Source: Clostridiales bacterium SIT11 (GTDB lineage Bacteria > Bacillota > Clostridia > Tissierellales > Peptoniphilaceae). Taken from it: DNA of 64,000 nt. This document shows, piece by piece, positions 1-64,000 of this stretch. Both the position numbers and the translations under genes were made by a program. The notes under the pieces were generated by a model. The model was given only the letters and a program-made list of their open reading frames with translations, did no database searches and was not told where the DNA came from. The stretch covers positions 1,488,001-1,552,000 of the forward strand of contig CYUK01000003.1 of the NCBI GenBank assembly GCA_001299455.1, given 5' to 3'. Each line of letters starts with the position of its first letter. The stretch's first letter is position 1.

Positions 1-648
1 CAAGGGAGCTAAGAGGTCCTTTAAATCTTGGTCATCTTCCCGGATTTGCAGGGCCAGGATTCCCTGGCAGGGGGCCGGGATAATATCCAGGCCGGAAAAA
101 ACGGAATGGACCCGGTCTGTATAGCCGCCCCTTTGAAGGCCGGCATAGGCCAGGACAACCCCGTCTAGGTTTTCACTTTCAATTTTAGACATCCGGGTTT
201 CAATATTGCCCCGGATGGGGACCGTTTCACAATGGGGGAAGAGAAGCTTTAATTGGAGGGCCCGGCGGAGGGACCCTGTACCGAAACGAAAGGCCTGGTC
301 CTTCTTGGACAAGTCCAGGCCCTCTTTAGCCACTAAAACATCCCTAGGGTCCGCCCCTTCAGGTGGGTTGACAAAGCAAAGCCCTGGAGTCACATCTCCA
401 GGCATGTCCTTCATAGAGTGGACAGCCAGGTCAATCTCTCGGTCCAGGAGGGCTTGTTCAATTTCCTTGACAAAGACCCCCTTGGACCCCACTTGACCAA
501 TGGGCTTGTGGAGGACTTCATCCCCCTTGGTGGATAATTTGACAATTTCAATTTCTATTTCTGGATAGTGGGCCCTTAAAAGCTGGGCCACACTTTCTGT
601 CTGGGTAACGGCTAGGTTACTCTTCCGTGTTCCTAGTCTGATTTTCAT
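1..648 (-). CDS. hemC: Hydroxymethylbilane synthase (porphobilinogen deaminase), 3' end cut by window
   Basis: Polymerises four porphobilinogen molecules into hydroxymethylbilane, the tetrapyrrole precursor. The frame is open from an ATG at 648 to the window edge and gives 216 residues. They begin MKIRLGTRKSNLAVTQT and contain AVHSMKDMPG, FGTGSLRRALQL and RGNIETRMSK, all typical of HemC. IPAPCQGILALQ near the edge matches the end of domain 2. The cysteine that carries the dipyrromethane cofactor lies further on and is not in the window. The start is preceded by GGAGG and overlaps the end of sirC by 32 bases, so the two are translated from one message with hemA. Identity is certain; the C-terminus is unseen. 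Confidence 0.96.
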   Translation of the reverse strand, partial: MKIRLGTRKSNLAVTQTESVAQLLRAHYPEIEIEIVKLSTKGDEVLHKPIGQVGSKGVFVKEIEQALLDREIDLAVHSMKDMPGDVTPGLCFVNPPEGADPRDVLVAKEGLDLSKKDQAFRFGTGSLRRALQLKLLFPHCETVPIRGNIETRMSKIESENLDGVVLAYAGLQRGGYTDRVHSVFSGLDIIPAPCQGILALQIREDDQDLKDLLAPL

Positions 649-1243
649 GCATTTCCTCCAAATACTTCTTCACCTGGCTCCGGTCCTTTTGGTACAAGTC
701 TTCAATGAGCTTGGACCGGTCTCCAGGATCCATATCCTTACATTTTTCTCGAATTTCACTTAAGTATTGAATTTTTTCCAGGTCTAAATTTTCTAGGGTC
801 TTTTCAATTTCTTGGCCGATTAACTTGGTTAAGGTAGGGCTGGCCCCTCCTGTAGCTATGGAAACGGTAATAGGGTCCTTGGCCACAATTTTAGGCAGGA
901 TAAAATTGGAATCCGACCGGTCGTCCGTCCGGACATAGAGGATTTTCTTGGTCTTGGCATAGTCCTCCAGGGAGGCATTGAGGGCGTGGTCTGAGGTGGC
1001 AATGACTAAAAGATCATAACCCATAAAGACAAAACTATCTGTCAAAAACTGGCCTTTTAGCTGGATGCGGTCAGGATGAGCCTCCTTTAAATCCAGGAGA
1101 TCCTGGCAAAAACGATCGGACAAGACGTAAATGGAAAATTCCCCTAATAGGAGAGAACGAATTTTTTGGCAGGCAACTTGTCCGCCTCCCAGGACCAGGG
1201 CCTTTTTACCCTTTGAATCATAGTGGATAGGATAGTATCTCAT
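617..1243 (-). CDS. sirC: Precorrin-2 dehydrogenase / siroheme synthase N-terminal type
   Basis: NAD-dependent oxidation of precorrin-2 to sirohydrochlorin, feeding siroheme or the anaerobic cobalamin route. The 208-residue protein has a Rossmann glycine motif GGGQVA at residues 19-24 and the family block SIATGGASPTLTKLI around the middle. The length fits the dehydrogenase plus its dimerisation part, without a uroporphyrinogen methyltransferase domain. Its start overlaps the hemA stop by four bases and its end overlaps hemC. Because cobB and cobQ lie at the other end of the window, a cobalamin role is plausible, but siroheme cannot be excluded. Confidence 0.9.
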   Translation of the reverse strand: MRYYPIHYDSKGKKALVLGGGQVACQKIRSLLLGEFSIYVLSDRFCQDLLDLKEAHPDRIQLKGQFLTDSFVFMGYDLLVIATSDHALNASLEDYAKTKKILYVRTDDRSDSNFILPKIVAKDPITVSIATGGASPTLTKLIGQEIEKTLENLDLEKIQYLSEIREKCKDMDPGDRSKLIEDLYQKDRSQVKKYLEEMHENQTRNTEE

Positions 1244-2469
1244 GCGCCAAAAACCTCCTTTAATACAGAAATGGTCGTTTCTTTTTGTGGACTGTCCTCC
1301 ATCCGACGGACGGATAGGAGGGGTTCTTTAATGACTTTCTTCAAGGACGAACGGACGATTTTTTCCACCTTTAATTGCTCATTGTGGCTCATGTCCGTTT
1401 TTCGGAAAATATAGCGGAGGGTGTCGTCGGCAATTTCATCACACCGGTCGTTTAAAGACTGCATAATAGGGTCCACCTTGATTTGGGACATCCAAAACTT
1501 TAACTCTTGGACCTTTTCTTCAATTTCAGGAATAAAACCCTCTAGGGTCTTCCGATTTTGAGCCAGGTTTTTTTCTCCAATTTCTTGGAGGGAGTCAATA
1601 TCATAGAGGGTGATATTTTCCAGGTCCCCAACTTCTGGAGCCACATCCCGAGGAAGGGACAGGTCCATAATGGCCAGGGGCTTGGTCCGCTTTAAAAGAT
1701 CCCGCTTCTTAATAATGGTGTGGGGGGAGGAAGTGGCGGTCACTAAAATATCCACGTCCACCAAGCCCTTCATCCGGTCCTCAAAGGGAAGGATTTGCAC
1801 GGCGGGAAATTTTTGTTGAATTTTAATGGAATTTTCATAGGTCCTGTTACAGGCCACCACATCAGACCGTCTTTCTAAAAGATAGTTAAGGGCCAGGGTT
1901 CCCATATTTCCTAGTCCAATAATCATGGTCCGGCAGCTGGGAAGGTCAAAAAGTTCCTCCATTTTTTTCACCCCAATATAGGCGATGCTCACAGGATGGT
2001 CACTGACGTGGGACTTGGTTTTTACATACTTGGCAAAGGTAATGGCTTCACGGAAAATTTTATTTAGAACTTTTTGAGAAGAATCTAAGTCCATGGCTGT
2101 GGTATGGGCATCCACAATCTGGCCTAGGATCTGGTCTTCTCCCACAATCATGGAGTCCAGGCCAATGGCCACGGAAAATAAGTGGTGGAGAGCCTCGTCT
2201 CCAGACTTTTTGATAAAGTCCTTGTCCTCAATAGCAATGGAAAAATAAGATTGGAGGTAGGAAGCCACCCTTTTAATATCTTCTCCAGGACTGGTGGATA
2301 AAAAATAAATCTCCGACCGGTTGCAAGTTGAGAGAACCACCAATTCACTTAGGCTGTCACTAGTCAAATCATCCGTCGCCTGGATGATATCTGTCTCCTT
2401 AAAATGAACACGCTCCCGGACCTCAATAGGGGCCACATGATGATTGATTCCAACCACACAAAACTTCAT
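1240..2469 (-). CDS. hemA: Glutamyl-tRNA reductase
   Basis: Reduces glutamyl-tRNA(Glu) to glutamate-1-semialdehyde, the first committed step of the C5 tetrapyrrole pathway. The 409-residue protein shows the catalytic motif LSTCNRSEIY with the nucleophilic cysteine at residue 49, GEDQILGQI near residue 110, the NADPH motif GLGNMG at 185-190 and a C-terminal helical dimerisation region. The ATG start has AAAGGAG upstream. It is the first gene of hemA-sirC-hemC, with four-base overlap into sirC. The length matches the family. Confidence 0.97.
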   Translation of the reverse strand: MKFCVVGINHHVAPIEVRERVHFKETDIIQATDDLTSDSLSELVVLSTCNRSEIYFLSTSPGEDIKRVASYLQSYFSIAIEDKDFIKKSGDEALHHLFSVAIGLDSMIVGEDQILGQIVDAHTTAMDLDSSQKVLNKIFREAITFAKYVKTKSHVSDHPVSIAYIGVKKMEELFDLPSCRTMIIGLGNMGTLALNYLLERRSDVVACNRTYENSIKIQQKFPAVQILPFEDRMKGLVDVDILVTATSSPHTIIKKRDLLKRTKPLAIMDLSLPRDVAPEVGDLENITLYDIDSLQEIGEKNLAQNRKTLEGFIPEIEEKVQELKFWMSQIKVDPIMQSLNDRCDEIADDTLRYIFRKTDMSHNEQLKVEKIVRSSLKKVIKEPLLSVRRMEDSPQKETTISVLKEVFGA

Positions 2470-2513
2470 TAATTCGCTCTCCTTTGCTTTTGCTTTTAAA
2501 ATCTACATTATAT

Positions 2514-2542
2514 ATTATATATCAAACAGGTGTTGATTAAAA
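2514..2542 (-). promoter_or_regulatory. Putative promoter for hemA-sirC-hemC
   Basis: On the minus strand a TATAAT (2514-2519) lies 17 bases from a weak -35 TTTTAA (2537-2542). A second TATAAT sits at 2507-2512. The -10 is good and the -35 poor, so the exact start is uncertain. Confidence 0.4.
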
Positions 2543-2662
2543 GAGGAGAGAGGAGGAATAACAATTGTTTAAATCCTAATCTTTTCTTTCTTTTGAACCA
2601 AGGGGGAAAGCGAAGGGGGGTCTTGAAGTATAGCTGAAAATCTTTGATTTTGTGGTGGTTTG

Positions 2663-2698
2663 GTAGGGGCGACCTCGTGTCGCCCGAAGGACCGATGA
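2663..2698 (+). repeat. GTAGGGGC palindromic repeat, GAC/GTC arm class (R1)
   Basis: One copy of the repeat family: head GTAGGGGC, arm GAC, loop CTCGT, arm GTC, closing GCCCG, tail AAGGACCGATGA. GGGGCGAC pairs with GTCGCCC. The first 30 bases are identical to the inverted copy at 40601-40630. Confidence 0.85.
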
Positions 2699-2786
2699 AA
2701 GAAAATATTCCAACAGAAAATGTAAATTATCATAGAAGGAATATTTATTATTTATATTTCTTCTATAACTACTTTCTCCATCTTCT

Positions 2787-2834
2787 CTTGGGGAAGGAGG
2801 TAGGGCGTCTTGATTCGCCCTATCCTTCCCCAAG
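2787..2834. repeat. Long imperfect hairpin in intergenic repeat nest
   Basis: CTTGGGGAAGG (2787 on) and its complement CCTTCCCCAAG (to 2834) enclose inner arms AGGGCG and CGCCCT around an eight-base loop, giving a stem of about 19 pairs with a two-base bulge. There is no T-run, so it is not an obvious terminator. The inner arms resemble the GGGCG arms of the repeat family nearby. Confidence 0.6.
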
Positions 2835-2878
2835 CCCCATCCTCTCACCCTAACGCACTTGGTGTAGGAACTAAGCCA

Positions 2879-2936
2879 AGGCCCTAAAAATTTCGAACTC
2901 GCTTCGCTCAAACAGCGAAATTTTCTTCACGGGCCT
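2879..2936. repeat. Two-level hairpin in intergenic repeat nest
   Basis: Outer arms AGGCCC (2879-2884) and GGGCCT (2931-2936) enclose inner arms AAAATTTCG (2887-2895) and CGAAATTTT (2916-2924). The loop contains CTCGCTTCGCTC. Function unknown. The stretch 2470-3675 contains no credible gene: its reading frames run through these palindromes. Confidence 0.5.
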
Positions 2937-3019
2937 CGTCTTATTTCCTTCATTTTCAATAGGTTCTAGGACCTAGATTTCTTTATTTAGGAAAAATCTG
3001 TATTGAAGAAAGGTCCAAT

Positions 3020-3054
3020 GTAGGGGCTTGCTTGTCAAGCCCGAAAGACCGATG
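3020..3054 (+). repeat. GTAGGGGC palindromic repeat, TTG/CAA arm class (R2)
   Basis: Same frame as R1 but with arms TTG and CAA (GGGCTTG pairing with CAAGCCC) around CTTGT. The tail reads AAAGACCGATG. The arm change is matched on both sides, so the hairpin is kept. Confidence 0.8.
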
Positions 3055-3072
3055 GCGAGACATAGCAACAAT

Positions 3073-3096
3073 CGGGCTAGACGAGCTAGCCCCTAC
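3073..3096 (-). repeat. GTAGGGGC palindromic repeat, TAG/CTA arm class (R3)
   Basis: Inverted copy with arms TAG and CTA around a CTCGT loop. Its 24-base core is identical, in the opposite orientation, to the copy at 40685-40708. It faces R4 across a 26-base linker (3097-3122). Confidence 0.8.
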
Positions 3097-3114
3097 GAAT
3101 TCATGATGGAAGGG

Positions 3115-3590
3115 CATCCAGTGTAGGGGCTGCTTCGCGCAGCCCGAAGGACCGATGAGCAAAATGTGCTGATGGGTAAGGAATTAATGGAAACCCAATA
3201 CTTATTCCATAACGGGCGACTACAACTTTTCATCAGCTCAAGTTCGCTAAAGCTCCTTTCGCTGTGAAAGACTGCATCTGACCTACCTACGACTCGAGCG
3301 AAGCTCTCGTCGGGTTAGGTCATGAACGAGGTCGCCCCTACGAAATCTGCAATAGAGAAACATCCAGTGTAGGGGCTGCCTTTTGCAGCCTGAAGGACCG
3401 ATGAGGGAAATGTGCTGATGGGCAAGGAATTAATGAAAACTCAATACTTATCCCATAACGGGCGACTACACTTTTCATCAGCTCAAGTTCGCTAAAGCTC
3501 CTTTCGCTGTGAAAGACTGCATCTGACCTACCTACGACTCGAGCAAAGCTCTCGTCGGGTTAGGTCATGAACTAGGTCACCCCTACTTTT
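3115..3590 (+). repeat. Imperfect tandem duplication, 246-base period, each unit a simple plus a composite palindrome
   Basis: Unit A (3115-3360) and unit B (from 3361) both start CATCCAGTGTAGGGGCTGC. Each contains a simple TGC/GCA palindrome (R4 3123-3158; R6 3369-3404), the linker ATGTGCTGATGGG, and a composite palindrome (R5 3213-3341; R7 3459-3586). In the composites GGGCGAC and GTCGCCC (GTCACCC in R7) enclose an insert of about 110 bases. The insert itself folds: TGACCTA pairs with TAGGTCA, and GAGC-GAA-GCTC forms the tip. The units differ by scattered substitutions and single-base indels. Confidence 0.85.
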
Positions 3591-3628
3591 TTGGGAAATC
3601 TTGGCATGAGTCTTACATTTAAGCCAAC

Positions 3629-3654
3629 AAAAAAAAGCACCCCGGAGGGCGCTT
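3629..3654 (-). terminator. Rho-independent terminator of ald
   Basis: Read on the minus strand: stem AAGCGCCC / GGGTGCTT with a short loop, followed by a run of T (3629-3636 on the plus strand is A). It lies just beyond the ald stop codon. Confidence 0.8.
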
Positions 3655-3675
3655 TTCCTAAAGACTCAACTTATC

Positions 3676-4791
3676 TTAGATAAGTTCGTCAATATCTTTG
3701 TATTCCATGCCAAGGTCGTCAGCAACTGGTTTGTAAGTTACATAACCTTCAGCAGTGTTTACACCAAGTTTTAATTCTGGGCATTCTGCAACAGCTTTTT
3801 TCCATCCTTTGTTAGCGATCATTAGACCGTATTTAGTAGTGGAGTTAGAAAGAGCGTGAGTAGAAGTCATTGCAACTGCGCCTGGGATGTTAGCTACAGC
3901 GTAAACAACAACATCGCCAACCATGAAAATTGGGTCAGTATGAGTAGTTGGGTGTCCTTCAGTTACTTCAGTAGATCCACCTTGGTCGATAGCAACGTCA
4001 ACGATAACGGATCCTGGTAACATGTTTTCAACCATTTCTTTAGTAACAAGTTTTGGAGCCTTGTGTCCTGGAATAAGAACAGTAGAAACAACCATGTCTG
4101 CTTCTTCTACGCATTTTTTAATGTTAAGTGGGTTGGAATATAAAGTTTCAATTTCGTCTCCGAAAATGTCAACTAATTCGCCTAGACGGTCAACATTAAC
4201 ATCAAGTACAGTTACACGAGCACCCATACCTACAGCAATACGAGTAGCAGCAGTACCTACAGTACCAGCACCAAGAACTACAACGTAAGCAGGAGCAACG
4301 CCTGGAACACCTTGAAGAAGTTTACCTTTACCACCTTGTGGTTTAGTAAGGAATTTAGCTCCTTCTTGAACAGCCATACGTCCAGCAACTTCACTCATTG
4401 GTTTTAATAGTGGAAGTCTACGTCCATCTTGAACTGTTTCAAAAGCGATACCGATAACTTTGTTTTCGATCATAGCTTCAGTTAATGGTTTGTCAGCAGC
4501 TAAGTGTAGGTAAGTGTAAATGATAAGGCCTTCGCGGAAGTATTTGTATTCGCTTGGAATAGGTTCCTTAACCTTATAAATCATTTCAGCTTTGTCCCAA
4601 ACTTCTTTTGCAGTATCAAGAAGTTCTCCACCAGCTTCTTTGAATTCTTCATCTGTAAATCCAGATTCAATTCCAGCGCCTTTTTCAACAATTACAGTAT
4701 GACCAGCATGCACTAATTGATTTACAGCAGCTGGAGTACAAGATACACGACTTTCTTGATCTTTAATTTCCTTGGGTACACCAATAATCAA
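3676..4791 (-). CDS. ald: Alanine dehydrogenase
   Basis: NAD-dependent interconversion of L-alanine with pyruvate and ammonia, useful in an amino-acid-fermenting anaerobe. The sequence has the family start IIGVPKEIKDQESRVS, YTYLHLAA in the substrate region and the Rossmann motif VVLGAGTVGTAATRIA. A GTG at 4800 opens the longest frame. The ribosome-binding GGGAG lies almost on top of it and sits eight bases before the TTG at 4791, which also gives the normal family N-terminus, so I prefer 4791 (371 residues). Codons are simpler and AT-richer than in the neighbouring metabolic genes, as in a highly expressed gene. It is monocistronic, with its own promoter and terminator. Confidence 0.95.
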   Translation of the reverse strand: MIIGVPKEIKDQESRVSCTPAAVNQLVHAGHTVIVEKGAGIESGFTDEEFKEAGGELLDTAKEVWDKAEMIYKVKEPIPSEYKYFREGLIIYTYLHLAADKPLTEAMIENKVIGIAFETVQDGRRLPLLKPMSEVAGRMAVQEGAKFLTKPQGGKGKLLQGVPGVAPAYVVVLGAGTVGTAATRIAVGMGARVTVLDVNVDRLGELVDIFGDEIETLYSNPLNIKKCVEEADMVVSTVLIPGHKAPKLVTKEMVENMLPGSVIVDVAIDQGGSTEVTEGHPTTHTDPIFMVGDVVVYAVANIPGAVAMTSTHALSNSTTKYGLMIANKGWKKAVAECPELKLGVNTAEGYVTYKPVADDLGMEYKDIDELI

Positions 4792-4837
4792 AGTACTCAC
4801 TCCCTTTTTTATATTTGATACAATATCTTACAGGTTT

Positions 4838-4866
4838 ATAGTATCACTATTTTTATCATTTGTAAA
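4838..4866 (-). promoter_or_regulatory. Promoter of ald
   Basis: Minus strand: -35 TTTACA (4861-4866), 17-base spacer, -10 TACTAT (4838-4843), followed by a leader of about 40 bases to the ribosome-binding site. Confidence 0.7.
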
Positions 4867-5024
4867 CCGGGTTTGAAAATATTTTCATGAGAAAGGGAAA
4901 AGAAATAGAAAAGCCCAGAAAAAAGCGGTTTTCAGAGGGTGGATTTTTTAAAAATTTTCTTAAAAAGGGAGGCGAAGGGGGCAGAGGATTGATATAAAAA
5001 TGTAATATTATAGGAAGAAAGCTG

Positions 5025-5033
5025 TGATATAAT
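5025..5033 (+). promoter_or_regulatory. Extended -10 promoter of SLH surface protein
   Basis: TGATATAAT is an extended -10. The -35 position (about 5005-5010, ATATTA) is poor. The gene starts about 60 bases downstream with a strong AAAGGAGG ribosome-binding site. Confidence 0.55.
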
Positions 5034-5094
5034 ATTAGATAGGAAAGTTTGTTGTAAATTGATTTCTAATGATTCCTGCAAAGGAGGAATAAAT

Positions 5095-6984
5095 ATGAAA
5101 AACAAGTTTATGAAAAAAACTCTTGCTGTAGCCCTAGCGGCTTCTGTCCTGGCTCCAGCAAACTTTATTCACGCTGCCCAATTTAAGGATGTGACAGCCA
5201 ACCACTGGGCCTATAAGTTCATTGAAGAAATGAGCAATCAAAATGTCATTAAGGGCTATGTGGACGGGACTTACAAGCCAGAAAACCAAGTCCAATTCCT
5301 AGAAGTTTTAAACCTCATTAAGGGAGTTATGGACCTGGATTCTGGGGAAATGTCTGCAGCTAGGACCCAATATGGGGCCGCTGTCAAGGACTTACAAGTG
5401 CCAGAATGGGCAGAAGATGCCGTCCTTGCCGCCCTCCAAAAAAATGTCCTCAGCTTGGACAAGTTAAAAGAAGCCAAAAAGGCTGGTATGGTTTCTTATA
5501 ATCCAACCCGTATTCCAGACCGGTCCAGTGTGGCTGTTTACTATGCCAGGGCCCTGAGCTTGGAAAAGAAAAAGGATTTTAGCAAGTTAAAACACAGCGA
5601 CCTGGGAACTATTGACACAGAAGTCAAGGAATACCTGGCTGCCCTAGTGGATGCTGGAATTTTCGAAGCCACAGGAGCTGACGGAAAATTTGACGGCCAA
5701 CGGGGAATCCGCCGGGATGAAATGGCTAAGATTACCAATCTTTCCTATGACTACAACAAGACTGCCAAGACCTACAAGGGAACAGTTTACTTTGTCTCCA
5801 GCGCTGTAGGGGTCAATGAATTTTTAGTGGACAACGGCAAGGAAAAGAAGGCTTTTAATACCAATAGCTCCACAGAATTTTCCCTAAACGGGAAAAAAGC
5901 TGAAGTAAAGGACCTGACTACAGGGCTAGAAGTTACTGTAAGCTACAAGGAAGTTGACACAAACCTCCAACCTACAGGACGCTTGGCCACTAAGGTAGAC
6001 TTAAAGAAGACAGATTCTTCTGTTTATGGACGGTTTTATAATCTAGATGGCAATGACTTAAGCCTTATTTATACAGATAAGAAGGATAACGTAGACTTCC
6101 GGACAGGATATATCAAAGAAGGAAGTATTAAAAAATTTACTATCCCAAAAGATGCTAAAGTTACTGGATATGGGGATATTATTATCAAGCTAACTGACAT
6201 TGAGGACAAGGACTTGGTGGAAATTAAATCTATCAATAATGAAATCAAGGAAGTCAAGGTCTATCCAGAAAAAGGCGGTGTCAATGGGACTGTAACGAAA
6301 ATTGAAAGATTAAATTCGACTTCGACAGTAAGGAAAATAACTTTAAAACTTCTTGATCAAACAGAAGATACATTTTACCTTGAAAGTAAATCCATCCCGT
6401 TGCCAAGCGTTGGACAAAGGGTAACTTATGGTTTAAAATACAAGACAATTACGCGGGGCAGTGCAGAAAAAAATGGTGAATACATTGGCCAAATTATAGA
6501 CTACAAACCAGCCTCTTATTATAAAGATGGGTACGGACGTATTGACCTTAGTCTGACAGATGGATCAATATTAGATTTAGTATTAGATAAAGATAGTAAA
6601 TGGTTTGGGTACAGAGACATCAATGATAGTGGATGGGTATCTTACCCAACAGTTGATAAATCTGTCGTTGATCGGTATGCAAAGGTGAGAATTGAAGATG
6701 GAAGAGTTAAATCAATAGGACTTATCGAGCAAAAGATGGAAAGATTTGATGGAATAGTTACAGTAACAGATATTAAAGAAAACCCATCTGACGGGTTTAA
6801 TGGCGAATATATTATTGTTGAAACGAAGGAGTCTCCTTCTCGTGAAATGAGATTTCCAATCTATGAAAATATTTCTTCAATTCGTCCTGTTGTGGGAAAC
6901 CAATATAGACTTCTATGCCTTGTTACAGAAAATAATAAAATAGTGGACATTCAAATGCAAGATCTTGTAGGTATAGATAAGTAA
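5095..6984 (+). CDS. SLH-domain surface protein
   Basis: Secreted, wall-bound protein of 629 residues. An ATG at 5095 follows AAAGGAGGAATAAAT; an in-frame upstream start at 5059 lacks such a site. A signal peptide (MKNKFMKKTLAVALAASVLA, cleavage near residue 27) precedes three S-layer homology repeats within about residues 29-225 (FKDVTANHWAYKFIEE; a degenerate second; YLAALVDAGIFEATG), which bind cell-wall polymer. The remaining 400 residues have no family I recognise and look like beta-rich repeats. Codon style is host-like to about base 6290, then becomes AT-rich to the end, so the C-terminal third may be a recombined segment. Single-gene unit with its own terminator. Confidence 0.88.
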   Translation: MKNKFMKKTLAVALAASVLAPANFIHAAQFKDVTANHWAYKFIEEMSNQNVIKGYVDGTYKPENQVQFLEVLNLIKGVMDLDSGEMSAARTQYGAAVKDLQVPEWAEDAVLAALQKNVLSLDKLKEAKKAGMVSYNPTRIPDRSSVAVYYARALSLEKKKDFSKLKHSDLGTIDTEVKEYLAALVDAGIFEATGADGKFDGQRGIRRDEMAKITNLSYDYNKTAKTYKGTVYFVSSAVGVNEFLVDNGKEKKAFNTNSSTEFSLNGKKAEVKDLTTGLEVTVSYKEVDTNLQPTGRLATKVDLKKTDSSVYGRFYNLDGNDLSLIYTDKKDNVDFRTGYIKEGSIKKFTIPKDAKVTGYGDIIIKLTDIEDKDLVEIKSINNEIKEVKVYPEKGGVNGTVTKIERLNSTSTVRKITLKLLDQTEDTFYLESKSIPLPSVGQRVTYGLKYKTITRGSAEKNGEYIGQIIDYKPASYYKDGYGRIDLSLTDGSILDLVLDKDSKWFGYRDINDSGWVSYPTVDKSVVDRYAKVRIEDGRVKSIGLIEQKMERFDGIVTVTDIKENPSDGFNGEYIIVETKESPSREMRFPIYENISSIRPVVGNQYRLLCLVTENNKIVDIQMQDLVGIDK

Positions 6985-6997
6985 ATAGAAATTTTTG

Positions 6998-7028
6998 GCC
7001 AAGTCTCTTCGGGCGCTTGGCTTTTTTT
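6998..7028 (+). terminator. Terminator after SLH protein
   Basis: GCCAAG (6998-7003) pairs with CTTGGC (7016-7021), followed by seven T. Confidence 0.85.
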
Positions 7029-7056
7029 ATTTCTCCTTTAAAAATTCCTCCAGGTC

Positions 7057-7085
7057 CTGACCTCTCTTTTTCAATATGATATAAT
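7057..7085 (+). promoter_or_regulatory. Promoter for tcdA-pcrA-ligA-gatCAB
   Basis: -35 CTGACC (7057-7062), 17-base spacer, extended -10 TGATATAAT ending 7085. Genes from 7111 to 15141 overlap or abut, so this promoter could serve all six. Confidence 0.65.
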
Positions 7086-7110
7086 AGATAAGATTAGGAT
7101 AGGAGGCAGT

Positions 7111-7824
7111 ATGGATTTTACACGGACAGCAATGGTTTTAGGAAAAGAGCAAACAAGGGCCTTGAAAAATAAACGGGTCCTGGTTTGTGGTCTAGGAGGT
7201 GTTGGTGGGGCTTGCTTTGAAGCCCTGGTCCGCCTAGGTGTGGGGAAGTTTACCCTGGTGGATGGGGATGTTTTTGATTCCTCCAACCTAAACCGGCAAA
7301 TTCTTGCCACAGAAAAAACCCTGGGCCGGCCCAAGGTGGAGGTGGCCAAGGACCGGGGACTCAGCATCCAGCCGGACCTCGACATAGAAATCCACCAAGT
7401 CTTTTTAGAAGAAGACTTTGCCTTCTTGGGAGAGGACTATGACGGCGTCTTAGACTGTATTGACTCTGTAAAGGCCAAGCTAAATCTCTACCGCTATGCC
7501 CAGGAAAGGGGCCTCTACCTCCTTTCCTCTATGGGAATGGGGAACAAGATGAAACCGGAAGAAATTAAAGTTTCCACCCTTTATAAGACCAAGGTAGACC
7601 CCCTGGCCCGGAGTTTACGGAAAAAATGTAAGGATTTGGGGATTGAAGACTTTCCTGTGGTCTATTCAGAGGAAGAACCCACCAAGTCTTCGGACTTTCC
7701 TCCCAGCTCCAAGCCGGGAAGCCTGGCCTTTGTACCTCCGGTGGCCGGCTATATCCTGGCCAGCCTCCTCTTAAGATACTGGCTCCAAGAGCCGAAAATG
7801 GAAGATAGAAAGGGACAGAAATGA
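7111..7824 (+). CDS. tcdA: tRNA threonylcarbamoyladenosine dehydratase (ThiF/E1-like)
   Basis: ATP-dependent cyclisation of t6A37 in tRNA to its cyclic form is the known role of this E1-like subfamily. The 237-residue protein has the nucleotide-binding motif CGLGGVGGACFEAL near the N-terminus, LVDGDVFDSSNLNRQI and the adenylation-loop region DCIDSVKAKLNL, and ends in a hydrophobic helix. An AGGAGG site precedes the ATG. It overlaps pcrA by four bases. A general ThiF/MoeB-like role is the alternative; no sulfur-carrier gene is nearby. Confidence 0.85.
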   Translation: MDFTRTAMVLGKEQTRALKNKRVLVCGLGGVGGACFEALVRLGVGKFTLVDGDVFDSSNLNRQILATEKTLGRPKVEVAKDRGLSIQPDLDIEIHQVFLEEDFAFLGEDYDGVLDCIDSVKAKLNLYRYAQERGLYLLSSMGMGNKMKPEEIKVSTLYKTKVDPLARSLRKKCKDLGIEDFPVVYSEEEPTKSSDFPPSSKPGSLAFVPPVAGYILASLLLRYWLQEPKMEDRKGQK

Positions 7825-10046
7825 CCTATTTAAATGACTTAAATGACCAACAAAGAGAAGCCGTCCTCACTAGTGAAGGGCCGGTACTCATCTTGGCTGG
7901 AGCAGGCTCCGGCAAGACCAAGACGGTCACCCAAAAAATTGCCTATTTAATTCAAGAAAGAGGGGTCAGTCCCTACCATATTTTGGCCTTTACCTTTACC
8001 AACAAGGCGGCCCAGGAAATGAAGGACCGGGTAGAGGCCCTCCTAGGCCAGTCTGTCCAAGGAATGTGGATTGGGACCTTCCACTCCATTTGCGTGCGGA
8101 TTTTAAGACGCTACCATGACTGCCTGGGCTATGATGGCAATTTTTCCATTTATGACCGGTCCGACCAGCTTCGGGCTGTCAAGGAAACTCTTAAAGACTT
8201 GAACCTGTCCAAGGACCTTTTTAAGGAACGGTCTGTCCTAGGGGCTATTGGGACCTTTAAAAACCAAGGGATTGGGCCGGAGGCTTGCCTGGACCCCACA
8301 TCGTCCAACTTTTATGATGAAAAAATTGCCCAAATCTACAAGCGGTATGAGGAAAAGCTCAAGGAAAATAATGCCATGGACTTTGATGACCTCCTCTTAA
8401 AGGTGGTGGATCTCCTAAACCGGGAGGAGGATATCCGGACCTACTACCAATTTCACTTTAACTACTTTTTTGTGGATGAATACCAGGACACCAATCCCAT
8501 CCAGTACCAATTAATCAAGCTCCTCTGTCCGCCCAAGCCCAATTTAACAGTTGTAGGAGACAATGACCAGTCCATTTATGCCTGGCGGGGGGCGGATATT
8601 TCCAATATTTTAAATTTTGAAAAGGACTTTCCTGAAGCCAAGGTCATTTTGCTGGAACAAAATTACCGGTCCAGCCAAAATATTTTAAACCTGGCCAACA
8701 AGGTCATTGCCCATAATTCCAACCGAAAGGACAAGAAGTTGTGGACGGACTTGGAAGAAGGAAAAAAGGTGGAGTACAGGGAATACAGCCATTCCCAAGA
8801 GGAAAATAAGGACGTAGTCAACCTCATTATCCAAAGGCGGAACAAGGGCTATGCCTTTTCCGACATGGCCATCCTCTACCGGACCAATGCCCAGTCCCGG
8901 GGTTTTGAAGAATACCTCATGATGGAGGGAATCCCCTACAAGGTGGTGGGAGGCTTAAAGTTCTATGACCGAAAGGAAGTTAAGGACCTGTTAGCCTATT
9001 TAAGTCTCTTGTCCAATGGAAAAGATGACTTAGCCTTGGCTCGGATTATCAACACCCCTAAGCGAGGAATTGGAGAAGCCACCCTGGGCCAGGTCCAAGC
9101 CTATGGCCAAGAGATAGGTCAAAGTATTTACGAAGTCATGGAAGGTCTGGAAGAAAATGACCAGCTAAAAATTCGGGCCCAAAAGAAGATTTCAAAATTT
9201 GTGGACCTCATCCACCTTTTAAGGGAAAAGGCCAAGACCAAGTCCATACCGGACCTGATGGAGACGGTCCTCTTTGAAACAGGCTACTTAAAAGACCTCC
9301 AGGAAGAAGATACCATTGAATCCAGGAACCGGATTGAAAACTTGGAGGAATTGGTATCGGCAGCCAAGACCTATGAAGAAGAACACCCAGAAGACAGCTT
9401 GGAAGACTTTTTATCCTCCCTTTCCCTCATGTCCGATGTTGACAAGACAGAAGACAAGGAAGAAGGCGTCCAGCTCATGACGGTCCACGGGGCCAAGGGT
9501 CTGGAATTTCCTGTAGTCTTCCTAGTGGGCATGGAAGAGCGAGTTTTCCCCTCAGGCCGGAGTCTGGATGAGGACGAGGATAACTTGGAAGAGGAACGGA
9601 GACTTTGCTATGTGGCCATTACCCGAGCCAAGAAGGAACTCTATATTTCCAGTGCCCGAAACCGGGTTCAATACGGAAAGACAGTTGCCAACCTTCCCAG
9701 TCGCTTTATTGATGAAATGGGCGAGGACTTGGAACGGGTTAAGACTTATAGCTCCTACCGGATGGAAAAAAGTCCCAGTCTAGAAGTCAAGTCCTATCCC
9801 ACCAGTCCCAAGGTCAGTCTGACAGGGGACTACAAGCAAAAGCCCAAGGAGGACCCAGCCTACCATTCGGAGTCTAAAAAAGACATCCATGTAGGGGCCA
9901 AGGTCCGCCACAAAAAATGGGGCCTAGGCATGGTGGTTTCCTTAAAAGACAAGGGCAAGGACCAGGAAGTAGTGGTTTCCTTTGAAGGCAAGGGCCTGAA
10001 GAAACTTCTCCTCTCCTATGCCCCCTTGGAAGTGGTGAGTAAATGA
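7821..10046 (+). CDS. pcrA: ATP-dependent DNA helicase PcrA/UvrD
   Basis: Superfamily 1A 3'-5' helicase for excision repair and for clearing replication obstacles. The 741-residue protein carries Walker A GAGSGKT at residues 27-33, FVDEYQDTN (motif II), GDNDQSIYAWRGA (motif III), LEQNYRSS (IV), MTVHGAKGLEFPVVF (V) and YVAITRAKKELYIS (VI). A C-terminal Tudor-like segment (VRHKKWGLGMVV onward), which binds RNA polymerase in PcrA, is present. It sits directly before ligA, the common pcrA-ligA pairing, with four-base overlaps on both sides. Confidence 0.97.
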   Translation: MTYLNDLNDQQREAVLTSEGPVLILAGAGSGKTKTVTQKIAYLIQERGVSPYHILAFTFTNKAAQEMKDRVEALLGQSVQGMWIGTFHSICVRILRRYHDCLGYDGNFSIYDRSDQLRAVKETLKDLNLSKDLFKERSVLGAIGTFKNQGIGPEACLDPTSSNFYDEKIAQIYKRYEEKLKENNAMDFDDLLLKVVDLLNREEDIRTYYQFHFNYFFVDEYQDTNPIQYQLIKLLCPPKPNLTVVGDNDQSIYAWRGADISNILNFEKDFPEAKVILLEQNYRSSQNILNLANKVIAHNSNRKDKKLWTDLEEGKKVEYREYSHSQEENKDVVNLIIQRRNKGYAFSDMAILYRTNAQSRGFEEYLMMEGIPYKVVGGLKFYDRKEVKDLLAYLSLLSNGKDDLALARIINTPKRGIGEATLGQVQAYGQEIGQSIYEVMEGLEENDQLKIRAQKKISKFVDLIHLLREKAKTKSIPDLMETVLFETGYLKDLQEEDTIESRNRIENLEELVSAAKTYEEEHPEDSLEDFLSSLSLMSDVDKTEDKEEGVQLMTVHGAKGLEFPVVFLVGMEERVFPSGRSLDEDEDNLEEERRLCYVAITRAKKELYISSARNRVQYGKTVANLPSRFIDEMGEDLERVKTYSSYRMEKSPSLEVKSYPTSPKVSLTGDYKQKPKEDPAYHSESKKDIHVGAKVRHKKWGLGMVVSLKDKGKDQEVVVSFEGKGLKKLLLSYAPLEVVSK

Positions 10047-12022
10047 CAGAAAAAAGAACAATGGAGGACATGGTCAAGACCCTTAACCAATGGGCCCGGG
10101 CCTACTACACCCTAGATGAACCCTTGGTTTCCGATGGGGAGTATGACGCCCTCTATGACCAATTAATTGAAGAAGAAAAACGAACAGGCAGGATTTTAAA
10201 GGACAGTCCCAGCCTTCGGGTAGGGGACCAGGTCCTGGAAGCCTTTGAAAAATATACCCACAAGCACAGGCTCTATTCCCTGGACAAGGCCCAAAGTCTA
10301 GAGGCCTTACAAGAATGGGAAGATCGTAATACCCGGTTTTTACAGGCCCGGGGCTACAAGGAAAAACTTTCCTATGTTGTGGAATTAAAGTTTGACGGCC
10401 TGACTATTAACCTCTCCTATGAAGGAGGTTACCTGGTCCATGCCGCCACCCGGGGCAATGGAGAAATAGGGGAAGAAATTTTAGAGCAAATCCGCCGGAT
10501 TCCTTCCATCCCTTTGTCCATTGATTTTTCCGGGGACATGGAAATCCAAGGCGAAGGTCTTATGCCCTTAAAGGCCTTAGAAGACTACAACAAAACAGCC
10601 AAAGACCCCTTAAAAAATGCCCGGAATGCGGCCGCCGGCGCCCTGAGAAACCTGGACCCCAATGTGGTCAAAGACCGGAAACTCACGGCCTATTTTTACA
10701 ATATTGGCTATAGTCCGGACTGGACCTTTAAAAGCGATATGGAAATGAAAAAGGCCATTCAAGACCTAGGCTTCAAAAGCCATTCCTTCCTCCATTTGGA
10801 AGATTCACTACAGGGAGTTTTTCAGCGGATTGAAGAAGTGGAAGACCTAAGGCCTTCTTTAGACGTCTTAATTGACGGAGTGGTGGTGAAAATTAATGAC
10901 TTTAGGGCCCGGGAAATTTTGGGCTTTACCAACAAATTTCCCCGCTGGGCCATAGCCTATAAATTTGCCGCCAAGGAGGCCACATCCACATTGAGAGAGG
11001 TAGTTTGGAATGTAGGCCGGACAGGGAAAGTCACCCCTACAGCGGTCTTTGACCCGGTGGACATTGAAGGGGTCACCATCCAAAGAGCTACCCTCAACAA
11101 CTATGACGATATTTTACGAAAAAAAGTGGCTTTAGGGTCCCGGATTCTCCTACGGAGGTCCAATGACGTCATTCCAGAAATTATGGGAGTGGTTCCCTCT
11201 GAAGGACCTACAGAAAAAATTGAAAAGCCCAAGGTCTGCCCCTATTGTGGGGCCGAGATTGTCCAGGAGGGAGTTCATATTTTTTGTCCCAACTCTTTAT
11301 CCTGTAAGCCGCAACTTTTGGCCAAGATGACCCACTTTACGTCTCGAAAGGCCATGGACATTGAAGGTCTATCGGAAAAGACCCTCTTAAAGCTTATGGA
11401 AGAAAGAGATATTCAGTCCATTGGGGACCTCTATGACCTGGACTATGAGGACTTCCTTTCTCTAGAAGGTTTTGGGAAAAAGAGTGCAGAGAACCTCATC
11501 AAGGCCCTGGAAGCCAGTAAAAGACCCCGGCTATCCAATTTCCTCTTTGCCCTAGGCATAGGCCAGGTGGGAGAAAAAACAGCCCGGGACCTGGCCAAGA
11601 CCTTTAAGAGCCTGGACAAAATCAAAGAGGCAGCCTATGAGGACCTGATTGACCTGGAAGACATGGGACCTGTGACGGCCCAAGAAATTGTCACCTTCTT
11701 TCATGATCCGGAAATTAAAAAGGAACTGGACCATTTGAAAAAGTCCGGTGTCCAAGTCCAGGACATGGAAGAAGATGGGGAAGGAACCGCCCTTTCCGGC
11801 AAGACCTTTGTTATTACTGGCAGCCTTTCTAAAAAACGAGAGGATTTTAAAGAAGCCATTGAAAATGAAGGAGGCAAGGTGACATCCAGCGTCTCCAAGA
11901 ATACAGACTACATCCTGGCAGGAGAAAAACCCGGGTCTAAGCTAGACAAGGGCAAGGACCTGGGGATTAAAATATTAAATGAAGAAGAATTTATGGAACT
12001 GATTAAAGGGGGAAAGGAATGA
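10043..12022 (+). CDS. ligA: NAD-dependent DNA ligase
   Basis: Seals nicks using NAD. The 659-residue protein has the adenylation motif ELKFDGL with the nucleophilic lysine at residue 116, then an OB fold, a four-cysteine zinc site (CPYC and CPNSLSC), helix-hairpin-helix repeats (LEGFGKKSAENLI, LEDMGPVTAQEI) and a C-terminal BRCT domain starting LSGKTFVITGSL. All catalytic parts are present and the length is normal. Its ATG overlaps the pcrA stop; a second in-frame ATG seven codons in is also possible. Confidence 0.97.
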   Translation: MTEKRTMEDMVKTLNQWARAYYTLDEPLVSDGEYDALYDQLIEEEKRTGRILKDSPSLRVGDQVLEAFEKYTHKHRLYSLDKAQSLEALQEWEDRNTRFLQARGYKEKLSYVVELKFDGLTINLSYEGGYLVHAATRGNGEIGEEILEQIRRIPSIPLSIDFSGDMEIQGEGLMPLKALEDYNKTAKDPLKNARNAAAGALRNLDPNVVKDRKLTAYFYNIGYSPDWTFKSDMEMKKAIQDLGFKSHSFLHLEDSLQGVFQRIEEVEDLRPSLDVLIDGVVVKINDFRAREILGFTNKFPRWAIAYKFAAKEATSTLREVVWNVGRTGKVTPTAVFDPVDIEGVTIQRATLNNYDDILRKKVALGSRILLRRSNDVIPEIMGVVPSEGPTEKIEKPKVCPYCGAEIVQEGVHIFCPNSLSCKPQLLAKMTHFTSRKAMDIEGLSEKTLLKLMEERDIQSIGDLYDLDYEDFLSLEGFGKKSAENLIKALEASKRPRLSNFLFALGIGQVGEKTARDLAKTFKSLDKIKEAAYEDLIDLEDMGPVTAQEIVTFFHDPEIKKELDHLKKSGVQVQDMEEDGEGTALSGKTFVITGSLSKKREDFKEAIENEGGKVTSSVSKNTDYILAGEKPGSKLDKGKDLGIKILNEEEFMELIKGGKE

Positions 12023-12297
12023 AAAAAGAAGAAATCAAACACATAGCCAATATCGCCATGTTGGATTTCACGGAAGAAGAATTGGACCAGTTTGCCGATG
12101 CTTTTTCAGAAACCATGGATTTTGTCAACCAAATCCGGACTATTGACACCGGCGATGAAGGGGCCTTCCAGGTCAATGACATGGAGTCCCACTTACGGGA
12201 AGACCAGGTGGGGGACCAGTTGAGCCAAGACCAGGCTACAAAGAACACCGCCTCAGAAAAATACGGCTATTTTGAAATTATTCGCTATGTGGATTAG
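12019..12297 (+). CDS. gatC: Asp-tRNA(Asn)/Glu-tRNA(Gln) amidotransferase subunit C
   Basis: Small linker subunit (92 residues) that clamps GatA to GatB. It has the family start EEIKHIANIAMLDFTEEEL and a helical N-terminus followed by an extended tail containing MESHLREDQV. It begins within the ligA stop (ATGA) and is followed by gatA after eight bases with a GGAGG site. Confidence 0.93.
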   Translation: MKKEEIKHIANIAMLDFTEEELDQFADAFSETMDFVNQIRTIDTGDEGAFQVNDMESHLREDQVGDQLSQDQATKNTASEKYGYFEIIRYVD

Positions 12298-12305
12298 GAG
12301 GAAGC

Positions 12306-13739
12306 ATGAAGCCACTTGGAACTGTTGAAGAAATAAGAAATCAATTCCTAAATAAAGAAGTGACAGTCTATGACTACACAAGACAAGTCCTGGACAAGTT
12401 AAAGGAAGATAATAAGGAAATCAATGCCTACATTAGTATTTTAGAAGACCAAGCCCTGGAAAGAGCTCGGGCCCTGGATGAAAAATTGGAAAAAGGGGAA
12501 AAGCCAGGAGCACTTTTTGGCGTCCCAGTATCCATCAAGGACAATATCGCCATCAAGGACACAAAAATGACTTGTGGGTCCAAGATGCTGGAAAACTTTT
12601 ATCCCCCCTACCAGGCCAGTCTTGTAGATAAAATTTTAGCAGAAGATGCCGTCATTGTAGGCAAGACCAATCTAGATGAATTTGCCATGGGAGCGGACAC
12701 CAAGACCTCCTACTTTGGCGTCACAAGAAATCCCCTAGATCCTAGCCGGGTGGCCGGTGGATCTTCTGGAGGAGCCGGGGCTTCTGTCGCTATGGGGTCC
12801 TGTGTCCTGGCTGTAGGAACGGATACGGGCGGATCTGTCCGTCAACCGGCCAGCCTTTGCGGCCTTGTAGGAATGAAACCTACCTACGGGTCCATCTCCC
12901 GTTTTGGTGTGGCCACCATGGCCAACACCTTTGACCAACCAGGAGTTATAGGAAATAAGGTCGAGGACGTTCAAAAACTCCTATCCATTATGGAAGGGTC
13001 TGATTCTAAGGACGCCACAGCCCTGGGCAATGAAAGCCTAGGAAAGATGGAAGACTTGGATTTTAAGGACATGAAAATTGCCATTCCTAAAGTCTACATG
13101 GAAATGGACATGAATCCGGAAATTAAGGAAGGCTTTTTAAAGATTTTAGACGCCTTAAAGGCCAAGGGAGCGAAAGTGGACCAAGTGGACACCAAGTCCA
13201 TTATCCATGGAATTGTGGTTTACCATATCCTGGTCAATGGAGAAGTTGCGCCCAATATGTCTCGCTATGACGGCCTTCGCTTTGGCCATAGGACAGAAGA
13301 CTATGATAGCGTAGAAGACCTCTTTACCAAGTCCCGGTCCGAAGGTTTTGGTAATGAAGTGAAACGACGGATTATGATTGGGACCCACATTCTCTCCCTG
13401 GACCTGGCCAAGGAATACTATGACAAGGCCCTCAAGGTCCGGAAGGGAATTATTGAAGACTTTAATCAAATTTTCAAGGACTATGATGTGGTTCTTTCTC
13501 CCACCTACCCTGTCAAGGCCTACAAGGTGGAAGAAAATTTGAGCCCAGTAGATATTTACAAGGCCGACCTCTGTACAGTTCCTGTCAACCTAGCTGGCCT
13601 TCCTGGTTTGACTATCCCCTATCCTGTAGGAGATGAAGGCCTCTACATGGGCCTACAAATTGTCAGCGACCGCTTTAAGGATGAGAAATGTCTTTCCTAT
13701 GGAAAGGTCTTGGAAGGGATGATGGAAAATGACTTATAG
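12306..13739 (+). CDS. gatA: Asp-tRNA(Asn)/Glu-tRNA(Gln) amidotransferase subunit A
   Basis: Glutaminase subunit that releases ammonia for transamidation of misacylated Glu-tRNA(Gln) or Asp-tRNA(Asn). The 477-residue amidase has the complete Ser-cisSer-Lys triad: Lys78 in SIKDNIA, Ser153 in GGSSGGAGAS and Ser177 in GTDTGGSVRQPA. Start ATG follows TAGGAGGAAGC. The last 11 bases overlap gatB. Nothing unusual. Confidence 0.97.
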   Translation: MKPLGTVEEIRNQFLNKEVTVYDYTRQVLDKLKEDNKEINAYISILEDQALERARALDEKLEKGEKPGALFGVPVSIKDNIAIKDTKMTCGSKMLENFYPPYQASLVDKILAEDAVIVGKTNLDEFAMGADTKTSYFGVTRNPLDPSRVAGGSSGGAGASVAMGSCVLAVGTDTGGSVRQPASLCGLVGMKPTYGSISRFGVATMANTFDQPGVIGNKVEDVQKLLSIMEGSDSKDATALGNESLGKMEDLDFKDMKIAIPKVYMEMDMNPEIKEGFLKILDALKAKGAKVDQVDTKSIIHGIVVYHILVNGEVAPNMSRYDGLRFGHRTEDYDSVEDLFTKSRSEGFGNEVKRRIMIGTHILSLDLAKEYYDKALKVRKGIIEDFNQIFKDYDVVLSPTYPVKAYKVEENLSPVDIYKADLCTVPVNLAGLPGLTIPYPVGDEGLYMGLQIVSDRFKDEKCLSYGKVLEGMMENDL

Positions 13740-15141
13740 AACAATTGTAGGACTGGAAATTCATGTGGAATTGTCCACCAAGACCAAGGCTTTTTGTAGC
13801 TGCGAAAATAAGTACGGAGGAGAGCCCAACACCCGGGTCTGCCCTGTTTGCCTAGGCATGCCTGGTGCCCTTCCTGTCTTAAACAAGGAAGTGGTAGAAT
13901 ATGCTGCCATGGCAGGCAAGGCCTTCCACTGCACCATCCATGAAAAGTCTGTCTTTGAACGGAAAAACTACTTTTACCCGGACCTGGTCAAGGGCTATCA
14001 ATTGACCCAAAATGAACACGCCCTCTGTAATGATGGCTATGTGGAAATTGGAGAAGATCCTAAAAAGAAGATTGGCATCCACCAAATTCAAATTGAAGAA
14101 GATACAGGAAAAGCCATCCACTCTGATGAACGGGATTCTCTCTTAAACTACAACCGTTGTGGCGTTCCCTTGATTGAAATTGTTTCAGACCCGGACATGG
14201 CCTCTGGAGAAGAAGCCAAGGAATTTTTAGAAAATATTAAGTCCACCCTCCGCTACCTGGATATTTCCGACTGTAAAATGGAAGAAGGATCCATGCGGTG
14301 TGATGTGAACATCAACATTGTCAACGAGGAAACAGGCGAACGGTCAGCCATAGCGGAAATTAAAAACTTAAACTCCTTCCGGGCTGTAGGTCGGGCCATT
14401 GACTATGAAGTGGAAAGGCAAAAAGCCCTTATGGAAAAGGGAGAAAAGGAAATTCGGACCACCCGCCGCTGGGATGATGTGAGCCAAGAAACCGTCTTAA
14501 TGCGGGAAAAATATACAGAAAATGACTACCGCTTTGTTCCTGAAGGAGACCTTCCTCCTCTCTATGTCAGTGAAGATTGGCTTAAAGCCATTGTCGACAA
14601 GATGCCGGAACTTCCTGGAGATAAAAAGGACCGCTTTATCAAGGAATATGGCCTACCAGCCTACGATGCCGGTGTCTTAACCTCCTCCCGGGACCTGGCC
14701 CTTTTCTTTGAAGAAACCAGCAAGGACTTTCCAGATAAAAATATGCTGTCCAACTGGATTATGGGAGAAGTCCTCCGCCGGGTAGACTTGGAAGAAGGCT
14801 TTGATTTACCCTTTGAGGGCAAGGACCTAGTAGACCTTCTGACCATGGTTAAGGAGGGAAAAATCAACAACAATGCCGGGAAAAAAGTCCTCAGGGCCAT
14901 GTTTGAAAAGGGAGAAAAACCCCAAGACCTGGTTCAGGAAATGGGCTTAGTTCAAATGCAAGACACCTCAGCCATGGAAGAATTTGTGGACCAAGTCCTG
15001 GCAGAAAATCCGGAAAGCGTGGAACAAATCCGGGCCGGAAAAGACCGGGTCCTAGGATTCTTAGTCGGCCAAGTCATGAAAAAATCCAAGGGCAAGGCCA
15101 ACCCCCAAGTGGTCAACCAACTTTTAAGAGAAAAAATTTGA
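13729..15141 (+). CDS. gatB: Asp-tRNA(Asn)/Glu-tRNA(Gln) amidotransferase subunit B
   Basis: tRNA-binding kinase/transamidase subunit of GatCAB, 470 residues. It starts TIVGLEIHVELSTKTKAF, has the zinc cysteines in FCSCEN and CPVCLGMPG, the GCGVPL-like RCGVPLIEIVSDPD block, and a C-terminal YqeY-like tail ending in VMKKSKGKANPQVVNQLL. It is the last gene of the tcdA-gatB run. Confidence 0.97.
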   Translation: MTYRTIVGLEIHVELSTKTKAFCSCENKYGGEPNTRVCPVCLGMPGALPVLNKEVVEYAAMAGKAFHCTIHEKSVFERKNYFYPDLVKGYQLTQNEHALCNDGYVEIGEDPKKKIGIHQIQIEEDTGKAIHSDERDSLLNYNRCGVPLIEIVSDPDMASGEEAKEFLENIKSTLRYLDISDCKMEEGSMRCDVNINIVNEETGERSAIAEIKNLNSFRAVGRAIDYEVERQKALMEKGEKEIRTTRRWDDVSQETVLMREKYTENDYRFVPEGDLPPLYVSEDWLKAIVDKMPELPGDKKDRFIKEYGLPAYDAGVLTSSRDLALFFEETSKDFPDKNMLSNWIMGEVLRRVDLEEGFDLPFEGKDLVDLLTMVKEGKINNNAGKKVLRAMFEKGEKPQDLVQEMGLVQMQDTSAMEEFVDQVLAENPESVEQIRAGKDRVLGFLVGQVMKKSKGKANPQVVNQLLREKI

Positions 15142-15148
15142 CCGATTA

Positions 15149-15169
15149 AAGGAGGGACTTCCCCTCCTT
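15149..15169 (+). terminator. Hairpin after gatB (weak terminator)
   Basis: AAGGAGGG (15149-15156) pairs with CCCTCCTT (15162-15169). No T-run follows, so termination may be partial. Confidence 0.4.
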
Positions 15170-15176
15170 AGGGCTC

Positions 15177-15206
15177 CTGTCAAGGCCGGGAAAATTATGC
15201 TATAAT
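15177..15206 (+). promoter_or_regulatory. Promoter before NusG-II gene
   Basis: Extended -10 TGCTATAAT (15198-15206) with a -35 like CTGTCA (15177-15182) 18 bases upstream. It probably drives the run from 15225 through the mre genes. Confidence 0.6.
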
Positions 15207-15224
15207 GAAGTGATTGGAGGCAGA

Positions 15225-15608
15225 ATGGTTAAGGGAGATAAAATTGTTCTTTTCATTATTATCCTAGTGAGCCTGGGCCTGTTTTTTGTGACCACCCGGC
15301 CTCCCAAGGAAGGGACAAGTAAATATATTAGCGTCCAAATTGCCGGCAAGGAAGTGGATAAGATTCCCTTAAAGGAGGGCCAGGAGAAAAAATCCTACGA
15401 CTATAAGACCAGGCTTGGGAAAAATACCCTTCTGGTGGAAAATGGCAAGTGCACCATGGTCCATGCCGATTGCAAGGACCAAATTTGTATCCACATGGCC
15501 CCAGTTTCTCAGGTAGGGGAGACCATTATTTGCCTGCCCCATAAGTTTCTTGTGGAAGTGAAGTCCGACCAGAGGTCGCCGGAAGATATGGACATTCTCC
15601 TGAGGTAG
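15225..15608 (+). CDS. NusG domain II-containing membrane protein
   Basis: 127-residue protein with one N-terminal membrane helix (VLFIIILVSLGLFFV) and an extracytoplasmic NusG-II-like domain containing CKDQICIHMAPVSQVGETI and LPHKFLVEV. The ATG at 15225 follows GGAGG; a GTG at 15210 in frame is too close to the -10 to be used. In Firmicutes this family usually precedes a Gx-type transporter, as here. Exact function is unknown; a role with redox or quinone-linked membrane complexes has been suggested only by neighbourhood. Confidence 0.8.
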   Translation: MVKGDKIVLFIIILVSLGLFFVTTRPPKEGTSKYISVQIAGKEVDKIPLKEGQEKKSYDYKTRLGKNTLLVENGKCTMVHADCKDQICIHMAPVSQVGETIICLPHKFLVEVKSDQRSPEDMDILLR

Positions 15609-15610
15609 CT

Positions 15611-16135
15611 ATGAAGAAAAAAACATCCACAAAAAAATTATTATTCATGTCCCTTCTCCTGGCCTTGGGAGTGGCTGTGGGCTTTATAGAAAGTATGATC
15701 CCCCTCCCCATCCCCCTGCCAGGAGCCCGGCTGGGCCTGTCCAATGTTGTCATCCTAACCAGCCTCCTGGTCTTTGGAAATAAGGAGGGCTTGACCCTGG
15801 CGGTCCTAAAGAGCCTTCTTTTAATGCTCGTGACAGGAAATGTGGTCAGCATGTTTTACTCCATGATGGGAGGGCTTTTATCAGCTCTTGCCATGATTGT
15901 GGCCATCCGCTATATTATGCCGAAAATTTCCACTATTGGAGTCAGTTTAATTGGGTCCAGTTTTCATAACCTGGGCCAGGTCTTAACTGGAGCCTTTATG
16001 ATTTCCAACCTCCGGATTTTTGTCTACCTTCCCTTCCTTCTTTTACTAGGAATTTTTACAGGGATTTTTGTAGGCCTAGGGGCCCGGTATGTCATGGAAG
16101 GCTTACAGAATATTGGTTTTGAGATAAAGGAGTAG
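15611..16135 (+). CDS. Gx transporter family protein (heptaprenyl diphosphate synthase component I-like)
   Basis: 174-residue polytopic membrane protein with about five hydrophobic segments. Motifs PLPGARLGLSNVV and SSFHNLGQVLTGAF are typical of the Gx transporter/HepS-I-like family, thought to carry a small substrate. It starts two bases after the NusG-II gene and two bases before maf. The substrate is not known from sequence. Confidence 0.78.
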   Translation: MKKKTSTKKLLFMSLLLALGVAVGFIESMIPLPIPLPGARLGLSNVVILTSLLVFGNKEGLTLAVLKSLLLMLVTGNVVSMFYSMMGGLLSALAMIVAIRYIMPKISTIGVSLIGSSFHNLGQVLTGAFMISNLRIFVYLPFLLLLGIFTGIFVGLGARYVMEGLQNIGFEIKE

Positions 16136-16137
16136 AT

Positions 16138-16704
16138 ATGATTTTAGCCAGTGGTTCCCCAAGAAGACTTGCCCTTTTAAAAGAAGCCGGTCTGGACTTT
16201 ACCGTAGTCAAGGCCCAGGGCAAGGAAAATAAAGAAGGTCCCTTTCCCCAAGCCATTGTCATGGGTCTGGCCTTTCAAAAGGCCAGGGAAGTGGCAGAAG
16301 ACCACCCGGAAGATTTAGTCCTAGGGGCGGATACCTTGGTCTACCTGGAAGGCAAGGCCCTGGGAAAACCCAAGGACAAGGAAGAAGCTCGGGCCATGTT
16401 AGAGGCCCTGTCTGGCAAGGCCCACGAAGTTTACACCGGTTTTTCCTTTGTCCAAATGGATAAAAAATTGAAGGTCATTGATTATGACGTCACCAAGGTC
16501 TACTTTAAACATTTAAGCCCAGAAGAAATAAACCACTACCTGGAAGGGAACGAGTGGGAAGACAAGGCCGGTGCCTATGGAATCCAAGGAAGGGCCGGGG
16601 ACTTTGTAGACCATATTGAAGGAGACATCAACACGGTGATAGGCCTGCCCTTAGACCAGGTCCTGGCCTGCTACAAAAGCCTGGAGACCCTGGACTATGA
16701 CTAA
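16138..16704 (+). CDS. maf: Maf-family nucleotide pyrophosphatase
   Basis: Hydrolyses non-canonical or dTTP/UTP-type nucleoside triphosphates and is linked to septum control in Bacillus. The 188-residue protein has ILASGSPRRLALLKEAG at the N-terminus, GADTLVYLEGKALGKPKD and GAYGIQGRAGDFVDHIEGD, the full Maf signature set. An AAGGAG site precedes the ATG; it overlaps radC by eight bases. Confidence 0.93.
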   Translation: MILASGSPRRLALLKEAGLDFTVVKAQGKENKEGPFPQAIVMGLAFQKAREVAEDHPEDLVLGADTLVYLEGKALGKPKDKEEARAMLEALSGKAHEVYTGFSFVQMDKKLKVIDYDVTKVYFKHLSPEEINHYLEGNEWEDKAGAYGIQGRAGDFVDHIEGDINTVIGLPLDQVLACYKSLETLDYD

Positions 16705-17425
16705 TACCACCATCCACCACCTGCCGGAAGAAGAGCGGCCTAGGGAAAAACTCCTGAGCCTGGGGCCGGAAAATTTATCCAATGTAGAACTCTTGGCCCT
16801 GATTATCGGATCCGGAACCCGGGATGAATCTGCCCTCCGCCTGGGAGAACGGGTCCTTACCAAGGCCTGTGACCTCCAAAGTGAAGAAGAAGGAGCAGAA
16901 GGGAAGAATGCCCTCTACCGCCTGTCCAAGATTAGCTTAAAAGACTTAAGGGAAATCAAGGGAATCGGGGAAGCCAAGGCCGCCACCATCCTAAGTGCTA
17001 TGGAAATTGCCAAGCGGATTTCCTATTCCAAGGCCCCCTCCCTGGTCCAGTTAAATTCTCCAGGAAAGGTTGTAGACTTTGTCTTTGGCCAGCTGAATAT
17101 GGCGGAAGTGGAAGAATTTGTCCTCATCTGCCTCAATACAAAAAAAGAGGTCACCTCCTGCCACCGCTTGAGCAAGGGGACCCTAAATTATACTGTGGTC
17201 CACCCCCGGGATGTCTTTCGTCTGTCCATTGAAAAGGGAGCCCACAGTGTCATTTTGGTACATAACCACCCTTCAGGCCATGTAGAGCCTTCGAAGGAGG
17301 ATTTTATTTTAACCCGTCGCCTAGTAGAAACAGGAGACCTGGTCGGGATTCCTGTCCTGGACCACATTATTCTCGGTGGATCCAACTACTACAGTTTTTT
17401 AGAAGAAGGAAAAATGGAAGGATAA
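16697..17425 (+). CDS. radC: RadC/YeeS family JAB1-type protein
   Basis: 242 residues: an N-terminal helix-hairpin-helix region (LREIKGIGEAKAATILSA) and a C-terminal JAMM metalloprotease-like domain with VHNHPSGHVEPSKED, where the two histidines and the aspartate would bind zinc. The historic link to DNA repair is doubtful; true activity is unresolved. It lies directly before mreC, where mreB would normally intervene. Confidence 0.92.
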   Translation: MTNTTIHHLPEEERPREKLLSLGPENLSNVELLALIIGSGTRDESALRLGERVLTKACDLQSEEEGAEGKNALYRLSKISLKDLREIKGIGEAKAATILSAMEIAKRISYSKAPSLVQLNSPGKVVDFVFGQLNMAEVEEFVLICLNTKKEVTSCHRLSKGTLNYTVVHPRDVFRLSIEKGAHSVILVHNHPSGHVEPSKEDFILTRRLVETGDLVGIPVLDHIILGGSNYYSFLEEGKMEG

Positions 17426-17428
17426 AGG

Positions 17429-18265
17429 ATGGAAAGCTTAAAAAAGTATAAGAGGAAGGCCGTCCTCCTAGGGACCTTGGCCGTCTTCCTTTTGGTCTTT
17501 GGCTTTACCAAGTCAGGAAGGTGGTCCCTGGAAATTTTAGACCGGGTTCTATTGGATGCCTTTTCTCCTGTCCAGTCTGTCCTAACCAGGGCCGGCCAGG
17601 GCATTGCCCAAACAGGAGAAACCATCATCCACCTGCCCAGCCTCTATAAGGAAAATAAGGGCTTAAAAAAAGAAGTGGCCAAGCTGGAAGATGAAAATCG
17701 AAAACTAAATACCATTATTGGCCAGACAGACTACCTCCGGTCTGCAGCGGAAGCCAAGCAGTCCTCTGACTACAAGCTGGTGGAAGCCCGGGTTATTGGC
17801 AAGGACCCCTCCAATTATTTTTCCTATTTTCAAATCGACAAGGGCCTGAAGTCTGGCATTAAGAAAAATGCCACTGTCCTGGTAGGCGTGGACGATCCCC
17901 AGGGAATCATTGCCCAGGGCCTAGTGGGCCGGGTGATGGAAGTTGGAGACAACTGGGCCAAGGTAGGGGCCATCATTAACGAAGACCAGGCCGTGGCCTT
18001 TAAAAATATCCGCAACCAAGAAGGAGGTATTTTAAAGGGAACTGGAAGAGCCTCTTTAAGGGGCCATTCCTATGATAACTACGCTGACATTGTCCTGGGA
18101 GACAGGCTCATTAGCTCCGGAATTGGAGACCTCTACAAGGGGGACCTCTACCTGGGAACCGTAACCAAGGTGAAAAGGGATGAAGAAAAAATGATTCAAG
18201 AAGTTTGGTTAAAACCTTCTGTCAACTTTAAGAAAATTTACCAAGTCTTTGTGGTGGTGGACTAA
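17429..18265 (+). CDS. mreC: Rod shape-determining protein MreC
   Basis: 278 residues with one N-terminal membrane helix (residues ~12-28), a coiled coil (ENKGLKKEVAKLEDENRKLN, about 73-92) and a beta-rich extracellular domain, as in MreC. It scaffolds the elongation or peripheral wall machinery with MreD and PBP2. Start ATG follows AAAGGATGG and lies three bases after radC. No mreB precedes it. Confidence 0.93.
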   Translation: MESLKKYKRKAVLLGTLAVFLLVFGFTKSGRWSLEILDRVLLDAFSPVQSVLTRAGQGIAQTGETIIHLPSLYKENKGLKKEVAKLEDENRKLNTIIGQTDYLRSAAEAKQSSDYKLVEARVIGKDPSNYFSYFQIDKGLKSGIKKNATVLVGVDDPQGIIAQGLVGRVMEVGDNWAKVGAIINEDQAVAFKNIRNQEGGILKGTGRASLRGHSYDNYADIVLGDRLISSGIGDLYKGDLYLGTVTKVKRDEEKMIQEVWLKPSVNFKKIYQVFVVVD

Positions 18266-18266
18266 G

Positions 18267-18755
18267 ATGGCCTTTCCGCTGATTACCTGCCTTTTAGCCT
18301 ACCTAGTCCAAAACACCCTCCTGGCCCAGGTGCCCTTTTTGTCTGGAATCAATCTCTATCTCCTGGTCCTTGTGGTCCTGGGCTATTTTCCATCCAAGCT
18401 CAAAGTCCCCTATTTAGGGCTAGTCTTAGGTTTTTTTTGCGACCTAGCCTACCTAAAACACTTTGGTTTTTACATGGGGATTTACTTTGTTTTAGGCCTC
18501 TTTCTCCAGGTCCTCCTGGGCTACTTAAATTCCAACAGCCTGGTGTCGGCCATGATTGCCGGGGCCCTGGGAATTTTTATCCTCAACCTCTTAACAGGAG
18601 TCCTGGGCCAAATTTTAGGCATGGGCCTCAGTACAGAATTTATCCTATCCACCACCATGTCCGGGACTATTTTTGTCCACGGCCTCTTGGCTGGACTTCT
18701 TTTTATCCTAATGAAGAAAGTGCGAGGGAAGAACCATGCTCCGATACTGGATTGA
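18267..18755 (+). CDS. mreD: Rod shape-determining protein MreD
   Basis: Polytopic membrane protein of about 162 residues with some five hydrophobic segments, starting MAFPLITCLLAYLVQNTLL. A longer TTG-started frame from 18249 would overlap mreC and add WWWTK; the ATG at 18267, one base after the mreC stop, is more natural. The C-terminus overlaps the PBP2 gene by 20 bases. It works with MreC and PBP2. Confidence 0.9.
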   Translation: MAFPLITCLLAYLVQNTLLAQVPFLSGINLYLLVLVVLGYFPSKLKVPYLGLVLGFFCDLAYLKHFGFYMGIYFVLGLFLQVLLGYLNSNSLVSAMIAGALGIFILNLLTGVLGQILGMGLSTEFILSTTMSGTIFVHGLLAGLLFILMKKVRGKNHAPILD

Positions 18756-21700
18756 AAAACTGGATAAAATCAACCGCTTTAAGTTTTTTTCCTGGGTCAT
18801 CTTTATCCTTTTTTGCATCCTGGGCCTCCGGCTCTTTCAATTGACCATTATTCAGGGGTCCTACTGGCGGGCTCAGTCTGAAAATAAACGGGCCAAGAGT
18901 CTGGTCCTAACAGCCCCTCGGGGAGAAATCCGAGACCGGAAGGGCCTTTTAATTGCCGGCAACAAGCCCGTCTTTACAGTAGAACTGCGAAAAGATGAAC
19001 TGGACAAGATGGACCTGGAGGATAAAAATAAGGACTTTTTAAAACTCACTCGATTTTTACGGGAAGATGGGGCCAATGTCACAGACGACTTTCCCCTCAT
19101 CTTAAACCACATTGACTATAAGACCATAGCCGCCGAAAGACAGGCAGATAAGTCGGCCATGGAGACCTTTATCCAGGCCCTCCTGGACCAGGATTTATTG
19201 GGAGACCTTCTGGATTTGAAGGGAGAATTTTCCTCAGGGTCTAGAAAAGACGTCTACTACCTAGGCCAGGAAGTCCTTCTGGCCCTGGGCCAAGACCAGG
19301 CTCCCATTGTCTTCCATAATAGGGGACCGGACCTTATGACCTATAAGTCTCCAGAAGACCAAGCGGCCTTTCTAGCTTCCCTGAATCTAGAAGGAAACTT
19401 AAGTCCCAAGGAAGCCCTTTTAAGCCAAATTAAGGACAATCCCACTCTTCTGAAAAAAGTCTTTGCCAATCCCATGGCGAGAAAACTGGCCTTTGACCTT
19501 TTAGACCGAAAGGGAGGCGTGGGAAACCTCACCTGCCGGCCCTTGACCAACCAGTATGACCTGGACCTCAAGGAGTTCAAGTTGGCCAAGATGGACCTCT
19601 ATCCGGAAGTCAGCCTAAACAGCTCGGCAGAAGAGGACTTTTTAACGATTTTTGCCGCCCAAGGTGCCCAAAAACTTTTATCTGCCCCGGTCAAGGAAGA
19701 CCAGGCAGGAGAAAAATTTGTAAAAATCCTGAAAAAGGAAAAAGGACGGGGCAGGGAAATAGACTACAGGGAAGACGGGAAAAAACCGGTCTATACCTTT
19801 AAAAATGGCAAGTCCGCCCTTCCCTACCTCCAAAGGAAGACTAGGAATAAAAAACTTTTAAGGCTTTGGTTGGAAGATCCGGAAGTCCGGACCAGGGCCC
19901 AAAAAATTTTAGCCGACCAGGGCATCTATCCTGGAATTTCCCTGGCTGATGAAGACTACCAGTATGTGGCCTTGAAAAATAAAAAGGACTTTTACAAGGC
20001 CAACCAAATTCCGGAAAAGGCCTCGGAAGAGGAAGCCTTTCAGACCCTTCTTGACAAGAGAAAAATTGACAAAAATCTTTCCATTTACGACCAAAGAGCC
20101 ATTTTAAATATCTACTACGAACTGACCAAGCAAGGAAACCTGGCCTACCTGCCCATCCACTTGGCCTATAAGATTAAGGAAAAAACAGTGGCCCAAATTT
20201 CCGAGCACTTTTCTGAAAACCCCGGCATAGACGTCCAATCCCAGCCCATCCGGTCCTACCCTCTAGGGAAGTCGGCTGCCCATATTTTAGGCTATATGGG
20301 AAAAATTTCCAGTGACCAGGAAATTAAGGATTACCTGAAAAAGGGCTATGAACGGGATAGTATTGTGGGGAAAACTGGCCTGGAAGAAAGCTTTGAACCC
20401 TACCTCCATGGGGAAAATGGCCAGCAAAAGGTCCAAGTCGATGCCAAGGGAAACACGACGGAAGTTTTAAAGGAAATTCCACCAGTTCCCGGGAAAAACC
20501 TCTACCTCTCCATTGACCTGGATGTCCAACAAAGGGCAGAAAAGGCCCTGGCAGACTCCCTCCGCCTAATCCAAAAGGGGGGAACCTATGAGAGCCCCTG
20601 GGGCAATTTCAACTTTTTAAGCTCCAAGGAAAAGGGCCGGCCCTATGTCCATGCCAATTCAGGGGCCGTCATTGCCGTAGATACCAGGACAGGGAAAATC
20701 CTGGCCATGGCCAATTATCCTTCCTATGATCCAAATCTTTTTGCCACAGGAATTTCCAGCGTGGACTGGGAATCTTTAATTCCTCTGGAAGAAAAAAATC
20801 CCCTGGCTCCCCGGCCCCTCTACAATATCCCCCTCCAAACGGCTGTCCAACCTGGGTCCATCTTTAAGATGATTACCGGCCTTTCTGCCCTGGACAAGGG
20901 CCTGGACCCGGACATGACTATTCCTGACGGAGGCTATGTAGATATTGGAGGATCCGTCTTTGGCTGCTGGCTTTGGAACCAAAACCGGGAAACCCATGGA
21001 GATGAAAGCCTAAAGGACGCCATTCGGGACTCCTGTAACTACTACTTTTACTCCCTAGGTTTAGGCAAGGACCAAAGGAGAGAGGAAGACCTAGGTGTCC
21101 AAATTGATGTAGATGACATCCGAGCCATGGCAGAAAAATTCGGCCTAGGAGAAAAAACTGGCGTGGAAATTAAGACCCCCCAAGAGGCCAAAAGTATCCT
21201 TCCGGACAAGAAGCAAAAAGCAGAAACCATGAAGCAACTTTTGCGGAACTTCTTAAATAGAGAATTGGACAAGGCCAGTAAAGAGACCTTGACAGAAGAA
21301 AAGAAAAATGGGATGATTGAAAAACTTGTTGCCTTTGCAGACCGAAAAGAGCCTATAAGTCGTCAGGAACTTTTTGAGGAAATGACCAAGATGGGCCTGG
21401 ACCCCAATACCTACCTAATCAAGGAAAGGACAACCTTGGGAGACTATATGCTCTATAACTTTTACAACCAAACCCAATGGGGGCTGGCGGACACTATGAA
21501 CGTGACCATCGGTCAAGGAAACAATGCCTACACCCTGGCCCAAATGGTCCGCTATACCATGGCCCTAGCCAATGGAGGCAAACTCTATCCCCTGAGCCTG
21601 GTCCAAGAAGTTAAAGACCAGACCAATGAAAAAACCTTAATGGCGCCCCAGGCCAAGGGTAAGCAAATTGACTTTAAGCGAGACGGGGCCATTGAAGAAG

Positions 21701-22026
21701 TCGTCAAGGGGATGCAAATGGCCGCCCTGGCCAATGGAAACCAAAATTGCTACAAGGACTTCCCTGTGGAAGTGGCCATCAAAACTGGAACCGCCGAACG
21801 GGCAGGAACCAACCCCTATACAGGAGAAACCTACGATTCCTTCTCCTGGCAGGTAGGTTTTGCCCCCTACGACGACCCGGAAATTGCCGTGGCAGCCGTC
21901 TTTTTCCAAGGTGGGTCTGGCATGAACTGTGGCCCCCTCATCCGGGAAGTGATGGCAGAATACTTTGGTCTTAACAAGGAAGTGGTAACAGAAACTCTTC
22001 CCATTGAAGACCGGTGGATGCCCTAG
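18736..22026 (+). CDS. mrdA: Penicillin-binding protein 2 (class B transpeptidase), oversized
   Basis: Class B PBP cross-linking peptidoglycan outside the membrane. An N-terminal membrane helix (FSWVIFILFCILGLRLF) precedes the dimerisation region with APRGEIRDRKG, then the transpeptidase with Ser708 in PGSIFK, SCN at 766-768 and Lys1016 in IKTGTAERAG. All three active-site motifs are intact. At 1096 residues it is far longer than the usual 600-720. Extra material lies between about residues 90 and 500 (lysine- and aspartate-rich helices) and again between SCN and KTG (about 800-880). No frameshift is seen; the frame is continuous and codon use is host-like. It overlaps mreD and is followed by a MinD-like gene. 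Confidence 0.93.
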   Translation: MLRYWIEKLDKINRFKFFSWVIFILFCILGLRLFQLTIIQGSYWRAQSENKRAKSLVLTAPRGEIRDRKGLLIAGNKPVFTVELRKDELDKMDLEDKNKDFLKLTRFLREDGANVTDDFPLILNHIDYKTIAAERQADKSAMETFIQALLDQDLLGDLLDLKGEFSSGSRKDVYYLGQEVLLALGQDQAPIVFHNRGPDLMTYKSPEDQAAFLASLNLEGNLSPKEALLSQIKDNPTLLKKVFANPMARKLAFDLLDRKGGVGNLTCRPLTNQYDLDLKEFKLAKMDLYPEVSLNSSAEEDFLTIFAAQGAQKLLSAPVKEDQAGEKFVKILKKEKGRGREIDYREDGKKPVYTFKNGKSALPYLQRKTRNKKLLRLWLEDPEVRTRAQKILADQGIYPGISLADEDYQYVALKNKKDFYKANQIPEKASEEEAFQTLLDKRKIDKNLSIYDQRAILNIYYELTKQGNLAYLPIHLAYKIKEKTVAQISEHFSENPGIDVQSQPIRSYPLGKSAAHILGYMGKISSDQEIKDYLKKGYERDSIVGKTGLEESFEPYLHGENGQQKVQVDAKGNTTEVLKEIPPVPGKNLYLSIDLDVQQRAEKALADSLRLIQKGGTYESPWGNFNFLSSKEKGRPYVHANSGAVIAVDTRTGKILAMANYPSYDPNLFATGISSVDWESLIPLEEKNPLAPRPLYNIPLQTAVQPGSIFKMITGLSALDKGLDPDMTIPDGGYVDIGGSVFGCWLWNQNRETHGDESLKDAIRDSCNYYFYSLGLGKDQRREEDLGVQIDVDDIRAMAEKFGLGEKTGVEIKTPQEAKSILPDKKQKAETMKQLLRNFLNRELDKASKETLTEEKKNGMIEKLVAFADRKEPISRQELFEEMTKMGLDPNTYLIKERTTLGDYMLYNFYNQTQWGLADTMNVTIGQGNNAYTLAQMVRYTMALANGGKLYPLSLVQEVKDQTNEKTLMAPQAKGKQIDFKRDGAIEEVVKGMQMAALANGNQNCYKDFPVEVAIKTGTAERAGTNPYTGETYDSFSWQVGFAPYDDPEIAVAAVFFQGGSGMNCGPLIREVMAEYFGLNKEVVTETLPIEDRWMP

Positions 22027-22037
22027 AAAGGATAAAA

Positions 22038-22730
22038 ATGAACTATTGTATGATTGGCGCAAGGGGAGGTGTGGGATGCACCTCTCTTGCTTTAGCCCTA
22101 GGAAGGACCTTAAATCAGGCCCTTTACTTGAGCTTGGACTTTGGAGCCAAGGATGCTGCGAAAAATTTACGGCTAGATCCCGGCATTTATGACCTCTATG
22201 ACCTGACCAACCGGGGAGGAAAGCTTACAGATGCCCTCCTGGAAAGTGAAGACTTGGGCCTTATCGAAGCCCCTTTGACCAAGTCCTTAAAAGACCTGGA
22301 CCGAGAGGGCTTAAGGGCCCTGGTCAAGGACTTAGAAGAAAAGTATGACCATTTAATTTGGGACCTGCCTATAGAAGGTCTGGACCTCTTAGAGATTTTA
22401 GACCCAGATCAAATTTATTGCCTGGCCAGCAAGGACCTGGCCGCCATCTACCGACTGGAAGACCTCCTCTTTAAGTTAAGGGGAGACCATGACCGGGTAA
22501 CGCCCATTATTACAGGGGTGGACAATCCGGAAACCCTAAGGGCCCGCCTAGAAGAAGAGGGCCTGGACCTTGGAGAAGTTAAAACTCTTCCCTTTTCCAA
22601 GGCTTTAGATGGAGAGGCTTATTTTTATCCCAAGGACTTTGCCAAAATCATTACTGAAGATATTCAAGACTACCAGGAAGCCCAGGACAAGAGGGGACTT
22701 CTATCAAAATTATTTAGGGGGAATCCATGA
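22038..22730 (+). CDS. MinD/CpaE-like P-loop protein lacking the P-loop lysines
   Basis: 230 residues of the ParA/MinD fold. The N-terminus reads MIGARGGVGCTSLALALG: the deviant Walker A (GKGGVGKT in MinD) has arginine in place of the signature lysine and cysteine in place of the P-loop lysine. The last residues, KRGLLSKLFRG, resemble the MinD membrane-targeting amphipathic helix. The ATG at 22038 follows AAAGGA; a GTG frame from 22014 lies inside mrdA. The position after mreCD-mrdA is where minCD often lies in Firmicutes, but no minC is seen. CpaE/TadZ proteins also have altered P-loops, so that is the alternative. Likely a membrane-associated positioning factor with weak or no ATPase activity. 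Confidence 0.65.
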   Translation: MNYCMIGARGGVGCTSLALALGRTLNQALYLSLDFGAKDAAKNLRLDPGIYDLYDLTNRGGKLTDALLESEDLGLIEAPLTKSLKDLDREGLRALVKDLEEKYDHLIWDLPIEGLDLLEILDPDQIYCLASKDLAAIYRLEDLLFKLRGDHDRVTPIITGVDNPETLRARLEEEGLDLGEVKTLPFSKALDGEAYFYPKDFAKIITEDIQDYQEAQDKRGLLSKLFRGNP

Positions 22731-24577
22731 ACTTACGAAAATTAGACGGTGCCTTAAAAAAGGTGGAAAAACCGGCCCGGTATATTGGGGGCGAAGTGGG
22801 AGCCATAGAAAAGGACCTGGACCAGGTCCAAGTTCACTTTGCCTTTGCCTTTCCCGATGTCTATGAAATTGGCATGAGCCACCTAGGCCTACAAATTCTC
22901 TATGCAGTCTTAAACCAGGACCCGGACATTTACTGTGAACGGGTCTTTGCTCCCTGGCCGGACATGGAAGAGGAAATGCGAAAAAGAGACATCCCCCTCT
23001 ATAGTCTGGAGACCAAGACCCCCATTGACCAGTTTGACTTTTTAGGCTTCACCCTCCAATATGAACTCTCCTTTACCAATATTTTAAATATGCTGGACCT
23101 GGCAGGCCTGGAAATTTTTTCCAAAGATAGAAAAGAGGGCCCCATTATTGTAGCTGGAGGTCCTGTGGCCTATACACCGGAGCCTTTGGCCGACTTTATT
23201 GACCTCTTTATCCTAGGAGAAGGAGAAGAAGTCAACCTGGAACTCTTACATCTTTATAAAAAAATGAAGGCAGAAGGTAAGTCCCGGGAAGACTTTTTAT
23301 TTGCCGCTACAAAAATTGAAGGCATTTATGTTCCTAGGTTTTATAAGGAAGTTTACAAGGAAGATGGGACCCTGGACCACAGGGAAACCTTGGCCCCTGT
23401 ACCGGAGGTCATTAAAAAGAGAAAAATTGACCAACTGCCAGACATGTCTGTCAACCACGGACAGATTGTTCCTTATATTGAAACCGTCCATGACCGGGCC
23501 ATTTTGGAACTCTTCCGGGGCTGTACCCATGGCTGCCGCTTTTGCCAGGCCGGCATGATTTACAGGCCCATCCGGGAGAAAAATCCTGAAGACCTCCTGG
23601 CCCAGGCCCGGGAAATTATTGACCAGACAGGCTACAGGGAAATTTCCCTGTCTTCTCTTTCTTCCTGTGACTACCGGCCCCTGATGGATTTAATCCACCA
23701 GCTCATGGATCAGTTTGAAGACCAAAAGGTGGCCCTGAGCCTTCCCTCCCTCCGGCTGGACTCCTTTTTTGTCGATGTCCTCAAGGAAATTGAAAAGGTG
23801 AAAAAAACCGGCCTGACCTTTGCTCCAGAAGCCGGGACAGACCGCCTTCGGGCCGTCATCAATAAAAATGTCACAGAAGAAGACCTGGTCCGGGCCTGTA
23901 AAAATGTCTTTAAGGAAGGCTGGTCCAAGATTAAACTCTACTTTATGATTGGCCTACCTACAGAAAGAGAAGAAGACTTGGACGGGATTGTCCAGCTTTC
24001 AGAAAAAGTCCGGGACCTTTTCTTTAACCGGCCCAAGGAAGAAATTAAGGGAAACTTTACCGTCACATCTTCCGCCTCCTGCTTTGTTCCCAAGGCCTTT
24101 ACCCCCTTCCAGTGGGTGGCCCAGGACCGGAAGGAGGTCTTTTTGGAAAAAGCCTACCATGTGAAAAACCAAATCAAGGACCCAAAAATCCGCTTCCGCT
24201 ACCACGACCCCTCCACCTCTGTCTGTGAGGCCGTCCTGGCCCGGGGAGACCGGCGGACAGGCAAACTCCTCTACCGCCTTTTCCAATTAGGAGCCAAGTT
24301 TGACGGTTGGTCCGATTACTTTAATGAAGAAACCTGGCTCCAAGCCATGGAGGAAACAGGAATTTCTCCAGATTTCTATGCCCACAGGGAAAGAGACTTA
24401 GACGAAGTATTTTCCTGGGACTTTATTGATATTGGGGTTTCCAAGGACTATTTAAAGAGGGAATATAAAAAGGCCATGGAAGGCCAAAGAACCTATGACT
24501 GCCGCCTGGGCTGCAATGGCTGTGGCATAGAAAACTGTAGTATGTGGGAGGATTTTCACCATGAAATGTCGCGCTGA
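22727..24577 (+). CDS. B12-binding-type radical SAM protein (TIGR03960 family)
   Basis: 616 residues: an N-terminal cobalamin-binding-like domain (FPDVYEIGMSHLGLQILY), then a radical SAM core with Cys266, Cys270 and Cys273 in CTHGCRFC for the 4Fe-4S cluster, and more cysteines at the C-terminus (CRLGCNGCGIENC). This family is almost always encoded next to a DUF2344 partner and RNase G, as here. Its substrate has not been firmly established; an RNA or ribosome-related modification is often guessed from the neighbourhood. It overlaps both flanking genes. Confidence 0.88.
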   Translation: MNLRKLDGALKKVEKPARYIGGEVGAIEKDLDQVQVHFAFAFPDVYEIGMSHLGLQILYAVLNQDPDIYCERVFAPWPDMEEEMRKRDIPLYSLETKTPIDQFDFLGFTLQYELSFTNILNMLDLAGLEIFSKDRKEGPIIVAGGPVAYTPEPLADFIDLFILGEGEEVNLELLHLYKKMKAEGKSREDFLFAATKIEGIYVPRFYKEVYKEDGTLDHRETLAPVPEVIKKRKIDQLPDMSVNHGQIVPYIETVHDRAILELFRGCTHGCRFCQAGMIYRPIREKNPEDLLAQAREIIDQTGYREISLSSLSSCDYRPLMDLIHQLMDQFEDQKVALSLPSLRLDSFFVDVLKEIEKVKKTGLTFAPEAGTDRLRAVINKNVTEEDLVRACKNVFKEGWSKIKLYFMIGLPTEREEDLDGIVQLSEKVRDLFFNRPKEEIKGNFTVTSSASCFVPKAFTPFQWVAQDRKEVFLEKAYHVKNQIKDPKIRFRYHDPSTSVCEAVLARGDRRTGKLLYRLFQLGAKFDGWSDYFNEETWLQAMEETGISPDFYAHRERDLDEVFSWDFIDIGVSKDYLKREYKKAMEGQRTYDCRLGCNGCGIENCSMWEDFHHEMSR

Positions 24578-25220
24578 ATACACAAAACTCGGGATGATTC
24601 GCTATATTAGCCACCTGGACCTGGTACGCCTCTTTGAACGGGCCCTGGAACGGGGAAAGATTCCTGTTCTCTATTCTGATGGCTACAATCCCCATCCCAA
24701 GTTCAGTCTGGGAAATCCCCTGTCCCTAGGAGTGGAAAGTGAAAGTGAATTTTTGGAAATCCAACTGGAAGATGACTATCCTCCGGAAAACCTGGCCAAA
24801 GACCTAAATCCCCATCTGCCCCAGGGCATCAAAATTAAAAATATCCTGACAGACTTTCCAAAAAAATCCATCCAACAGTCCGTCGCCTCCTGCCTCTATG
24901 TTTTTGATCTTCCCGATGACCGGGTCAACCTGGCCCAGGTTTTTGAAACTTTTACAGACTTTCCCATCCTCCGCCGCCGGAAGAAGGGCCGGAAAAAAAT
25001 TATTGTAGAAGAAAATGCCATGGACTGGATTTATTCCCTCCGCCAGGAAGGGTCCACCCTCTACGGCCACTTTTCCAGCCAAGAGGGAAAAACCCTAAGG
25101 CCAGATAGTTTCTTGAAGGCCTTTGACAAAAAATATCCCCTGGGCTGGGATTTAGACGAAGTAAATGTAAAGAGGGTGACAAACTATGATCCAGAAGGAC
25201 GAGAATTTCACGGAAAATAA
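24561..25220 (+). CDS. TIGR03936 / DUF2344 family radical-SAM partner protein
   Basis: 219 residues beginning MKCRAEYTKLGMIRYISHLD, the family hallmark, with RALERGKIPVLYSDGYNPHP following. The family is a stand-alone version of a domain fused to radical SAM proteins elsewhere, so it probably presents a substrate to the preceding enzyme. It overlaps that gene by 17 bases and the RNase G gene by 35. No catalytic motif can be named. Confidence 0.85.
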   Translation: MKCRAEYTKLGMIRYISHLDLVRLFERALERGKIPVLYSDGYNPHPKFSLGNPLSLGVESESEFLEIQLEDDYPPENLAKDLNPHLPQGIKIKNILTDFPKKSIQQSVASCLYVFDLPDDRVNLAQVFETFTDFPILRRRKKGRKKIIVEENAMDWIYSLRQEGSTLYGHFSSQEGKTLRPDSFLKAFDKKYPLGWDLDEVNVKRVTNYDPEGREFHGK

Positions 25221-26205
25221 GGACTACTACTTTATTGACTTCTTTAAAAGTCCCCGGATCCTCCGGATAAAAGAAGGGGAAATTATTTCAGTCAAGCCCT
25301 ACAAGGACCGGGACTTGGGGAAAATTTACCTGGGCCAGGTGGACTACAAGCTGGATTCCCTGTCCGCCTACTTTGTCAACCTAGGAAAAAATAAGCGGGG
25401 CTTTCTCCAGGAAGACTTAGACTTAAAGTCCAAGGACCAGGTCCTGGTCCAGGTGGCCAAGGAAGCCTATGGAAAAAAAGACCCAGGCCTTACCACAGAA
25501 ATTGCCCTCCAAGGGACCTATCTGGTCCACTTTCCCAAGGAAAGATTTTTAAAATATTCCAACAAGGAAAAAAAGGCCCTGAAGGCCACTTGGAAGGAAG
25601 GAAAAGCCAAGCTTCCCCCTGGCGGCTGGTTAATCAGGACAGGGGCCTTTGACCTAGAACCGGCCTTAAAAGAAGCTAAGACCCTTTACCGGGAAGGCCA
25701 AAGGCTCCTCCAGGAAGAACGCCTGGCCCCCAAGGCCAAGCTCCTCTGTGAAAAGTCTCCCCTGGAAGAGGGCATTCCCGTCTTTACCAACAATGAAGAC
25801 CTGGCCCGGGACAAGGACTACTCCTATGTTAAGGCCTCCCTCTACCACCATCCCCACTTTCGAAAGGTCCTGGAAGACCTGGACAAGGAAGTCCTGGACC
25901 TTGACGGCCTAGGCCAAGTCCGCCTGGAAAAAACCCAAGCCTGCACCACCCTAGATGTGGATAGCAAGGGCAAGGCCCCGGCAGAAGAAGTCAACCTCCT
26001 GGCAGCAAAAGTTCTTGGTCGCCAAGTCCTCTGGCGGGACCTCCGGGGAATGTTTGTCGTGGACTTTATCACCACAGGAGAAAAAAACCGTCAAGACCTG
26101 GAAAACACCATAGAAGAAGCCTTTAAAGAGGACCCTCAATTTATTTCCTATGGCTTTTCCAAAATGGGCCTTTATGAATTTGTCCGAATGCGAAAAGAAC
26201 ATTAA
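25186..26205 (+). CDS. rng: Ribonuclease E/G family protein, short form
   Basis: Single-strand endoribonuclease family acting on rRNA and mRNA. The 339-residue protein has the S1-like part (GKIYLGQVDYKLDSLSAYFV, GKNKRGFL) and the DNase I-like catalytic part with both metal-binding aspartates in TTLDVDSKGKAP and MFVVDFITTG. It ends about 50 residues after the second aspartate, without the CPxCxG zinc-link that normally tetramerises the enzyme, and is shorter than the 400-500 residues usual for RNase G. The start overlaps the preceding gene by 35 bases and could be slightly downstream. Confidence 0.85.
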   Translation: MIQKDENFTENKDYYFIDFFKSPRILRIKEGEIISVKPYKDRDLGKIYLGQVDYKLDSLSAYFVNLGKNKRGFLQEDLDLKSKDQVLVQVAKEAYGKKDPGLTTEIALQGTYLVHFPKERFLKYSNKEKKALKATWKEGKAKLPPGGWLIRTGAFDLEPALKEAKTLYREGQRLLQEERLAPKAKLLCEKSPLEEGIPVFTNNEDLARDKDYSYVKASLYHHPHFRKVLEDLDKEVLDLDGLGQVRLEKTQACTTLDVDSKGKAPAEEVNLLAAKVLGRQVLWRDLRGMFVVDFITTGEKNRQDLENTIEEAFKEDPQFISYGFSKMGLYEFVRMRKEH

Positions 26206-26212
26206 TATTTTC

Positions 26213-26241
26213 TTGTAAAACGCCCCTTCCTATGGTACAAT
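26213..26241 (+). promoter_or_regulatory. Promoter of the rplU-prp-rpmA operon
   Basis: -35 TTGTAA (26213-26218), 17-base spacer, -10 TACAAT (26236-26241), placed just after the rng stop. Confidence 0.75.
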
Positions 26242-26247
26242 ACATAG

Positions 26248-26327
26248 ATGTAACCGCACGAAACAGGTTTTCAAAATCCCACGGATTGCCTGGCTAGGCG
26301 AGTCTTAGAAAATAAGGGGGTGCTACA
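26248..26327 (+). ncRNA. L21-type ribosomal protein leader
   Basis: The 80-base untranslated leader between the promoter and rplU contains small hairpins (AACC...GGTT and GCCT-GGCT-AGGC) followed by GGGGGTG before the start codon. Position and content fit the L21 leader family, through which L21 is thought to repress its own operon. I recognise it by position and partial motif only; a covariance-model hit would settle it. Confidence 0.6.
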
Positions 26328-26636
26328 ATGTACGCAATTATCGAAACAGGCGGAAAGCAATACACCGTAAAAGAAGGAGATAAAATCCGGGTGGAAAAGC
26401 TAGATGCCCAAGTCGGCGATGCCATTGAATTTGACAAAGTTCTAGTTCTTGGCGACGGAGAAGATGTAAAATTCGGCCGTCCCTACCTAGAAGGAGCCAA
26501 GGTTCCAGCCAAGGTATTGGCCCAAGACAAGGCCAAAAAAGTGGTTGTCTTTAAATTCAAGGCAAAGAAGAATTACCGGAACAAGAGAGGACATCGTCAA
26601 CCATATACATTTGTTGAAATCGGAACCATTGCATAA
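26328..26636 (+). CDS. rplU: 50S ribosomal protein L21
   Basis: 102-residue ribosomal protein with [18 protein letters not shown] at the start and [18 protein letters not shown] near the end, the family signature. It binds 23S rRNA early in 50S assembly. First gene of rplU-prp-rpmA; the next ATG follows its stop codon directly. Confidence 0.97.
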
Positions 26637-26960
26637 ATGATTCGTATTGATGTTTACGAAGAAGAGGGACTCATCACAGGCTTCAAGGCCCAGGGACATG
26701 CAGACAACAACCTAGAAGGCTACGACCTTTTATGCGCTGCCGTTTCTATCTTGACCCAAACCTGTATAGAAAGTCTCCACAGGGTCGCTGGCTTGGCAGA
26801 AGAAGACCTTCCCTATCAGATGGAAGATGGATTCTTATCCATCAGTCTTTCCAAGACCCAGGTAGCGGACCCAACCATTCAAATTATATTTTCAACCCTG
26901 CTTTGCGGCTTGTCCTTAATTCAGGAGTCGGCGCCAGGGGATATTATCATTAGGAGGTAA
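26637..26960 (+). CDS. prp: Ribosomal-processing cysteine protease Prp
   Basis: 107-residue YsxB/Prp protease that removes the N-terminal extension of L27. The catalytic histidine lies in KAQGHADNN and the cysteine in YDLLCAAVSIL, the expected GHA...CAAVS pair. The gene sits between rplU and rpmA, its substrate, as in Staphylococcus. Start ATG abuts the rplU stop. Confidence 0.93.
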   Translation: MIRIDVYEEEGLITGFKAQGHADNNLEGYDLLCAAVSILTQTCIESLHRVAGLAEEDLPYQMEDGFLSISLSKTQVADPTIQIIFSTLLCGLSLIQESAPGDIIIRR

Positions 26961-26963
26961 GAG

Positions 26964-27254
26964 ATGTTAAAGTTAAATCTTCAATTGTTCTCCTCTAAAA
27001 AAGGAATGGGATCGTCTAAAAACGGTCGGGATTCTGAATCGAAACGTCTAGGATTAAAAAAAGGCGATGGACAATATGTTCTTGCTGGGAATATCTTAGT
27101 GCGTCAAAGAGGAACAAAAATTCATCCCGGAACAAACGTAGGCCGGGGATCAGATGATACACTGTTTGCCACATCCAACGGAATCGTAAAATTCGAAACC
27201 AAGGGACGGGGCATGAAAAAAGTTGTCAGTGTAGAAGCTGAAGAATTAGCATAA
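26964..27254 (+). CDS. rpmA: 50S ribosomal protein L27 with cleavable N-terminus
   Basis: 96 residues with [15 protein letters not shown] and the basic, glycine-rich L27 body. The first nine residues, MLKLNLQLF, match the Prp cleavage extension (cut after the final Phe), leaving SSKKGMG as mature N-terminus near the peptidyl-transferase centre. The protease gene directly precedes it. A strong terminator follows. Confidence 0.97.
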
Positions 27255-27258
27255 AGCA

Positions 27259-27285
27259 AAGGGGTCGCTGGGCGGCCCTTTTTTC
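27259..27285 (+). terminator. Terminator after rpmA
   Basis: AAGGGGTCGC and GCGGCCCTT form the stem, with a T6 run at the end. Confidence 0.85.
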
Positions 27286-27351
27286 ATCTCAAATATTATG
27301 TAGACTTTAGACAAAACTTAGGATTTTCAAGGCTTTGCCAGGGAAATCCTA

Positions 27352-27360
27352 TGGTATAAT
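27352..27360 (+). promoter_or_regulatory. Extended -10 promoter of obgE
   Basis: TGGTATAAT is an extended -10, with no convincing -35. AAGGAGG precedes the start codon 18 bases later. Confidence 0.55.
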
Positions 27361-27378
27361 CATCTAAGGAGGTAGGCC

Positions 27379-28644
27379 ATGTTTATAGATGTAGCCAAAA
27401 TAAAAGTCTCTGCAGGCAAGGGCGGCGATGGCGCTGTAGCCTGGAGACGAGAAAAATATGAACCGGCTGGAGGCCCTGCTGGTGGCGATGGAGGCAAGGG
27501 AGGATCTGTCCTAGTCACAACAGATACCGGCCTCCACACCCTGATGGACTTTCGCTATCAAAAGGTCTACCAGGCAGAAAACGGAGAAAACGGCCGGGGG
27601 AAAAAACAATTTGGAAAAGATGGAGAATCCATCGTTCTGAAAGTTCCCCTGGGGACCCTGATTAAGGACCAGGCCACAGGTCGGGTTATAGCCGATTTAA
27701 AAGAAAAAGACCAAACCTTTGTCCTGGCCCAGGGAGGCCGGGGAGGCAAGGGAAATGCAAAATACACCACATCCACCCGCCAGGCGCCAAGCTTTGCCCA
27801 GGCAGGGTCCATGGGAGAGTCCAGGGAAGTGACTTTAGAACTGAAAGTCCTGGCCGATGTAGGCTTAATTGGCTTTCCAAATGTAGGAAAGTCCACCCTG
27901 CTTTCCGTCCTGTCCAAGGCCCGGCCCAAGATTGCCGACTACCACTTTACCACCCTAAGTCCCAACCTAGGCGTGGTTCCTGTAAAAAATGGAGCTTCCT
28001 TTGTCATGGCCGATATTCCAGGCCTTATTGAAGGAGCCAGCCAGGGAGTGGGCTTGGGCCACGATTTTTTAAAACACATTGAACGGACCCGGATGCTGGT
28101 CCATGTTTTGGATATGTCCGGCCACGAAGGGCGCGATCCCTTGGAAGACTTTGAAACCATTAACAGGGAACTCAAGGACTACCATGAAAAATTGGCAGAA
28201 AAACCCCAATTGGTTTTTGCCAATAAAATGGACCTTCCCATGAGTGAGGATAACCTCCTGCGCTTTAAGGAAAAATACAAGGACCTTCCAGTTTTTGTCG
28301 GGTCCGCCGCCACAACCAAGGACCTGGACCAGCTGGTCTATGCCATTGTGGAAGAATTAAAAGACCTCCCCTATGAAGTCCAAACCTTTGACGAAGCCTA
28401 TGTGGCAGAAGAGGAAGACCGGGCACCGGGGATTGTGGTCCATAAAGACCAGGGCCGGTACAAGGTAGAAGGCCCCTATATAGACAAGCTCCTCCGGTCC
28501 ACCTACTTTGACGACCGAGATTCCCTCCGCTATTTCCAAGAAAACTTGCGGAAAAATGGTGTGGTGGACAAGCTCCGAGACCTGGGCATCCAAGAAGGGG
28601 ACACCGTCTATATGAACGATTATGAATTTGAATTTTTTGAATAG
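27379..28644 (+). CDS. obgE: GTPase Obg/CgtA
   Basis: 421-residue ribosome-associated GTPase for late 50S assembly and stress control. The glycine-rich Obg fold (GGDGAVAWRREKYEPAGGPA) is followed by the G domain with GFPNVGKST (G1), DIPGLIEGASQG (G3) and NKMD (G4), and the C-terminal OCT domain ending in VYMNDYEFEF. Complete and normal. Separate promoter from rpmA; followed after eight bases by yhbY. Confidence 0.97.
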   Translation: MFIDVAKIKVSAGKGGDGAVAWRREKYEPAGGPAGGDGGKGGSVLVTTDTGLHTLMDFRYQKVYQAENGENGRGKKQFGKDGESIVLKVPLGTLIKDQATGRVIADLKEKDQTFVLAQGGRGGKGNAKYTTSTRQAPSFAQAGSMGESREVTLELKVLADVGLIGFPNVGKSTLLSVLSKARPKIADYHFTTLSPNLGVVPVKNGASFVMADIPGLIEGASQGVGLGHDFLKHIERTRMLVHVLDMSGHEGRDPLEDFETINRELKDYHEKLAEKPQLVFANKMDLPMSEDNLLRFKEKYKDLPVFVGSAATTKDLDQLVYAIVEELKDLPYEVQTFDEAYVAEEEDRAPGIVVHKDQGRYKVEGPYIDKLLRSTYFDDRDSLRYFQENLRKNGVVDKLRDLGIQEGDTVYMNDYEFEFFE

Positions 28645-28652
28645 GAGAAGAG

Positions 28653-28943
28653 ATGAAGGGGAAAGAGAGAAGTTATTTAAAGGGCCTGGCCAATCCCTTA
28701 AAGGCCAAGATCCAAGTGGGCAAGGCCGGCTTAAGTCCGGAATTTTTTGACCAATTGGAAGTCTTATTAGACCACGAAGAGCTGGTCAAAATTAACGTTT
28801 TAAAAAATGCCCCTGTGGAAGCCAGGGAAATTAAAGAAGAAATCCTGGAAACCACAGGCGCTGAATTTGTCAGCCAACTGGGGAAGAAGCTGGTCATCTA
28901 CCGGCCTTCCAAGGACGACCCAAAGATTGAGCTACCCCAATGA
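28653..28943 (+). CDS. yhbY: RNA-binding protein YhbY (CRM domain)
   Basis: 96-residue CRM-domain protein associated with pre-50S particles. LKGLANPLKAKIQVGKAGLS at the start and GKKLVIYRPS at the end are typical. It overlaps nadD by four bases. Neighbours obgE and rsfS share the ribosome theme. Confidence 0.93.
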   Translation: MKGKERSYLKGLANPLKAKIQVGKAGLSPEFFDQLEVLLDHEELVKINVLKNAPVEAREIKEEILETTGAEFVSQLGKKLVIYRPSKDDPKIELPQ

Positions 28944-29554
28944 AGAAAAAAATAGGCATTATGGGCGGGTCCTTTGACCCCATTCACATGGGCCATTTAA
29001 TGATGAGCGAGTACGTCCGGTCGGAATTGGACCTAGATGAAGTCCTCTTTGTCCCCACAGGCAATCCGCCCCACAAACAAATCGGGATTTTAGAGGCGGA
29101 AAAACGTCTGGAAATGGTAAAAATTGCCATTGCCGACAACCCTCATTTCACTGTCAGTGACCTGGAAGTCCAAAAAAAAGGAATTAGCTATTCCGTAGAC
29201 ACCGTCCTGGAACTTAAAGCCCTCCATCCGGAAGATGAATTTTACTTCCTCATTGGGTCCGACCTTTTACCCCAGTTAAAATCCTGGAAGCGGTTTGATG
29301 AACTGGCCACAGAAATTGAATTTGTCCTCTCCATCCGTCCCGGTTTTGACACCATTACCAAGGAAGACATGGTCCATGAAATTGCCGACCTAAAAGAGGA
29401 CTACGGGGCCCGGGTCACCGTTATTGAGACCCCCCTCTATGAAATTTCATCCACCCAAATCCGCCAGAGAATCCGGGACCACAGGTCTGTACGCTACCTA
29501 GTAAAACAAGAGGTGATTTCCAAAATTGAAGAGGCAGGCTATTATAGAAAATAA
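28940..29554 (+). CDS. nadD: Nicotinate-nucleotide adenylyltransferase
   Basis: Transfers AMP to nicotinate mononucleotide in NAD synthesis. The 204-residue protein has GGSFDPIHMGHL, PTGNPPHKQ and the SSTQIRQRI signature near the end. Normal length. It overlaps yqeK by 29 bases. Confidence 0.96.
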   Translation: MKKKIGIMGGSFDPIHMGHLMMSEYVRSELDLDEVLFVPTGNPPHKQIGILEAEKRLEMVKIAIADNPHFTVSDLEVQKKGISYSVDTVLELKALHPEDEFYFLIGSDLLPQLKSWKRFDELATEIEFVLSIRPGFDTITKEDMVHEIADLKEDYGARVTVIETPLYEISSTQIRQRIRDHRSVRYLVKQEVISKIEEAGYYRK

Positions 29555-30131
29555 AGAAGAAATCCAAAAAGAAATAGAAGAAAGAATCGGGGAAAAACGG
29601 ATGAAACATTCCCTTCGGGTGGCGGACATGGCCCAGGACCTGGCCATAAAATATGGAGAAGACCCGGAGAAAGCCTACATAGCAGGCTACTACCACGATT
29701 GCATGAAAATCAGAGACAAGGACCAGCTGAAAAAAGCCACTAAGGACTATGGCCTGGCCTGGACAGAAGACTTTGACCGGGCCCCCCAACTGGTCCATAG
29801 CTTCTTAGGAGCCAAGGTGGCCGAAAAAAGATATGGCATCAAGGACCCGGAAATTCTGTCTGCCATGGCCTACCACACCACAGGAAAGCCCTCTATGACA
29901 GGCCTGGAAAAAATTATCTACCTGGCCGATTATGGAGAGCCCATGCGAAACTTTGACGGAGTCGACCAGGCCCGGGACCTGATTTTTAAAGACCTGGATT
30001 CCGCCATGTTCTATGCTTTAAACCAAACCATCCGCTTTTTACTGGACAAGGAAAGTTACATCACCCCCCTGTCCGTCCAAGCCAGAAATGATTTCTTAAT
30101 AAAGGAGAAAACCCATGGCCAAGTTTTTTAA
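29526..30131 (+). CDS. yqeK: HD-domain hydrolase YqeK (diadenosine tetraphosphatase type)
   Basis: HD-domain protein cleaving Ap4A symmetrically in characterised relatives. HSLRVADMAQDLA and AGYYHDCMK give the metal-binding His and His-Asp, and AMAYHTTGKPSM supplies further ligands. A TTG start at 29526 is backed by GAGGTG ten bases upstream and leaves the normal two-dozen residues before the first histidine (201 residues). An ATG at 29601 would cut into the fold. Follows nadD as in most Firmicutes. Confidence 0.92.
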   Translation: MKRQAIIENKEEIQKEIEERIGEKRMKHSLRVADMAQDLAIKYGEDPEKAYIAGYYHDCMKIRDKDQLKKATKDYGLAWTEDFDRAPQLVHSFLGAKVAEKRYGIKDPEILSAMAYHTTGKPSMTGLEKIIYLADYGEPMRNFDGVDQARDLIFKDLDSAMFYALNQTIRFLLDKESYITPLSVQARNDFLIKEKTHGQVF

Positions 30132-31011
30132 AGCCTTCTTTTTAACCCTTCTCATCCTCGTCCTCTTAAGTGGAGGCCTGGTATTTTTCGTAGGGGCCAA
30201 GGTCCACGACCAGGACCCCGTAGACCTGGTCACAGACTTAGCCAGCAGCCAGGACAAGGACAACTTAAGCTTTTTATTAATCGGCGTGGACTCCCTGGAC
30301 AAGAACCAAGGCAAGCCCCGGTCCGATGTCATGATGGCCGTCCATATTAACCGGGCCGCCAAGTCCATTTCCCTGGTCTCCATTCCAAGAGACACCAGGA
30401 CCCCCATTGAAGGCCGGAAAAACCAAGAAAAAATCAATCATGCCTTCGCCTATGGAGGCCCCGACCTCTCCCTAAAAACCGTCAACAACCGCCTGGGAAC
30501 CAAGATTCCCTACTACATGGTCATGGACTATGAATTTGTCAAAGACATGGTGGACATTATGGGCGGCGTAGAAGTGGACATTCCCATGGAAATGAACTAT
30601 GAGGACACCACCGCCGGCAACTCCCTCATCATCCATTTTAAGCCCGGCCGGCAAAAATTAAACGGCGAAGACGCCGTCAAATTTCTACGCTTTCGGAAGG
30701 GCTATAAAAATGCCGACCTAGGCCGAGTTCAAGCTCAACAACAATTTATGGGCGCCTTTTTAAAGGAACTAAAAAACCCAGCCCAATGGGCCAAGGCCCC
30801 CCTATTTGCCGCTTCCTACCAAAAGCATGCCAAGTCCACCGTTCCCCTGTCCTCCCTCATGAAGATGGCCCCTATTTTTGTCCATTCCCAAGAAGACAAC
30901 TTTAGGTCCACCACCCTGCCGGGGAGTCCCCAAATGATTTCCGGCCTCTCCTACTTTATTTTAGATGACAAGGGAACAGACAGAGTCCTGACCGAATATG
31001 GATTGAAGTAA
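30115..31011 (+). CDS. LytR-CpsA-Psr (LCP) family cell-wall ligase
   Basis: 298 residues: a cytoplasmic tip, one membrane helix (AFFLTLLILVLLSGGLVFFV) and an external LCP domain with LLIGVDSLDK, SVMM-like SDVMMAVHIN and VSIPRDTRTPIEG. LCP proteins transfer undecaprenyl-linked wall polymers to peptidoglycan, and could attach the polymer that SLH proteins bind. AAAGGAG precedes the ATG; it overlaps yqeK by 17 bases. A terminator follows. Confidence 0.9.
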   Translation: MAKFFKAFFLTLLILVLLSGGLVFFVGAKVHDQDPVDLVTDLASSQDKDNLSFLLIGVDSLDKNQGKPRSDVMMAVHINRAAKSISLVSIPRDTRTPIEGRKNQEKINHAFAYGGPDLSLKTVNNRLGTKIPYYMVMDYEFVKDMVDIMGGVEVDIPMEMNYEDTTAGNSLIIHFKPGRQKLNGEDAVKFLRFRKGYKNADLGRVQAQQQFMGAFLKELKNPAQWAKAPLFAASYQKHAKSTVPLSSLMKMAPIFVHSQEDNFRSTTLPGSPQMISGLSYFILDDKGTDRVLTEYGLK

Positions 31012-31037
31012 AGAGGGGCCCCAGGCCCTTCTTTTTT
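31012..31037 (+). terminator. Terminator after LCP gene
   Basis: GAGGGGCC pairs with GGCCCTTC around a CCA loop, followed by T6. Confidence 0.8.
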
Positions 31038-31057
31038 AAAAAGATATTTAGTATAAT
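31029..31057 (+). promoter_or_regulatory. Putative promoter of rsfS
   Basis: TATAAT at 31052-31057; the -35 position (TTCTTT, 31029-31034) is weak and overlaps the terminator tail. Confidence 0.45.
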
Positions 31058-31074
31058 AAGACCAGGAGGTAGCC

Positions 31075-31434
31075 ATGCCAAAACAAGAAGAACTATTAAC
31101 CACCATTACCCAAGCCTGCCAGGATAAAAAAGCCCGGGATATTGAAGTCCTGGACCTGAGAGGGAAAAGCTCCCTGACAAACTATTTTGTCCTGGCCTCA
31201 GGAACATCCACAACCCAAGTGGCCGCCATTGCCGATGAAGTGGAAGAAAAACTCCAAAACCTGGGCCTTGACCCCCTCCATAGGGAAGGCTATAGCCAGG
31301 CCCGCTGGATCGTCCTGGACTACGACACCGTCATCGTCCACATCTTCCACCGGGAAGAAAGAGAATACTATGCCCTGGAAAGACTCTGGTCCCCCAAGGA
31401 AAAGAAAGAAGAGGAGAGCCATGAAAGCAATTAA
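31075..31434 (+). CDS. rsfS: Ribosomal silencing factor RsfS
   Basis: 119-residue protein that binds L14 and blocks subunit joining in starvation. It has DIEVLDLRGKSSLTNYFVLA, ARWIVLDYDTVIVHIF and YYALERLW, the family core. AGGAGG precedes the ATG. Its last 14 bases overlap ridA. Confidence 0.95.
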   Translation: MPKQEELLTTITQACQDKKARDIEVLDLRGKSSLTNYFVLASGTSTTQVAAIADEVEEKLQNLGLDPLHREGYSQARWIVLDYDTVIVHIFHREEREYYALERLWSPKEKKEEESHESN

Positions 31435-31792
31435 GACAAACAAAGCCCCGGAAGCCCTAGGCCCCTATAGCCAAGCCATAGAAGTGGACGGCTATATTTT
31501 TACATCCGGCCAAATCCCGGCCGACCCTGCCACAGGAGACCTAAAAGCAGACATTAAAGAAGCCACCAAGCAAAGTATGGAAAATATTAAGGCCATCTTA
31601 GAAGAAGCCGGGTCCTCCCTGGACAAGGTCATTAAAACCACCATCTACTTAACCAATATGAAGGCCTTCGGCGACGTCAACGAAGTTTACGGCACCTACT
31701 TTACAGACCATAAGCCGGCCCGGTCCTGTGTGGAAGTCCTCTCCCTTCCCAAGGGATCCCTGATAGAAATCGAAGCCATCGCCAAAAAGTAA
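31421..31792 (+). CDS. ridA: RidA family reactive intermediate/imine deaminase
   Basis: 123-residue enzyme that hydrolyses 2-aminoacrylate and related imines. It starts MKAIKTNKAPEALGPYSQA and has GYIFTSGQIPADP and ARSCVEVLSLPKGSLIEIEA with the substrate-binding arginine. The ATG at 31421 follows GAGGAG; a longer open frame reaching back to 31187 only shadows rsfS. Protective in a strain with PLP-based amino-acid catabolism. Confidence 0.95.
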   Translation: MKAIKTNKAPEALGPYSQAIEVDGYIFTSGQIPADPATGDLKADIKEATKQSMENIKAILEEAGSSLDKVIKTTIYLTNMKAFGDVNEVYGTYFTDHKPARSCVEVLSLPKGSLIEIEAIAKK

Positions 31793-31793
31793 G

Positions 31794-32387
31794 ATGAAGG
31801 ACCACCCCCTGACCCCCAGGGAAAAGAAACTGAGCCTCATCCTCCTGGCTCTTTTAGCCCTTTTGGCCTACACCATTAAGGGCAGGCCCAGTCCTGACCG
31901 CCTAGGCCTTTACCAACAAGAAGACCCCCGGACCCAGGAAAAATCCCAGGAAGATGCCCCTATTGAAGAGCGGGGAAGCGAAATCTATGTCCATATTACA
32001 GGTGCCGTGGAAAAACCCGGCCTCTACAAACTAAAAGGCCCCATCCGCCTGGTGGAAGTCATTGACCAGGCCGGGGGCCTTACAAAAGATGCCGATAGCG
32101 ACCAGCTGAACCTGGCCGCCCAGGTAGAAGACCAGGCCCGGATCCACGTCCCCACTAAAGGACAAGAAAGTGAAGAAGGAAGAACCAGCCCAGGCAAGGT
32201 CAACCTCAATAGAGCCAGCCTAGAAGAGCTCCAGACCCTCCCCGGCATCGGCGAAAAAACCGCCCGAAAAATCAAAGACCGGGTAGAAAAAGAAGGCCCC
32301 TTCCAGAGAGAAGAAGACCTCAAAGACCTTCCTGGCATTGGCGAGAAAAAATACCAGGAACTGGAAGCCTATATTTCCGTTTATTGA
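31794..32387 (+). CDS. comEA: ComEA-like membrane protein with SLBB and helix-hairpin-helix domains
   Basis: 197 residues: N-terminal membrane helix (LSLILLALLALLAYTI), an SLBB domain (EIYVHITGAVEKPGLYKL) and a C-terminal double helix-hairpin-helix (LQTLPGIGEKTARKI, LKDLPGIGEKKYQEL). ComEA binds incoming DNA at the cell surface in competence. No comEC follows here, so the competence role rests on domain order alone. Confidence 0.85.
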   Translation: MKDHPLTPREKKLSLILLALLALLAYTIKGRPSPDRLGLYQQEDPRTQEKSQEDAPIEERGSEIYVHITGAVEKPGLYKLKGPIRLVEVIDQAGGLTKDADSDQLNLAAQVEDQARIHVPTKGQESEEGRTSPGKVNLNRASLEELQTLPGIGEKTARKIKDRVEKEGPFQREEDLKDLPGIGEKKYQELEAYISVY

Positions 32388-32403
32388 CAAGTAAAGAAGA
32401 GGA

Positions 32404-32441
32404 AAATACAGAGAAGGGAAATCCCTTTTCTGTATTTTTTT
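32404..32441 (+). terminator. Terminator after comEA-like gene
   Basis: AAATACAG (32404-32411) pairs with CTGTATTT, with AAGGG/CCCTT inside and a T-run after. Confidence 0.88.
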
Positions 32442-32564
32442 AGCCCATTAAGAAGAAAAAAGACTAGAAAATCGAAAACAATGTAAAGAATATATAAAAG
32501 TTGATGGTAAAAAGAAGAAAGTTTTCCAAAAATGAAAAAAGTTTAAGAAAAGCTAGAAAAGGCC

Positions 32565-32593
32565 TATACATTGTGGGGGGGGTGTAGTAAAAT
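32565..32593 (+). promoter_or_regulatory. Promoter with G8 tract in its spacer, upstream of giant surface-protein operon
   Basis: -35 TATACA (32565-32570), exactly 17-base spacer, -10 TAAAAT (32588-32593). The spacer holds eight consecutive G (32575-32582). Gain or loss of a G would shift the spacing away from or towards the optimum, as in known phase-variable promoters. The 5' leader that follows ends in a purine-rich GAGAA-type repeat before the start at 32666. The rest of 32442-32564 is AT-rich with nothing recognised. Confidence 0.6.
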
Positions 32594-32665
32594 ATAGGCA
32601 GAGTACTAGGCTTATAAGCCAGGTTGTGAAAAAACGAAGAGAAGAGAGAAGAGAGAGGAGAAAGT

Positions 32666-35600
32666 ATGGAAAAAAACCAAAGAGCAAAGCGTTTTCTGGC
32701 CTTATTTTTAGCAATTGTGATGATTGCTGGAATCTTGCCAGTAAATATTTTTGCAGAGGATGAACCACAAATGACAATGACAAGCATACAATCTGTGGCA
32801 AATAAAGATTTTTTCGATTACAAAGATACTAGCAAAGAGCTAAATTGGGAAGATCAACTCAGTAGCCAAGATTTTTATTGGCCATTAGACACAGGGCAAA
32901 CATTAAGGAGGGTTACTTATACTGACCCTATAAATATTGCCAGTTTAGACTTTAATGGTTATTACATCAATGCAGAAGGCAGAACAGTATTAAGACTTGT
33001 CTATAACTTTTACGGAGCAGCTGCCTCAGGGGTGTGGAGAACTACTCACTTTAGATTTGACCAAAATCTATATAGTAAAATAGATTGGGATAAATCAGGT
33101 GTGAAGAGATCTGATGGATCAGAAATTTTACCATTCGCTGATGTAAATAGGCCATATGAAAAGAAGGTCTTAAATCCAGGTGATAAAGGAATAATAAATG
33201 ATACCTATGCATCAAGATCTAATTATTTACCAGTAGAGTTAGTGTTAAATGATGGTATAGATATTAAATCTCTTGGCAAAAGCACATATTTTGTACAATT
33301 AAGATTGATATCTGAAGATGATAAATTTGTATATGCCTATGCACCAAAGGGATCTAGTGCAGACTATACCACCTATACCTTTACAACACCGGTTGTAGTT
33401 GGAGATAGAGATTTCAACCTATTCTTACCAGGTGGGTTAAATGATGATGCTTATGTACGTTCGCAAGTAAGAGGTAGGTCTTTTACTGCGGAATATGACC
33501 CATCTTTTGATGCAAAAAAGAATCTTGGAAAACTCAGCCTTCAATATCTTTTCAGACACTCACTTTTATATACACAAATGCAAACTGATAGCAGAGGAGA
33601 AAGACCATATGCCTTCGTTATTAGCTTTGACAAGCGTATAGCAGACTTATTACCAAAAGATGCAAATGATCCTTCTCAAACTGTAGTTGGTAGAACACAA
33701 GCAAAAGACAGTAACAAGAGACCAAAGGGAACTCCTCAAGCAATTAAGAGAGAGAATATCTTTGTCAAGGGTAATGTAGCCTATATTATGGTAGTAAATG
33801 ATAAACATCCAGATTATCAAACATATAATATAGCAAATATTGATAGTCCAACAGAAAACCCAGATGAAGCTGGTTTTATAAAAGCTAATCCTATTGTTGT
33901 TTCAAGTCTTAAGAATACGATTTATGCAAACGTAGCAATGGACTTTGCAACTTTTGATTTATACGTAGACAACAAAAAAGCAAGTGATGCAGTTGGGGAA
34001 GATTCTGACACTATGGACATTACAAACTTTGAAAACTATATAATTTCTTCAGGTTTAGTAGTACCTAATGCTGAGGGATGGAATGAATACTCCTATGAAT
34101 TTACAGAAAATCTTACAATTCCAGATGGAGGTACATTTAAATTTTTAATGTCTAAAGATGTTCCTGGAAAATTGCATAGCGTTCATGCAACAATTGAAAA
34201 ACCAGATATTAACACCAAATCAATTATGAAGGACAGAATCGGCTATCGTCACGATATATCATGGTATACATGGGGAGCTGCCGGTGGAAAAACACAAGGA
34301 CATGCAGCTGTTATTGAAAGTGACAATGGTGGAGTACAAGAAATGAACTTCCTTGGTGGTCGCCAAATTAAAAAAGGTGACATCCTAAGAGTACTGGTAC
34401 AAAACCCAGGCTACACTGGTATTCCTCTATTCATTACTGGTATCAACTGGAATACAGTTGGACAAGCTGATGGCGACGGTGGATATGAACTGGAAATAAA
34501 AGACGATTATTATGTACATGGTCGCTTAACAAGAGCTGCTGCTGCTGGAGCACCAAAACAAGCAAAAATAGCAACTTTCACCTATACTCCAGCAGAATAT
34601 GATGAAACAAAACCAGAAGGGGTAGACAATCCAAAAACAAAAGTTGTAAACATCACAAGAGAAGGAACTTTTAAATCAAGTGATGATAGTGTATTTGCAT
34701 TTAAAAACGCTGTAGTAATTGCTGGTGGTACTACTTTTAAGATAGACATGAGAAAGGTAAAACCAGGAACCAAGGCTGTATTAAAGACAGAATTAAATAA
34801 TGGAACAATTAAAGAAGCTGAAATAGGAACAACAGGAACTGTCTTTAAAGACCATGGAAAAGATTACAGACCATTCTATGTAAATTCATCTAATATTCTA
34901 AGTATGATGTCCCTTAGAAAGGCACACTATCTTCCAAAACAAGAAATCTTTACCAACGACTATACTGGTATAGATATGAAAACAAATACTTCTGGACTAT
35001 CAGAAAAAGCTGGTACAGGAACGGAAGAGGATGATTCAGGATCAGTTGAATCAACATTTGAATATGATAAGTACAAAAAATTAAAAGAACAACTTGAAAG
35101 TTTTAATCCACTAACAGATAATTTGGATAAGTTTATGACAAATGCAAAACAAATTAGAGGCTACAGCCGTTACAATGGCGGTACAGTTGTAAATGCCTTA
35201 TTCCCACAAGATGTTGTAAATGAAATAAATCCAAAACCAACACAAAACGGAAAACAAGTAAGCGACTTGGCTTTAGACCATAAATATGTTGAAAAAGATG
35301 CTAATAAAGATAATTTAGGTAAAATCGAAATCGACATGTCGTCTAAAGTAAAAGCCAAAGACAAAAATGGAACAGAACATGAATACGAAGCTTTTATGTT
35401 TGCCTTAGATACACCTACTGGTGTAACTTTAAAGAAAGATATGCAAGTGTTCTTAACAAACTCAGAAGAATCTTCCTTATATTCAAAGTGGAAAGAAGAA
35501 AGAGTCAGAGCAAGAGTATTGTTCGATAAAAACACAGACCAAAACTTTACAGTAGAACCAGCAAGTGCTGAAAATGCAGACAATATTGTAAAGATCATTC

Positions 35601-36808
35601 CAGACAACGAAAAATATCTACAAGATAAAGACTATAAAGCCAATGGATTTAGCGAAAAATCAGGTGCAGTTCTTAAAGATGACTTCGGAAAAGATTTAAC
35701 AGGAGACGCTCTTGAACTTAGAAAGTGGCCTAAAAATCCAGATCCTATAACAGTTGGTGGAGAAACAAAACAATTCTTAGGCTGGGCAACAAAGCAAGTG
35801 ACAGCAGAAGAATTTGCAAAACTTAATACTTTAACAGATGCTAGCCAATGGGCAACAGCTGCTACAACAGGCTACAAAGTAACAGAAGATTCACCATTTG
35901 ATTCACATCAAGTGCTATATGCAGTTTATGGAGAAGGTATTTCAGCAGTCTACAATCCAGAACAAAAATACGATGAAGCTACAGACAAACAATATATCGA
36001 AGCAGTTCTAAAACCTGGAGAAACTGCTCCAACAGACCCTAATACAGAATACAAATTGGTTGAAAAGAATTCTGATGGAACTTATAAGGAAATTGATGTA
36101 CCTGTTACAAAAGACGGTGACAAAATAACATTAGACGTAAAGAATGACAACATTGTCCACGATGGAGAATACTATATCAAAGTAACAGAACCAGGAAAAC
36201 AACCATCTTATTCTGATACACCTGTTAAGATTGACAAGCAAGCACCTGTAGAATCCACAACTCAGGGAGAAGAATTAAAAGCTACTCCAGACCTATTTAA
36301 ATATATGGTAAAAATAACTGGTAAAGCGAAAGATGCAGATCATAAGATTTTGAAAGCAACAGTTGAAGCAAATGGAAAAACTGTTGCAGTTACAGCAACA
36401 AAAGATGATGCAAACTTCACGATTGAATTAAACGACGATACCTTAAAACAATTGGGAGAAGCTGTATCCTACAAAGTGACGATCTACGACGAAATGGGGA
36501 ACAAGCTTGAAAAAACTCTAAAAGTTCAAGCTGTAGAAAAAGATCTTAGATTAGAAATTGGCGACCTAGTGCCAGGAGAAAGTCAAATTTTCTTAAAATC
36601 TAAAACGGGCGCTACATTGACTATTAGACTTATAAGAAACAGACAAGCAATAAATTTAGATGGCTACACAGCAACAAGTGACGACTTTGAAGCCATTAAC
36701 CTAAAACAAAATGGAACAGAATTCAAGCTGCAAAAAGGCGATAGAATTGTAATAGATTCTAAATTAGCTGGATACAAAGCCGCAAGGATAATGAGAGTAG
36801 CTAAATAG
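32666..36808 (+). CDS. Giant secreted surface protein, no visible anchor
   Basis: 1380 residues. A signal peptide (FLALFLAIVMIAGILPVNIFA, cleavage near residue 30) precedes a long region I cannot assign to a family. An InlB/Flg_new-type beta repeat is visible around residues 1020-1090 (QFLGWATKQ to VLYAVYGEG), then Ig-like segments and a C-terminal module with LVPGESQIFLKSKTGA. There is no LPXTG motif, no C-terminal membrane helix and no SLH repeat, so it may be held by another protein. Codon use is strongly AT-rich (aca, gaa, tta, aga), unlike the flanking genes, suggesting transfer. It lies 31 bases before an SLH-anchored partner and shares its promoter. Confidence 0.8.
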   Translation: MEKNQRAKRFLALFLAIVMIAGILPVNIFAEDEPQMTMTSIQSVANKDFFDYKDTSKELNWEDQLSSQDFYWPLDTGQTLRRVTYTDPINIASLDFNGYYINAEGRTVLRLVYNFYGAAASGVWRTTHFRFDQNLYSKIDWDKSGVKRSDGSEILPFADVNRPYEKKVLNPGDKGIINDTYASRSNYLPVELVLNDGIDIKSLGKSTYFVQLRLISEDDKFVYAYAPKGSSADYTTYTFTTPVVVGDRDFNLFLPGGLNDDAYVRSQVRGRSFTAEYDPSFDAKKNLGKLSLQYLFRHSLLYTQMQTDSRGERPYAFVISFDKRIADLLPKDANDPSQTVVGRTQAKDSNKRPKGTPQAIKRENIFVKGNVAYIMVVNDKHPDYQTYNIANIDSPTENPDEAGFIKANPIVVSSLKNTIYANVAMDFATFDLYVDNKKASDAVGEDSDTMDITNFENYIISSGLVVPNAEGWNEYSYEFTENLTIPDGGTFKFLMSKDVPGKLHSVHATIEKPDINTKSIMKDRIGYRHDISWYTWGAAGGKTQGHAAVIESDNGGVQEMNFLGGRQIKKGDILRVLVQNPGYTGIPLFITGINWNTVGQADGDGGYELEIKDDYYVHGRLTRAAAAGAPKQAKIATFTYTPAEYDETKPEGVDNPKTKVVNITREGTFKSSDDSVFAFKNAVVIAGGTTFKIDMRKVKPGTKAVLKTELNNGTIKEAEIGTTGTVFKDHGKDYRPFYVNSSNILSMMSLRKAHYLPKQEIFTNDYTGIDMKTNTSGLSEKAGTGTEEDDSGSVESTFEYDKYKKLKEQLESFNPLTDNLDKFMTNAKQIRGYSRYNGGTVVNALFPQDVVNEINPKPTQNGKQVSDLALDHKYVEKDANKDNLGKIEIDMSSKVKAKDKNGTEHEYEAFMFALDTPTGVTLKKDMQVFLTNSEESSLYSKWKEERVRARVLFDKNTDQNFTVEPASAENADNIVKIIPDNEKYLQDKDYKANGFSEKSGAVLKDDFGKDLTGDALELRKWPKNPDPITVGGETKQFLGWATKQVTAEEFAKLNTLTDASQWATAATTGYKVTEDSPFDSHQVLYAVYGEGISAVYNPEQKYDEATDKQYIEAVLKPGETAPTDPNTEYKLVEKNSDGTYKEIDVPVTKDGDKITLDVKNDNIVHDGEYYIKVTEPGKQPSYSDTPVKIDKQAPVESTTQGEELKATPDLFKYMVKITGKAKDADHKILKATVEANGKTVAVTATKDDANFTIELNDDTLKQLGEAVSYKVTIYDEMGNKLEKTLKVQAVEKDLRLEIGDLVPGESQIFLKSKTGATLTIRLIRNRQAINLDGYTATSDDFEAINLKQNGTEFKLQKGDRIVIDSKLAGYKAARIMRVAK

Positions 36809-36839
36809 TTTATAAGTGCTATTGGACAAGGAGGTAAAA

Positions 36840-39800
36840 ATGAATTCTAAAAAAAGGATTCTTTCCTTCTTACTGGCCCTTGTTATGGTGTTTGGAAGCT
36901 TTCCTTCTGTTTTCGCAGAAGGAATAAGCGACCAAACGGCACAAAGGGAGAAAACAGTAGAGATTGAAGGAAAAAATGATGGTAGAAAATTAGTTTTTAA
37001 CTTGCAAGAAAAAACTAATTCATTAAGAAAAGCTAGTACATTAGCTAATGGGCCAAGAAGAGCACCAGCGGATGGCCCTGGCTATGGAGAAAATGATGTA
37101 AAAGTCAAAATCAATTTATCAGGCGTTAATGAAAAAGAATTTCCGTTTGCTAAAATATTTCCAAATGGAGCAAAAGTTAAGCTTGAATTATTAGATATGG
37201 ACACTTTTGATACCACAACGGTAGAAAAAGATTTTACATCAAATGGGCAAGAGATTGACTTTGGTATTTACAAAGAAGACCAAATTCAGAATATTACAAT
37301 TGAACTTGCAGACAAAGTAAATATTGCTGGTAAAATAATTCAAAATACCACAAGTGGTACAAGTGGACACGTAGGTACAACAGTCTTTAATCTGTATCTA
37401 TACCAATATGTAAATACAGATGTAAAAGTTACCACAGTTGATGAAACTGGAAAGACAACTACAAATCCAACAACAGCTGTCACAAAGGGTAAAATCAAAG
37501 TAACAGCAGGACAAGAAGAAAAAGAAATTGCAATTCCTACAGGAACTGATGCAGTAGAAACTTTTACAAGTAGAGACGTTAATACAGCTAATGTTTCAAA
37601 CTTCCAAAGCTCACCAACAGTTGAAGTAACAGGAATAAATGACAAGGGCGTATTAGTAGATAAAGCTAATAATAAAGTCTATAAAAAAACAGAAGTAAAA
37701 GTTGACCAAAATGGAATCAACCCAACAGAAGTAAAATTCACAGAAAAACCAATCTGGTCAGAAGATAATAAATACTCTACTGATCCTGAATATGTAACCG
37801 TAACATTTGCACCAGGCGACCACGGAACCATAGCAAAAAACAAAACCTATTATGTCTTCAAAGGCGTAGAAATGGAATCTACATTAACACCACCTGATGT
37901 TACTGCAGATAGTGGTTGGGAATTTAATGGTTGGAAGCCAGCTTTAGCTACAAAATATGATGCAGCTACAGAACACGTTGCTCAATATACACAAAAAACC
38001 ATAGCCGAACAAGTAAAAGAACTTGGTGGACTAAACCCTCGAACAATCAAAGTTTGGAAAGACGATGAAATTGATTGGGCTGACGGAGTTGCTCCAGCTA
38101 CAACTAATTCTGATGATAGCAAATTAGTACAAGGACTTTTAGATAATGCAAAAGTAACAGATCAATCAAGCAGAAGCTCAGCAAATTCTGGAAAATTTGA
38201 GGGAAAACTTCAAGTAAAATTTGGGGACGACTCAACATTAGAAGTAGACAACCAATGGCTATATGTATGGGAACATATAGTTAAAGTAGACGACCCTACA
38301 GATCCAAACTCACCAAGTGTAGATGACCTACCAAACGGTAAAGTTAAAGTTTTATTTGAACCAGTAAAAAATGGTGGCGTAAAGTCAATACAAACTACAG
38401 GAACAACCTACGCTAAAAACGGTACAGTATTCCAAGATGAAGACTTCCCACAAGATATAACATTTGAAGATGGTTATAAAGGACCAGTAACATGGAAACC
38501 AGCAAGTCATACAATTTCCAATGATTCACGAAAAGGATATGATAAAAGAAAAGGCGCATTTGTCTTCAGAGCAAGTGCGACAAAAACAGATGCAAAAGTA
38601 ATCACAGAAGCTGGTGGGTTAAAAGGTATAGACTTAGCAGCATGGGTAGGCGATACACTTGATGCAGACTTCTGGAAAGACGGTGCAGCATTAGCAGATA
38701 CAGTACAAGATGCTGATGGAAAACTAGCAGCTCTATTAGCAGGAGCAACTGTAACAGATAAGTCTAATAGAAATACAACTGAAAAAGGAACTAAACCAGG
38801 AACATTAGTCGTAACTTTTGCAGATGGTTCTTCACTAGAAGTAGATCAAAAACTATTTGTTTACAACAAAAAAGATGTAGTTCCAACAGATCCAAAACAA
38901 CCAACACCAGAAGATGCGGTAGTAGTAACATACAATAAAGGTGACGGAGTAAAAGAACTACAAGGAACAGGAAAAACATTAGTAAAATCTGGAGAAACCT
39001 TGACAGATGATGATTTCCCAACTGCAACATTAGAAGAAGGACGCAAGGATGTAACTTGGTCAGGACAAACAGCAGATAATCCAAAAGATTATACAGTAAC
39101 AGAAAACAACAAAGTATTCACAGCAACAGCAGGAAAGACCGTTGTACCAACCGATCCAGAAAATCCAAATCCAGGACAAGACCAAGTCACAGTAATATTT
39201 GAAAAAGGTCTACACGGAACATTATCTGGAATCGATAAAGACGGAAAAGATGTCACAGGCGCTGCAAAATTAGCCTTTAATGTGAAGAAGACAGCCACCT
39301 GGGCAGACATGGCAAAATACATTCCAAAAGCAGTAGCTGAAGGAGAATGGAAAGTTGCCGACCCAGCATGGGATCCACAATTACCAGCTAATACAGCAAC
39401 AGTAACAGCCGAAACTTATACAGCCCAATACGCTGAAGACAAGACCGATAAATCTGACGAACCAATTATCGATCAACCCTACGTAGGGGATGATAAAATT
39501 AAAGGTAAAGGTAAATCTGGAGCTGATATTGTTGTAAAAGACAACAAAGGGGATGAAATTGGTAGGACAACTGTTGGTATAGATGGAACTTGGGAAGTTC
39601 CTGTTCCTGCAGATAAGCCGCTCGTAAAAGGAGAAACTATTACTGCAACGCAAACAGAAACAGGGAAAAATCCTTCGAATCCAGCAAAAGCAGTTGTCAG
39701 AGCAAAAGACGACACACCAGTCAAACCAGACGATCGTCCAGCCGCTCCAGCCATTACTTGGGGAGGATACTGGTATTTAGGAAACTCAAGTGCAACAGAA

Positions 39801-40445
39801 GTAGAAAAGATCGTCACTGGACGTCATATTGCCTTTATCTATGGCTATCCAGACAAGTCTGTGAAACCAGAAGGTATGATCACCCGGTGTGAAGCCGCAG
39901 CGATGATTGCTCGGATGGCCGGTCTAGATCTGACAGACACATCCAAGCCAAACTTTAAGGACACTCCAAGCCACTGGTACAATGGAGTTATTAATGCCAT
40001 GGTCAAGAAGAACTTAATGTTTGCTGATAAAGACGGAAACTTCCGCCCCAACGAACCCATCACCCGGGGAGAATTTGCAAGAGCTCTCCTCTATATTGAC
40101 CACAAGTCCGATAAGATTGCACCTTTCGCTGACGTTAAGGGTCACGTATATGAAGCCGCCATTAACCAAGCTTATGGAAATGGCCGGATTGATGGATATC
40201 CAGATGGAAGCTTCAAACCAGATGCACCCATCCAACGGGCTGAAGCCGCCAAGATTTTAAACCGCTTTGATGGACGGAAAGTCGATGCCAAGGGATTAAC
40301 TGAATTTGCCAACAGACTAATCCAATTCACCGACCTACCAAAGACCCACTGGGCATACTATGAAATTGTCGAAGCGGCCAATAACCACGAATATCATCGT
40401 ATCGATAAAGATAAGATTGATGAATTGTGGACCAAACTTTTCTAA
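36840..40445 (+). CDS. Giant SLH-anchored surface protein with Rib-like repeats
   Basis: 1201 residues. ATG at 36840 follows AAGGAGG; the frame's upstream TTG is not used. Signal peptide cut after FA (residue 26). The middle holds InlB/Flg_new-type repeats (FNGWKPAL) and two copies of a module of about 200 residues: a Rib/alpha-like part (GLKGIDLAAWVGD; TLVVTFADGSSLEVD and the related LQVKFGDDSTLEVD) plus a second part. Then comes a bacterial Ig domain (GKGKSGADIVVKDNKGDEIG) and, from about residue 990, three SLH repeats with ITRCEAAAMIARM, ITRGEFARALL and IQRAEAAKILNRF. The body is AT-rich, but the SLH part (from about base 39760) has host-like codons, so an anchor seems joined to an acquired adhesin. 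Confidence 0.88.
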   Translation: MNSKKRILSFLLALVMVFGSFPSVFAEGISDQTAQREKTVEIEGKNDGRKLVFNLQEKTNSLRKASTLANGPRRAPADGPGYGENDVKVKINLSGVNEKEFPFAKIFPNGAKVKLELLDMDTFDTTTVEKDFTSNGQEIDFGIYKEDQIQNITIELADKVNIAGKIIQNTTSGTSGHVGTTVFNLYLYQYVNTDVKVTTVDETGKTTTNPTTAVTKGKIKVTAGQEEKEIAIPTGTDAVETFTSRDVNTANVSNFQSSPTVEVTGINDKGVLVDKANNKVYKKTEVKVDQNGINPTEVKFTEKPIWSEDNKYSTDPEYVTVTFAPGDHGTIAKNKTYYVFKGVEMESTLTPPDVTADSGWEFNGWKPALATKYDAATEHVAQYTQKTIAEQVKELGGLNPRTIKVWKDDEIDWADGVAPATTNSDDSKLVQGLLDNAKVTDQSSRSSANSGKFEGKLQVKFGDDSTLEVDNQWLYVWEHIVKVDDPTDPNSPSVDDLPNGKVKVLFEPVKNGGVKSIQTTGTTYAKNGTVFQDEDFPQDITFEDGYKGPVTWKPASHTISNDSRKGYDKRKGAFVFRASATKTDAKVITEAGGLKGIDLAAWVGDTLDADFWKDGAALADTVQDADGKLAALLAGATVTDKSNRNTTEKGTKPGTLVVTFADGSSLEVDQKLFVYNKKDVVPTDPKQPTPEDAVVVTYNKGDGVKELQGTGKTLVKSGETLTDDDFPTATLEEGRKDVTWSGQTADNPKDYTVTENNKVFTATAGKTVVPTDPENPNPGQDQVTVIFEKGLHGTLSGIDKDGKDVTGAAKLAFNVKKTATWADMAKYIPKAVAEGEWKVADPAWDPQLPANTATVTAETYTAQYAEDKTDKSDEPIIDQPYVGDDKIKGKGKSGADIVVKDNKGDEIGRTTVGIDGTWEVPVPADKPLVKGETITATQTETGKNPSNPAKAVVRAKDDTPVKPDDRPAAPAITWGGYWYLGNSSATEVEKIVTGRHIAFIYGYPDKSVKPEGMITRCEAAAMIARMAGLDLTDTSKPNFKDTPSHWYNGVINAMVKKNLMFADKDGNFRPNEPITRGEFARALLYIDHKSDKIAPFADVKGHVYEAAINQAYGNGRIDGYPDGSFKPDAPIQRAEAAKILNRFDGRKVDAKGLTEFANRLIQFTDLPKTHWAYYEIVEAANNHEYHRIDKDKIDELWTKLF

Positions 40446-40460
40446 AAAGTTTGCAAAAAA

Positions 40461-40496
40461 AAAGAGAACTGAGTCTTAGGACTTGGTTCTCTTTTT
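40461..40496 (+). terminator. Terminator of surface-protein operon
   Basis: AAAGAGAACTGAGTC pairs with GACTTGGTTCTCTTT around a TTAG loop, followed by T-rich sequence. Confidence 0.9.
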
Positions 40497-40563
40497 ATAT
40501 ATAAAGATTGAGTTTTTAAGCATAAATCATTCGTAGGAAATCTGCTATAGAGGAATATTCATT

Positions 40564-40587
40564 GTAGGGGCTGCCTTGTGCAGCCCG
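40564..40587 (+). repeat. GTAGGGGC palindromic repeat, TGC/GCA arm class (R8)
   Basis: Arms TGC and GCA around CTTGT. It is preceded by the conserved linker TCTGCTATAGAGGAATAT, also seen before R10. The region 40497-41016 contains no gene, only repeats. Confidence 0.8.
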
Positions 40588-40600
40588 TTTACCCAGGATA

Positions 40601-40630
40601 GTCCTTCGGGCGACACGAGGTCGCCCCTAC
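40601..40630 (-). repeat. GTAGGGGC palindromic repeat, GAC/GTC class, inverted (R9)
   Basis: Reverse complement of R1 over 30 bases, including the GGAC tail. A half-copy (GGTCGCCTCTAC) follows at 40646-40657. Confidence 0.82.
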
Positions 40631-40684
40631 TTTTGGGGAAATCTAGGTCGCCTCTACGAATTCTGCTATAGAGGAATATCCATT

Positions 40685-40708
40685 GTAGGGGCTAGCTCGT
40701 CTAGCCCG
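40685..40708 (+). repeat. GTAGGGGC palindromic repeat, TAG/CTA class (R10)
   Basis: 24 bases identical to inverted R3. It faces the half-copy at 40646-40657 across the conserved linker GAATTCTGCTATAGAGGAAT. Confidence 0.8.
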
Positions 40709-40778
40709 ATTGTATGTTGATATCATTTGTATGTATTGGGTTTTATTGTCTGTCGGCTTATTTTCATTGTTGGTCCTT

Positions 40779-40907
40779 CGGGCGACTACAACTTTTCATC
40801 AGCTCAAGTTCGCTAAAGCTCCTTTCGCTGTGAAAGACTGCATCTGACCTACCTACGACTCGAGCGAAGCTCTCGTCGGGTTAGGTCATGAAATAGGTCG
40901 CCCCTAC
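40779..40907 (+). repeat. Composite palindrome, type I insert (R11)
   Basis: 129 bases: CGGGCGAC at the left, GTCGCCCCTAC at the right, and the same insert of about 110 bases as R5 and R7 (CATCAGCTCAAGTTCGCTAA to GGGTTAGGTCATGAA), nearly identical over its length although 37 kb apart. Confidence 0.85.
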
Positions 40908-40920
40908 TTTTTTCTATTTT

Positions 40921-40984
40921 GGACTGCACAAGGCAGCCCCTACTTTTCTCTCGTTGGGTTAGGCCATAAACAAGGCAGCACCTA
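40921..40984 (-). repeat. Decayed repeat fragments (R12 and relic)
   Basis: CTGCACAAGGCAGCCCCTAC (to 40943) is an inverted half of the TGC/GCA class. 40950-40984 (TCGTTGGGTTAGGCCATAAA, then AGGCAGCACCTAC) is a degenerate right end of a type I composite. Confidence 0.6.
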
Positions 40985-41016
40985 CTTTTTCCACTTCTGG
41001 ACAAGATGACAATGTA

Positions 41017-41053
41017 TTGACGACGCAATAAAAAAAGAGTACACTTTAAGTAC
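41017..41053 (+). promoter_or_regulatory. Promoter and possible operator of the toxin-antitoxin pair
   Basis: -35 TTGACG (41017-41022), 17-base spacer, -10 TACACT (41040-41045). GTAC-N7-GTAC (41039-41053) overlaps the -10 and could be the binding site of the ribbon-helix-helix antitoxin. The operator is an inference. Confidence 0.6.
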
Positions 41054-41065
41054 AGAGGTGATATT

Positions 41066-41299
41066 ATGAGTAATACAACAATTAGTATTCGGGTAAATGA
41101 AGAGGTCAAAAAAGAAGCAGACCAGTTATTTGAAAATTTAGGTTTAAATTTATCCAGTGCTGTGAATATTTTTTTGCGGCAAGCTATTCGAGAGCAGGGG
41201 ATTCCTTTTCAAGTGACCTTAAATGAGGGGAGAATATATCAAGAGGCAGAAGATTTTATTGATGACCATATGGCGGCTTTTAAAGAATTGGCTAAGTAA
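41066..41299 (+). CDS. RelB/DinJ-family antitoxin
   Basis: 77 residues: an N-terminal ribbon-helix-helix (TTISIRVNEEVKKEADQLF, then LNLSSAVNIFLRQAIRE) and a C-terminal toxin-binding tail. It would repress its own promoter and neutralise the toxin encoded next. GAGGTG precedes the ATG. Its stop codon overlaps the toxin ATG by one base. Codons are AT-rich. The pairing is unusual: DinJ-type antitoxins usually accompany YafQ/RelE toxins, while Doc usually accompanies Phd. Confidence 0.85.
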   Translation: MSNTTISIRVNEEVKKEADQLFENLGLNLSSAVNIFLRQAIREQGIPFQVTLNEGRIYQEAEDFIDDHMAAFKELAK

Positions 41300-41694
41300 T
41301 GAAGAGATTATCCAAAGGGCTTATACTTCAATTACATGACCTGGTCATTCAGAAGTCAGGTGGATCTAGAGGGGTAAGGGATATTTCCTTGCTTGATTCG
41401 GCGCTTAAAAGTGCGTTTCAAACGTTTGATGGACAAGATCTATACCCCAGTGATTTAGATAAAATTGTGATGATTTCTTATTCTTTAATTCAAGGACATC
41501 CATTTATTGATGGAAACAAACGAATTGGAATTTTAATTTTGGCTCTTTTGTTAAAAGAAAATGGATATTCCCTGACTTGGACAGATGAAGATCTAGTTTT
41601 TCTTGGTTTATCTATGGCAAGGGGGCAAATGGGTTCGGGTGAAGTAAAAAGTTTTATTTTAAAGAAGTTAAATAAAGAAGAAAAAGGAGAGTAG
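41299..41694 (+). CDS. doc: Doc/Fic-family death-on-curing toxin
   Basis: 131-residue Fic-fold toxin. The active-site loop HPFIDGNKR (residues 67-75) has the Doc-type NKR ending rather than the Fic GNGR; in Doc this goes with kinase activity on elongation factor Tu. The upstream part (GVRDISLLDSALKSAFQTF, DLYPSDLDKIVMISYSLIQG) is standard for the death-on-curing family. Full length with no inactivating change seen. It is translationally coupled to the RHH antitoxin, and both genes sit between repeat nests. Confidence 0.88.
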   Translation: MKRLSKGLILQLHDLVIQKSGGSRGVRDISLLDSALKSAFQTFDGQDLYPSDLDKIVMISYSLIQGHPFIDGNKRIGILILALLLKENGYSLTWTDEDLVFLGLSMARGQMGSGEVKSFILKKLNKEEKGE

Positions 41695-41706
41695 GTGTTT
41701 TGTATT

Positions 41707-41955
41707 TTGTGGCAGGTCTCATGGCAAGATTTCCCAAGAAACCGAGTGTAAGGAAAGTTGATTGGTTAAAATCGACGGGAGTGTCGCCCGATTATATATT
41801 AATAAAATTTATAAAATTTGGGCTTTGTTGCCTGTTGTCATATTTTCAGTGTTGGTTCTTTGGATTGCACAAGGCAGACCCTATACCGGATATCTTTCTG
41901 TAGGGGCGACCTGGTGTCAACCGAAAGGGGCTAGCCCGCTTAACTGGTGTCGCCC
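41707..41955. repeat. Degenerate repeat nest downstream of doc
   Basis: 41707-41795 is an inverted, incomplete type II composite (GGCAGGTCTCATGGCAAGAT, AACCGAGTG, TGATTGGTT, GTGTCGCCCG), matching 42888-42985 on the other strand. 41900-41930 is a decayed GAC/GTC copy. GGTGTCGCCCGAAG (41944 on) is another half. No gene is seen in 41695-42003. Confidence 0.6.
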
Positions 41956-42003
41956 GAAGCTTGATTGATAGAATTGATGACTATTCTCTCGGAGGTTAAA
42001 AAA

Positions 42004-42035
42004 TCCACAAAAAAAGGACCCCACAGGGGTCCTTT
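42004..42035 (-). terminator. Terminator of rpsD
   Basis: Perfect ten-pair stem: AAAGGACCCC (42013-42022 on plus) with GGGGTCCTTT (42026-42035), with T-run on the minus strand. Confidence 0.9.
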
Positions 42036-42043
42036 CTGTAACA

Positions 42044-42640
42044 TTACATGTTCTTAGAGTAGAATTCAACGATTAATTGGTCTTCAATTTCGATTGGAAT
42101 ATCTTCTCTGTTTGCTTCGCTGGCGTAAGTTGCCTTGAAGTCCTTATCTTTTGTGATGTAAGGATAGGAAGTCACAAAGTTGCTTTCAAAGTTTTCTTTG
42201 AATAAATCAACTTTCTTTCCTCTAGGTGCTAGAGAAACTTCATCGCCAACTTCTAGGCGGTAGGAAGGAATATCTACCTTTTTCCCGTTAACCAACATGT
42301 GGCCGTGGGTCACCATTTGACGTGCTTGACGAATGGAGGATGCAAAACCCATCCGGTAAGTCATGTTGTCTAGGCGAGATTCAAGGATTAAAACAAGGGC
42401 TGGACCTGTTTGTCCTTTAGCCTTTTTTGCTTCTAGGAAGTAGTTTACAAATTGTTTTTCCATGACGCCGTAGTAAGCACGAAGACGTTGTTTTTCAAGT
42501 AATTGTTTCCCGTATTCTGTTAATTTCTTATCTGAACGAGCGGTTCCCTTTACGGCACGTTTCATAGCCTTAGGATGACCACATACGTTTAACCCCAGTC
42601 TTCTAGATTCTTTAAAGCGAGGTCCCATCATTTTTGCCAT
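42044..42640 (-). CDS. rpsD: 30S ribosomal protein S4
   Basis: 198 residues starting [20 protein letters not shown], with [21 protein letters not shown] and the S4 RNA-binding domain [21 protein letters not shown]4 nucleates 30S assembly. It stands alone with its own promoter and terminator, as in many Firmicutes, instead of in the alpha operon. Codons are of the highly expressed type. Confidence 0.97.
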
Positions 42641-42693
42641 TATTTTTCATCTCCTATAAATTTTCTGCCGCGATAATTTATAAGCCATTTGGT

Positions 42694-42722
42694 ATTATAC
42701 ACTATTTAAGGAGGAGAAGCAA
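42694..42722 (-). promoter_or_regulatory. Promoter of rpsD
   Basis: Minus strand: -35 TTGCTT (42717-42722), 17-base spacer, -10 TATAAT (42694-42699). The leader is about 45 bases, too short for a large autoregulatory structure. Confidence 0.75.
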
Positions 42723-42836
42723 GGGGAATTTGTGGGAGAAAGGGTGAGGAGTAGACGAAAATCCATGATTTTTTGCTAAAAATAATTTGGATGGATTGGT
42801 TTTGGTTCTGTCGTCAAATTTTTCGTGGTTGACTTT

Positions 42837-42860
42837 CGGGCCTGATGAGCAGGCCCCTAC
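42837..42860 (-). repeat. GTAGGGGC palindromic repeat, CTG/CAG arm class (R15)
   Basis: Inverted copy with a fifth arm class: GGGCCTG pairs with CAGGCCC around ATGAG. The frame CCCCTAC and CGGGC ends are kept. Confidence 0.78.
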
Positions 42861-42887
42861 TTTTTTTACTTTGCGTGGTTAATCTTT

Positions 42888-43011
42888 CGGGCGACACAGC
42901 CGTCGATTTCAACCAATCAATCTTCGTTTCACTCGGTTTCTTGGGAAATCTTGGCATGAGACCTGCCACAAAATCAGAGATTTTGGGCTAGGGCTTCAAC
43001 GTCGCCCCTAC
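42888..43011 (+). repeat. Composite palindrome, type II insert (R16)
   Basis: 124 bases bounded by CGGGCGAC and GTCGCCCCTAC, like the type I composites, but the insert is different: CAATCAATCTTCGTTTCACT, CTTGGGAAATCTTGGCATGA, GACCTGCCACAAAATCAGAG. A matching fragment lies inverted at 41707-41795, and TTGGGAAATCTTGGCATGAG recurs at 3591-3612. A decayed TAC half-copy ends at 43037. Confidence 0.78.
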
Positions 43012-43152
43012 TTTAGGCTACACAAGGTAACTCCTACTTTTTGTCCGGAATCACTTTTCCAAGTCTTTTCTTGGAGGGGAATATGTGGTAGTATAGAGAA
43101 GGATGAAAAGGGGGTCTGCCTGGGGCGGAGCCTGTTTAAGGAGGATAAAGGA

Positions 43153-43428
43153 ATGAAGCAATGTATGGATGGGCCGAATCTCCATCGGCGGTTAAATAAA
43201 ATTATAGGGCAAGTCCAAGCCATTAATCGGATGGTGGACGAGGATGTGCCTTGTGAGGATATTTTATCCCAAATCAATGCGGCCAAGTCGGCCCTGCATG
43301 GTGTGGGGAAGGTGGTTTTAGAAGGGCACATTCAACACTGTGTCAAGGATGGCCTCACCCATGGAGATGCGGAAAAGACCATAGAAAAGTTTACCAAGGC
43401 CGTTGAACGTTTTGCCAATATGAGTTAA
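43153..43428 (+). CDS. CsoR-type metal-sensing transcriptional repressor
   Basis: 91-residue all-helical DUF156 protein. The Cu(I) ligand set Cys34-His59-Cys63 has the same 25- and 4-residue spacing as CsoR (Cys36-His61-Cys65 in the mycobacterial protein). This points to copper rather than nickel (RcnR) or persulfide (CstR) sensing. AGGAGG precedes the ATG. No copper ATPase or chaperone gene is beside it; the next gene is tdk, beyond a terminator. It probably acts at a distant locus or on itself. Confidence 0.85.
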   Translation: MKQCMDGPNLHRRLNKIIGQVQAINRMVDEDVPCEDILSQINAAKSALHGVGKVVLEGHIQHCVKDGLTHGDAEKTIEKFTKAVERFANMS

Positions 43429-43452
43429 AAGTTGCAAAGTCTGCAACTTTTT
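43427..43452 (+). terminator. Terminator after CsoR-like gene
   Basis: AAAAGTTGCA pairs with TGCAACTTTT around AAGTC, followed by T. Confidence 0.8.
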
Positions 43453-43483
43453 CTTTTTATAGAGGAAAGGAAGAGGAAAAAGG

Positions 43484-44056
43484 GTGCACCAATATAAGGG
43501 ACGACTGATTGTCCACACAGGATCTATGTTTTCAGGAAAGACGTCCAGTCTTGAAGGGGATGTGAAGCGGTTTTCCATTGCAGGCTACCGGGTTTTAGTC
43601 TTTAAGCCCAGCCTGGACACCCGGTGTGGGGCGGATGAAATTTTATCCCATGACAAAAAATCCACCCGGGCCTATGCCCTGGAGGACCTGCGGGAAATTT
43701 ATGACTACTTAAAGGAAAAAGAAGTTCAGGTTGTAGCCATTGATGAGGTTCAGTTTTTAAGCAATCCATCGGAGGAAGTGGTGGAGATTTTAACGGACTT
43801 GTGTTCCCAGGGGATTACGGTGATTGTGGCGGGGCTGGATATGGATTTTGAAGGGCGGCCCTTTGAAATTACCAAGGAGCTGATGCCGGTGGCGGACTAC
43901 CTCCACAAGCACCACGCTGTCTGTACAGGTTGTGGAACCGATGCCTGGGTGAGTCACAGGAAGACCAAGGATAAAAACCGGGTGGTCCTAGGGGCGACGG
44001 AGGAATACGAGCCTCTTTGCCGGGCCTGTTATGAAAAAATAGAAAAAAGAGATTAA
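43484..44056 (+). CDS. tdk: Thymidine kinase
   Basis: Salvage phosphorylation of thymidine. 190 residues with P-loop GSMFSGKT at 13-20, VVAIDEVQFL (Walker B), the lasso region and zinc cysteines in CTGCG and CRAC. The start is GTG at 43484, after an AGGAAAGGAAGAGG purine tract. A terminator follows at once, so it is a single-gene unit or co-transcribed with the regulator upstream. Confidence 0.95.
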   Translation: MHQYKGRLIVHTGSMFSGKTSSLEGDVKRFSIAGYRVLVFKPSLDTRCGADEILSHDKKSTRAYALEDLREIYDYLKEKEVQVVAIDEVQFLSNPSEEVVEILTDLCSQGITVIVAGLDMDFEGRPFEITKELMPVADYLHKHHAVCTGCGTDAWVSHRKTKDKNRVVLGATEEYEPLCRACYEKIEKRD

Positions 44057-44066
44057 GTATGTAGGG

Positions 44067-44098
44067 GAAGTTCTGGCCGGTCCAGGGCTTCTTTTTTT
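44067..44098 (+). terminator. Terminator after tdk
   Basis: GAAGTTCTGG pairs with CCAGGGCTTC around CCGGT, then T7. The remaining 44099-44387 holds a weak promoter (TTGATT 44217-44222, TAAATA 44239-44244) and a 22-codon frame from 44283 with GGGAGGG upstream that I cannot judge. Confidence 0.8.
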
Positions 44099-44387
44099 AG
44101 AGTTTTCAAGGAAGAAAACGGACCCGTAGTTTCCCTTCAAAGGAACTGGTCCTGAAGCTTAGAAAAGGGGAACTAAAGAAAAAAGGGGCCAGGGCCATAA
44201 ATTTTTTCATTTTTGATTGATTTTCCTCCGGGGGTGGGTAAATATAAATAGAAGGAAAAACTAGATAGGGAGGGTGGATTAGATGAAGATTTTTTACTAT
44301 TCTCCAGGGCCCTATAAAAATGGGGATGGGGAAGATTTTAAAAATTTTTAGGATGGAGTCTAGATGTTGAAAGTAAAGAGGGAAAAG

Positions 44388-44837
44388 ATGAAAAAAATAT
44401 TCTTCAATGGCTTGCTGGCCCTGGTCCTGGTCTTGGTTTTTTCCCAGTCCCGTCTTGGCCAGCCAGGCCTTCAAAAACAAGCAGGGGACTATGTAGAAAG
44501 AACGAAGTCTTTTCAAGTGACTTCTAATGAGCAAGGCACTTTCTCAGGGAAAATCACCACCCTGGGGAAGGTGGTTCGGGATCAAAAGACAGGAAAAATC
44601 CTCAAAGTCACAGACTTTGGCCAGCCGGAAGTCTATGTAGACGGCTACAAGAGGGACTTCCGTCATGGAGGCTTTAATGCCAATAGAAAATCAGAAAGGT
44701 CCGTCCGCCTATCGACGACAGGGCAATTTATCATTTCTAGGGAAAATTTTCCTGTAGGCAAGGACCTTGTCCCCTATTCCATTCATTGGGATAAGGTGAC
44801 AGAACCTGTGACTCTTGTAGTAAATATGTCCTGGTAA
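44388..44837 (+). CDS. Small secreted protein of unknown function
   Basis: 149 residues from the ATG at 44388, preceded by GAGGGAAAAG; an in-frame ATG at 44364 also has a GGAG nearby. The N-terminus MKKIFFNGLLALVLVLVFSQ is a signal peptide. The rest is beta-rich, with VDGYKRDFRHGGFN and VPYSIHWDKVTEPVTLVVN. I recognise no family. Codon use is host-like. A small membrane protein gene follows after 22 bases and may be co-expressed. Confidence 0.65.
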   Translation: MKKIFFNGLLALVLVLVFSQSRLGQPGLQKQAGDYVERTKSFQVTSNEQGTFSGKITTLGKVVRDQKTGKILKVTDFGQPEVYVDGYKRDFRHGGFNANRKSERSVRLSTTGQFIISRENFPVGKDLVPYSIHWDKVTEPVTLVVNMSW

Positions 44838-44859
44838 AGGCAAGTGAGGAGGCGTGAAT

Positions 44860-45108
44860 ATGAACTTTGTAAGCAAGGCATTAAAAACTTTTGGCTACTT
44901 ATCCATTCCCATGACCATCTTGGTTATTGTTGGAAAGTGCTATCAACCGGAGTACAAAATGGTCTTTTCCGGCCAGGGACAGGCCTTGGGAGAAAATATT
45001 GTCTTCGGTGTGGTGGTCAATCTAATCTTTAACATTTTTCTCCTCTTGGGAAGTGGTCTAGTATTTTACGGTCTAGGCCTTCTTTTGGAAGGGAAAAGTG
45101 AAAAATAG
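44860..45108 (+). CDS. Small two-helix membrane protein of unknown function
   Basis: 82 residues with two hydrophobic helices (LSIPMTILVIVG and NLIFNIFLLLGSGLVFYGLG) and a charged end (LLLEGKSEK). GAGGAGG lies seven bases before the ATG at 44860; a GTG two codons earlier is too close. No family recognised. Terminator follows. Confidence 0.6.
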   Translation: MNFVSKALKTFGYLSIPMTILVIVGKCYQPEYKMVFSGQGQALGENIVFGVVVNLIFNIFLLLGSGLVFYGLGLLLEGKSEK

Positions 45109-45131
45109 GAAGAGAAGGTAAAAATACAAGG

Positions 45132-45166
45132 CCCCTCTCTAGGAAAACTCCTAGGAGGGGATTTTT
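45132..45166 (+). terminator. Terminator after small membrane protein
   Basis: CCCCTCTCTAGGA pairs with TCCTAGGAGGGG around AAAC, followed by ATTTTT. Confidence 0.85.
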
Positions 45167-45232
45167 CATGGAAAAGTAGAATTATGAATTGAAAAAACCT
45201 AGGAGAATCCCTGGCTGGTCAATTTATGCCAC

Positions 45233-45255
45233 AAAAAAAGTCCCTCCAAGGGGAC
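45233..45255 (-). terminator. Terminator of the minus-strand 6S-like RNA
   Basis: On the minus strand GTCCC pairs with GGGAC around CTTGGA, followed by T7. Confidence 0.8.
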
Positions 45256-45267
45256 CGACAGATTAAA

Positions 45268-45454
45268 GAAAAAGCTCCGCAATGTCGTTTCTCCATTTAA
45301 TTCAGACCCGCCCTAAAATTAAGGTGGGTATCTTACTAACTGCCTCTAAAGTCCTCTCAAGGAGGCTTTTTATTACCAGCTAGACACAGATTCCCGTGTC
45401 TGAGATGTCGGTTGAATTATATGAAGTAGTTCGTGCACCGCAGAGCTATTCTAT
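45268..45454 (-). ncRNA. ssrS: 6S RNA candidate
   Basis: An RNA of about 187 bases between a consensus minus-strand promoter and a terminator, with no coding potential. It folds as a 6S-like rod. The ends form a 12-pair helix (AGCUCUGCGGUG with CAUUGCGGAGCU). Then come CUUCAU/AUGGAG and AAUUCA/UGAAUU, then a wide central bubble with side hairpins (AGACAC/GUGUCU and ACCC..CC/GG..GGGU), then a terminal arm (CUAGCUG/CAGUUAG, GCCUC/GAGGC). 6S RNA mimics an open promoter and sequesters housekeeping RNA polymerase. Identity rests on fold, size and promoter strength, not on a database match. Confidence 0.65.
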
Positions 45455-45460
45455 ACTTAT

Positions 45461-45489
45461 ATTATACCCGTCCTTGGGAAAAAGTGCAA
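45461..45489 (-). promoter_or_regulatory. Promoter of the 6S-like RNA
   Basis: Minus strand: -35 TTGCAC (45484-45489), 17-base spacer, -10 TATAAT (45461-45466). Confidence 0.75.
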
Positions 45490-45538
45490 GGCCTGGCTAG
45501 GAGGGATGGAAAAGCTGGAGAGCCTGAAAGGTCCTTCG

Positions 45539-45567
45539 TTGTAGTGGCTTCTTTTCTATAGTATAAT
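45539..45567 (+). promoter_or_regulatory. Orphan promoter between 6S-like RNA and pyr operon
   Basis: -35 TTGTAG (45539-45544), 17-base spacer, -10 TATAAT (45562-45567). No complete gene follows within 250 bases. Confidence 0.6.
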
Positions 45568-45570
45568 AGG

Positions 45571-45663
45571 GTCAAGGACTTGAAGGCCATAGCCGATTAT
45601 ATTTGTGAACAGGACCGGTCCTATGGATTTAATGAGGCCGTTGAAAGGTTTATTGGTCTCTAG
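45571..45663 (+). pseudogene. Short protein-like relic without start codon
   Basis: Thirty codons read VKDLKAIADYICEQDRSYGF and then NEAVERFIGL before a stop. Codon choice looks coding, but an in-frame stop at 45559 and the lack of a start with a ribosome-binding site suggest a gene remnant or a non-coding transcript. TGGGCC/GGCCCA at 45671-45696 forms a hairpin after it. No family recognised. Confidence 0.3.
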
Positions 45664-45802
45664 AAGGGTTTGGGCCTTGGGAGAAACCTTGGCCCAGAAA
45701 ATTTTAGGATGCAAACTTTGATTTTTTGGCTGGATAAGGGGAAGGTATTGAAGTTTAGGGATTTTTAAGGGGCAAAAAGTTTTTCAAATCCAGAAAGATT
45801 TC

Positions 45803-45831
45803 TTGACTTTTTAAGGGAACTAGCATAAAAT
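45803..45831 (+). promoter_or_regulatory. Promoter of the pyr operon
   Basis: -35 TTGACT (45803-45808), 17-base spacer, -10 TAAAAT (45826-45831). The leader to pyrB is only about 30 bases, with no room for a PyrR-type attenuator. Confidence 0.78.
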
Positions 45832-45870
45832 AGTTTAGAAAAAGAAATGGAAAAGGACAAGGAGGACGTC

Positions 45871-46794
45871 ATGAACTGTCTGTCTCATTTTATACGGCCA
45901 TCGGATTGGCAACAAAGTACATACGAAGAAAGCTTCAGACTAGCAGATCTTATTTTACAGGACCCGGGAAAGTATTCTCATTCTTGTGATGGTAAGGTCT
46001 TAGCTAGTCTTTTTTTTGAACCTTCAACCAGGACCCGGCTCTCTTTTGAAGCGGCCTTCCAACGGTTGGGGGGACGGGTAATTGGCTTTTCTGACCAGGG
46101 AAATACGTCTACAGCCAAGGGGGAAAGTCTGGAAGATACCCTTCGGATTGTTGAAGGTTATGTGGACTTAATTGTCATGCGCCACTTCTTGGAAGGGGCC
46201 GCCTACCTGGCCACCCAAACTTTGACCAAGGTTCCTGTGATTAATGCAGGCGATGGGTCCCACCAACATCCGACCCAAACTTTGACAGACCTCTACACCC
46301 TCCACCACTACCAAAAGTTGGGCAAGAACTTGACTATCGGTCTTTGTGGGGACCTACTTTTCGGGCGGACGGTTCACTCTTTAATTGAGGCCTTGGAAAT
46401 TTTTGGAGGCTGTCATTATGTTTGCATCGCGCCTAAGGACTTGGCTTTACCGGCTTATGTCCAAGAAAAGGTGAAAAAGGGAAAAATCACTTTTGTGGAA
46501 GATTTACAGGAAGTCATTGGAGACCTGGATGTCCTCTATATGACCCGGGTCCAAAAGGAACGCTTTGTTTCAGAGCAAGAGTATGAACGGCTCAAGGGCT
46601 ATTATATCCTAGACCAGGAAAAGATGGACAGGGCCAAAAAGGACATGCTGGTTATGCATCCCCTGCCTAGGGTGGTGGAAGTAGACCGGAAATTGGACAA
46701 GGATCCAAGGTTAATTTTCTTTAACCAGGCCCATCTTGGGATGTATGCACGGATGGCGTTAATGATGAAAACACTGGGGGTAAATCTTGATTAA
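45871..46794 (+). CDS. pyrB: Aspartate carbamoyltransferase catalytic subunit
   Basis: Condenses carbamoyl phosphate and aspartate, the second step of pyrimidine synthesis. 307 residues with FFEPSTRTRLSFEAAF (carbamoyl phosphate site), DGSHQHPTQTLTDLYT and MHPLPRVVEVD. The ATG at 45871 has AAGGAGGACGTC directly upstream; an ATG at 45847 has no such site. First gene of the pyr operon, overlapping pyrI by eight bases. Confidence 0.97.
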   Translation: MNCLSHFIRPSDWQQSTYEESFRLADLILQDPGKYSHSCDGKVLASLFFEPSTRTRLSFEAAFQRLGGRVIGFSDQGNTSTAKGESLEDTLRIVEGYVDLIVMRHFLEGAAYLATQTLTKVPVINAGDGSHQHPTQTLTDLYTLHHYQKLGKNLTIGLCGDLLFGRTVHSLIEALEIFGGCHYVCIAPKDLALPAYVQEKVKKGKITFVEDLQEVIGDLDVLYMTRVQKERFVSEQEYERLKGYYILDQEKMDRAKKDMLVMHPLPRVVEVDRKLDKDPRLIFFNQAHLGMYARMALMMKTLGVNLD

Positions 46795-47215
46795 TGTATC
46801 GAAAATACGGAAGGGTCTTGTCATTGACCATATTAAGGAGGGCCAGGGTTTTGTCCTCTACAAGCACTTAGGGCTGGACCATGTAGATGGCGTGGTGGTC
46901 CTGATGACAGGGATTTTAAGCGAAAAAATGGGGAAGAAGGACCTGATTAAGATTGAAACAGACTTTGACATTCCCATGGACCTGGTGGGTTTTTTTGCCA
47001 GCCAGTCCACAGTGAACTTTATTGAAGACGGCCAGGTGGTGAAAAAGGAAAAAATTGACTTGCCGGAAACTTTAGAAGATATTTTATCCTGCCCCAATCC
47101 TGCCTGTGTCAGCAACCACCAGGATGTGCCCACTCGCTTCCATTTGTTGGACAAGGAAAGGGCCCGGTATGGCTGTGCCTATTGTGACCAGGAAGTGGAA
47201 AGGGAAAGAATATGA
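46787..47215 (+). CDS. pyrI: Aspartate carbamoyltransferase regulatory subunit
   Basis: 142 residues with the nucleotide-binding allosteric domain (NVSKIRKGLVIDHIKEGQG) and a zinc domain whose cysteines lie in CPNPAC and CAYC. It holds catalytic trimers together and carries CTP/ATP control in the enteric enzyme. The start is TTG at 46787, inside the end of pyrB, after a GGGGG purine run. It overlaps pyrK by four bases. Confidence 0.95.
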   Translation: MINVSKIRKGLVIDHIKEGQGFVLYKHLGLDHVDGVVVLMTGILSEKMGKKDLIKIETDFDIPMDLVGFFASQSTVNFIEDGQVVKKEKIDLPETLEDILSCPNPACVSNHQDVPTRFHLLDKERARYGCAYCDQEVERERI

Positions 47216-47901
47216 AGGTCTTAAGACAGGATAAAATCAACGCCTCCACCTATGTTCTTTGGCTGGAGTCCAAGGAAAGGCCGGACCCGGGCCAATTTTA
47301 CATGGTCTATCCCAGGGATGGAGCCAAGCTTCTAGGTCGGCCCCTCTCCATCTTTGACTACCAGGAGGGGACCTTGGGGCTCTTGTATGAAGTCCGGGGG
47401 GAAGGAACTCGGGAGTTTACCGGCCTGGAAGAGGGGGATGAAATCCAAGTTCTGGGCCCCTATGGCCAGGGCTTCCATATAAAGGAAGAAAGATCTACAG
47501 CCTTTATTGCCGGGGGAGTGGGTCTGGCCCCCTTTGTCTACTTTTCTCGGTTCTTCAAGTCCCGGCCCAAGGTCTATTTTGGGACACAAAATGCCCAGGG
47601 TTATGAAGAATATTTAAGGGACTATAATCTGGGCCTGGAAATCCACCAGGGAGGTTATATTACAGACTATGTGGACTATGAGGCCTTTGACCAGTTTTAC
47701 ACTTGCGGCCCCCGGGTCATGATGGAAAAGGTCCTGGAGGACTGTATAAGTCATGACAAGGACCTGGAACTTTCCATGGAAGAGCGGATGGGTTGCGGTT
47801 TTGGGGCCTGCCTAGGCTGTTCCATAGAAACCTTGGCCGGCCAAAAGAGGGTCTGTAAGGAAGGGCCTGTATTTAGAAAAGAGGATTTTTTCCATGCTTG
47901 A
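47212..47901 (+). CDS. pyrK: Dihydroorotate dehydrogenase B electron transfer subunit
   Basis: 229-residue FAD and 2Fe-2S protein passing electrons from dihydroorotate oxidation to NAD. RPLSIFDYQEG (flavin binding), GGVGLAPFVYFSRF (NAD region) and cluster cysteines in GCGFGACLGCSIE and VCKEGPVF are visible. It overlaps pyrI and pyrD and forms a complex with PyrD type 1B. Confidence 0.95.
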   Translation: MKVLRQDKINASTYVLWLESKERPDPGQFYMVYPRDGAKLLGRPLSIFDYQEGTLGLLYEVRGEGTREFTGLEEGDEIQVLGPYGQGFHIKEERSTAFIAGGVGLAPFVYFSRFFKSRPKVYFGTQNAQGYEEYLRDYNLGLEIHQGGYITDYVDYEAFDQFYTCGPRVMMEKVLEDCISHDKDLELSMEERMGCGFGACLGCSIETLAGQKRVCKEGPVFRKEDFFHA

Positions 47902-48793
47902 AACAAAAATTGGCGATTATAGCTTAAAAAATCCCCTGATTACCGCTTCAGGGACCTATGGCTACGGGGAAGAGTACGAGGGCTTTTATGATCCCTCTAT
48001 TTTAGGGGCTATTGCCTCCAAGGGGATTACCTACATTCCAAAAAAGGGGAATACCGGCATCCGAGTCTGGGAAACTCCAGCTGGCATGATGAACTCCATT
48101 GGTCTGGAAAATCCCGGCGTGGACCACTTCTGCAAGGAAGAGTTTCCCAAGATGAAGAAATATAAGGTCCCTATTTTGGCCAACCTAGGGGGGAATACCC
48201 TGGAAGACTACTTAAAGGGAGTGGACCTTTTAAATGAAATTGATGTGGACTTTATTGAGCTCAATATTTCCTGTCCCAATGTGAAGGAAGGGGGCCTAGC
48301 CTTTGGCCTCAGCTGCCAATCCGCAGCCCGGGTCACGGGAGAGGTTGTGAAACGGGCCAAGCACCCGGTTATTGTCAAGCTCTCACCCAATGGAGAAAAT
48401 GTGGCGGACCTGGCGAAGAGCGTGGAAGCGGAAGGGGCCTATGGAGTCAGTTTAATCAATACGGTCCAGGCCATGGCCGTAGACGTGGACAAGAAAAAGA
48501 TTGTCTTTGACAATGTCTATGCCGGCCTTTCCGGGCCCTGTATTTTTCCCCTGGCTCTTCGGATGGTCCACCAGGTGGCCCAGGCCGTAAAGATTCCCGT
48601 CATTGGCATCGGGGGGATTGCTTCGGCAAAAGATGTCTTGGCCATGCTCATGGTGGGGGCCTCGGCCGTGGAAATAGGGACCATGAATTTCCATGACCCC
48701 TATTTAGTGCCCAAAATTTTAAAGGACTTAGAAGACTATTGCCAGGCAGAAAAAATTGACCACTTAAGCGAGATTATCGCTTGTTTACAATAA
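47894..48793 (+). CDS. pyrD: Dihydroorotate dehydrogenase, type 1B catalytic subunit
   Basis: 299-residue FMN TIM barrel oxidising dihydroorotate to orotate. NPLITASGTYGYGEEY, ELNISCPNVKEGG with the active-site cysteine region, and GIGGIASAKDVLAM for FMN phosphate are present. The partner pyrK just upstream makes it the NAD-linked type. Confidence 0.96.
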   Translation: MLETKIGDYSLKNPLITASGTYGYGEEYEGFYDPSILGAIASKGITYIPKKGNTGIRVWETPAGMMNSIGLENPGVDHFCKEEFPKMKKYKVPILANLGGNTLEDYLKGVDLLNEIDVDFIELNISCPNVKEGGLAFGLSCQSAARVTGEVVKRAKHPVIVKLSPNGENVADLAKSVEAEGAYGVSLINTVQAMAVDVDKKKIVFDNVYAGLSGPCIFPLALRMVHQVAQAVKIPVIGIGGIASAKDVLAMLMVGASAVEIGTMNFHDPYLVPKILKDLEDYCQAEKIDHLSEIIACLQ

Positions 48794-48803
48794 GGAGGAC
48801 GCA

Positions 48804-49844
48804 ATGAAAGCATATATCCAATTAGAAGATGGCAGCCTTTTTGAGGGACAAGCCTTTGGCTACCAAGGCCAGGATACGGTGGTGGGCGAACTCACCTACA
48901 ATACCTCCATGAATGGCCAGCAAGAAGTGTTGACAGACCCGGCCTACCGGGGGCAACTTTTAATTTTTACCTATCCCCTCCTGGGCTCCTATGGCTTCAA
49001 CCTGGAAGACGAAGAAAGTGAAGACATGCAAGTGGCTGGAATTGTCTGCCGGGAAAAAGTGGACCATCCCAACAACTTCCGCTATGAAATGAATGTGGAC
49101 GACTACTTAAACTACCATAAAATCCCTGGGATTACTGGAGTAGACACTAGGGCCCTCACCCGTTATCTCTTGGAAAATGGCCCCATGAAGGGGGTTATTA
49201 CCAAAAAACCCAAGACAGAATCGGAACTCAAGGCCATGATTGATGACTTGGACTTAAAAAATTCCATCTTCCAAGTGACCACACCAGAAGAGGTCTACTA
49301 TGAAGGACAAGGAAAAAGCGTGGCTATTTGGGACTTCGGCCTGAGAAGGTCTCTTTTAAACTTCTTCCGGTTGAGAGGATGTTCTGTCACCCTTTATCCT
49401 GCCCAAACCAACTATGAACGTATCCTAGACAAGGGCCACGACCTTCTCATTCTCTCCTCTGGCCCAGGAAATCCCAGCATGGCCCAGGATATTATTGCCG
49501 ATATTGAACAACTTCTTGGGAAAATTGACCTGGTAGGCATTGGTCTAGGAGCCCAACTTCTGGCCAGGGCCTTGGGGTGTGGCATCCAAAAGGTAGCAGG
49601 TCACAAGGGCTATGAGCCGATTTTAGACAAGGAAACCGGAGAAATTAAGGCCTCCTACCAAAATTATTCCTATGGCCTGACGGATGAAAAAAAGATTGTC
49701 CGGACCTTTGAAAATTTAAGAGATGCAACCACAGCCGGCTTTAAGGCCAAGGACTACCCGGCCTGGGGCTACCTCTTCCAAGCAGAGGAGAATCCAAAAG
49801 AAGGCCACTTAAACTATATCCTAGAAGAAAGAATTGGAGGCTGA
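48804..49844 (+). CDS. carA: Carbamoyl phosphate synthase small subunit, glutaminase triad lost
   Basis: 346 residues clearly of the CarA family: N-terminal domain with [17 protein letters not shown] and [13 protein letters not shown], and a class I amidotransferase-like C-terminal domain. The nucleophile motif, normally GICLGHQ, reads GIGLGAQ: cysteine is glycine (residue 247) and histidine is alanine (250). The catalytic histidine of the usual YHPEA is glutamine at 326, in LFQAEE; the glutamate is kept. The usual SQNHGF reads YQNYSY. The frame is intact, so this looks like a retained structural subunit that cannot hydrolyse glutamine. The synthetase would then use free ammonia, as animal CPS I does after losing its cysteine. 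AAGGAGG precedes the ATG. Confidence 0.93.
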
Positions 49845-49845
49845 A

Positions 49846-52800
49846 ATGGGACAATTTAAAGATGTAAAAAAAGTACTTGTATTGGGGTCCGGCCCAATTG
49901 TCATAGGCCAAGGGGCAGAATTTGACTATTCCGGCAACCAAGCCTGCCAAACCTTGAAAGACCATGGCCTGGAAGTGGTCTTAATTAACTCCAACCCAGC
50001 CACCATTATGACCGACCAAGGCATGGCTGATAAAATCTACATTGAGCCCATGACCATAGACGTGGTGGAAAAAATTATTGCCAAGGAAAAACCGGACCAT
50101 TTGATTCCTGGCATGGGAGGACAAACGGGCCTGAACCTGGCTATGGACCTCCATGAAAAGAAGATTTTGGAACAATATGGGGTCAAGGTCCTGGGAACCC
50201 CCATTGAAGGCATTAAGAAGGGGGAAGACCGGGAACTTTTCCGGGAACTCATGGAAGAAATTCATGAACCTCTGATTCCCTCTAAGACAGTAGAAGACCT
50301 CCAAGACGCTTTAGACTATGCAGAAGAACTGGGCTATCCTGTGGTTGTCCGGCCGGCCTTTACCCTGGGAGGAACTGGAGGCGGTATTGCCCAAAGCAAG
50401 GAAGATTTGATTGAAATCGCCACAGGAGGCCTCCACCGGTCCCGGGTCCACCAAGTCCTCATTGAAAAATGTATTACCGGCTGGAAGGAAATTGAATTTG
50501 AAGTCATCCGGGACCATGAAGGCAATAAGATTGTCGTTTGCTCCATGGAAAATATCGATCCTGTAGGGGTCCATACGGGGGACTCCATTGTTGTGGCCCC
50601 CACCCAAACCTTGAGTCCTGTGGAATACAAGATGCTGGTGGATTCTGCCTTCCGAATTATAGATGCCGTAGGAATTGAAGGGGGCTGTAATGTCCAATTT
50701 GCCCTCCATCCCACTTCCTTAAAATATGCAGTCATTGAAATTAACCCCCGGGTCAGCCGGTCCTCGGCCCTGGCTTCCAAGGCTACAGGCTATCCCATTG
50801 CCCGAGTGGCCACCAACATTGCCCTGGGCTACCGTCTAGATGAAATTGAAAACCGGATTACTAAAAAGACCACAGCGGCCTTTGAACCGGTTATTGACTA
50901 TGTCGTGGTGAAAATTCCAAAATGGCCCTTTGATAAATTCTACAATGCCAAGAGACAATTGGGAACGAAGATGATGGCCACAGGGGAAGTTATGGCCATT
51001 GGAAACTCCTTCCAAGCCGCCCTTTTAAAGGGCCTCCGGTCTTTGGAAATTGGAAAGTTCAGCCTGGAACACGAATCTTTAAAGGAAAAATCCCTCCAAG
51101 AACTGAAAAAAGAGGTATTGTCTCCCTCAGATGAGCGGCTCTTTGTTCTGGCAGAACTCTTGCGCCGGGGTTATTCCATTAAACGTCTGGGCCTGGAAAC
51201 AGGGATTGATGAATTCTTCCTCTATGAAATTTCAGATATTGTCCAAACAGAAACAAAATTAAAGGCCATGACCAAGGACGACTTAACAGAAGCCAACCTC
51301 CGAGACCTGAAGAGACGGGGCTTTTCCGATGTGGCCATTGGAAATTTCCTCGGTGTCAGCCCCAAGTTTATTTATGAACTCCGGAAGCTCCACAAGATTA
51401 CCGCTTCCTTTAAGGGTGTAGACACCTGTGCCGGGTCCATTTTAATCGATTCCCCCTACATGTACTCCACCTATGACCAAGTCTCAGAAGAAAAGAAGGT
51501 GGACAAGAAGGGGAAAAAAGTCCTGGTTATAGGGTCCGGTCCCATCCGGATTGGCCAAGGGATTGAATTTGACTACTGCTGCGTCCACTGTGTTCAAACT
51601 TTGAACAAGCTGGGCTATGAAACGATTTTAATGAACAACAACCCAGAAACAGTATCTACAGACTTTGACCTGGCAGATAAGCTCTACTTTGAACCCCTGA
51701 CCATTGAAGACACCCTCAATGTCATTGACCAAGAAGAACCGGACGGAGTCATCCTCCAATTTGGGGGACAAACAGCCATTAAGCTGGCAGACTTCTTCAA
51801 GGAAACAGGAATTCCCATTTGGGGGACCAATCCAGATGCCATTGACCGGGCAGAAGACCGGGAACGCTTTGATGAACTCCTGGAAGACCTGAATATCCTA
51901 AGACCCAAGGGCCACGGCGTTTGGTCTACAGAAGAAGGGAAGAAGATAGCAGAAAACTTAGGCTATCCTGTCCTGGTCCGGCCATCCTATGTCCTAGGGG
52001 GCCAAGGCATGGAAATTTGCTATGGGGAAAAACAATTGGCCTATTATTGTGACCGGGCCTTTGACAAGGACCCAAAAAATCCCATCCTCATTGACCAATA
52101 TATTGACGGCATGGAAATTGAAGTGGACGCCCTTTGCGACGGAGAAGACATCTTAGTCCCCGGCATTATGGAACACTTGGAAAGAGCCGGTATCCACTCC
52201 GGAGACTCCATCTCCATCTACCCGACCAAGGATATTTCCAAGGAAAAGAAGGAAGAAATTGTTGAAGAAACCAAAAAGATTGCCCTCAACCTGGGGGTTA
52301 TCGGCTTGGTGAACATCCAATATATCCTAAAGAACGACCAACTCTATATTATTGAAGTGAACCCCCGGTCCTCCCGGACAGTTCCCTACCTGTCCAAGGT
52401 AACCACCATCCCCATGGTGGATGTGGCCACTCAACTGATTCTTGGGGAAAAATTAAAAGACCTTCCCTATGGGACCGGCCTCTATCCAGAAGGTAAGTTA
52501 ATTTGTGCCAAGATTCCTGTCTTTTCTACAGATAAACTCCAACAAGTGGAAGCAGGACTGGGGCCGGAAATGCGGTCTACCGGAGAAAACTTGGGTGTAG
52601 GCCTGAGCCGGGAAGAAGCCCTGGCCAAGGGCTTTGTCGCCACAGGCATGGACCTTTCCAATAAAAAACGCCGGGTCCTAGTAACCCTAGGAGACAAGGA
52701 CAAGGAGGAATTAAAAGACTCCATCCTAGTCATGAAGGACCTGGGCTACAGCTTTGCCGCAACGGAAAATACCAAGGCCTTCTTGGAAGACCTGGGAATC

Positions 52801-53070
52801 CAGGCAGAACACATCCGGAAGATTGGGGAAGCCTACCCCACCATCCTAGATGAAATTAAGGAAGGAAAGTTTGACCTGGTTATTAACACCCCCACCAAGG
52901 GTGGCGATGCCAAGAGAGACGGCTTTATGATTCGCCGGGCCGCCATCGAATCCGATGTGGAACTTTTGAGTAACGTAGACAAGGCCAAGGCCCTAGTGGA
53001 AATCCTCCAAGAAAACACCTTGAAGGAAGGAATTGACCTCTATGAACTCAATGACTTTGGCAAGTATTAA
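49846..53070 (+). CDS. carB: Carbamoyl phosphate synthase large subunit
   Basis: 1074 residues with two ATP-grasp halves: [20 protein letters not shown] and [20 protein letters not shown] start the paired carboxyphosphate and carbamoyl phosphate domains, GGTGGGIAQ and GGQGMEICY mark the grasp loops, and an MGS-like allosteric domain ends the protein. The ATG at 49846 follows GGAGG, one base after the carA stop; a TTG twelve bases earlier is not needed. It makes carbamoyl phosphate for pyrB, probably from ammonia given carA. Confidence 0.97.
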
Positions 53071-53098
53071 AAAATAAGTGGAAAGAGATAGACGAAAA

Positions 53099-53144
53099 AA
53101 AGAAGAGGCTAGATGAAAAAGTCTAGTCTCTTCTTTCGTTTTGT
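53099..53144 (+). terminator. Terminator of the pyr operon
   Basis: AAAGAAGAGGCTAGA pairs with TCTAGTCTCTTCTTT around TGAAAAAG, followed by CGTTTT. Confidence 0.85.
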
Positions 53145-53303
53145 ATGAAAAAATAGGATAGCTTAAAGGGATTAGCTGGCAGCAGGCACAATATACTTTA
53201 TTTTCCCTGGAATAGGATCAACTCTGTGGACTAAACCCTCCCCCATACCACAGAAAAGATATTTTTAAAGATAAAAATAGTTTTTAAGCCCATGTTTTCC
53301 ATA

Positions 53304-53332
53304 TTGACCCCCTTTGATGAAGGTGTCATAAT
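53304..53332 (+). promoter_or_regulatory. Promoter of secreted unknown protein
   Basis: -35 TTGACC (53304-53309), 17-base spacer, -10 CATAAT (53327-53332). The rest of 53145-53303 shows nothing recognisable. Confidence 0.65.
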
Positions 53333-53383
53333 AAAAGAAGATAGAAGATATCAATTAAAGTCATTATAAGTGAAGGGGGTAGC

Positions 53384-54055
53384 ATGAAAATAAAATATCC
53401 TGGGTTTAAAAAATATGTCCTCATTTTCACTTGTTTACTCCTGATTTTCTGTAACCAGATTTCTTTTGCACAAGACATGGCTCCTAATGAAGACTTTAAG
53501 CCAGAGGACATTGTAGCTGGTGAAAAGATTACTGAGGGACGTGGTTATTTTATGAAAAAAGAGGAAGCACAAAGAGAGTATATAAAGGAAAAAGAGCTTG
53601 AAGAAGACCTGGCCTTAAACTCTGAAGAAATGCAGTTAATGAATGCCATAAAGACTGAAGTGAACAGTAGAAGAATATATAATGGAGTAAACAGAAGAAT
53701 CTCTTTTATTGAATACAACGAGACGCAAGACCCAATCACCCGAACAGTAGATGCAAGAACAAACATACCAGTATCTACTACAGCTGGAGCAAGGAGATCT
53801 GAAGCAGTTCGTAGGGTGAAAGCTATTTTTGGACTAGATGTAAATAAAAATGCACCAAAGTCACATCCTAGAGAGATAACGATTCAACCTGGAAAAATGT
53901 TCTATATAACATTTACACCTAAAATGGTGGAGGTAAGGGGGAAACGCCTGTATTCTCTTTCTCATGGGACATTCAAATGGGAAAATTTTACAAGCCATCT
54001 ACCCTGTGCAACAAATGGGCAAGAAAATGGAAATATTTATTATATTGTGAAATAA
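53384..54055 (+). CDS. Secreted protein of unknown function, AT-rich
   Basis: 223 residues. A signal peptide (YVLIFTCLLLIFCNQISFA) is followed by an acidic, helical stretch (EEAQREYIKEKELEEDLALN) and a basic middle, then a beta-rich end (ITIQPGKMFYITFTP, GTFKWENF). GAAGGGGG precedes the ATG. No family is recognised. Codons (aga, ata, aca) differ from the flanking carB and peptidase genes, so it may be acquired. It has its own promoter and terminator. Confidence 0.65.
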   Translation: MKIKYPGFKKYVLIFTCLLLIFCNQISFAQDMAPNEDFKPEDIVAGEKITEGRGYFMKKEEAQREYIKEKELEEDLALNSEEMQLMNAIKTEVNSRRIYNGVNRRISFIEYNETQDPITRTVDARTNIPVSTTAGARRSEAVRRVKAIFGLDVNKNAPKSHPREITIQPGKMFYITFTPKMVEVRGKRLYSLSHGTFKWENFTSHLPCATNGQENGNIYYIVK

Positions 54056-54071
54056 GTGCATACAAGAAAAG

Positions 54072-54107
54072 CTAAAAAAGGGGGATGGATTCCATCCTCT
54101 TTTTTAG
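54072..54107. terminator. Terminator after secreted unknown protein
   Basis: CTAAAAAAGAGGATGG-type arms pair around ATT (CTAAAAAAG..GGATGG with CCATCCTCTTTTTTAG). The A and T runs at both ends allow action in either direction. Confidence 0.8.
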
Positions 54108-54150
54108 TGTAAAATCAAGGAGTAAGATTTTAAATTACCAAGGGATGGGC

Positions 54151-54156
54151 TATAAT
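54151..54156 (+). promoter_or_regulatory. Putative -10 element of M42 peptidase gene
   Basis: TATAAT with a weak TTTTAA 17 bases upstream (54128-54133). Confidence 0.45.
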
Positions 54157-54183
54157 AGATAAAGATGGAAAGGACGTGTGGAT

Positions 54184-55197
54184 ATGATTGAAGAGATTGT
54201 GAAAAATTTAGAGTGGCTTTGTAAAACTCCCAGCCCTACAGGTTTTACGGGAAAGATTTTACAGGAAATCCGGGACAGGTTTCCTGGTGTCCAATGGAGG
54301 CAGACCAAGAAGGGGACTCTTATTGGGAAGGTGGAAGGCCAAGGTCCAGCCCAGGCCCTTTCCTGTCATATTGACAGCCTGGGCCTGATGGTCCAAGAAA
54401 TTAAGGAAAATGGCCGCCTGGGCCTGTCTATGCTGGGAGGCTATCCCATGGCCTATGTAGACCAGGAAAATGTCCTGGTCCATACCCTGGAAGGGAAGGC
54501 CTATGAGGGGACTGTCCGCCTGGAGGATCCGGCTGTCCATGCCAGCAAAAATGCGGAAAAAAATGACCGAACTCTGGAGACCATGGAAGTGGTCCTGGAC
54601 TATGATGTGAAAACTAGGGAAGATGTGGAAAAACTGGGGATTTTAAATGGAGATTATATTTCCCTGGACCCTCGCTTCCGCCGGGCAGGGGATGGCTATA
54701 TTAAGAGCCGCCACCTGGACGACAAGGCCTCGGCAGCTATTTTACTCAGTCTTTTAAATCATGAAAAGGACTTTGACCACCCGACCTTTTATGTGGTTTT
54801 TTCCTGCTACGAAGAAGTGGGCCATGGAGCCTGTGGTTTGGGTCTAGAAGAGATTGAAGATTTTATAGCTGTGGACATGGGTGTCATTGGGAAAAAACTT
54901 GGAGCCAATGAAAGGGAAGTTTCTATTTGTAGGAAGGATTCTTCCGGGCCCTATGACTATAATTTGACCAAGGAACTCATTGACCTGGCCCGGGAAAAGG
55001 GTCTGCCCTTTGCTACAGATGTCTACCCCTACTATGGGTCTGATGCTTCGGCAGCCCGGTCTTCCGGTTTGGACGCTCGTTTTGCCCTAATCGGTCCTGG
55101 GGTTGCTTCCAGTCATGGCTATGAGCGGACCCACGAAAAGGGGCTTCTGGCCACCTACCAACTTTTACAAGCCTACCTGGAAGCCAAGAAGGCTTAG
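54184..55197 (+). CDS. M42 family metallopeptidase (glutamyl aminopeptidase/TET type)
   Basis: Di-metal aminopeptidase, 337 residues, degrading peptides in the cytosol. Metal and catalytic residues lie in SCHIDSLGLMV, RHLDDKASAA, CYEEVGHGACG and VDMGVIG. The ATG at 54184 lies nine bases after AAAGGA; the GTG at 54178 lies too close to it. It fits the amino-acid-using lifestyle suggested by ald. The next gene starts 47 bases later. Confidence 0.92.
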   Translation: MIEEIVKNLEWLCKTPSPTGFTGKILQEIRDRFPGVQWRQTKKGTLIGKVEGQGPAQALSCHIDSLGLMVQEIKENGRLGLSMLGGYPMAYVDQENVLVHTLEGKAYEGTVRLEDPAVHASKNAEKNDRTLETMEVVLDYDVKTREDVEKLGILNGDYISLDPRFRRAGDGYIKSRHLDDKASAAILLSLLNHEKDFDHPTFYVVFSCYEEVGHGACGLGLEEIEDFIAVDMGVIGKKLGANEREVSICRKDSSGPYDYNLTKELIDLAREKGLPFATDVYPYYGSDASAARSSGLDARFALIGPGVASSHGYERTHEKGLLATYQLLQAYLEAKKA

Positions 55198-55244
55198 ACT
55201 GAGAAAAGGAGAAAGTAGATGATGAACAAGGAAAGGATGATTCT

Positions 55245-56708
55245 GTGGAACTAGGAGGACAAAGACAGAATAAAGGCATAACCTGGGGGGACCTCTTGTT
55301 TTTAATGGTTTTGAGTTTCGGAATTTGTCTTTTTTATTATCCCAGGCTTAGCCATCCCACCTGGGAAATGTATGATTCCTGGCGGCAGTCGGACACCCTG
55401 GCCATGGCCAGGAATATGTTAAAAACAGGAAACTTTTTTAAGCCTATGCTTAACTATGATGGCTTAAAGGGAAATTATGTTCAATTAGAGCTCCCTATTT
55501 TACCAGCCCTGACCTGTCTTTTACTCCCTACAGGCCTGGATATCCACTACCTGGCCCGGGCTATTTCCATGGTCTTTTATCTGGCTTCCTGTATTTATTT
55601 TTACCTTCTGGCCAACCAACTCTTTTCCAAGGGAGCCAGTCGTTTTGCCAGTTTATTTTATGTCCTGGCTCCCTTGACCCTCAAGTATGGCCGGGCCATT
55701 ATGCCGGAATCCCTGGTCCTCTGCTTTTTTATAGGAAGTCTCTATCATCTTTATCGCTTTCATGAGTCTGGGTCCCTGGTCCAGTTCTATTTAACGGGAA
55801 TCTTCACTTCCCTGACCATTTTACAGAAAATTCCTGGCGCCTTTACCGGTCTCTTGATTTTATATGTGGTCTTTAAAAAGTGGGGCTTCAAAAAGACCTT
55901 CAAAAGCCCCCATACCTATATTTTTGGCCTAATTAGCCTGGGCCTGCCCCTTCTTTATTTTTACCAGGCCTCCCAAAATTCGACAACCAACTATGTCAAT
56001 GGAATCGCCAGCCTGGGGATTTTTGGGTCCAAAAACTTAAGAGCCTTTTTTCTAGGAGGCCTAGATTTTTTAAGGGCCAGCTACAAGACGACCTTTAGTC
56101 CTGTCCTCCTGGTCCTGGCAGGCCTTGGCCTCCTCCTGACCCTCTACCATCGAAGGGACTTTCTTTTAGGGCTATTTTTGGCCTACAGCCTGGAACTTAT
56201 TTTTATTGTTTTTTCCATTAAATTCCAGTACTACATGGTCTTTCATGTGGTGGTCCTGGCCCTCTTGGCCGGGGAATATTTTAATTATTTTTCCTATAGT
56301 AAGTACAAGTTTATTACCTTTATTTGTAGCCTCCTGGTTCTGGTCCATGGCTACTACGGAATCAAAGACTACCTGGCCATGACTAAGGTTAATGAAAAGT
56401 TGGACAGGGAAATTCATGCTCTCCAAGAAAAGGAATATTTAAAAGATAAAGTGGCCATTAACGGGGCCAATCCCATTTACCTCAATGGGATTTTAAGCTA
56501 TGGCTACCGGGCAGATGTCCCCCAAATTCGGGACTATCCCTGGGAACCTGAAGCCCAAATTGCCTTCTTTAAAGACCAAGGTGTCCGCTATTATGTCTCC
56601 ATTAAAGACCAGGCCCGGGAAGACTATGACCGCTATTATATGGACCGGTTTCAAGTCATTGATCAGGGGCCGGACTTCAGTATTTACGACTTAGAAAGAC
56701 AAAAATGA
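55245..56708 (+). CDS. PMT/ArnT-like membrane glycosyltransferase (GT39-type)
   Basis: 487 residues with about ten membrane helices. The first loop carries the acidic motif region WEMYDSWRQSDTLAMARNM and later NYVQLELPILPALTCLL, typical of lipid-linked-sugar transferases of the GT-C fold. A C-terminal extracytoplasmic domain of about 90 residues follows. A GTG at 55245 is preceded by AAAGGA; no ATG is available in frame. It probably decorates a wall polymer or surface protein outside the membrane; the acceptor is unknown. Confidence 0.78.
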   Translation: MELGGQRQNKGITWGDLLFLMVLSFGICLFYYPRLSHPTWEMYDSWRQSDTLAMARNMLKTGNFFKPMLNYDGLKGNYVQLELPILPALTCLLLPTGLDIHYLARAISMVFYLASCIYFYLLANQLFSKGASRFASLFYVLAPLTLKYGRAIMPESLVLCFFIGSLYHLYRFHESGSLVQFYLTGIFTSLTILQKIPGAFTGLLILYVVFKKWGFKKTFKSPHTYIFGLISLGLPLLYFYQASQNSTTNYVNGIASLGIFGSKNLRAFFLGGLDFLRASYKTTFSPVLLVLAGLGLLLTLYHRRDFLLGLFLAYSLELIFIVFSIKFQYYMVFHVVVLALLAGEYFNYFSYSKYKFITFICSLLVLVHGYYGIKDYLAMTKVNEKLDREIHALQEKEYLKDKVAINGANPIYLNGILSYGYRADVPQIRDYPWEPEAQIAFFKDQGVRYYVSIKDQAREDYDRYYMDRFQVIDQGPDFSIYDLERQK

Positions 56709-56740
56709 GAAAGTAGGAAATTTGAGGAAAGCTCCACGTC

Positions 56741-56769
56741 TTGAGGGATTCCTTAAAAAGTGGTAAGAT
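56741..56769 (+). promoter_or_regulatory. Promoter of tautomerase gene
   Basis: -35 TTGAGG (56741-56746), 17-base spacer, -10 TAAGAT (56764-56769). Confidence 0.6.
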
Positions 56770-56799
56770 AGGTTGAGAAAAAAAGAAGGAGGTTTTAAG

Positions 56800-56967
56800 A
56801 TGCCCTTTATCCATGTAGAATTAGTGGAAGGCCGGTCAGATGAAGCCAAGAAAAAAATGGCTGAAGATATTATTAACACTGTCCATGCCAATGCAGGTGC
56901 TCCAAAAGAACACATTCATGTGATTTTTCAAGATATGAAAAAGACAGACTACATTAACCACGAATAA
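56800..56967 (+). CDS. 4-oxalocrotonate tautomerase-like protein
   Basis: 55-residue tautomerase fold. After loss of Met the N-terminus is the catalytic proline of PFIHVELVEGRS, and HIHVIFQDM is the second family block. AGGAGG precedes the ATG at 56800; the longer frame from 56773 would bury the proline and is rejected. The substrate is unknown, as usual in this family. Confidence 0.9.
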   Translation: MPFIHVELVEGRSDEAKKKMAEDIINTVHANAGAPKEHIHVIFQDMKKTDYINHE

Positions 56968-56980
56968 AAACAAAGAAGAA

Positions 56981-57006
56981 AGACTCCCCTGGGGGAGCCT
57001 TTTTTT
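56981..57006. terminator. Terminator between tautomerase and znuB
   Basis: GACTCCCC pairs with GGGGAGCC, with T7 on the plus strand. The converging znu operon may also use it. Confidence 0.8.
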
Positions 57007-57034
57007 GTAGGATGGAATTTTCTTAAGAAAAGTC

Positions 57035-57847
57035 CTAGACCCTGGATTTCTTTTTCAGCTTGAGGAAGGCAAAGATGAGGAAGAAGAAAAAGAGGGCTGA
57101 AAGGACAAAGCTTCCTCCTGGTTTTAGGCCGAAGTGGTAGGAGAGAAGGAGGCCCGTCACCATATTTAAAATCCCTAAGAGGATGGAGGACCGGTAAACA
57201 GACCGGTAGGACCGGGCAAAGAGGAGGGAGGTGGCCACTGGAAGGACCAGGAGGGAGGAAACCATGAGGGCCCCAACAATTTTACAGGCCAGGGCAATAA
57301 TCAGAGCGGAAAGAATGGTAAAGGCGGTTTCAATTTTTTTTACGGGAACGCCGGAAATTCGTGCCAGGCTGGGGCTAATGGAAATAGAAAGGAGGGCCTG
57401 GTAGTAGTAGAGGGAAAAACCCATAACCAGGAAAAAGCTTAAGGTGACCAGGCCTAGGTCCAGGCTGGAGACTGTGGTAATGGATCCGAAAAGGTAGGAG
57501 GAAAATTGAGCTCCTCCCTTGGAAAAGTCTGACAGGACAGAGGCCAGGCCCAGGCCTGTAGAGGTGACCAGGGCTGTGGCCATATCGCCAAATTGGGGAA
57601 AGTGTCGGCGGAAGAAGTCCATGGAGAGCCCGGCAAAGACGGTAATTCCCAGGGCCCCTAGGACAGGGTCAAAACCCAAGAGGAGACCTAGGGCCACACC
57701 GGCCAGGGAGGCATGGGAAAGGGCATCCCCCACCATGGAGGTCCTTCTGTGGACCATAATCAGGCCCAGGGCAGGGAGCATGACAGCTAAAAGAAGGCCG
57801 ACAAAAAAGGCTTTTTGCATAAAGGGATAGGATAAAAAATCAAACAT
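57035..57847 (-). CDS. znuB: Zinc/manganese ABC transporter permease
   Basis: 270-residue permease with about eight membrane helices, starting FDFLSYPFMQKAFFVGLLLA and containing MVGDALSHASLAGVALG, the family's conserved loop. It overlaps the ATPase gene by eight bases. Zinc preference is inferred from the histidine-rich binding protein in the same operon. Confidence 0.9.
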   Translation of the reverse strand: MFDFLSYPFMQKAFFVGLLLAVMLPALGLIMVHRRTSMVGDALSHASLAGVALGLLLGFDPVLGALGITVFAGLSMDFFRRHFPQFGDMATALVTSTGLGLASVLSDFSKGGAQFSSYLFGSITTVSSLDLGLVTLSFFLVMGFSLYYYQALLSISISPSLARISGVPVKKIETAFTILSALIIALACKIVGALMVSSLLVLPVATSLLFARSYRSVYRSSILLGILNMVTGLLLSYHFGLKPGGSFVLSALFFFFLIFAFLKLKKKSRV

Positions 57848-58496
57848 GGCAGATCCTTCCTTGGTCTAAGAGGTAGGTTTTGACCCCGTCCAGGTCCTGG
57901 AAGATGGGGTCGTGGCTAATGAGGAGGATGGTCTTTTTCTCTTTCTTGTGGAGCCTTTCCAAGATATCCTTAAAGTCTTGGAGGTGGTCCTGGTCCAGGC
58001 CCACACTGGGCTCGTCAAATAAAATGAGGTCAGGGTCCCCTACCAGGGCTCGGGCAATATAGGCCCTTTGCCTTTGGCCCCCAGAAAGGTCCCGGACAGG
58101 TTTGTGGATTTCCTCTTCCAGGCCCAGTTTTCTCAAGATTTCCTTGGCCCTTTCAAGAGAGGCTCTGCCAGGCCGGTGGAAGGGGCCAAAGTCCTTGTAA
58201 AGGCCTAGAGTGACCAGCTCCAGACAGGTAATGGGAAAGGCCAGGCCCATGTCCTCCTTCTTTTGAGGGACATAAGCCTGGCGACTTAAATCTTTTTTCT
58301 TGTCTTGGCCAAAAAGGGCAATGGTCCCCTTGTAGGGGATTTCTTCTAAAATACACTTTAAAAGAGTGGACTTGCCGGACCCATTTTCTCCAAGGAGGAG
58401 GACGAAGTCCCCTTCTTGGATACTTAAGTTCAGGTCCTGTAAAACTGGCTGGCCCTGGTAGCCTGCAGAGAGGTTTTTAATTTCCAGCAGACTCAT
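57840..58496 (-). CDS. znuC: Zinc/manganese ABC transporter ATP-binding protein
   Basis: 218-residue ABC ATPase with Walker A GENGSGKST, signature LSGGQRQR, Walker B LILFDEPSVGLD and H-loop LLISHD. It sits between the binding protein and permease genes and powers import. It overlaps znuA by four bases. Confidence 0.93.
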   Translation of the reverse strand: MSLLEIKNLSAGYQGQPVLQDLNLSIQEGDFVLLLGENGSGKSTLLKCILEEIPYKGTIALFGQDKKKDLSRQAYVPQKKEDMGLAFPITCLELVTLGLYKDFGPFHRPGRASLERAKEILRKLGLEEEIHKPVRDLSGGQRQRAYIARALVGDPDLILFDEPSVGLDQDHLQDFKDILERLHKKEKKTILLISHDPIFQDLDGVKTYLLDQGRICHV

Positions 58497-59464
58497 AGCC
58501 CAAGACTTTCTGCAATATTTTCCAAGTTCATTTTCATTAAATCTTGGTAGTGGTCTCCTTCTTTCACCTGAGTTTCCATGGTGGCCAAGGGAAGAAGGTT
58601 GACTCCAGCTTCATCAGCAATGACCTGGCCTGCCTTGGGAGAGGCTCCATATTCGTAGAAAATAGCCTTGACTTGGAATTTTTTACAGGCTTCAATGGCC
58701 TCTTGGACTGTCTTTAAGTCTGGCTCATCCAGGGAAGTTAAGCCTTGGAGGGGGTATTGGCTGAGACCAAAGTCCCGGCCCAGGTAGGCAAAGGCTTGGT
58801 GGGGGACAATAAAGGTTTTTTGGGGGGCCTTGGCAAATTTTTCCTGGTAGTCCTTGATGAGACCTTCCAAGCTTTCCTTGACTTGGTCCGCATTTTTTTG
58901 GTAGTCCTCCTTGTGGTCTGGATTTAAACTTTGGGCTTCTTTTGTAATCGTGTCCAGGAAGTGGATGGCATTTTTAGGCCCTAAAAAAGTATGGGGGTCA
59001 TAGGCCAAGTCGCCGTGGTCATGGCCATCATGGTCATGGTCGGCTTCTTCATGATGGTGGTCATGGTCCGCATCCTCATGGTCGTGGTCATGGTCGGCAG
59101 GAATTAGGTCTAGGCCTTGGCTAAGGTCAATAATCTTCAGGTCAGGAAGGCTATCCTTGACCTTGGGCAGCCAGGATTCCAGGCCGGCGCCGTTGACAAT
59201 GAGACATTTTGCCTCGGATAAATCTTTTAAGTCTTTGGCAGAAGGTTCCCAGTCGTGGACCTCCTTGTCTTTAGGCATAAGGGACCGGACTTCCATGGTG
59301 TCTCCCACAACCTGTTGGGTCAGGTCTTGGATGGGGAAAAAGGAAGTATAAATGACAGACTTTTCTGGCCCCTGGCTTTGACTTTTTGTCTCTGTATTGC
59401 CGGCTTGGCAGGCAACTAAAAAAATAAGGGCTAAAAGTAAACTGATTTTCTTTAAATAATTCAA
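58493..59464 (-). CDS. znuA: Zinc-binding lipoprotein of metal ABC transporter
   Basis: 323 residues. Lipobox LVAC with lipidated Cys19; metal ligands His70 (EVHDWEPS) and His158 (DPHTFLGP), and HQAFAYLGRDFGL further on. A loop at about residues 124-151 holds a dense run of His and Asp (DHDHDHED and DHDHDGHDH), as in zinc-specific ZnuA/AdcA proteins. The start is TTG at 59464, with AAAGGAG eleven bases upstream. First gene of znuA-znuC-znuB; an operator-like inverted repeat covers its promoter. Confidence 0.93.
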   Translation of the reverse strand: MNYLKKISLLLALIFLVACQAGNTETKSQSQGPEKSVIYTSFFPIQDLTQQVVGDTMEVRSLMPKDKEVHDWEPSAKDLKDLSEAKCLIVNGAGLESWLPKVKDSLPDLKIIDLSQGLDLIPADHDHDHEDADHDHHHEEADHDHDGHDHGDLAYDPHTFLGPKNAIHFLDTITKEAQSLNPDHKEDYQKNADQVKESLEGLIKDYQEKFAKAPQKTFIVPHQAFAYLGRDFGLSQYPLQGLTSLDEPDLKTVQEAIEACKKFQVKAIFYEYGASPKAGQVIADEAGVNLLPLATMETQVKEGDHYQDLMKMNLENIAESLGL

Positions 59465-59483
59465 GATGATGTCGTCTCCTTTG

Positions 59484-59529
59484 TGTTAGATTTCGTATTT
59501 TATTCTAACAGAGGAAGAGGAAAAGTCAA
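59484..59529 (-). promoter_or_regulatory. Promoter and operator of the znu operon
   Basis: Minus strand: -35 TTGACT (59524-59529), 16-base spacer, -10 TAGAAT (59502-59507). A perfect inverted repeat TGTTAGA-N13-TCTAACA (59484-59510) covers the -10, placed to block transcription. Fur/Zur-type metal repressors bind such sites, but this sequence does not match a consensus I know. Confidence 0.65.
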
Positions 59530-59725
59530 GGGGATAAATAAAAATAATTTCCATGTATTGGAATAAAAGAAGAAAATGGGGAAATATATGAATGCTTATA
59601 CATATTATTAAATACACATATTTAAAGGGATTAAGAATGATGGCATCTTTTTCCAAGAAAAAAGTAAATAGAAATAAGACTCATTAAGTAAGTGTAAGGC
59701 AAAGTAAACGAAAGACAAAAGTCTA

Positions 59726-59734
59726 TGGTATAAT
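59726..59734 (+). promoter_or_regulatory. Extended -10 promoter of TIM-barrel/sfsA/cob run
   Basis: TGGTATAAT, followed by AGGAGG and the ATG at 59751. There is no clear -35. The AT-rich stretch 59530-59700 has a small palindrome TTCCATGTATTGGAA (59549-59563); no cobalamin riboswitch is seen. Confidence 0.5.
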
Positions 59735-59750
59735 ATTTTTAGGAGGAATT

Positions 59751-60551
59751 ATGACTGAATTAACCATATTGGATACCATCCAATCCAAAGAAAGTTTTCA
59801 TAAAGAAGTTCTGGACCAAAAGGGCCTGGGACTGGAAGTACAAGATTTTACAGAACTGAACCTATTTTATGGGAATTTTTCAAAGACCCTAAGTTTTTAC
59901 CAGGGGATCCGAGATCGAATCCAAGGACCCTTTGCCCTGCATGGGCCCTTTGTCGACCTAAAACCCTATTCTTTTGACCAGGGAATCCAGGCTGTCTCCA
60001 TGTTTAAATACCGGATGGTCCTAAACATGGCCAGCCTTCTCAAGGCGGACTATGTGATTTTCCATTCCCAAATCAACCCCTTTGTCCAAAACAAGGAACT
60101 TTGGGAAATTGACCGGGAGACCAACCGCAAGCTCTTCCTGGATTTATTAGAAGAATTTGATGACTTTAAGGGAATGATTTTGCTGGAAAATATCTATGAA
60201 GACCATCCGGACCGGCTAATCAAGCTAGTAGACCATATTAACCACCCCCGGGTAAGGGTGAACCTGGACATTGGCCATGCCGGCCTGTCTAAAAAAATCA
60301 GCCTAAGAGAGTGGATTGACCTACTGGGAGACCGCATTCAATATTGCCATTTTCATTGGAATAATGGAGACCTAGACCAACACCGGAGGCCCAGTGAAGA
60401 AGAGCTGGGAGACCTTTTGTCCATCCTAGCTTCCTCGGGCTTAAATGTGCCCCTGTCTTTGGAATATTTTCCCCAGGACCTAGGAGAAGACTTGGCCCGG
60501 TTTAAAAAAGTGATTACAGAAAGAAGCCTTTCCTATGAAGTATCCTGGTAA
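59751..60551 (+). CDS. Sugar phosphate isomerase/epimerase-like TIM-barrel protein
   Basis: 266-residue AP-endonuclease-2/xylose-isomerase-like barrel. Likely metal ligands: His and Glu in FALHGPF, VIFHSQ, ILLENIYED, NLDIGHAG and CHFHWNNGD, and a final SLEYFP. Substrate cannot be told. It overlaps sfsA by 17 bases and leads the run to cobB-cobQ. Confidence 0.82.
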   Translation: MTELTILDTIQSKESFHKEVLDQKGLGLEVQDFTELNLFYGNFSKTLSFYQGIRDRIQGPFALHGPFVDLKPYSFDQGIQAVSMFKYRMVLNMASLLKADYVIFHSQINPFVQNKELWEIDRETNRKLFLDLLEEFDDFKGMILLENIYEDHPDRLIKLVDHINHPRVRVNLDIGHAGLSKKISLREWIDLLGDRIQYCHFHWNNGDLDQHRRPSEEELGDLLSILASSGLNVPLSLEYFPQDLGEDLARFKKVITERSLSYEVSW

Positions 60552-61230
60552 ATTTGTGGAAGGCCACTTTATCCACAGGGACAACCGCTTTATTGCCCGA
60601 GTGGAGATTGATGGCAAGGAAGAGCGAGTCCATGTCCCCAACACGGGTCGCTGTAAGGAACTCCTCATTCCTGGGACCCGAGTCTACCTTCAAGAGAGTC
60701 AAAACAAGGCTCGGAAGACGGCCTATTCTTTAATTTCTTTAGAAAAGGGAAATCTTTTAATCAACTTGGACTCCCAGGCTCCCAATAAACTGGTCCGGGA
60801 GGCCTATGAAATGGGGAAACTACCCTTTATCCAGGAAGGACCCCTGAAAAGTGAAGTGACCTATGGGAAAAGTCGCTTGGACTTTGCCTATCCTGGAGGC
60901 TTTATCGAAGTCAAGGGAGTGACCCTGGAAAACAAGGGAATGTGTGCCTTTCCAGATGCGGTGACGGCCCGAGGGACCAAGCATGTCTACGAGCTCATCC
61001 ATGCCATCCAGGAAGGATACGCCGGCCACTTGATTTTTGTCCTACAAATGGAAGGTCCCCAACTTTTTAGCCCGAACTACCAGATGGACCCGGCCTTCCA
61101 GGATGCCGTTGAAGAAGGCTTAAGTCATGGCCTTAAAATTCATGCCTATGACTGCCAGGTGAAGCCTGATGAAATTACCCTGGGCCGGGAAGTGGAAGTA
61201 AAAATAGGAGAGCAGTTTTATGATGCGTAG
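60535..61230 (+). CDS. sfsA: DNA/RNA nuclease SfsA
   Basis: 231-residue SfsA family protein with EERVHVPNTGRCKELLIPGT (OB-like part) and the nuclease-like motif SRLDFAYPGGFIEVKGVTL followed by FPDAVTARGTKHVYEL. Originally linked to sugar fermentation, later to nuclease activity; the cell role is unclear. Overlaps the genes on both sides. Confidence 0.92.
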   Translation: MKYPGKFVEGHFIHRDNRFIARVEIDGKEERVHVPNTGRCKELLIPGTRVYLQESQNKARKTAYSLISLEKGNLLINLDSQAPNKLVREAYEMGKLPFIQEGPLKSEVTYGKSRLDFAYPGGFIEVKGVTLENKGMCAFPDAVTARGTKHVYELIHAIQEGYAGHLIFVLQMEGPQLFSPNYQMDPAFQDAVEEGLSHGLKIHAYDCQVKPDEITLGREVEVKIGEQFYDA

Positions 61231-61726
61231 GGGAAGGGCAAGTGATTTAAAAGCCGCCGGAGAAATTTACGACCAAGCCAGAAAAAGACTTAAGATTATG
61301 GGCGTGGACCAGTGGCAGGGCCCCTATCCAGGAGGAGGGGACTTTTTAGAAGATGTAAAAAAAGGCCGGTCTTTCGTCTGGGAAGATGGAGAGGGAATTT
61401 TTGCCTTGGCGGCCTTGATTCTGGGAAAGGAACCCAGCTATGAAAAAATTCAAGGGGCCTGGAAGGGGGCGGATGCCTATGAAACCATCCACCGAATTGC
61501 CCTCCATGACCGGGTCCTTGGACGAGGGGAAGCTAAAAAACTTTTCCAAGACCTGGAAGAGGAAGCAGGAAAGAGGGTGGATTTTATCCGAATTGACACC
61601 CATGAGGACAATAAAATTATGCAGGGCTTGCTAAGAAAATTGGACTATGAATACGCTGGAATTATTGAACTTCCAGACGGAAGTCCCCGCTTGGCTTTTG
61701 AAAAAAGACTAGGAGGAGAAAAATGA
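61220..61726 (+). CDS. GNAT family N-acetyltransferase
   Basis: 168 residues with the GNAT layout: IHRIALHDRVLGRGEAKKLF gives the acetyl-CoA loop (variant of Q/RxxGxG/A), and IRIDTHEDNKIMQGLLRKLD the following strand and helix. Start overlaps sfsA, end overlaps cobB by four bases. Acceptor unknown. Confidence 0.8.
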   Translation: MMRRGRASDLKAAGEIYDQARKRLKIMGVDQWQGPYPGGGDFLEDVKKGRSFVWEDGEGIFALAALILGKEPSYEKIQGAWKGADAYETIHRIALHDRVLGRGEAKKLFQDLEEEAGKRVDFIRIDTHEDNKIMQGLLRKLDYEYAGIIELPDGSPRLAFEKRLGGEK

Positions 61727-63099
61727 ATCGGATTATGCTTGCCGCCATGGCGTCCAACTCAGGCAAGACCAGCCTGATGATGGCCCTTTTGGCCGGCTAC
61801 CTAGAAAAAGGAATAGATATCCGGTCCTTTAAAACAGGGCCGGACTATATTGACCCCATGTTCCATGAAAAAATTTTAGGTCTCAGTTCCAGGAACCTGG
61901 ACCCCTATATGATGGACAAAGACTTGATTTGCCACCTGATTTCCAAAGATCCTGGCGACTTGGCCCTCATTGAAGGGGTTATGGGCTACTATGATGGGAT
62001 TGGGTCTGGGACCGACGGGTCCAGCTACAGCCTGGCCCAGATGACCAAGACGCCGGTGGTCCTCGTTCTAAAACCCAAGGGAATTGCCGCCAGTCTAGGG
62101 GCTCAAGTCCAGGGCATGGTAAATTTTAAAAAAGACAGTAACATTAAAGGCGTCATCTTAAACGGCCTGAGCTCCATGATGTATGCCTACTATAAAAAAA
62201 TCATTGAAGACAATACTGGCCTCAAGGTTTATGGCTACTTAAAACAAATGGACCATTCCCTGGAAAGCCGCCACCTAGGCCTTATTACAGCTGACGAAGT
62301 GGAGGACTTAAAGGACCTCATTAGGGAATACGGGGAAGAGGCCCTAAAAACTATTGACCTGGAAGGCCTCATGGCCCTGGCCAGTACAGCCCCGGACCTG
62401 GAAGACCACTATAGAGAACCGGAAAAAATTGCCCCTGTCCGCCTTGCCTTGGCCCGGGACCTGGCTTATAGTTTTTACTACCAGGACGGCTTAGATTATT
62501 TACGGAATCTAGGGGCCGATTTGCTGGAATTTTCTCCCTTAAAAGATGAACCGGTGCCGGAAGGAGTCCATGGTCTCTACCTAGGGGGAGGATATCCGGA
62601 GGTTTATATTGAAAAATTGTCCAAGAACCAAAACTTTCTGAACTCCCTTCGGAAGGCCCATAGGGACAATTTGCCCATCTTTGCAGAGTGCGGTGGCTTT
62701 ATGACTCTGTTTGAAAATTTCAAGGGAGAGGACAAGACCTATCCCCTGGCCGGCTTAATCCAAGGGTCTTGCTGGATGACAGACCGCCTCCAACATTTTG
62801 GTTATATTGATTTAGAAGCCCAGGAGGACTGCTTAATTGCCTCCAAGGGAGACCATATTCGGGCCCATGAATTCCACTACTCCACCAGTAGTGTTCTGGG
62901 AGAGACCTTTCAAGGGAAAAAACCCCAGAGCAAGAGGGGGTGGTCGGCCTTTGTGAGCCAGGGCAACCTTTGTGGAGGCTACCCTCACATTCATTTAATG
63001 GCCAATCCCAAGGCGGCTAGGAAGTTTGTTGAACACATGAGAGACTATAAGGAGATGACAGATGGCAAAGGCAATGATGGTCCTGGGGACCACAAGTAA
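61723..63099 (+). CDS. cobB: Cobyrinate a,c-diamide synthase
   Basis: Glutamine- and ATP-dependent amidation of the a and c carboxylates of cobyrinate (CbiA/CobB). 458 residues: ATPase half starting IMLAAMASNSGKTSLMMALL with KTGPDYIDPMFHEK, and a class I amidotransferase half with the nucleophile in FAECGGFMTL. The glutaminase cysteine is intact here, unlike in carA. Its end overlaps cobQ by 38 bases. Confidence 0.95.
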   Translation: MNRIMLAAMASNSGKTSLMMALLAGYLEKGIDIRSFKTGPDYIDPMFHEKILGLSSRNLDPYMMDKDLICHLISKDPGDLALIEGVMGYYDGIGSGTDGSSYSLAQMTKTPVVLVLKPKGIAASLGAQVQGMVNFKKDSNIKGVILNGLSSMMYAYYKKIIEDNTGLKVYGYLKQMDHSLESRHLGLITADEVEDLKDLIREYGEEALKTIDLEGLMALASTAPDLEDHYREPEKIAPVRLALARDLAYSFYYQDGLDYLRNLGADLLEFSPLKDEPVPEGVHGLYLGGGYPEVYIEKLSKNQNFLNSLRKAHRDNLPIFAECGGFMTLFENFKGEDKTYPLAGLIQGSCWMTDRLQHFGYIDLEAQEDCLIASKGDHIRAHEFHYSTSSVLGETFQGKKPQSKRGWSAFVSQGNLCGGYPHIHLMANPKAARKFVEHMRDYKEMTDGKGNDGPGDHK

Positions 63100-64000
63100 T
63101 GCAGGGAAAAGTTTACTGACTGCGGCCCTGGTCCGGATATTTACCAAAAAAGGCTACAAGGTAGCTCCCTTTAAGGCCCAAAATATGGCCTTAAATTCTT
63201 TTATCACCAAGGATGGCAAGGAAATGGGCCGGGCCCAGGTGGTCCAGGCAGAAGCTGGAGGCATTGAGCCGGATGTGCGGATGAACCCTATCCTCCTGAA
63301 GCCAACTAGCGACCGGAAGAGCCAGGTCATTGTCCTGGGCAAGGTCTATAAGACCTTAGATGCCAAGGAGTACTATAAGGAAAAGGAAAAACTCTTTCCT
63401 AAAGTTTTGGAGGCTTTTGACTCCTTAAAAAAAGACTACGACATTATTTTTTGTGAAGGGGCCGGCAGTCCTTCAGAAATTAACTTAAAGGACCAGGATA
63501 TGGTCAACATGGGCTTTGCCAAGGCCACCAAGACCCCCTGTCTTATTGTAGGGGACATTGACCGGGGTGGCGTCTTTGCTTCCCTGGCAGGGACCATGGT
63601 CCTATTTGACCAGGAGGAAAGGGACCTGGTGGAAGGTTTTATTATTAACAAGTTCCGGGGAGATCCCTCCATTCTGGAGCCGGGCCTTCGAGAATTGGAA
63701 AAGATTACTGAAAAAAAAGTCTTGGGATTGGTCCCCTATTTAGACGTAGATATTGAAGATGAAGATTCTCTTTCAGACCATATCAATGCCTTTAAAAAAG
63801 AAGGAAGGGTTCAAATTGCTGTGGTCAAAACACCGCGGCTCTCCAATGCCACAGACTTCCATGCCCTGTCCATCCATCCTGACGTGGACTTGACCTATGC
63901 CACAAGAGCCCAGGACCTAGTTAAGGCCGATATGATCCTCCTTCCAGGGTCTAAGTCCACCATGGAAGATTTTAAATGGATGAAAAAACAAGGGATTGAT
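63062..64000 (+). CDS. cobQ: Cobyric acid synthase, 3' end cut by window
   Basis: Amidates carboxylates b, d, e and g of adenosylcobyrinate diamide. The 313 residues in the window start MAKAMMVLGTTSNAGKSLL, with FKAQNMALNSF, DIIFCEGAGSPSEINL and GDIDRGGVFASLAGT, all CobQ hallmarks, and run into the amidotransferase half at the edge (LLPGSKSTMEDF). The frame is open to the last base. Confidence 0.95.
   Translation, partial: MAKAMMVLGTTSNAGKSLLTAALVRIFTKKGYKVAPFKAQNMALNSFITKDGKEMGRAQVVQAEAGGIEPDVRMNPILLKPTSDRKSQVIVLGKVYKTLDAKEYYKEKEKLFPKVLEAFDSLKKDYDIIFCEGAGSPSEINLKDQDMVNMGFAKATKTPCLIVGDIDRGGVFASLAGTMVLFDQEERDLVEGFIINKFRGDPSILEPGLRELEKITEKKVLGLVPYLDVDIEDEDSLSDHINAFKKEGRVQIAVVKTPRLSNATDFHALSIHPDVDLTYATRAQDLVKADMILLPGSKSTMEDFKWMKKQGID

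Follow-up and report, generated by a model that had tools for sequence, protein, structure and literature searches.

Animal carbamoyl phosphate synthetase I (CPS I) is ammonia-specific and NAG-dependent and serves the urea cycle, and its small and large moieties are fused in one chain. In human CPS1 (PDB 5dot/5dou), the catalytic cysteine of the glutaminase domain is replaced by Ser294 and the old tunnel is blocked by Gln318 at the position of E. coli Gly293; the inactive domain is retained as a fold, and external ammonia is used, perhaps by an interface path (PMC4655335). The E. coli CarAB enzyme is of the glutamine-hydrolysing type (CPS II), which relies on a Cys-His-Glu triad, and a 2018 review names glutamine as its physiological nitrogen donor and extends this to all bacterial enzymes. 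Ammonia can also serve the E. coli CPSase, although the levels needed are very high and likely unphysiological (PMC6245113), and blocking or perforating the glutamine tunnel of the E. coli enzyme left variants that show normal activity on external ammonia (PMC4655335). Non-standard carbamoyl phosphate synthesis is also known from prokaryotes: the small CPS of Methanobrevibacter smithii is a 41-kDa single-unit enzyme and the Pyrococcus CPS has the carbamate kinase fold (PMC6022934), whereas the enzyme described here combines a full-length CarB with an inactive CarA. No earlier report of a bacterial CarA without its cysteine was found in the open-licence literature, and an earlier report elsewhere is possible.

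The window, i.e., the whole 64,000-nucleotide stretch of the Clostridiales bacterium SIT11 genome that was analysed, carries six genes on its forward strand in the order pyrB-pyrI-pyrK-pyrD-carA-carB. They encode aspartate carbamoyltransferase (pyrB, 45847..46794; TIGR00670, 324 bits, and the single PF02729 match in the genome), its regulatory chain (pyrI, 46787..47215; PF01948 and PF02748), the electron-transfer subunit of dihydroorotate dehydrogenase (pyrK, 47212..47901; PF10418, and NF000798 at 204 bits), the catalytic subunit of the same enzyme (pyrD, 47894..48793; PF01180, and NF005574 at 381 bits), and the small and large CPS subunits. A full pyr operon, as the original prediction had it, is too strong a description because pyrC, pyrE, and pyrF are not adjacent to this cluster. 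A 6S RNA (Rfam RF00013, 77.7 bits against a gathering score of 46.4) occupies positions 45270-45449 of the minus strand, just upstream of pyrB and on the opposite strand. Cobalamin genes occupy the end of the window: the forward strand encodes the cobyrinic acid a,c-diamide synthase CobB (61723-63099), followed from about position 63917 by a frame resembling cobyric acid synthase.

With E. coli CarAB, the window enzyme shares the carA-carB pair, the PF00988, PF00117, and CPSase large-subunit domains, and a pyrimidine operon. The carA frame (48804..49844, forward strand) runs from the ATG at 48804 to a TGA ending at 49844 and gives 346 amino acids with no internal stop, as had been predicted. 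Both of its domains score above their cut-offs (PF00988, 146.4 bits; PF00117, 58.5 bits), as does the protein against the general CarA model NF009475, but it falls below the cut-off of the "glutamine-hydrolyzing" equivalog TIGR01368 (269.4 versus 307.35 bits). A match to snoZ163 within carA was below the gathering score and was taken as chance. Alignment with chain B of the E. coli structures 1c30 and 1cs0 places Gly247 (codon GGT, 49542..49544) at the position of the nucleophile Cys269 and Ala250 at that of His272, the motif reading GIGLGAQ, whereas Gln326 (codon CAA, 49779..49781), in the motif LFQAEE, occupies the position of the catalytic His353. All three substitutions had been read from the sequence beforehand, and the alignment and the codons bear them out. 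The triad glutamate, which the original prediction did not mention, is retained two residues past Gln326 (Glu328, E. coli Glu355), so that two of the three residues of the glutamine-hydrolysing triad are gone.

A further departure from E. coli, likewise absent from the original prediction, lies at residues 331-333 (PKE; 49794..49802), the position of the E. coli CarA loop PGP 358-360, which forms part of the tunnel wall, a role tied to G359 mutants and to perforated-tunnel variants (PMC4655335). This loop is lost in the window's genus, although G359 and P360 are present in all 145 live CarAs (those of other lineages, which also retain Cys, His, and Glu in 145/145 cases); these were picked by similarity to the dead query and are therefore a sample, not a census. 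The window CarA thus carries at once the equivalents of two kinds of change made separately in E. coli CarA, C269S (PDB 1c30) and G359F (PDB 1m6v); those were laboratory mutants of a glutamine enzyme, whereas the window lineage has been naturally selected.

The genome (1.76 Mb in three contigs, rated 100% complete) contains one CarA and one CarB, and a search of the whole genome found no second carA, the check that the original prediction had proposed. The second species of the window's genus (68-69% identity) has the same Cys-to-Gly change. The prediction had also asked whether the loss was clade-wide, and it is: the PF00988 profile detects CarA in 18 of the family's 130 genomes, and the nucleophile is Gly in all 18 and Cys in none. 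CarB is found in 34 of the 130, namely these 18 and 16 more in which no carA was detected anywhere by profile, and the remaining 96 lack any CPS. Sequencing error, a pseudogene, or a chance variant is ruled out by the recurrence of Cys-to-Gly in all 18 carA genes together with strong purifying selection. Elsewhere in the order, the CarAs that were read keep the triad except for three, drawn from two further families: G244 (GIGLGNE) and the pair G145 (GIALGHQ) and G146 (GISLGHQ), which share one family and have Ala or Ser at the nucleophile (L100 and L101); human CPS1 likewise has Ser where L101 does. The best 28 matches among other Clostridia have the full triad in 28 of 28 cases, and so do 79 of 80 CarAs from named genomes of many phyla, the exception being a Mailhella metagenome-assembled genome (Desulfovibrionaceae, goat colon), whose CarA (L202:4001-5023) reads GVGLGHQ and has lost the catalytic His. 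Overall, the nucleophile position in the 22 dead CarAs is Gly in 20, Ala in one, and Ser in one, and is never Cys.

Trees were built from CarA, with the active-site columns masked, and from CarB, and they agree in the main on where the glutaminase-less lineages fall. The window belongs to a group of 14 that is either sister to the live family f57 or nested in it; the trio G057/G059/G068 groups with Bacillus-type enzymes, and G061, which lies near this trio on the CarB tree, may share its loss (support 60 to 93); and the carB-only group is placed on the CarB tree with live Peptostreptococcaceae-type enzymes. The G145/G146 pair sits inside a family whose remaining members are live, and G244 and Mailhella are each separate. 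On the CarB trees, the family's glutaminase-less enzymes fall into three or more gene lineages, each having live sisters. The AU test rules out a single ancestral loss in the family: one origin is rejected at p 0.0002 when every CPS of the family is included and at p 0.0017 when only its enzymes with a dead CarA are. Together, the placements and rejections indicate at least five separate losses of the cysteine plus one loss of carA, the Mailhella CarA having been inactivated independently.

Loss of the catalytic residues has not been followed by decay of the subunit. In close pairs, dN/dS is 0.05-0.11 for the glutaminase (GATase) domain, 0.04-0.07 for the CarA N-terminal domain, and 0.03-0.07 for CarB; the distant pair L002/L003 approaches saturation. 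Modelled with AlphaFold2 (mean pLDDT 94.7), the window CarA superimposes on E. coli CarA (1cs0_B) with Z 46 and an rmsd of 1.8 Å over 341 residues, and on human CPS1 with Z 43.7. Low dN/dS and the E. coli-like predicted fold mark the dead CarA as a retained, folded protein and not a relic. The fold match and the loss of the same cysteine make the parallel with mammalian CPS I, drawn in the original prediction, an apt one.

A subunit kept without its chemistry might have had its pocket recruited to a new use, for example to bind glutamine or a small molecule as a signal, with ammonia supply a secondary matter. Some of the old glutamine site does survive: Asn287 and Gly220 are invariant in every CarA, live or dead, and 17 of the 22 dead ones have Gln251. 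However, pocket positions 313, 353, and 355 (E. coli numbering) vary widely among the dead CarAs, and the existence of a carB-only clade means that the pocket can be dispensed with. We consider such a recruitment very unlikely as the main explanation of the locus, although as an added role it could coexist with the ammonia-dependent synthetase that we favor.

Most conserved residues of the large subunit are retained. carB (49846..53070, forward strand; TIGR01369, 1438 bits) immediately follows carA, starts at the ATG at 49846 or, alternatively, at a TTG at 49834, and is the only CPS large-subunit gene in the genome, PF02787 also having a single match. The ammonia gate, located by alignment with CPS1 Cys648, Ala667, and Ala729 (PMC4655335), is retained as Cys236/Ala255/Ala317 (numbered from the TTG start), and the gate residues (E. 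coli Cys232, Ala251, and Ala314) are kept throughout the dead lineages. What has changed is a loop, VDTCxxEF, within residues 527-541 (51412..51456; the count again begins at the TTG), which is conserved where CarA is live and differs from E. coli in the window. A set of 64 live CarBs defines 264 conserved columns, and the majority residue of the main dead group differs at only three of these, all of them in 527-541, whereas live CarBs in a leave-one-out comparison average 0.05 departures in this segment; the window CarB itself departs at eight of the 264, six of them outside the loop. Six lineages that lack a working glutaminase were compared, and four of them have an altered loop: besides the main group, it is deleted or rewritten in the carB-only group and changed in G061 and Mailhella, whereas it is unchanged in the Bacillus-type trio and in G145/G146. 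CPS1 retains the Asp-Thr and Ala-Ala-Glu of the loop that the window's lineage has changed. In E. coli, the domain spanning 401-552, together with the carboxyphosphate domain, contacts the small subunit (PMC6245113), and we infer that 527-541 helps to couple CarB to the glutaminase. Because the segment was spotted after the scan, the clustering of changes within it is a lead with support rather than the outcome of a planned test.

Glutamine dependence could also persist if either subunit, CarB or the dead CarA, were the docking site of another cellular glutaminase that supplied ammonia in trans. Other class I amidotransferases are indeed encoded in the genome (GuaA, PyrG, and the cobyric-acid-synthase-like frame), but GuaA and PyrG each carry a synthetase domain in the same chain, no additional stand-alone PF00117 glutaminase was matched in the genome, and the change of the CarB loop alongside the loss points to a complex that has adapted and not to a swapped partner; this arrangement appears slightly less likely still than a recruited pocket. 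GuaA and PyrG retain their triads (Cys and HPE motifs), so glutaminases have not been lost across the board here. The genome also encodes a glutamine synthetase, leaving a loss of glutamine synthesis unsupported as the driver; the change is thus specific to the CPS enzyme. Five dead-carA genomes (G059, G061, G068, G071, and G089) are not among the glutamine synthetase matches.

The destination of the product can be narrowed from gene content. In profile searches, PyrB is the sole carbamoyltransferase detected in the window genome, and carbamate kinase has no full-length match there, the best being a weak partial one (E 3.4e-6). CarAB is thus the only carbamoyl phosphate source found in this gene inventory, and, with no other carbamoyltransferase or full-length carbamate kinase detected, its product would be used by PyrB for pyrimidines, the only known use. 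Across the family, full-length carbamate kinase is found in 92 of the 96 genomes without CPS versus 2 of the 34 with it; the corresponding Fisher p of 1e-23 is overstated because the genomes are related. The pattern looks like a swap of one carbamoyl phosphate source for another, and the CPS-less species may draw carbamoyl phosphate for pyrimidines from carbamate kinase or ornithine carbamoyltransferase. Among the 16 carB-only genomes, 11 neighborhoods were examined (L103-L113, from G110, G122, G113, G119, G109, G019, G022, G114, G116, G115, and G117), and none has pyr-operon genes beside carB. In all eight carB-only genomes tested, from genera g37 and g3 (G110, G122, G113, G114, G117, and G116, with G019 and G022 representing g3), PyrB scored above the TIGR00670 cut-off, and a CarB without any glutaminase therefore appears to feed pyrimidine synthesis in these sister genera.

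Least likely of all is that CarAB is non-functional and decaying in cells dependent on imported pyrimidines, as the missing catalytic residues and the 96 CPS-less genomes might suggest, because both CarA domains have dN/dS values well under 1 that resemble those of CarB, the operon and the CarB gate are retained, and the carbamate kinase distribution resembles an exchange of sources.

We are thus confident, if short of certain, that the window CarAB is a synthetase dependent on ammonia whose pseudo-glutaminase is structural, a parallel to animal CPS I; the use of ammonia is deduced from sequence. With the nucleophile and the general base missing, CarA can, judged by its sequence, no longer hydrolyse glutamine, and its predicted fold and purifying selection show that it has been kept as a folded partner of CarB; its role is probably structural or regulatory and may include a route of ammonia entry. 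CarB, with its gate and nearly all conserved residues kept, would by the chemistry of its family combine ammonia and bicarbonate into carbamoyl phosphate at the cost of two ATP, and PyrB, encoded upstream in the same cluster, would take this product into pyrimidines only. Entry through the old CarA pocket is a possibility because Gly269 of the window CarA, at the position of E. coli Gly293 (Gly in 19 of the 22 dead CarAs), is retained where the tunnel block lies in CPS1. The window enzyme is encoded by two genes, whereas CPS I is a single chain, and it is functionally parallel to CPS I without being a member of that class. Given the high ammonia need of the E. coli CPSase, either a better affinity or an ammonia-rich habitat has to be assumed for the window enzyme. 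The switch evolved several times in parallel within the family, probably because its surroundings are ammonia-rich, and one clade later dispensed with carA entirely. The gene ald, which the original prediction had placed in the same window, is there (TIGR00518 match).

The original observation therefore stands and its interpretation is supported; the finding reaches further than the prediction did, since the loss extends through the whole family and has recurred. The single sequence could not have revealed the parallel losses, the clade that dropped carA, the accompanying CarB loop change in one lineage, or the purifying selection on the dead subunit. Belief and doubt seem to us about evenly matched for a broader proposal, that ammonia-dependent CPS is a recurrent bacterial type. 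It would comprise at least five to six independent glutaminase losses (three in one family), a conserved pseudo-glutaminase acting as a possible ammonia port or regulatory clamp, a parallel remodelling or deletion of the CarB loop VDTCxxEF that marks glutamine coupling, and a family in which no genome examined has a glutamine-dependent CPS.

Having lost the glutamine-cleaving part, the members of this family with the standard enzyme very probably build their pyrimidines from free ammonia. The family genomes contradict the extension of glutamine as nitrogen donor to all bacterial enzymes, and the annotation "glutamine-hydrolyzing" is wrong for the whole family. The route of the animal urea-cycle enzyme would have been taken several times in bacteria, providing natural replicates of lost ammonia channelling, in which it can now be tested how a glutaminase subunit benefits its synthase beyond supplying ammonia and which changes a synthase needs in order to work on free ammonia; the CarB loop is a concrete candidate coupling element.
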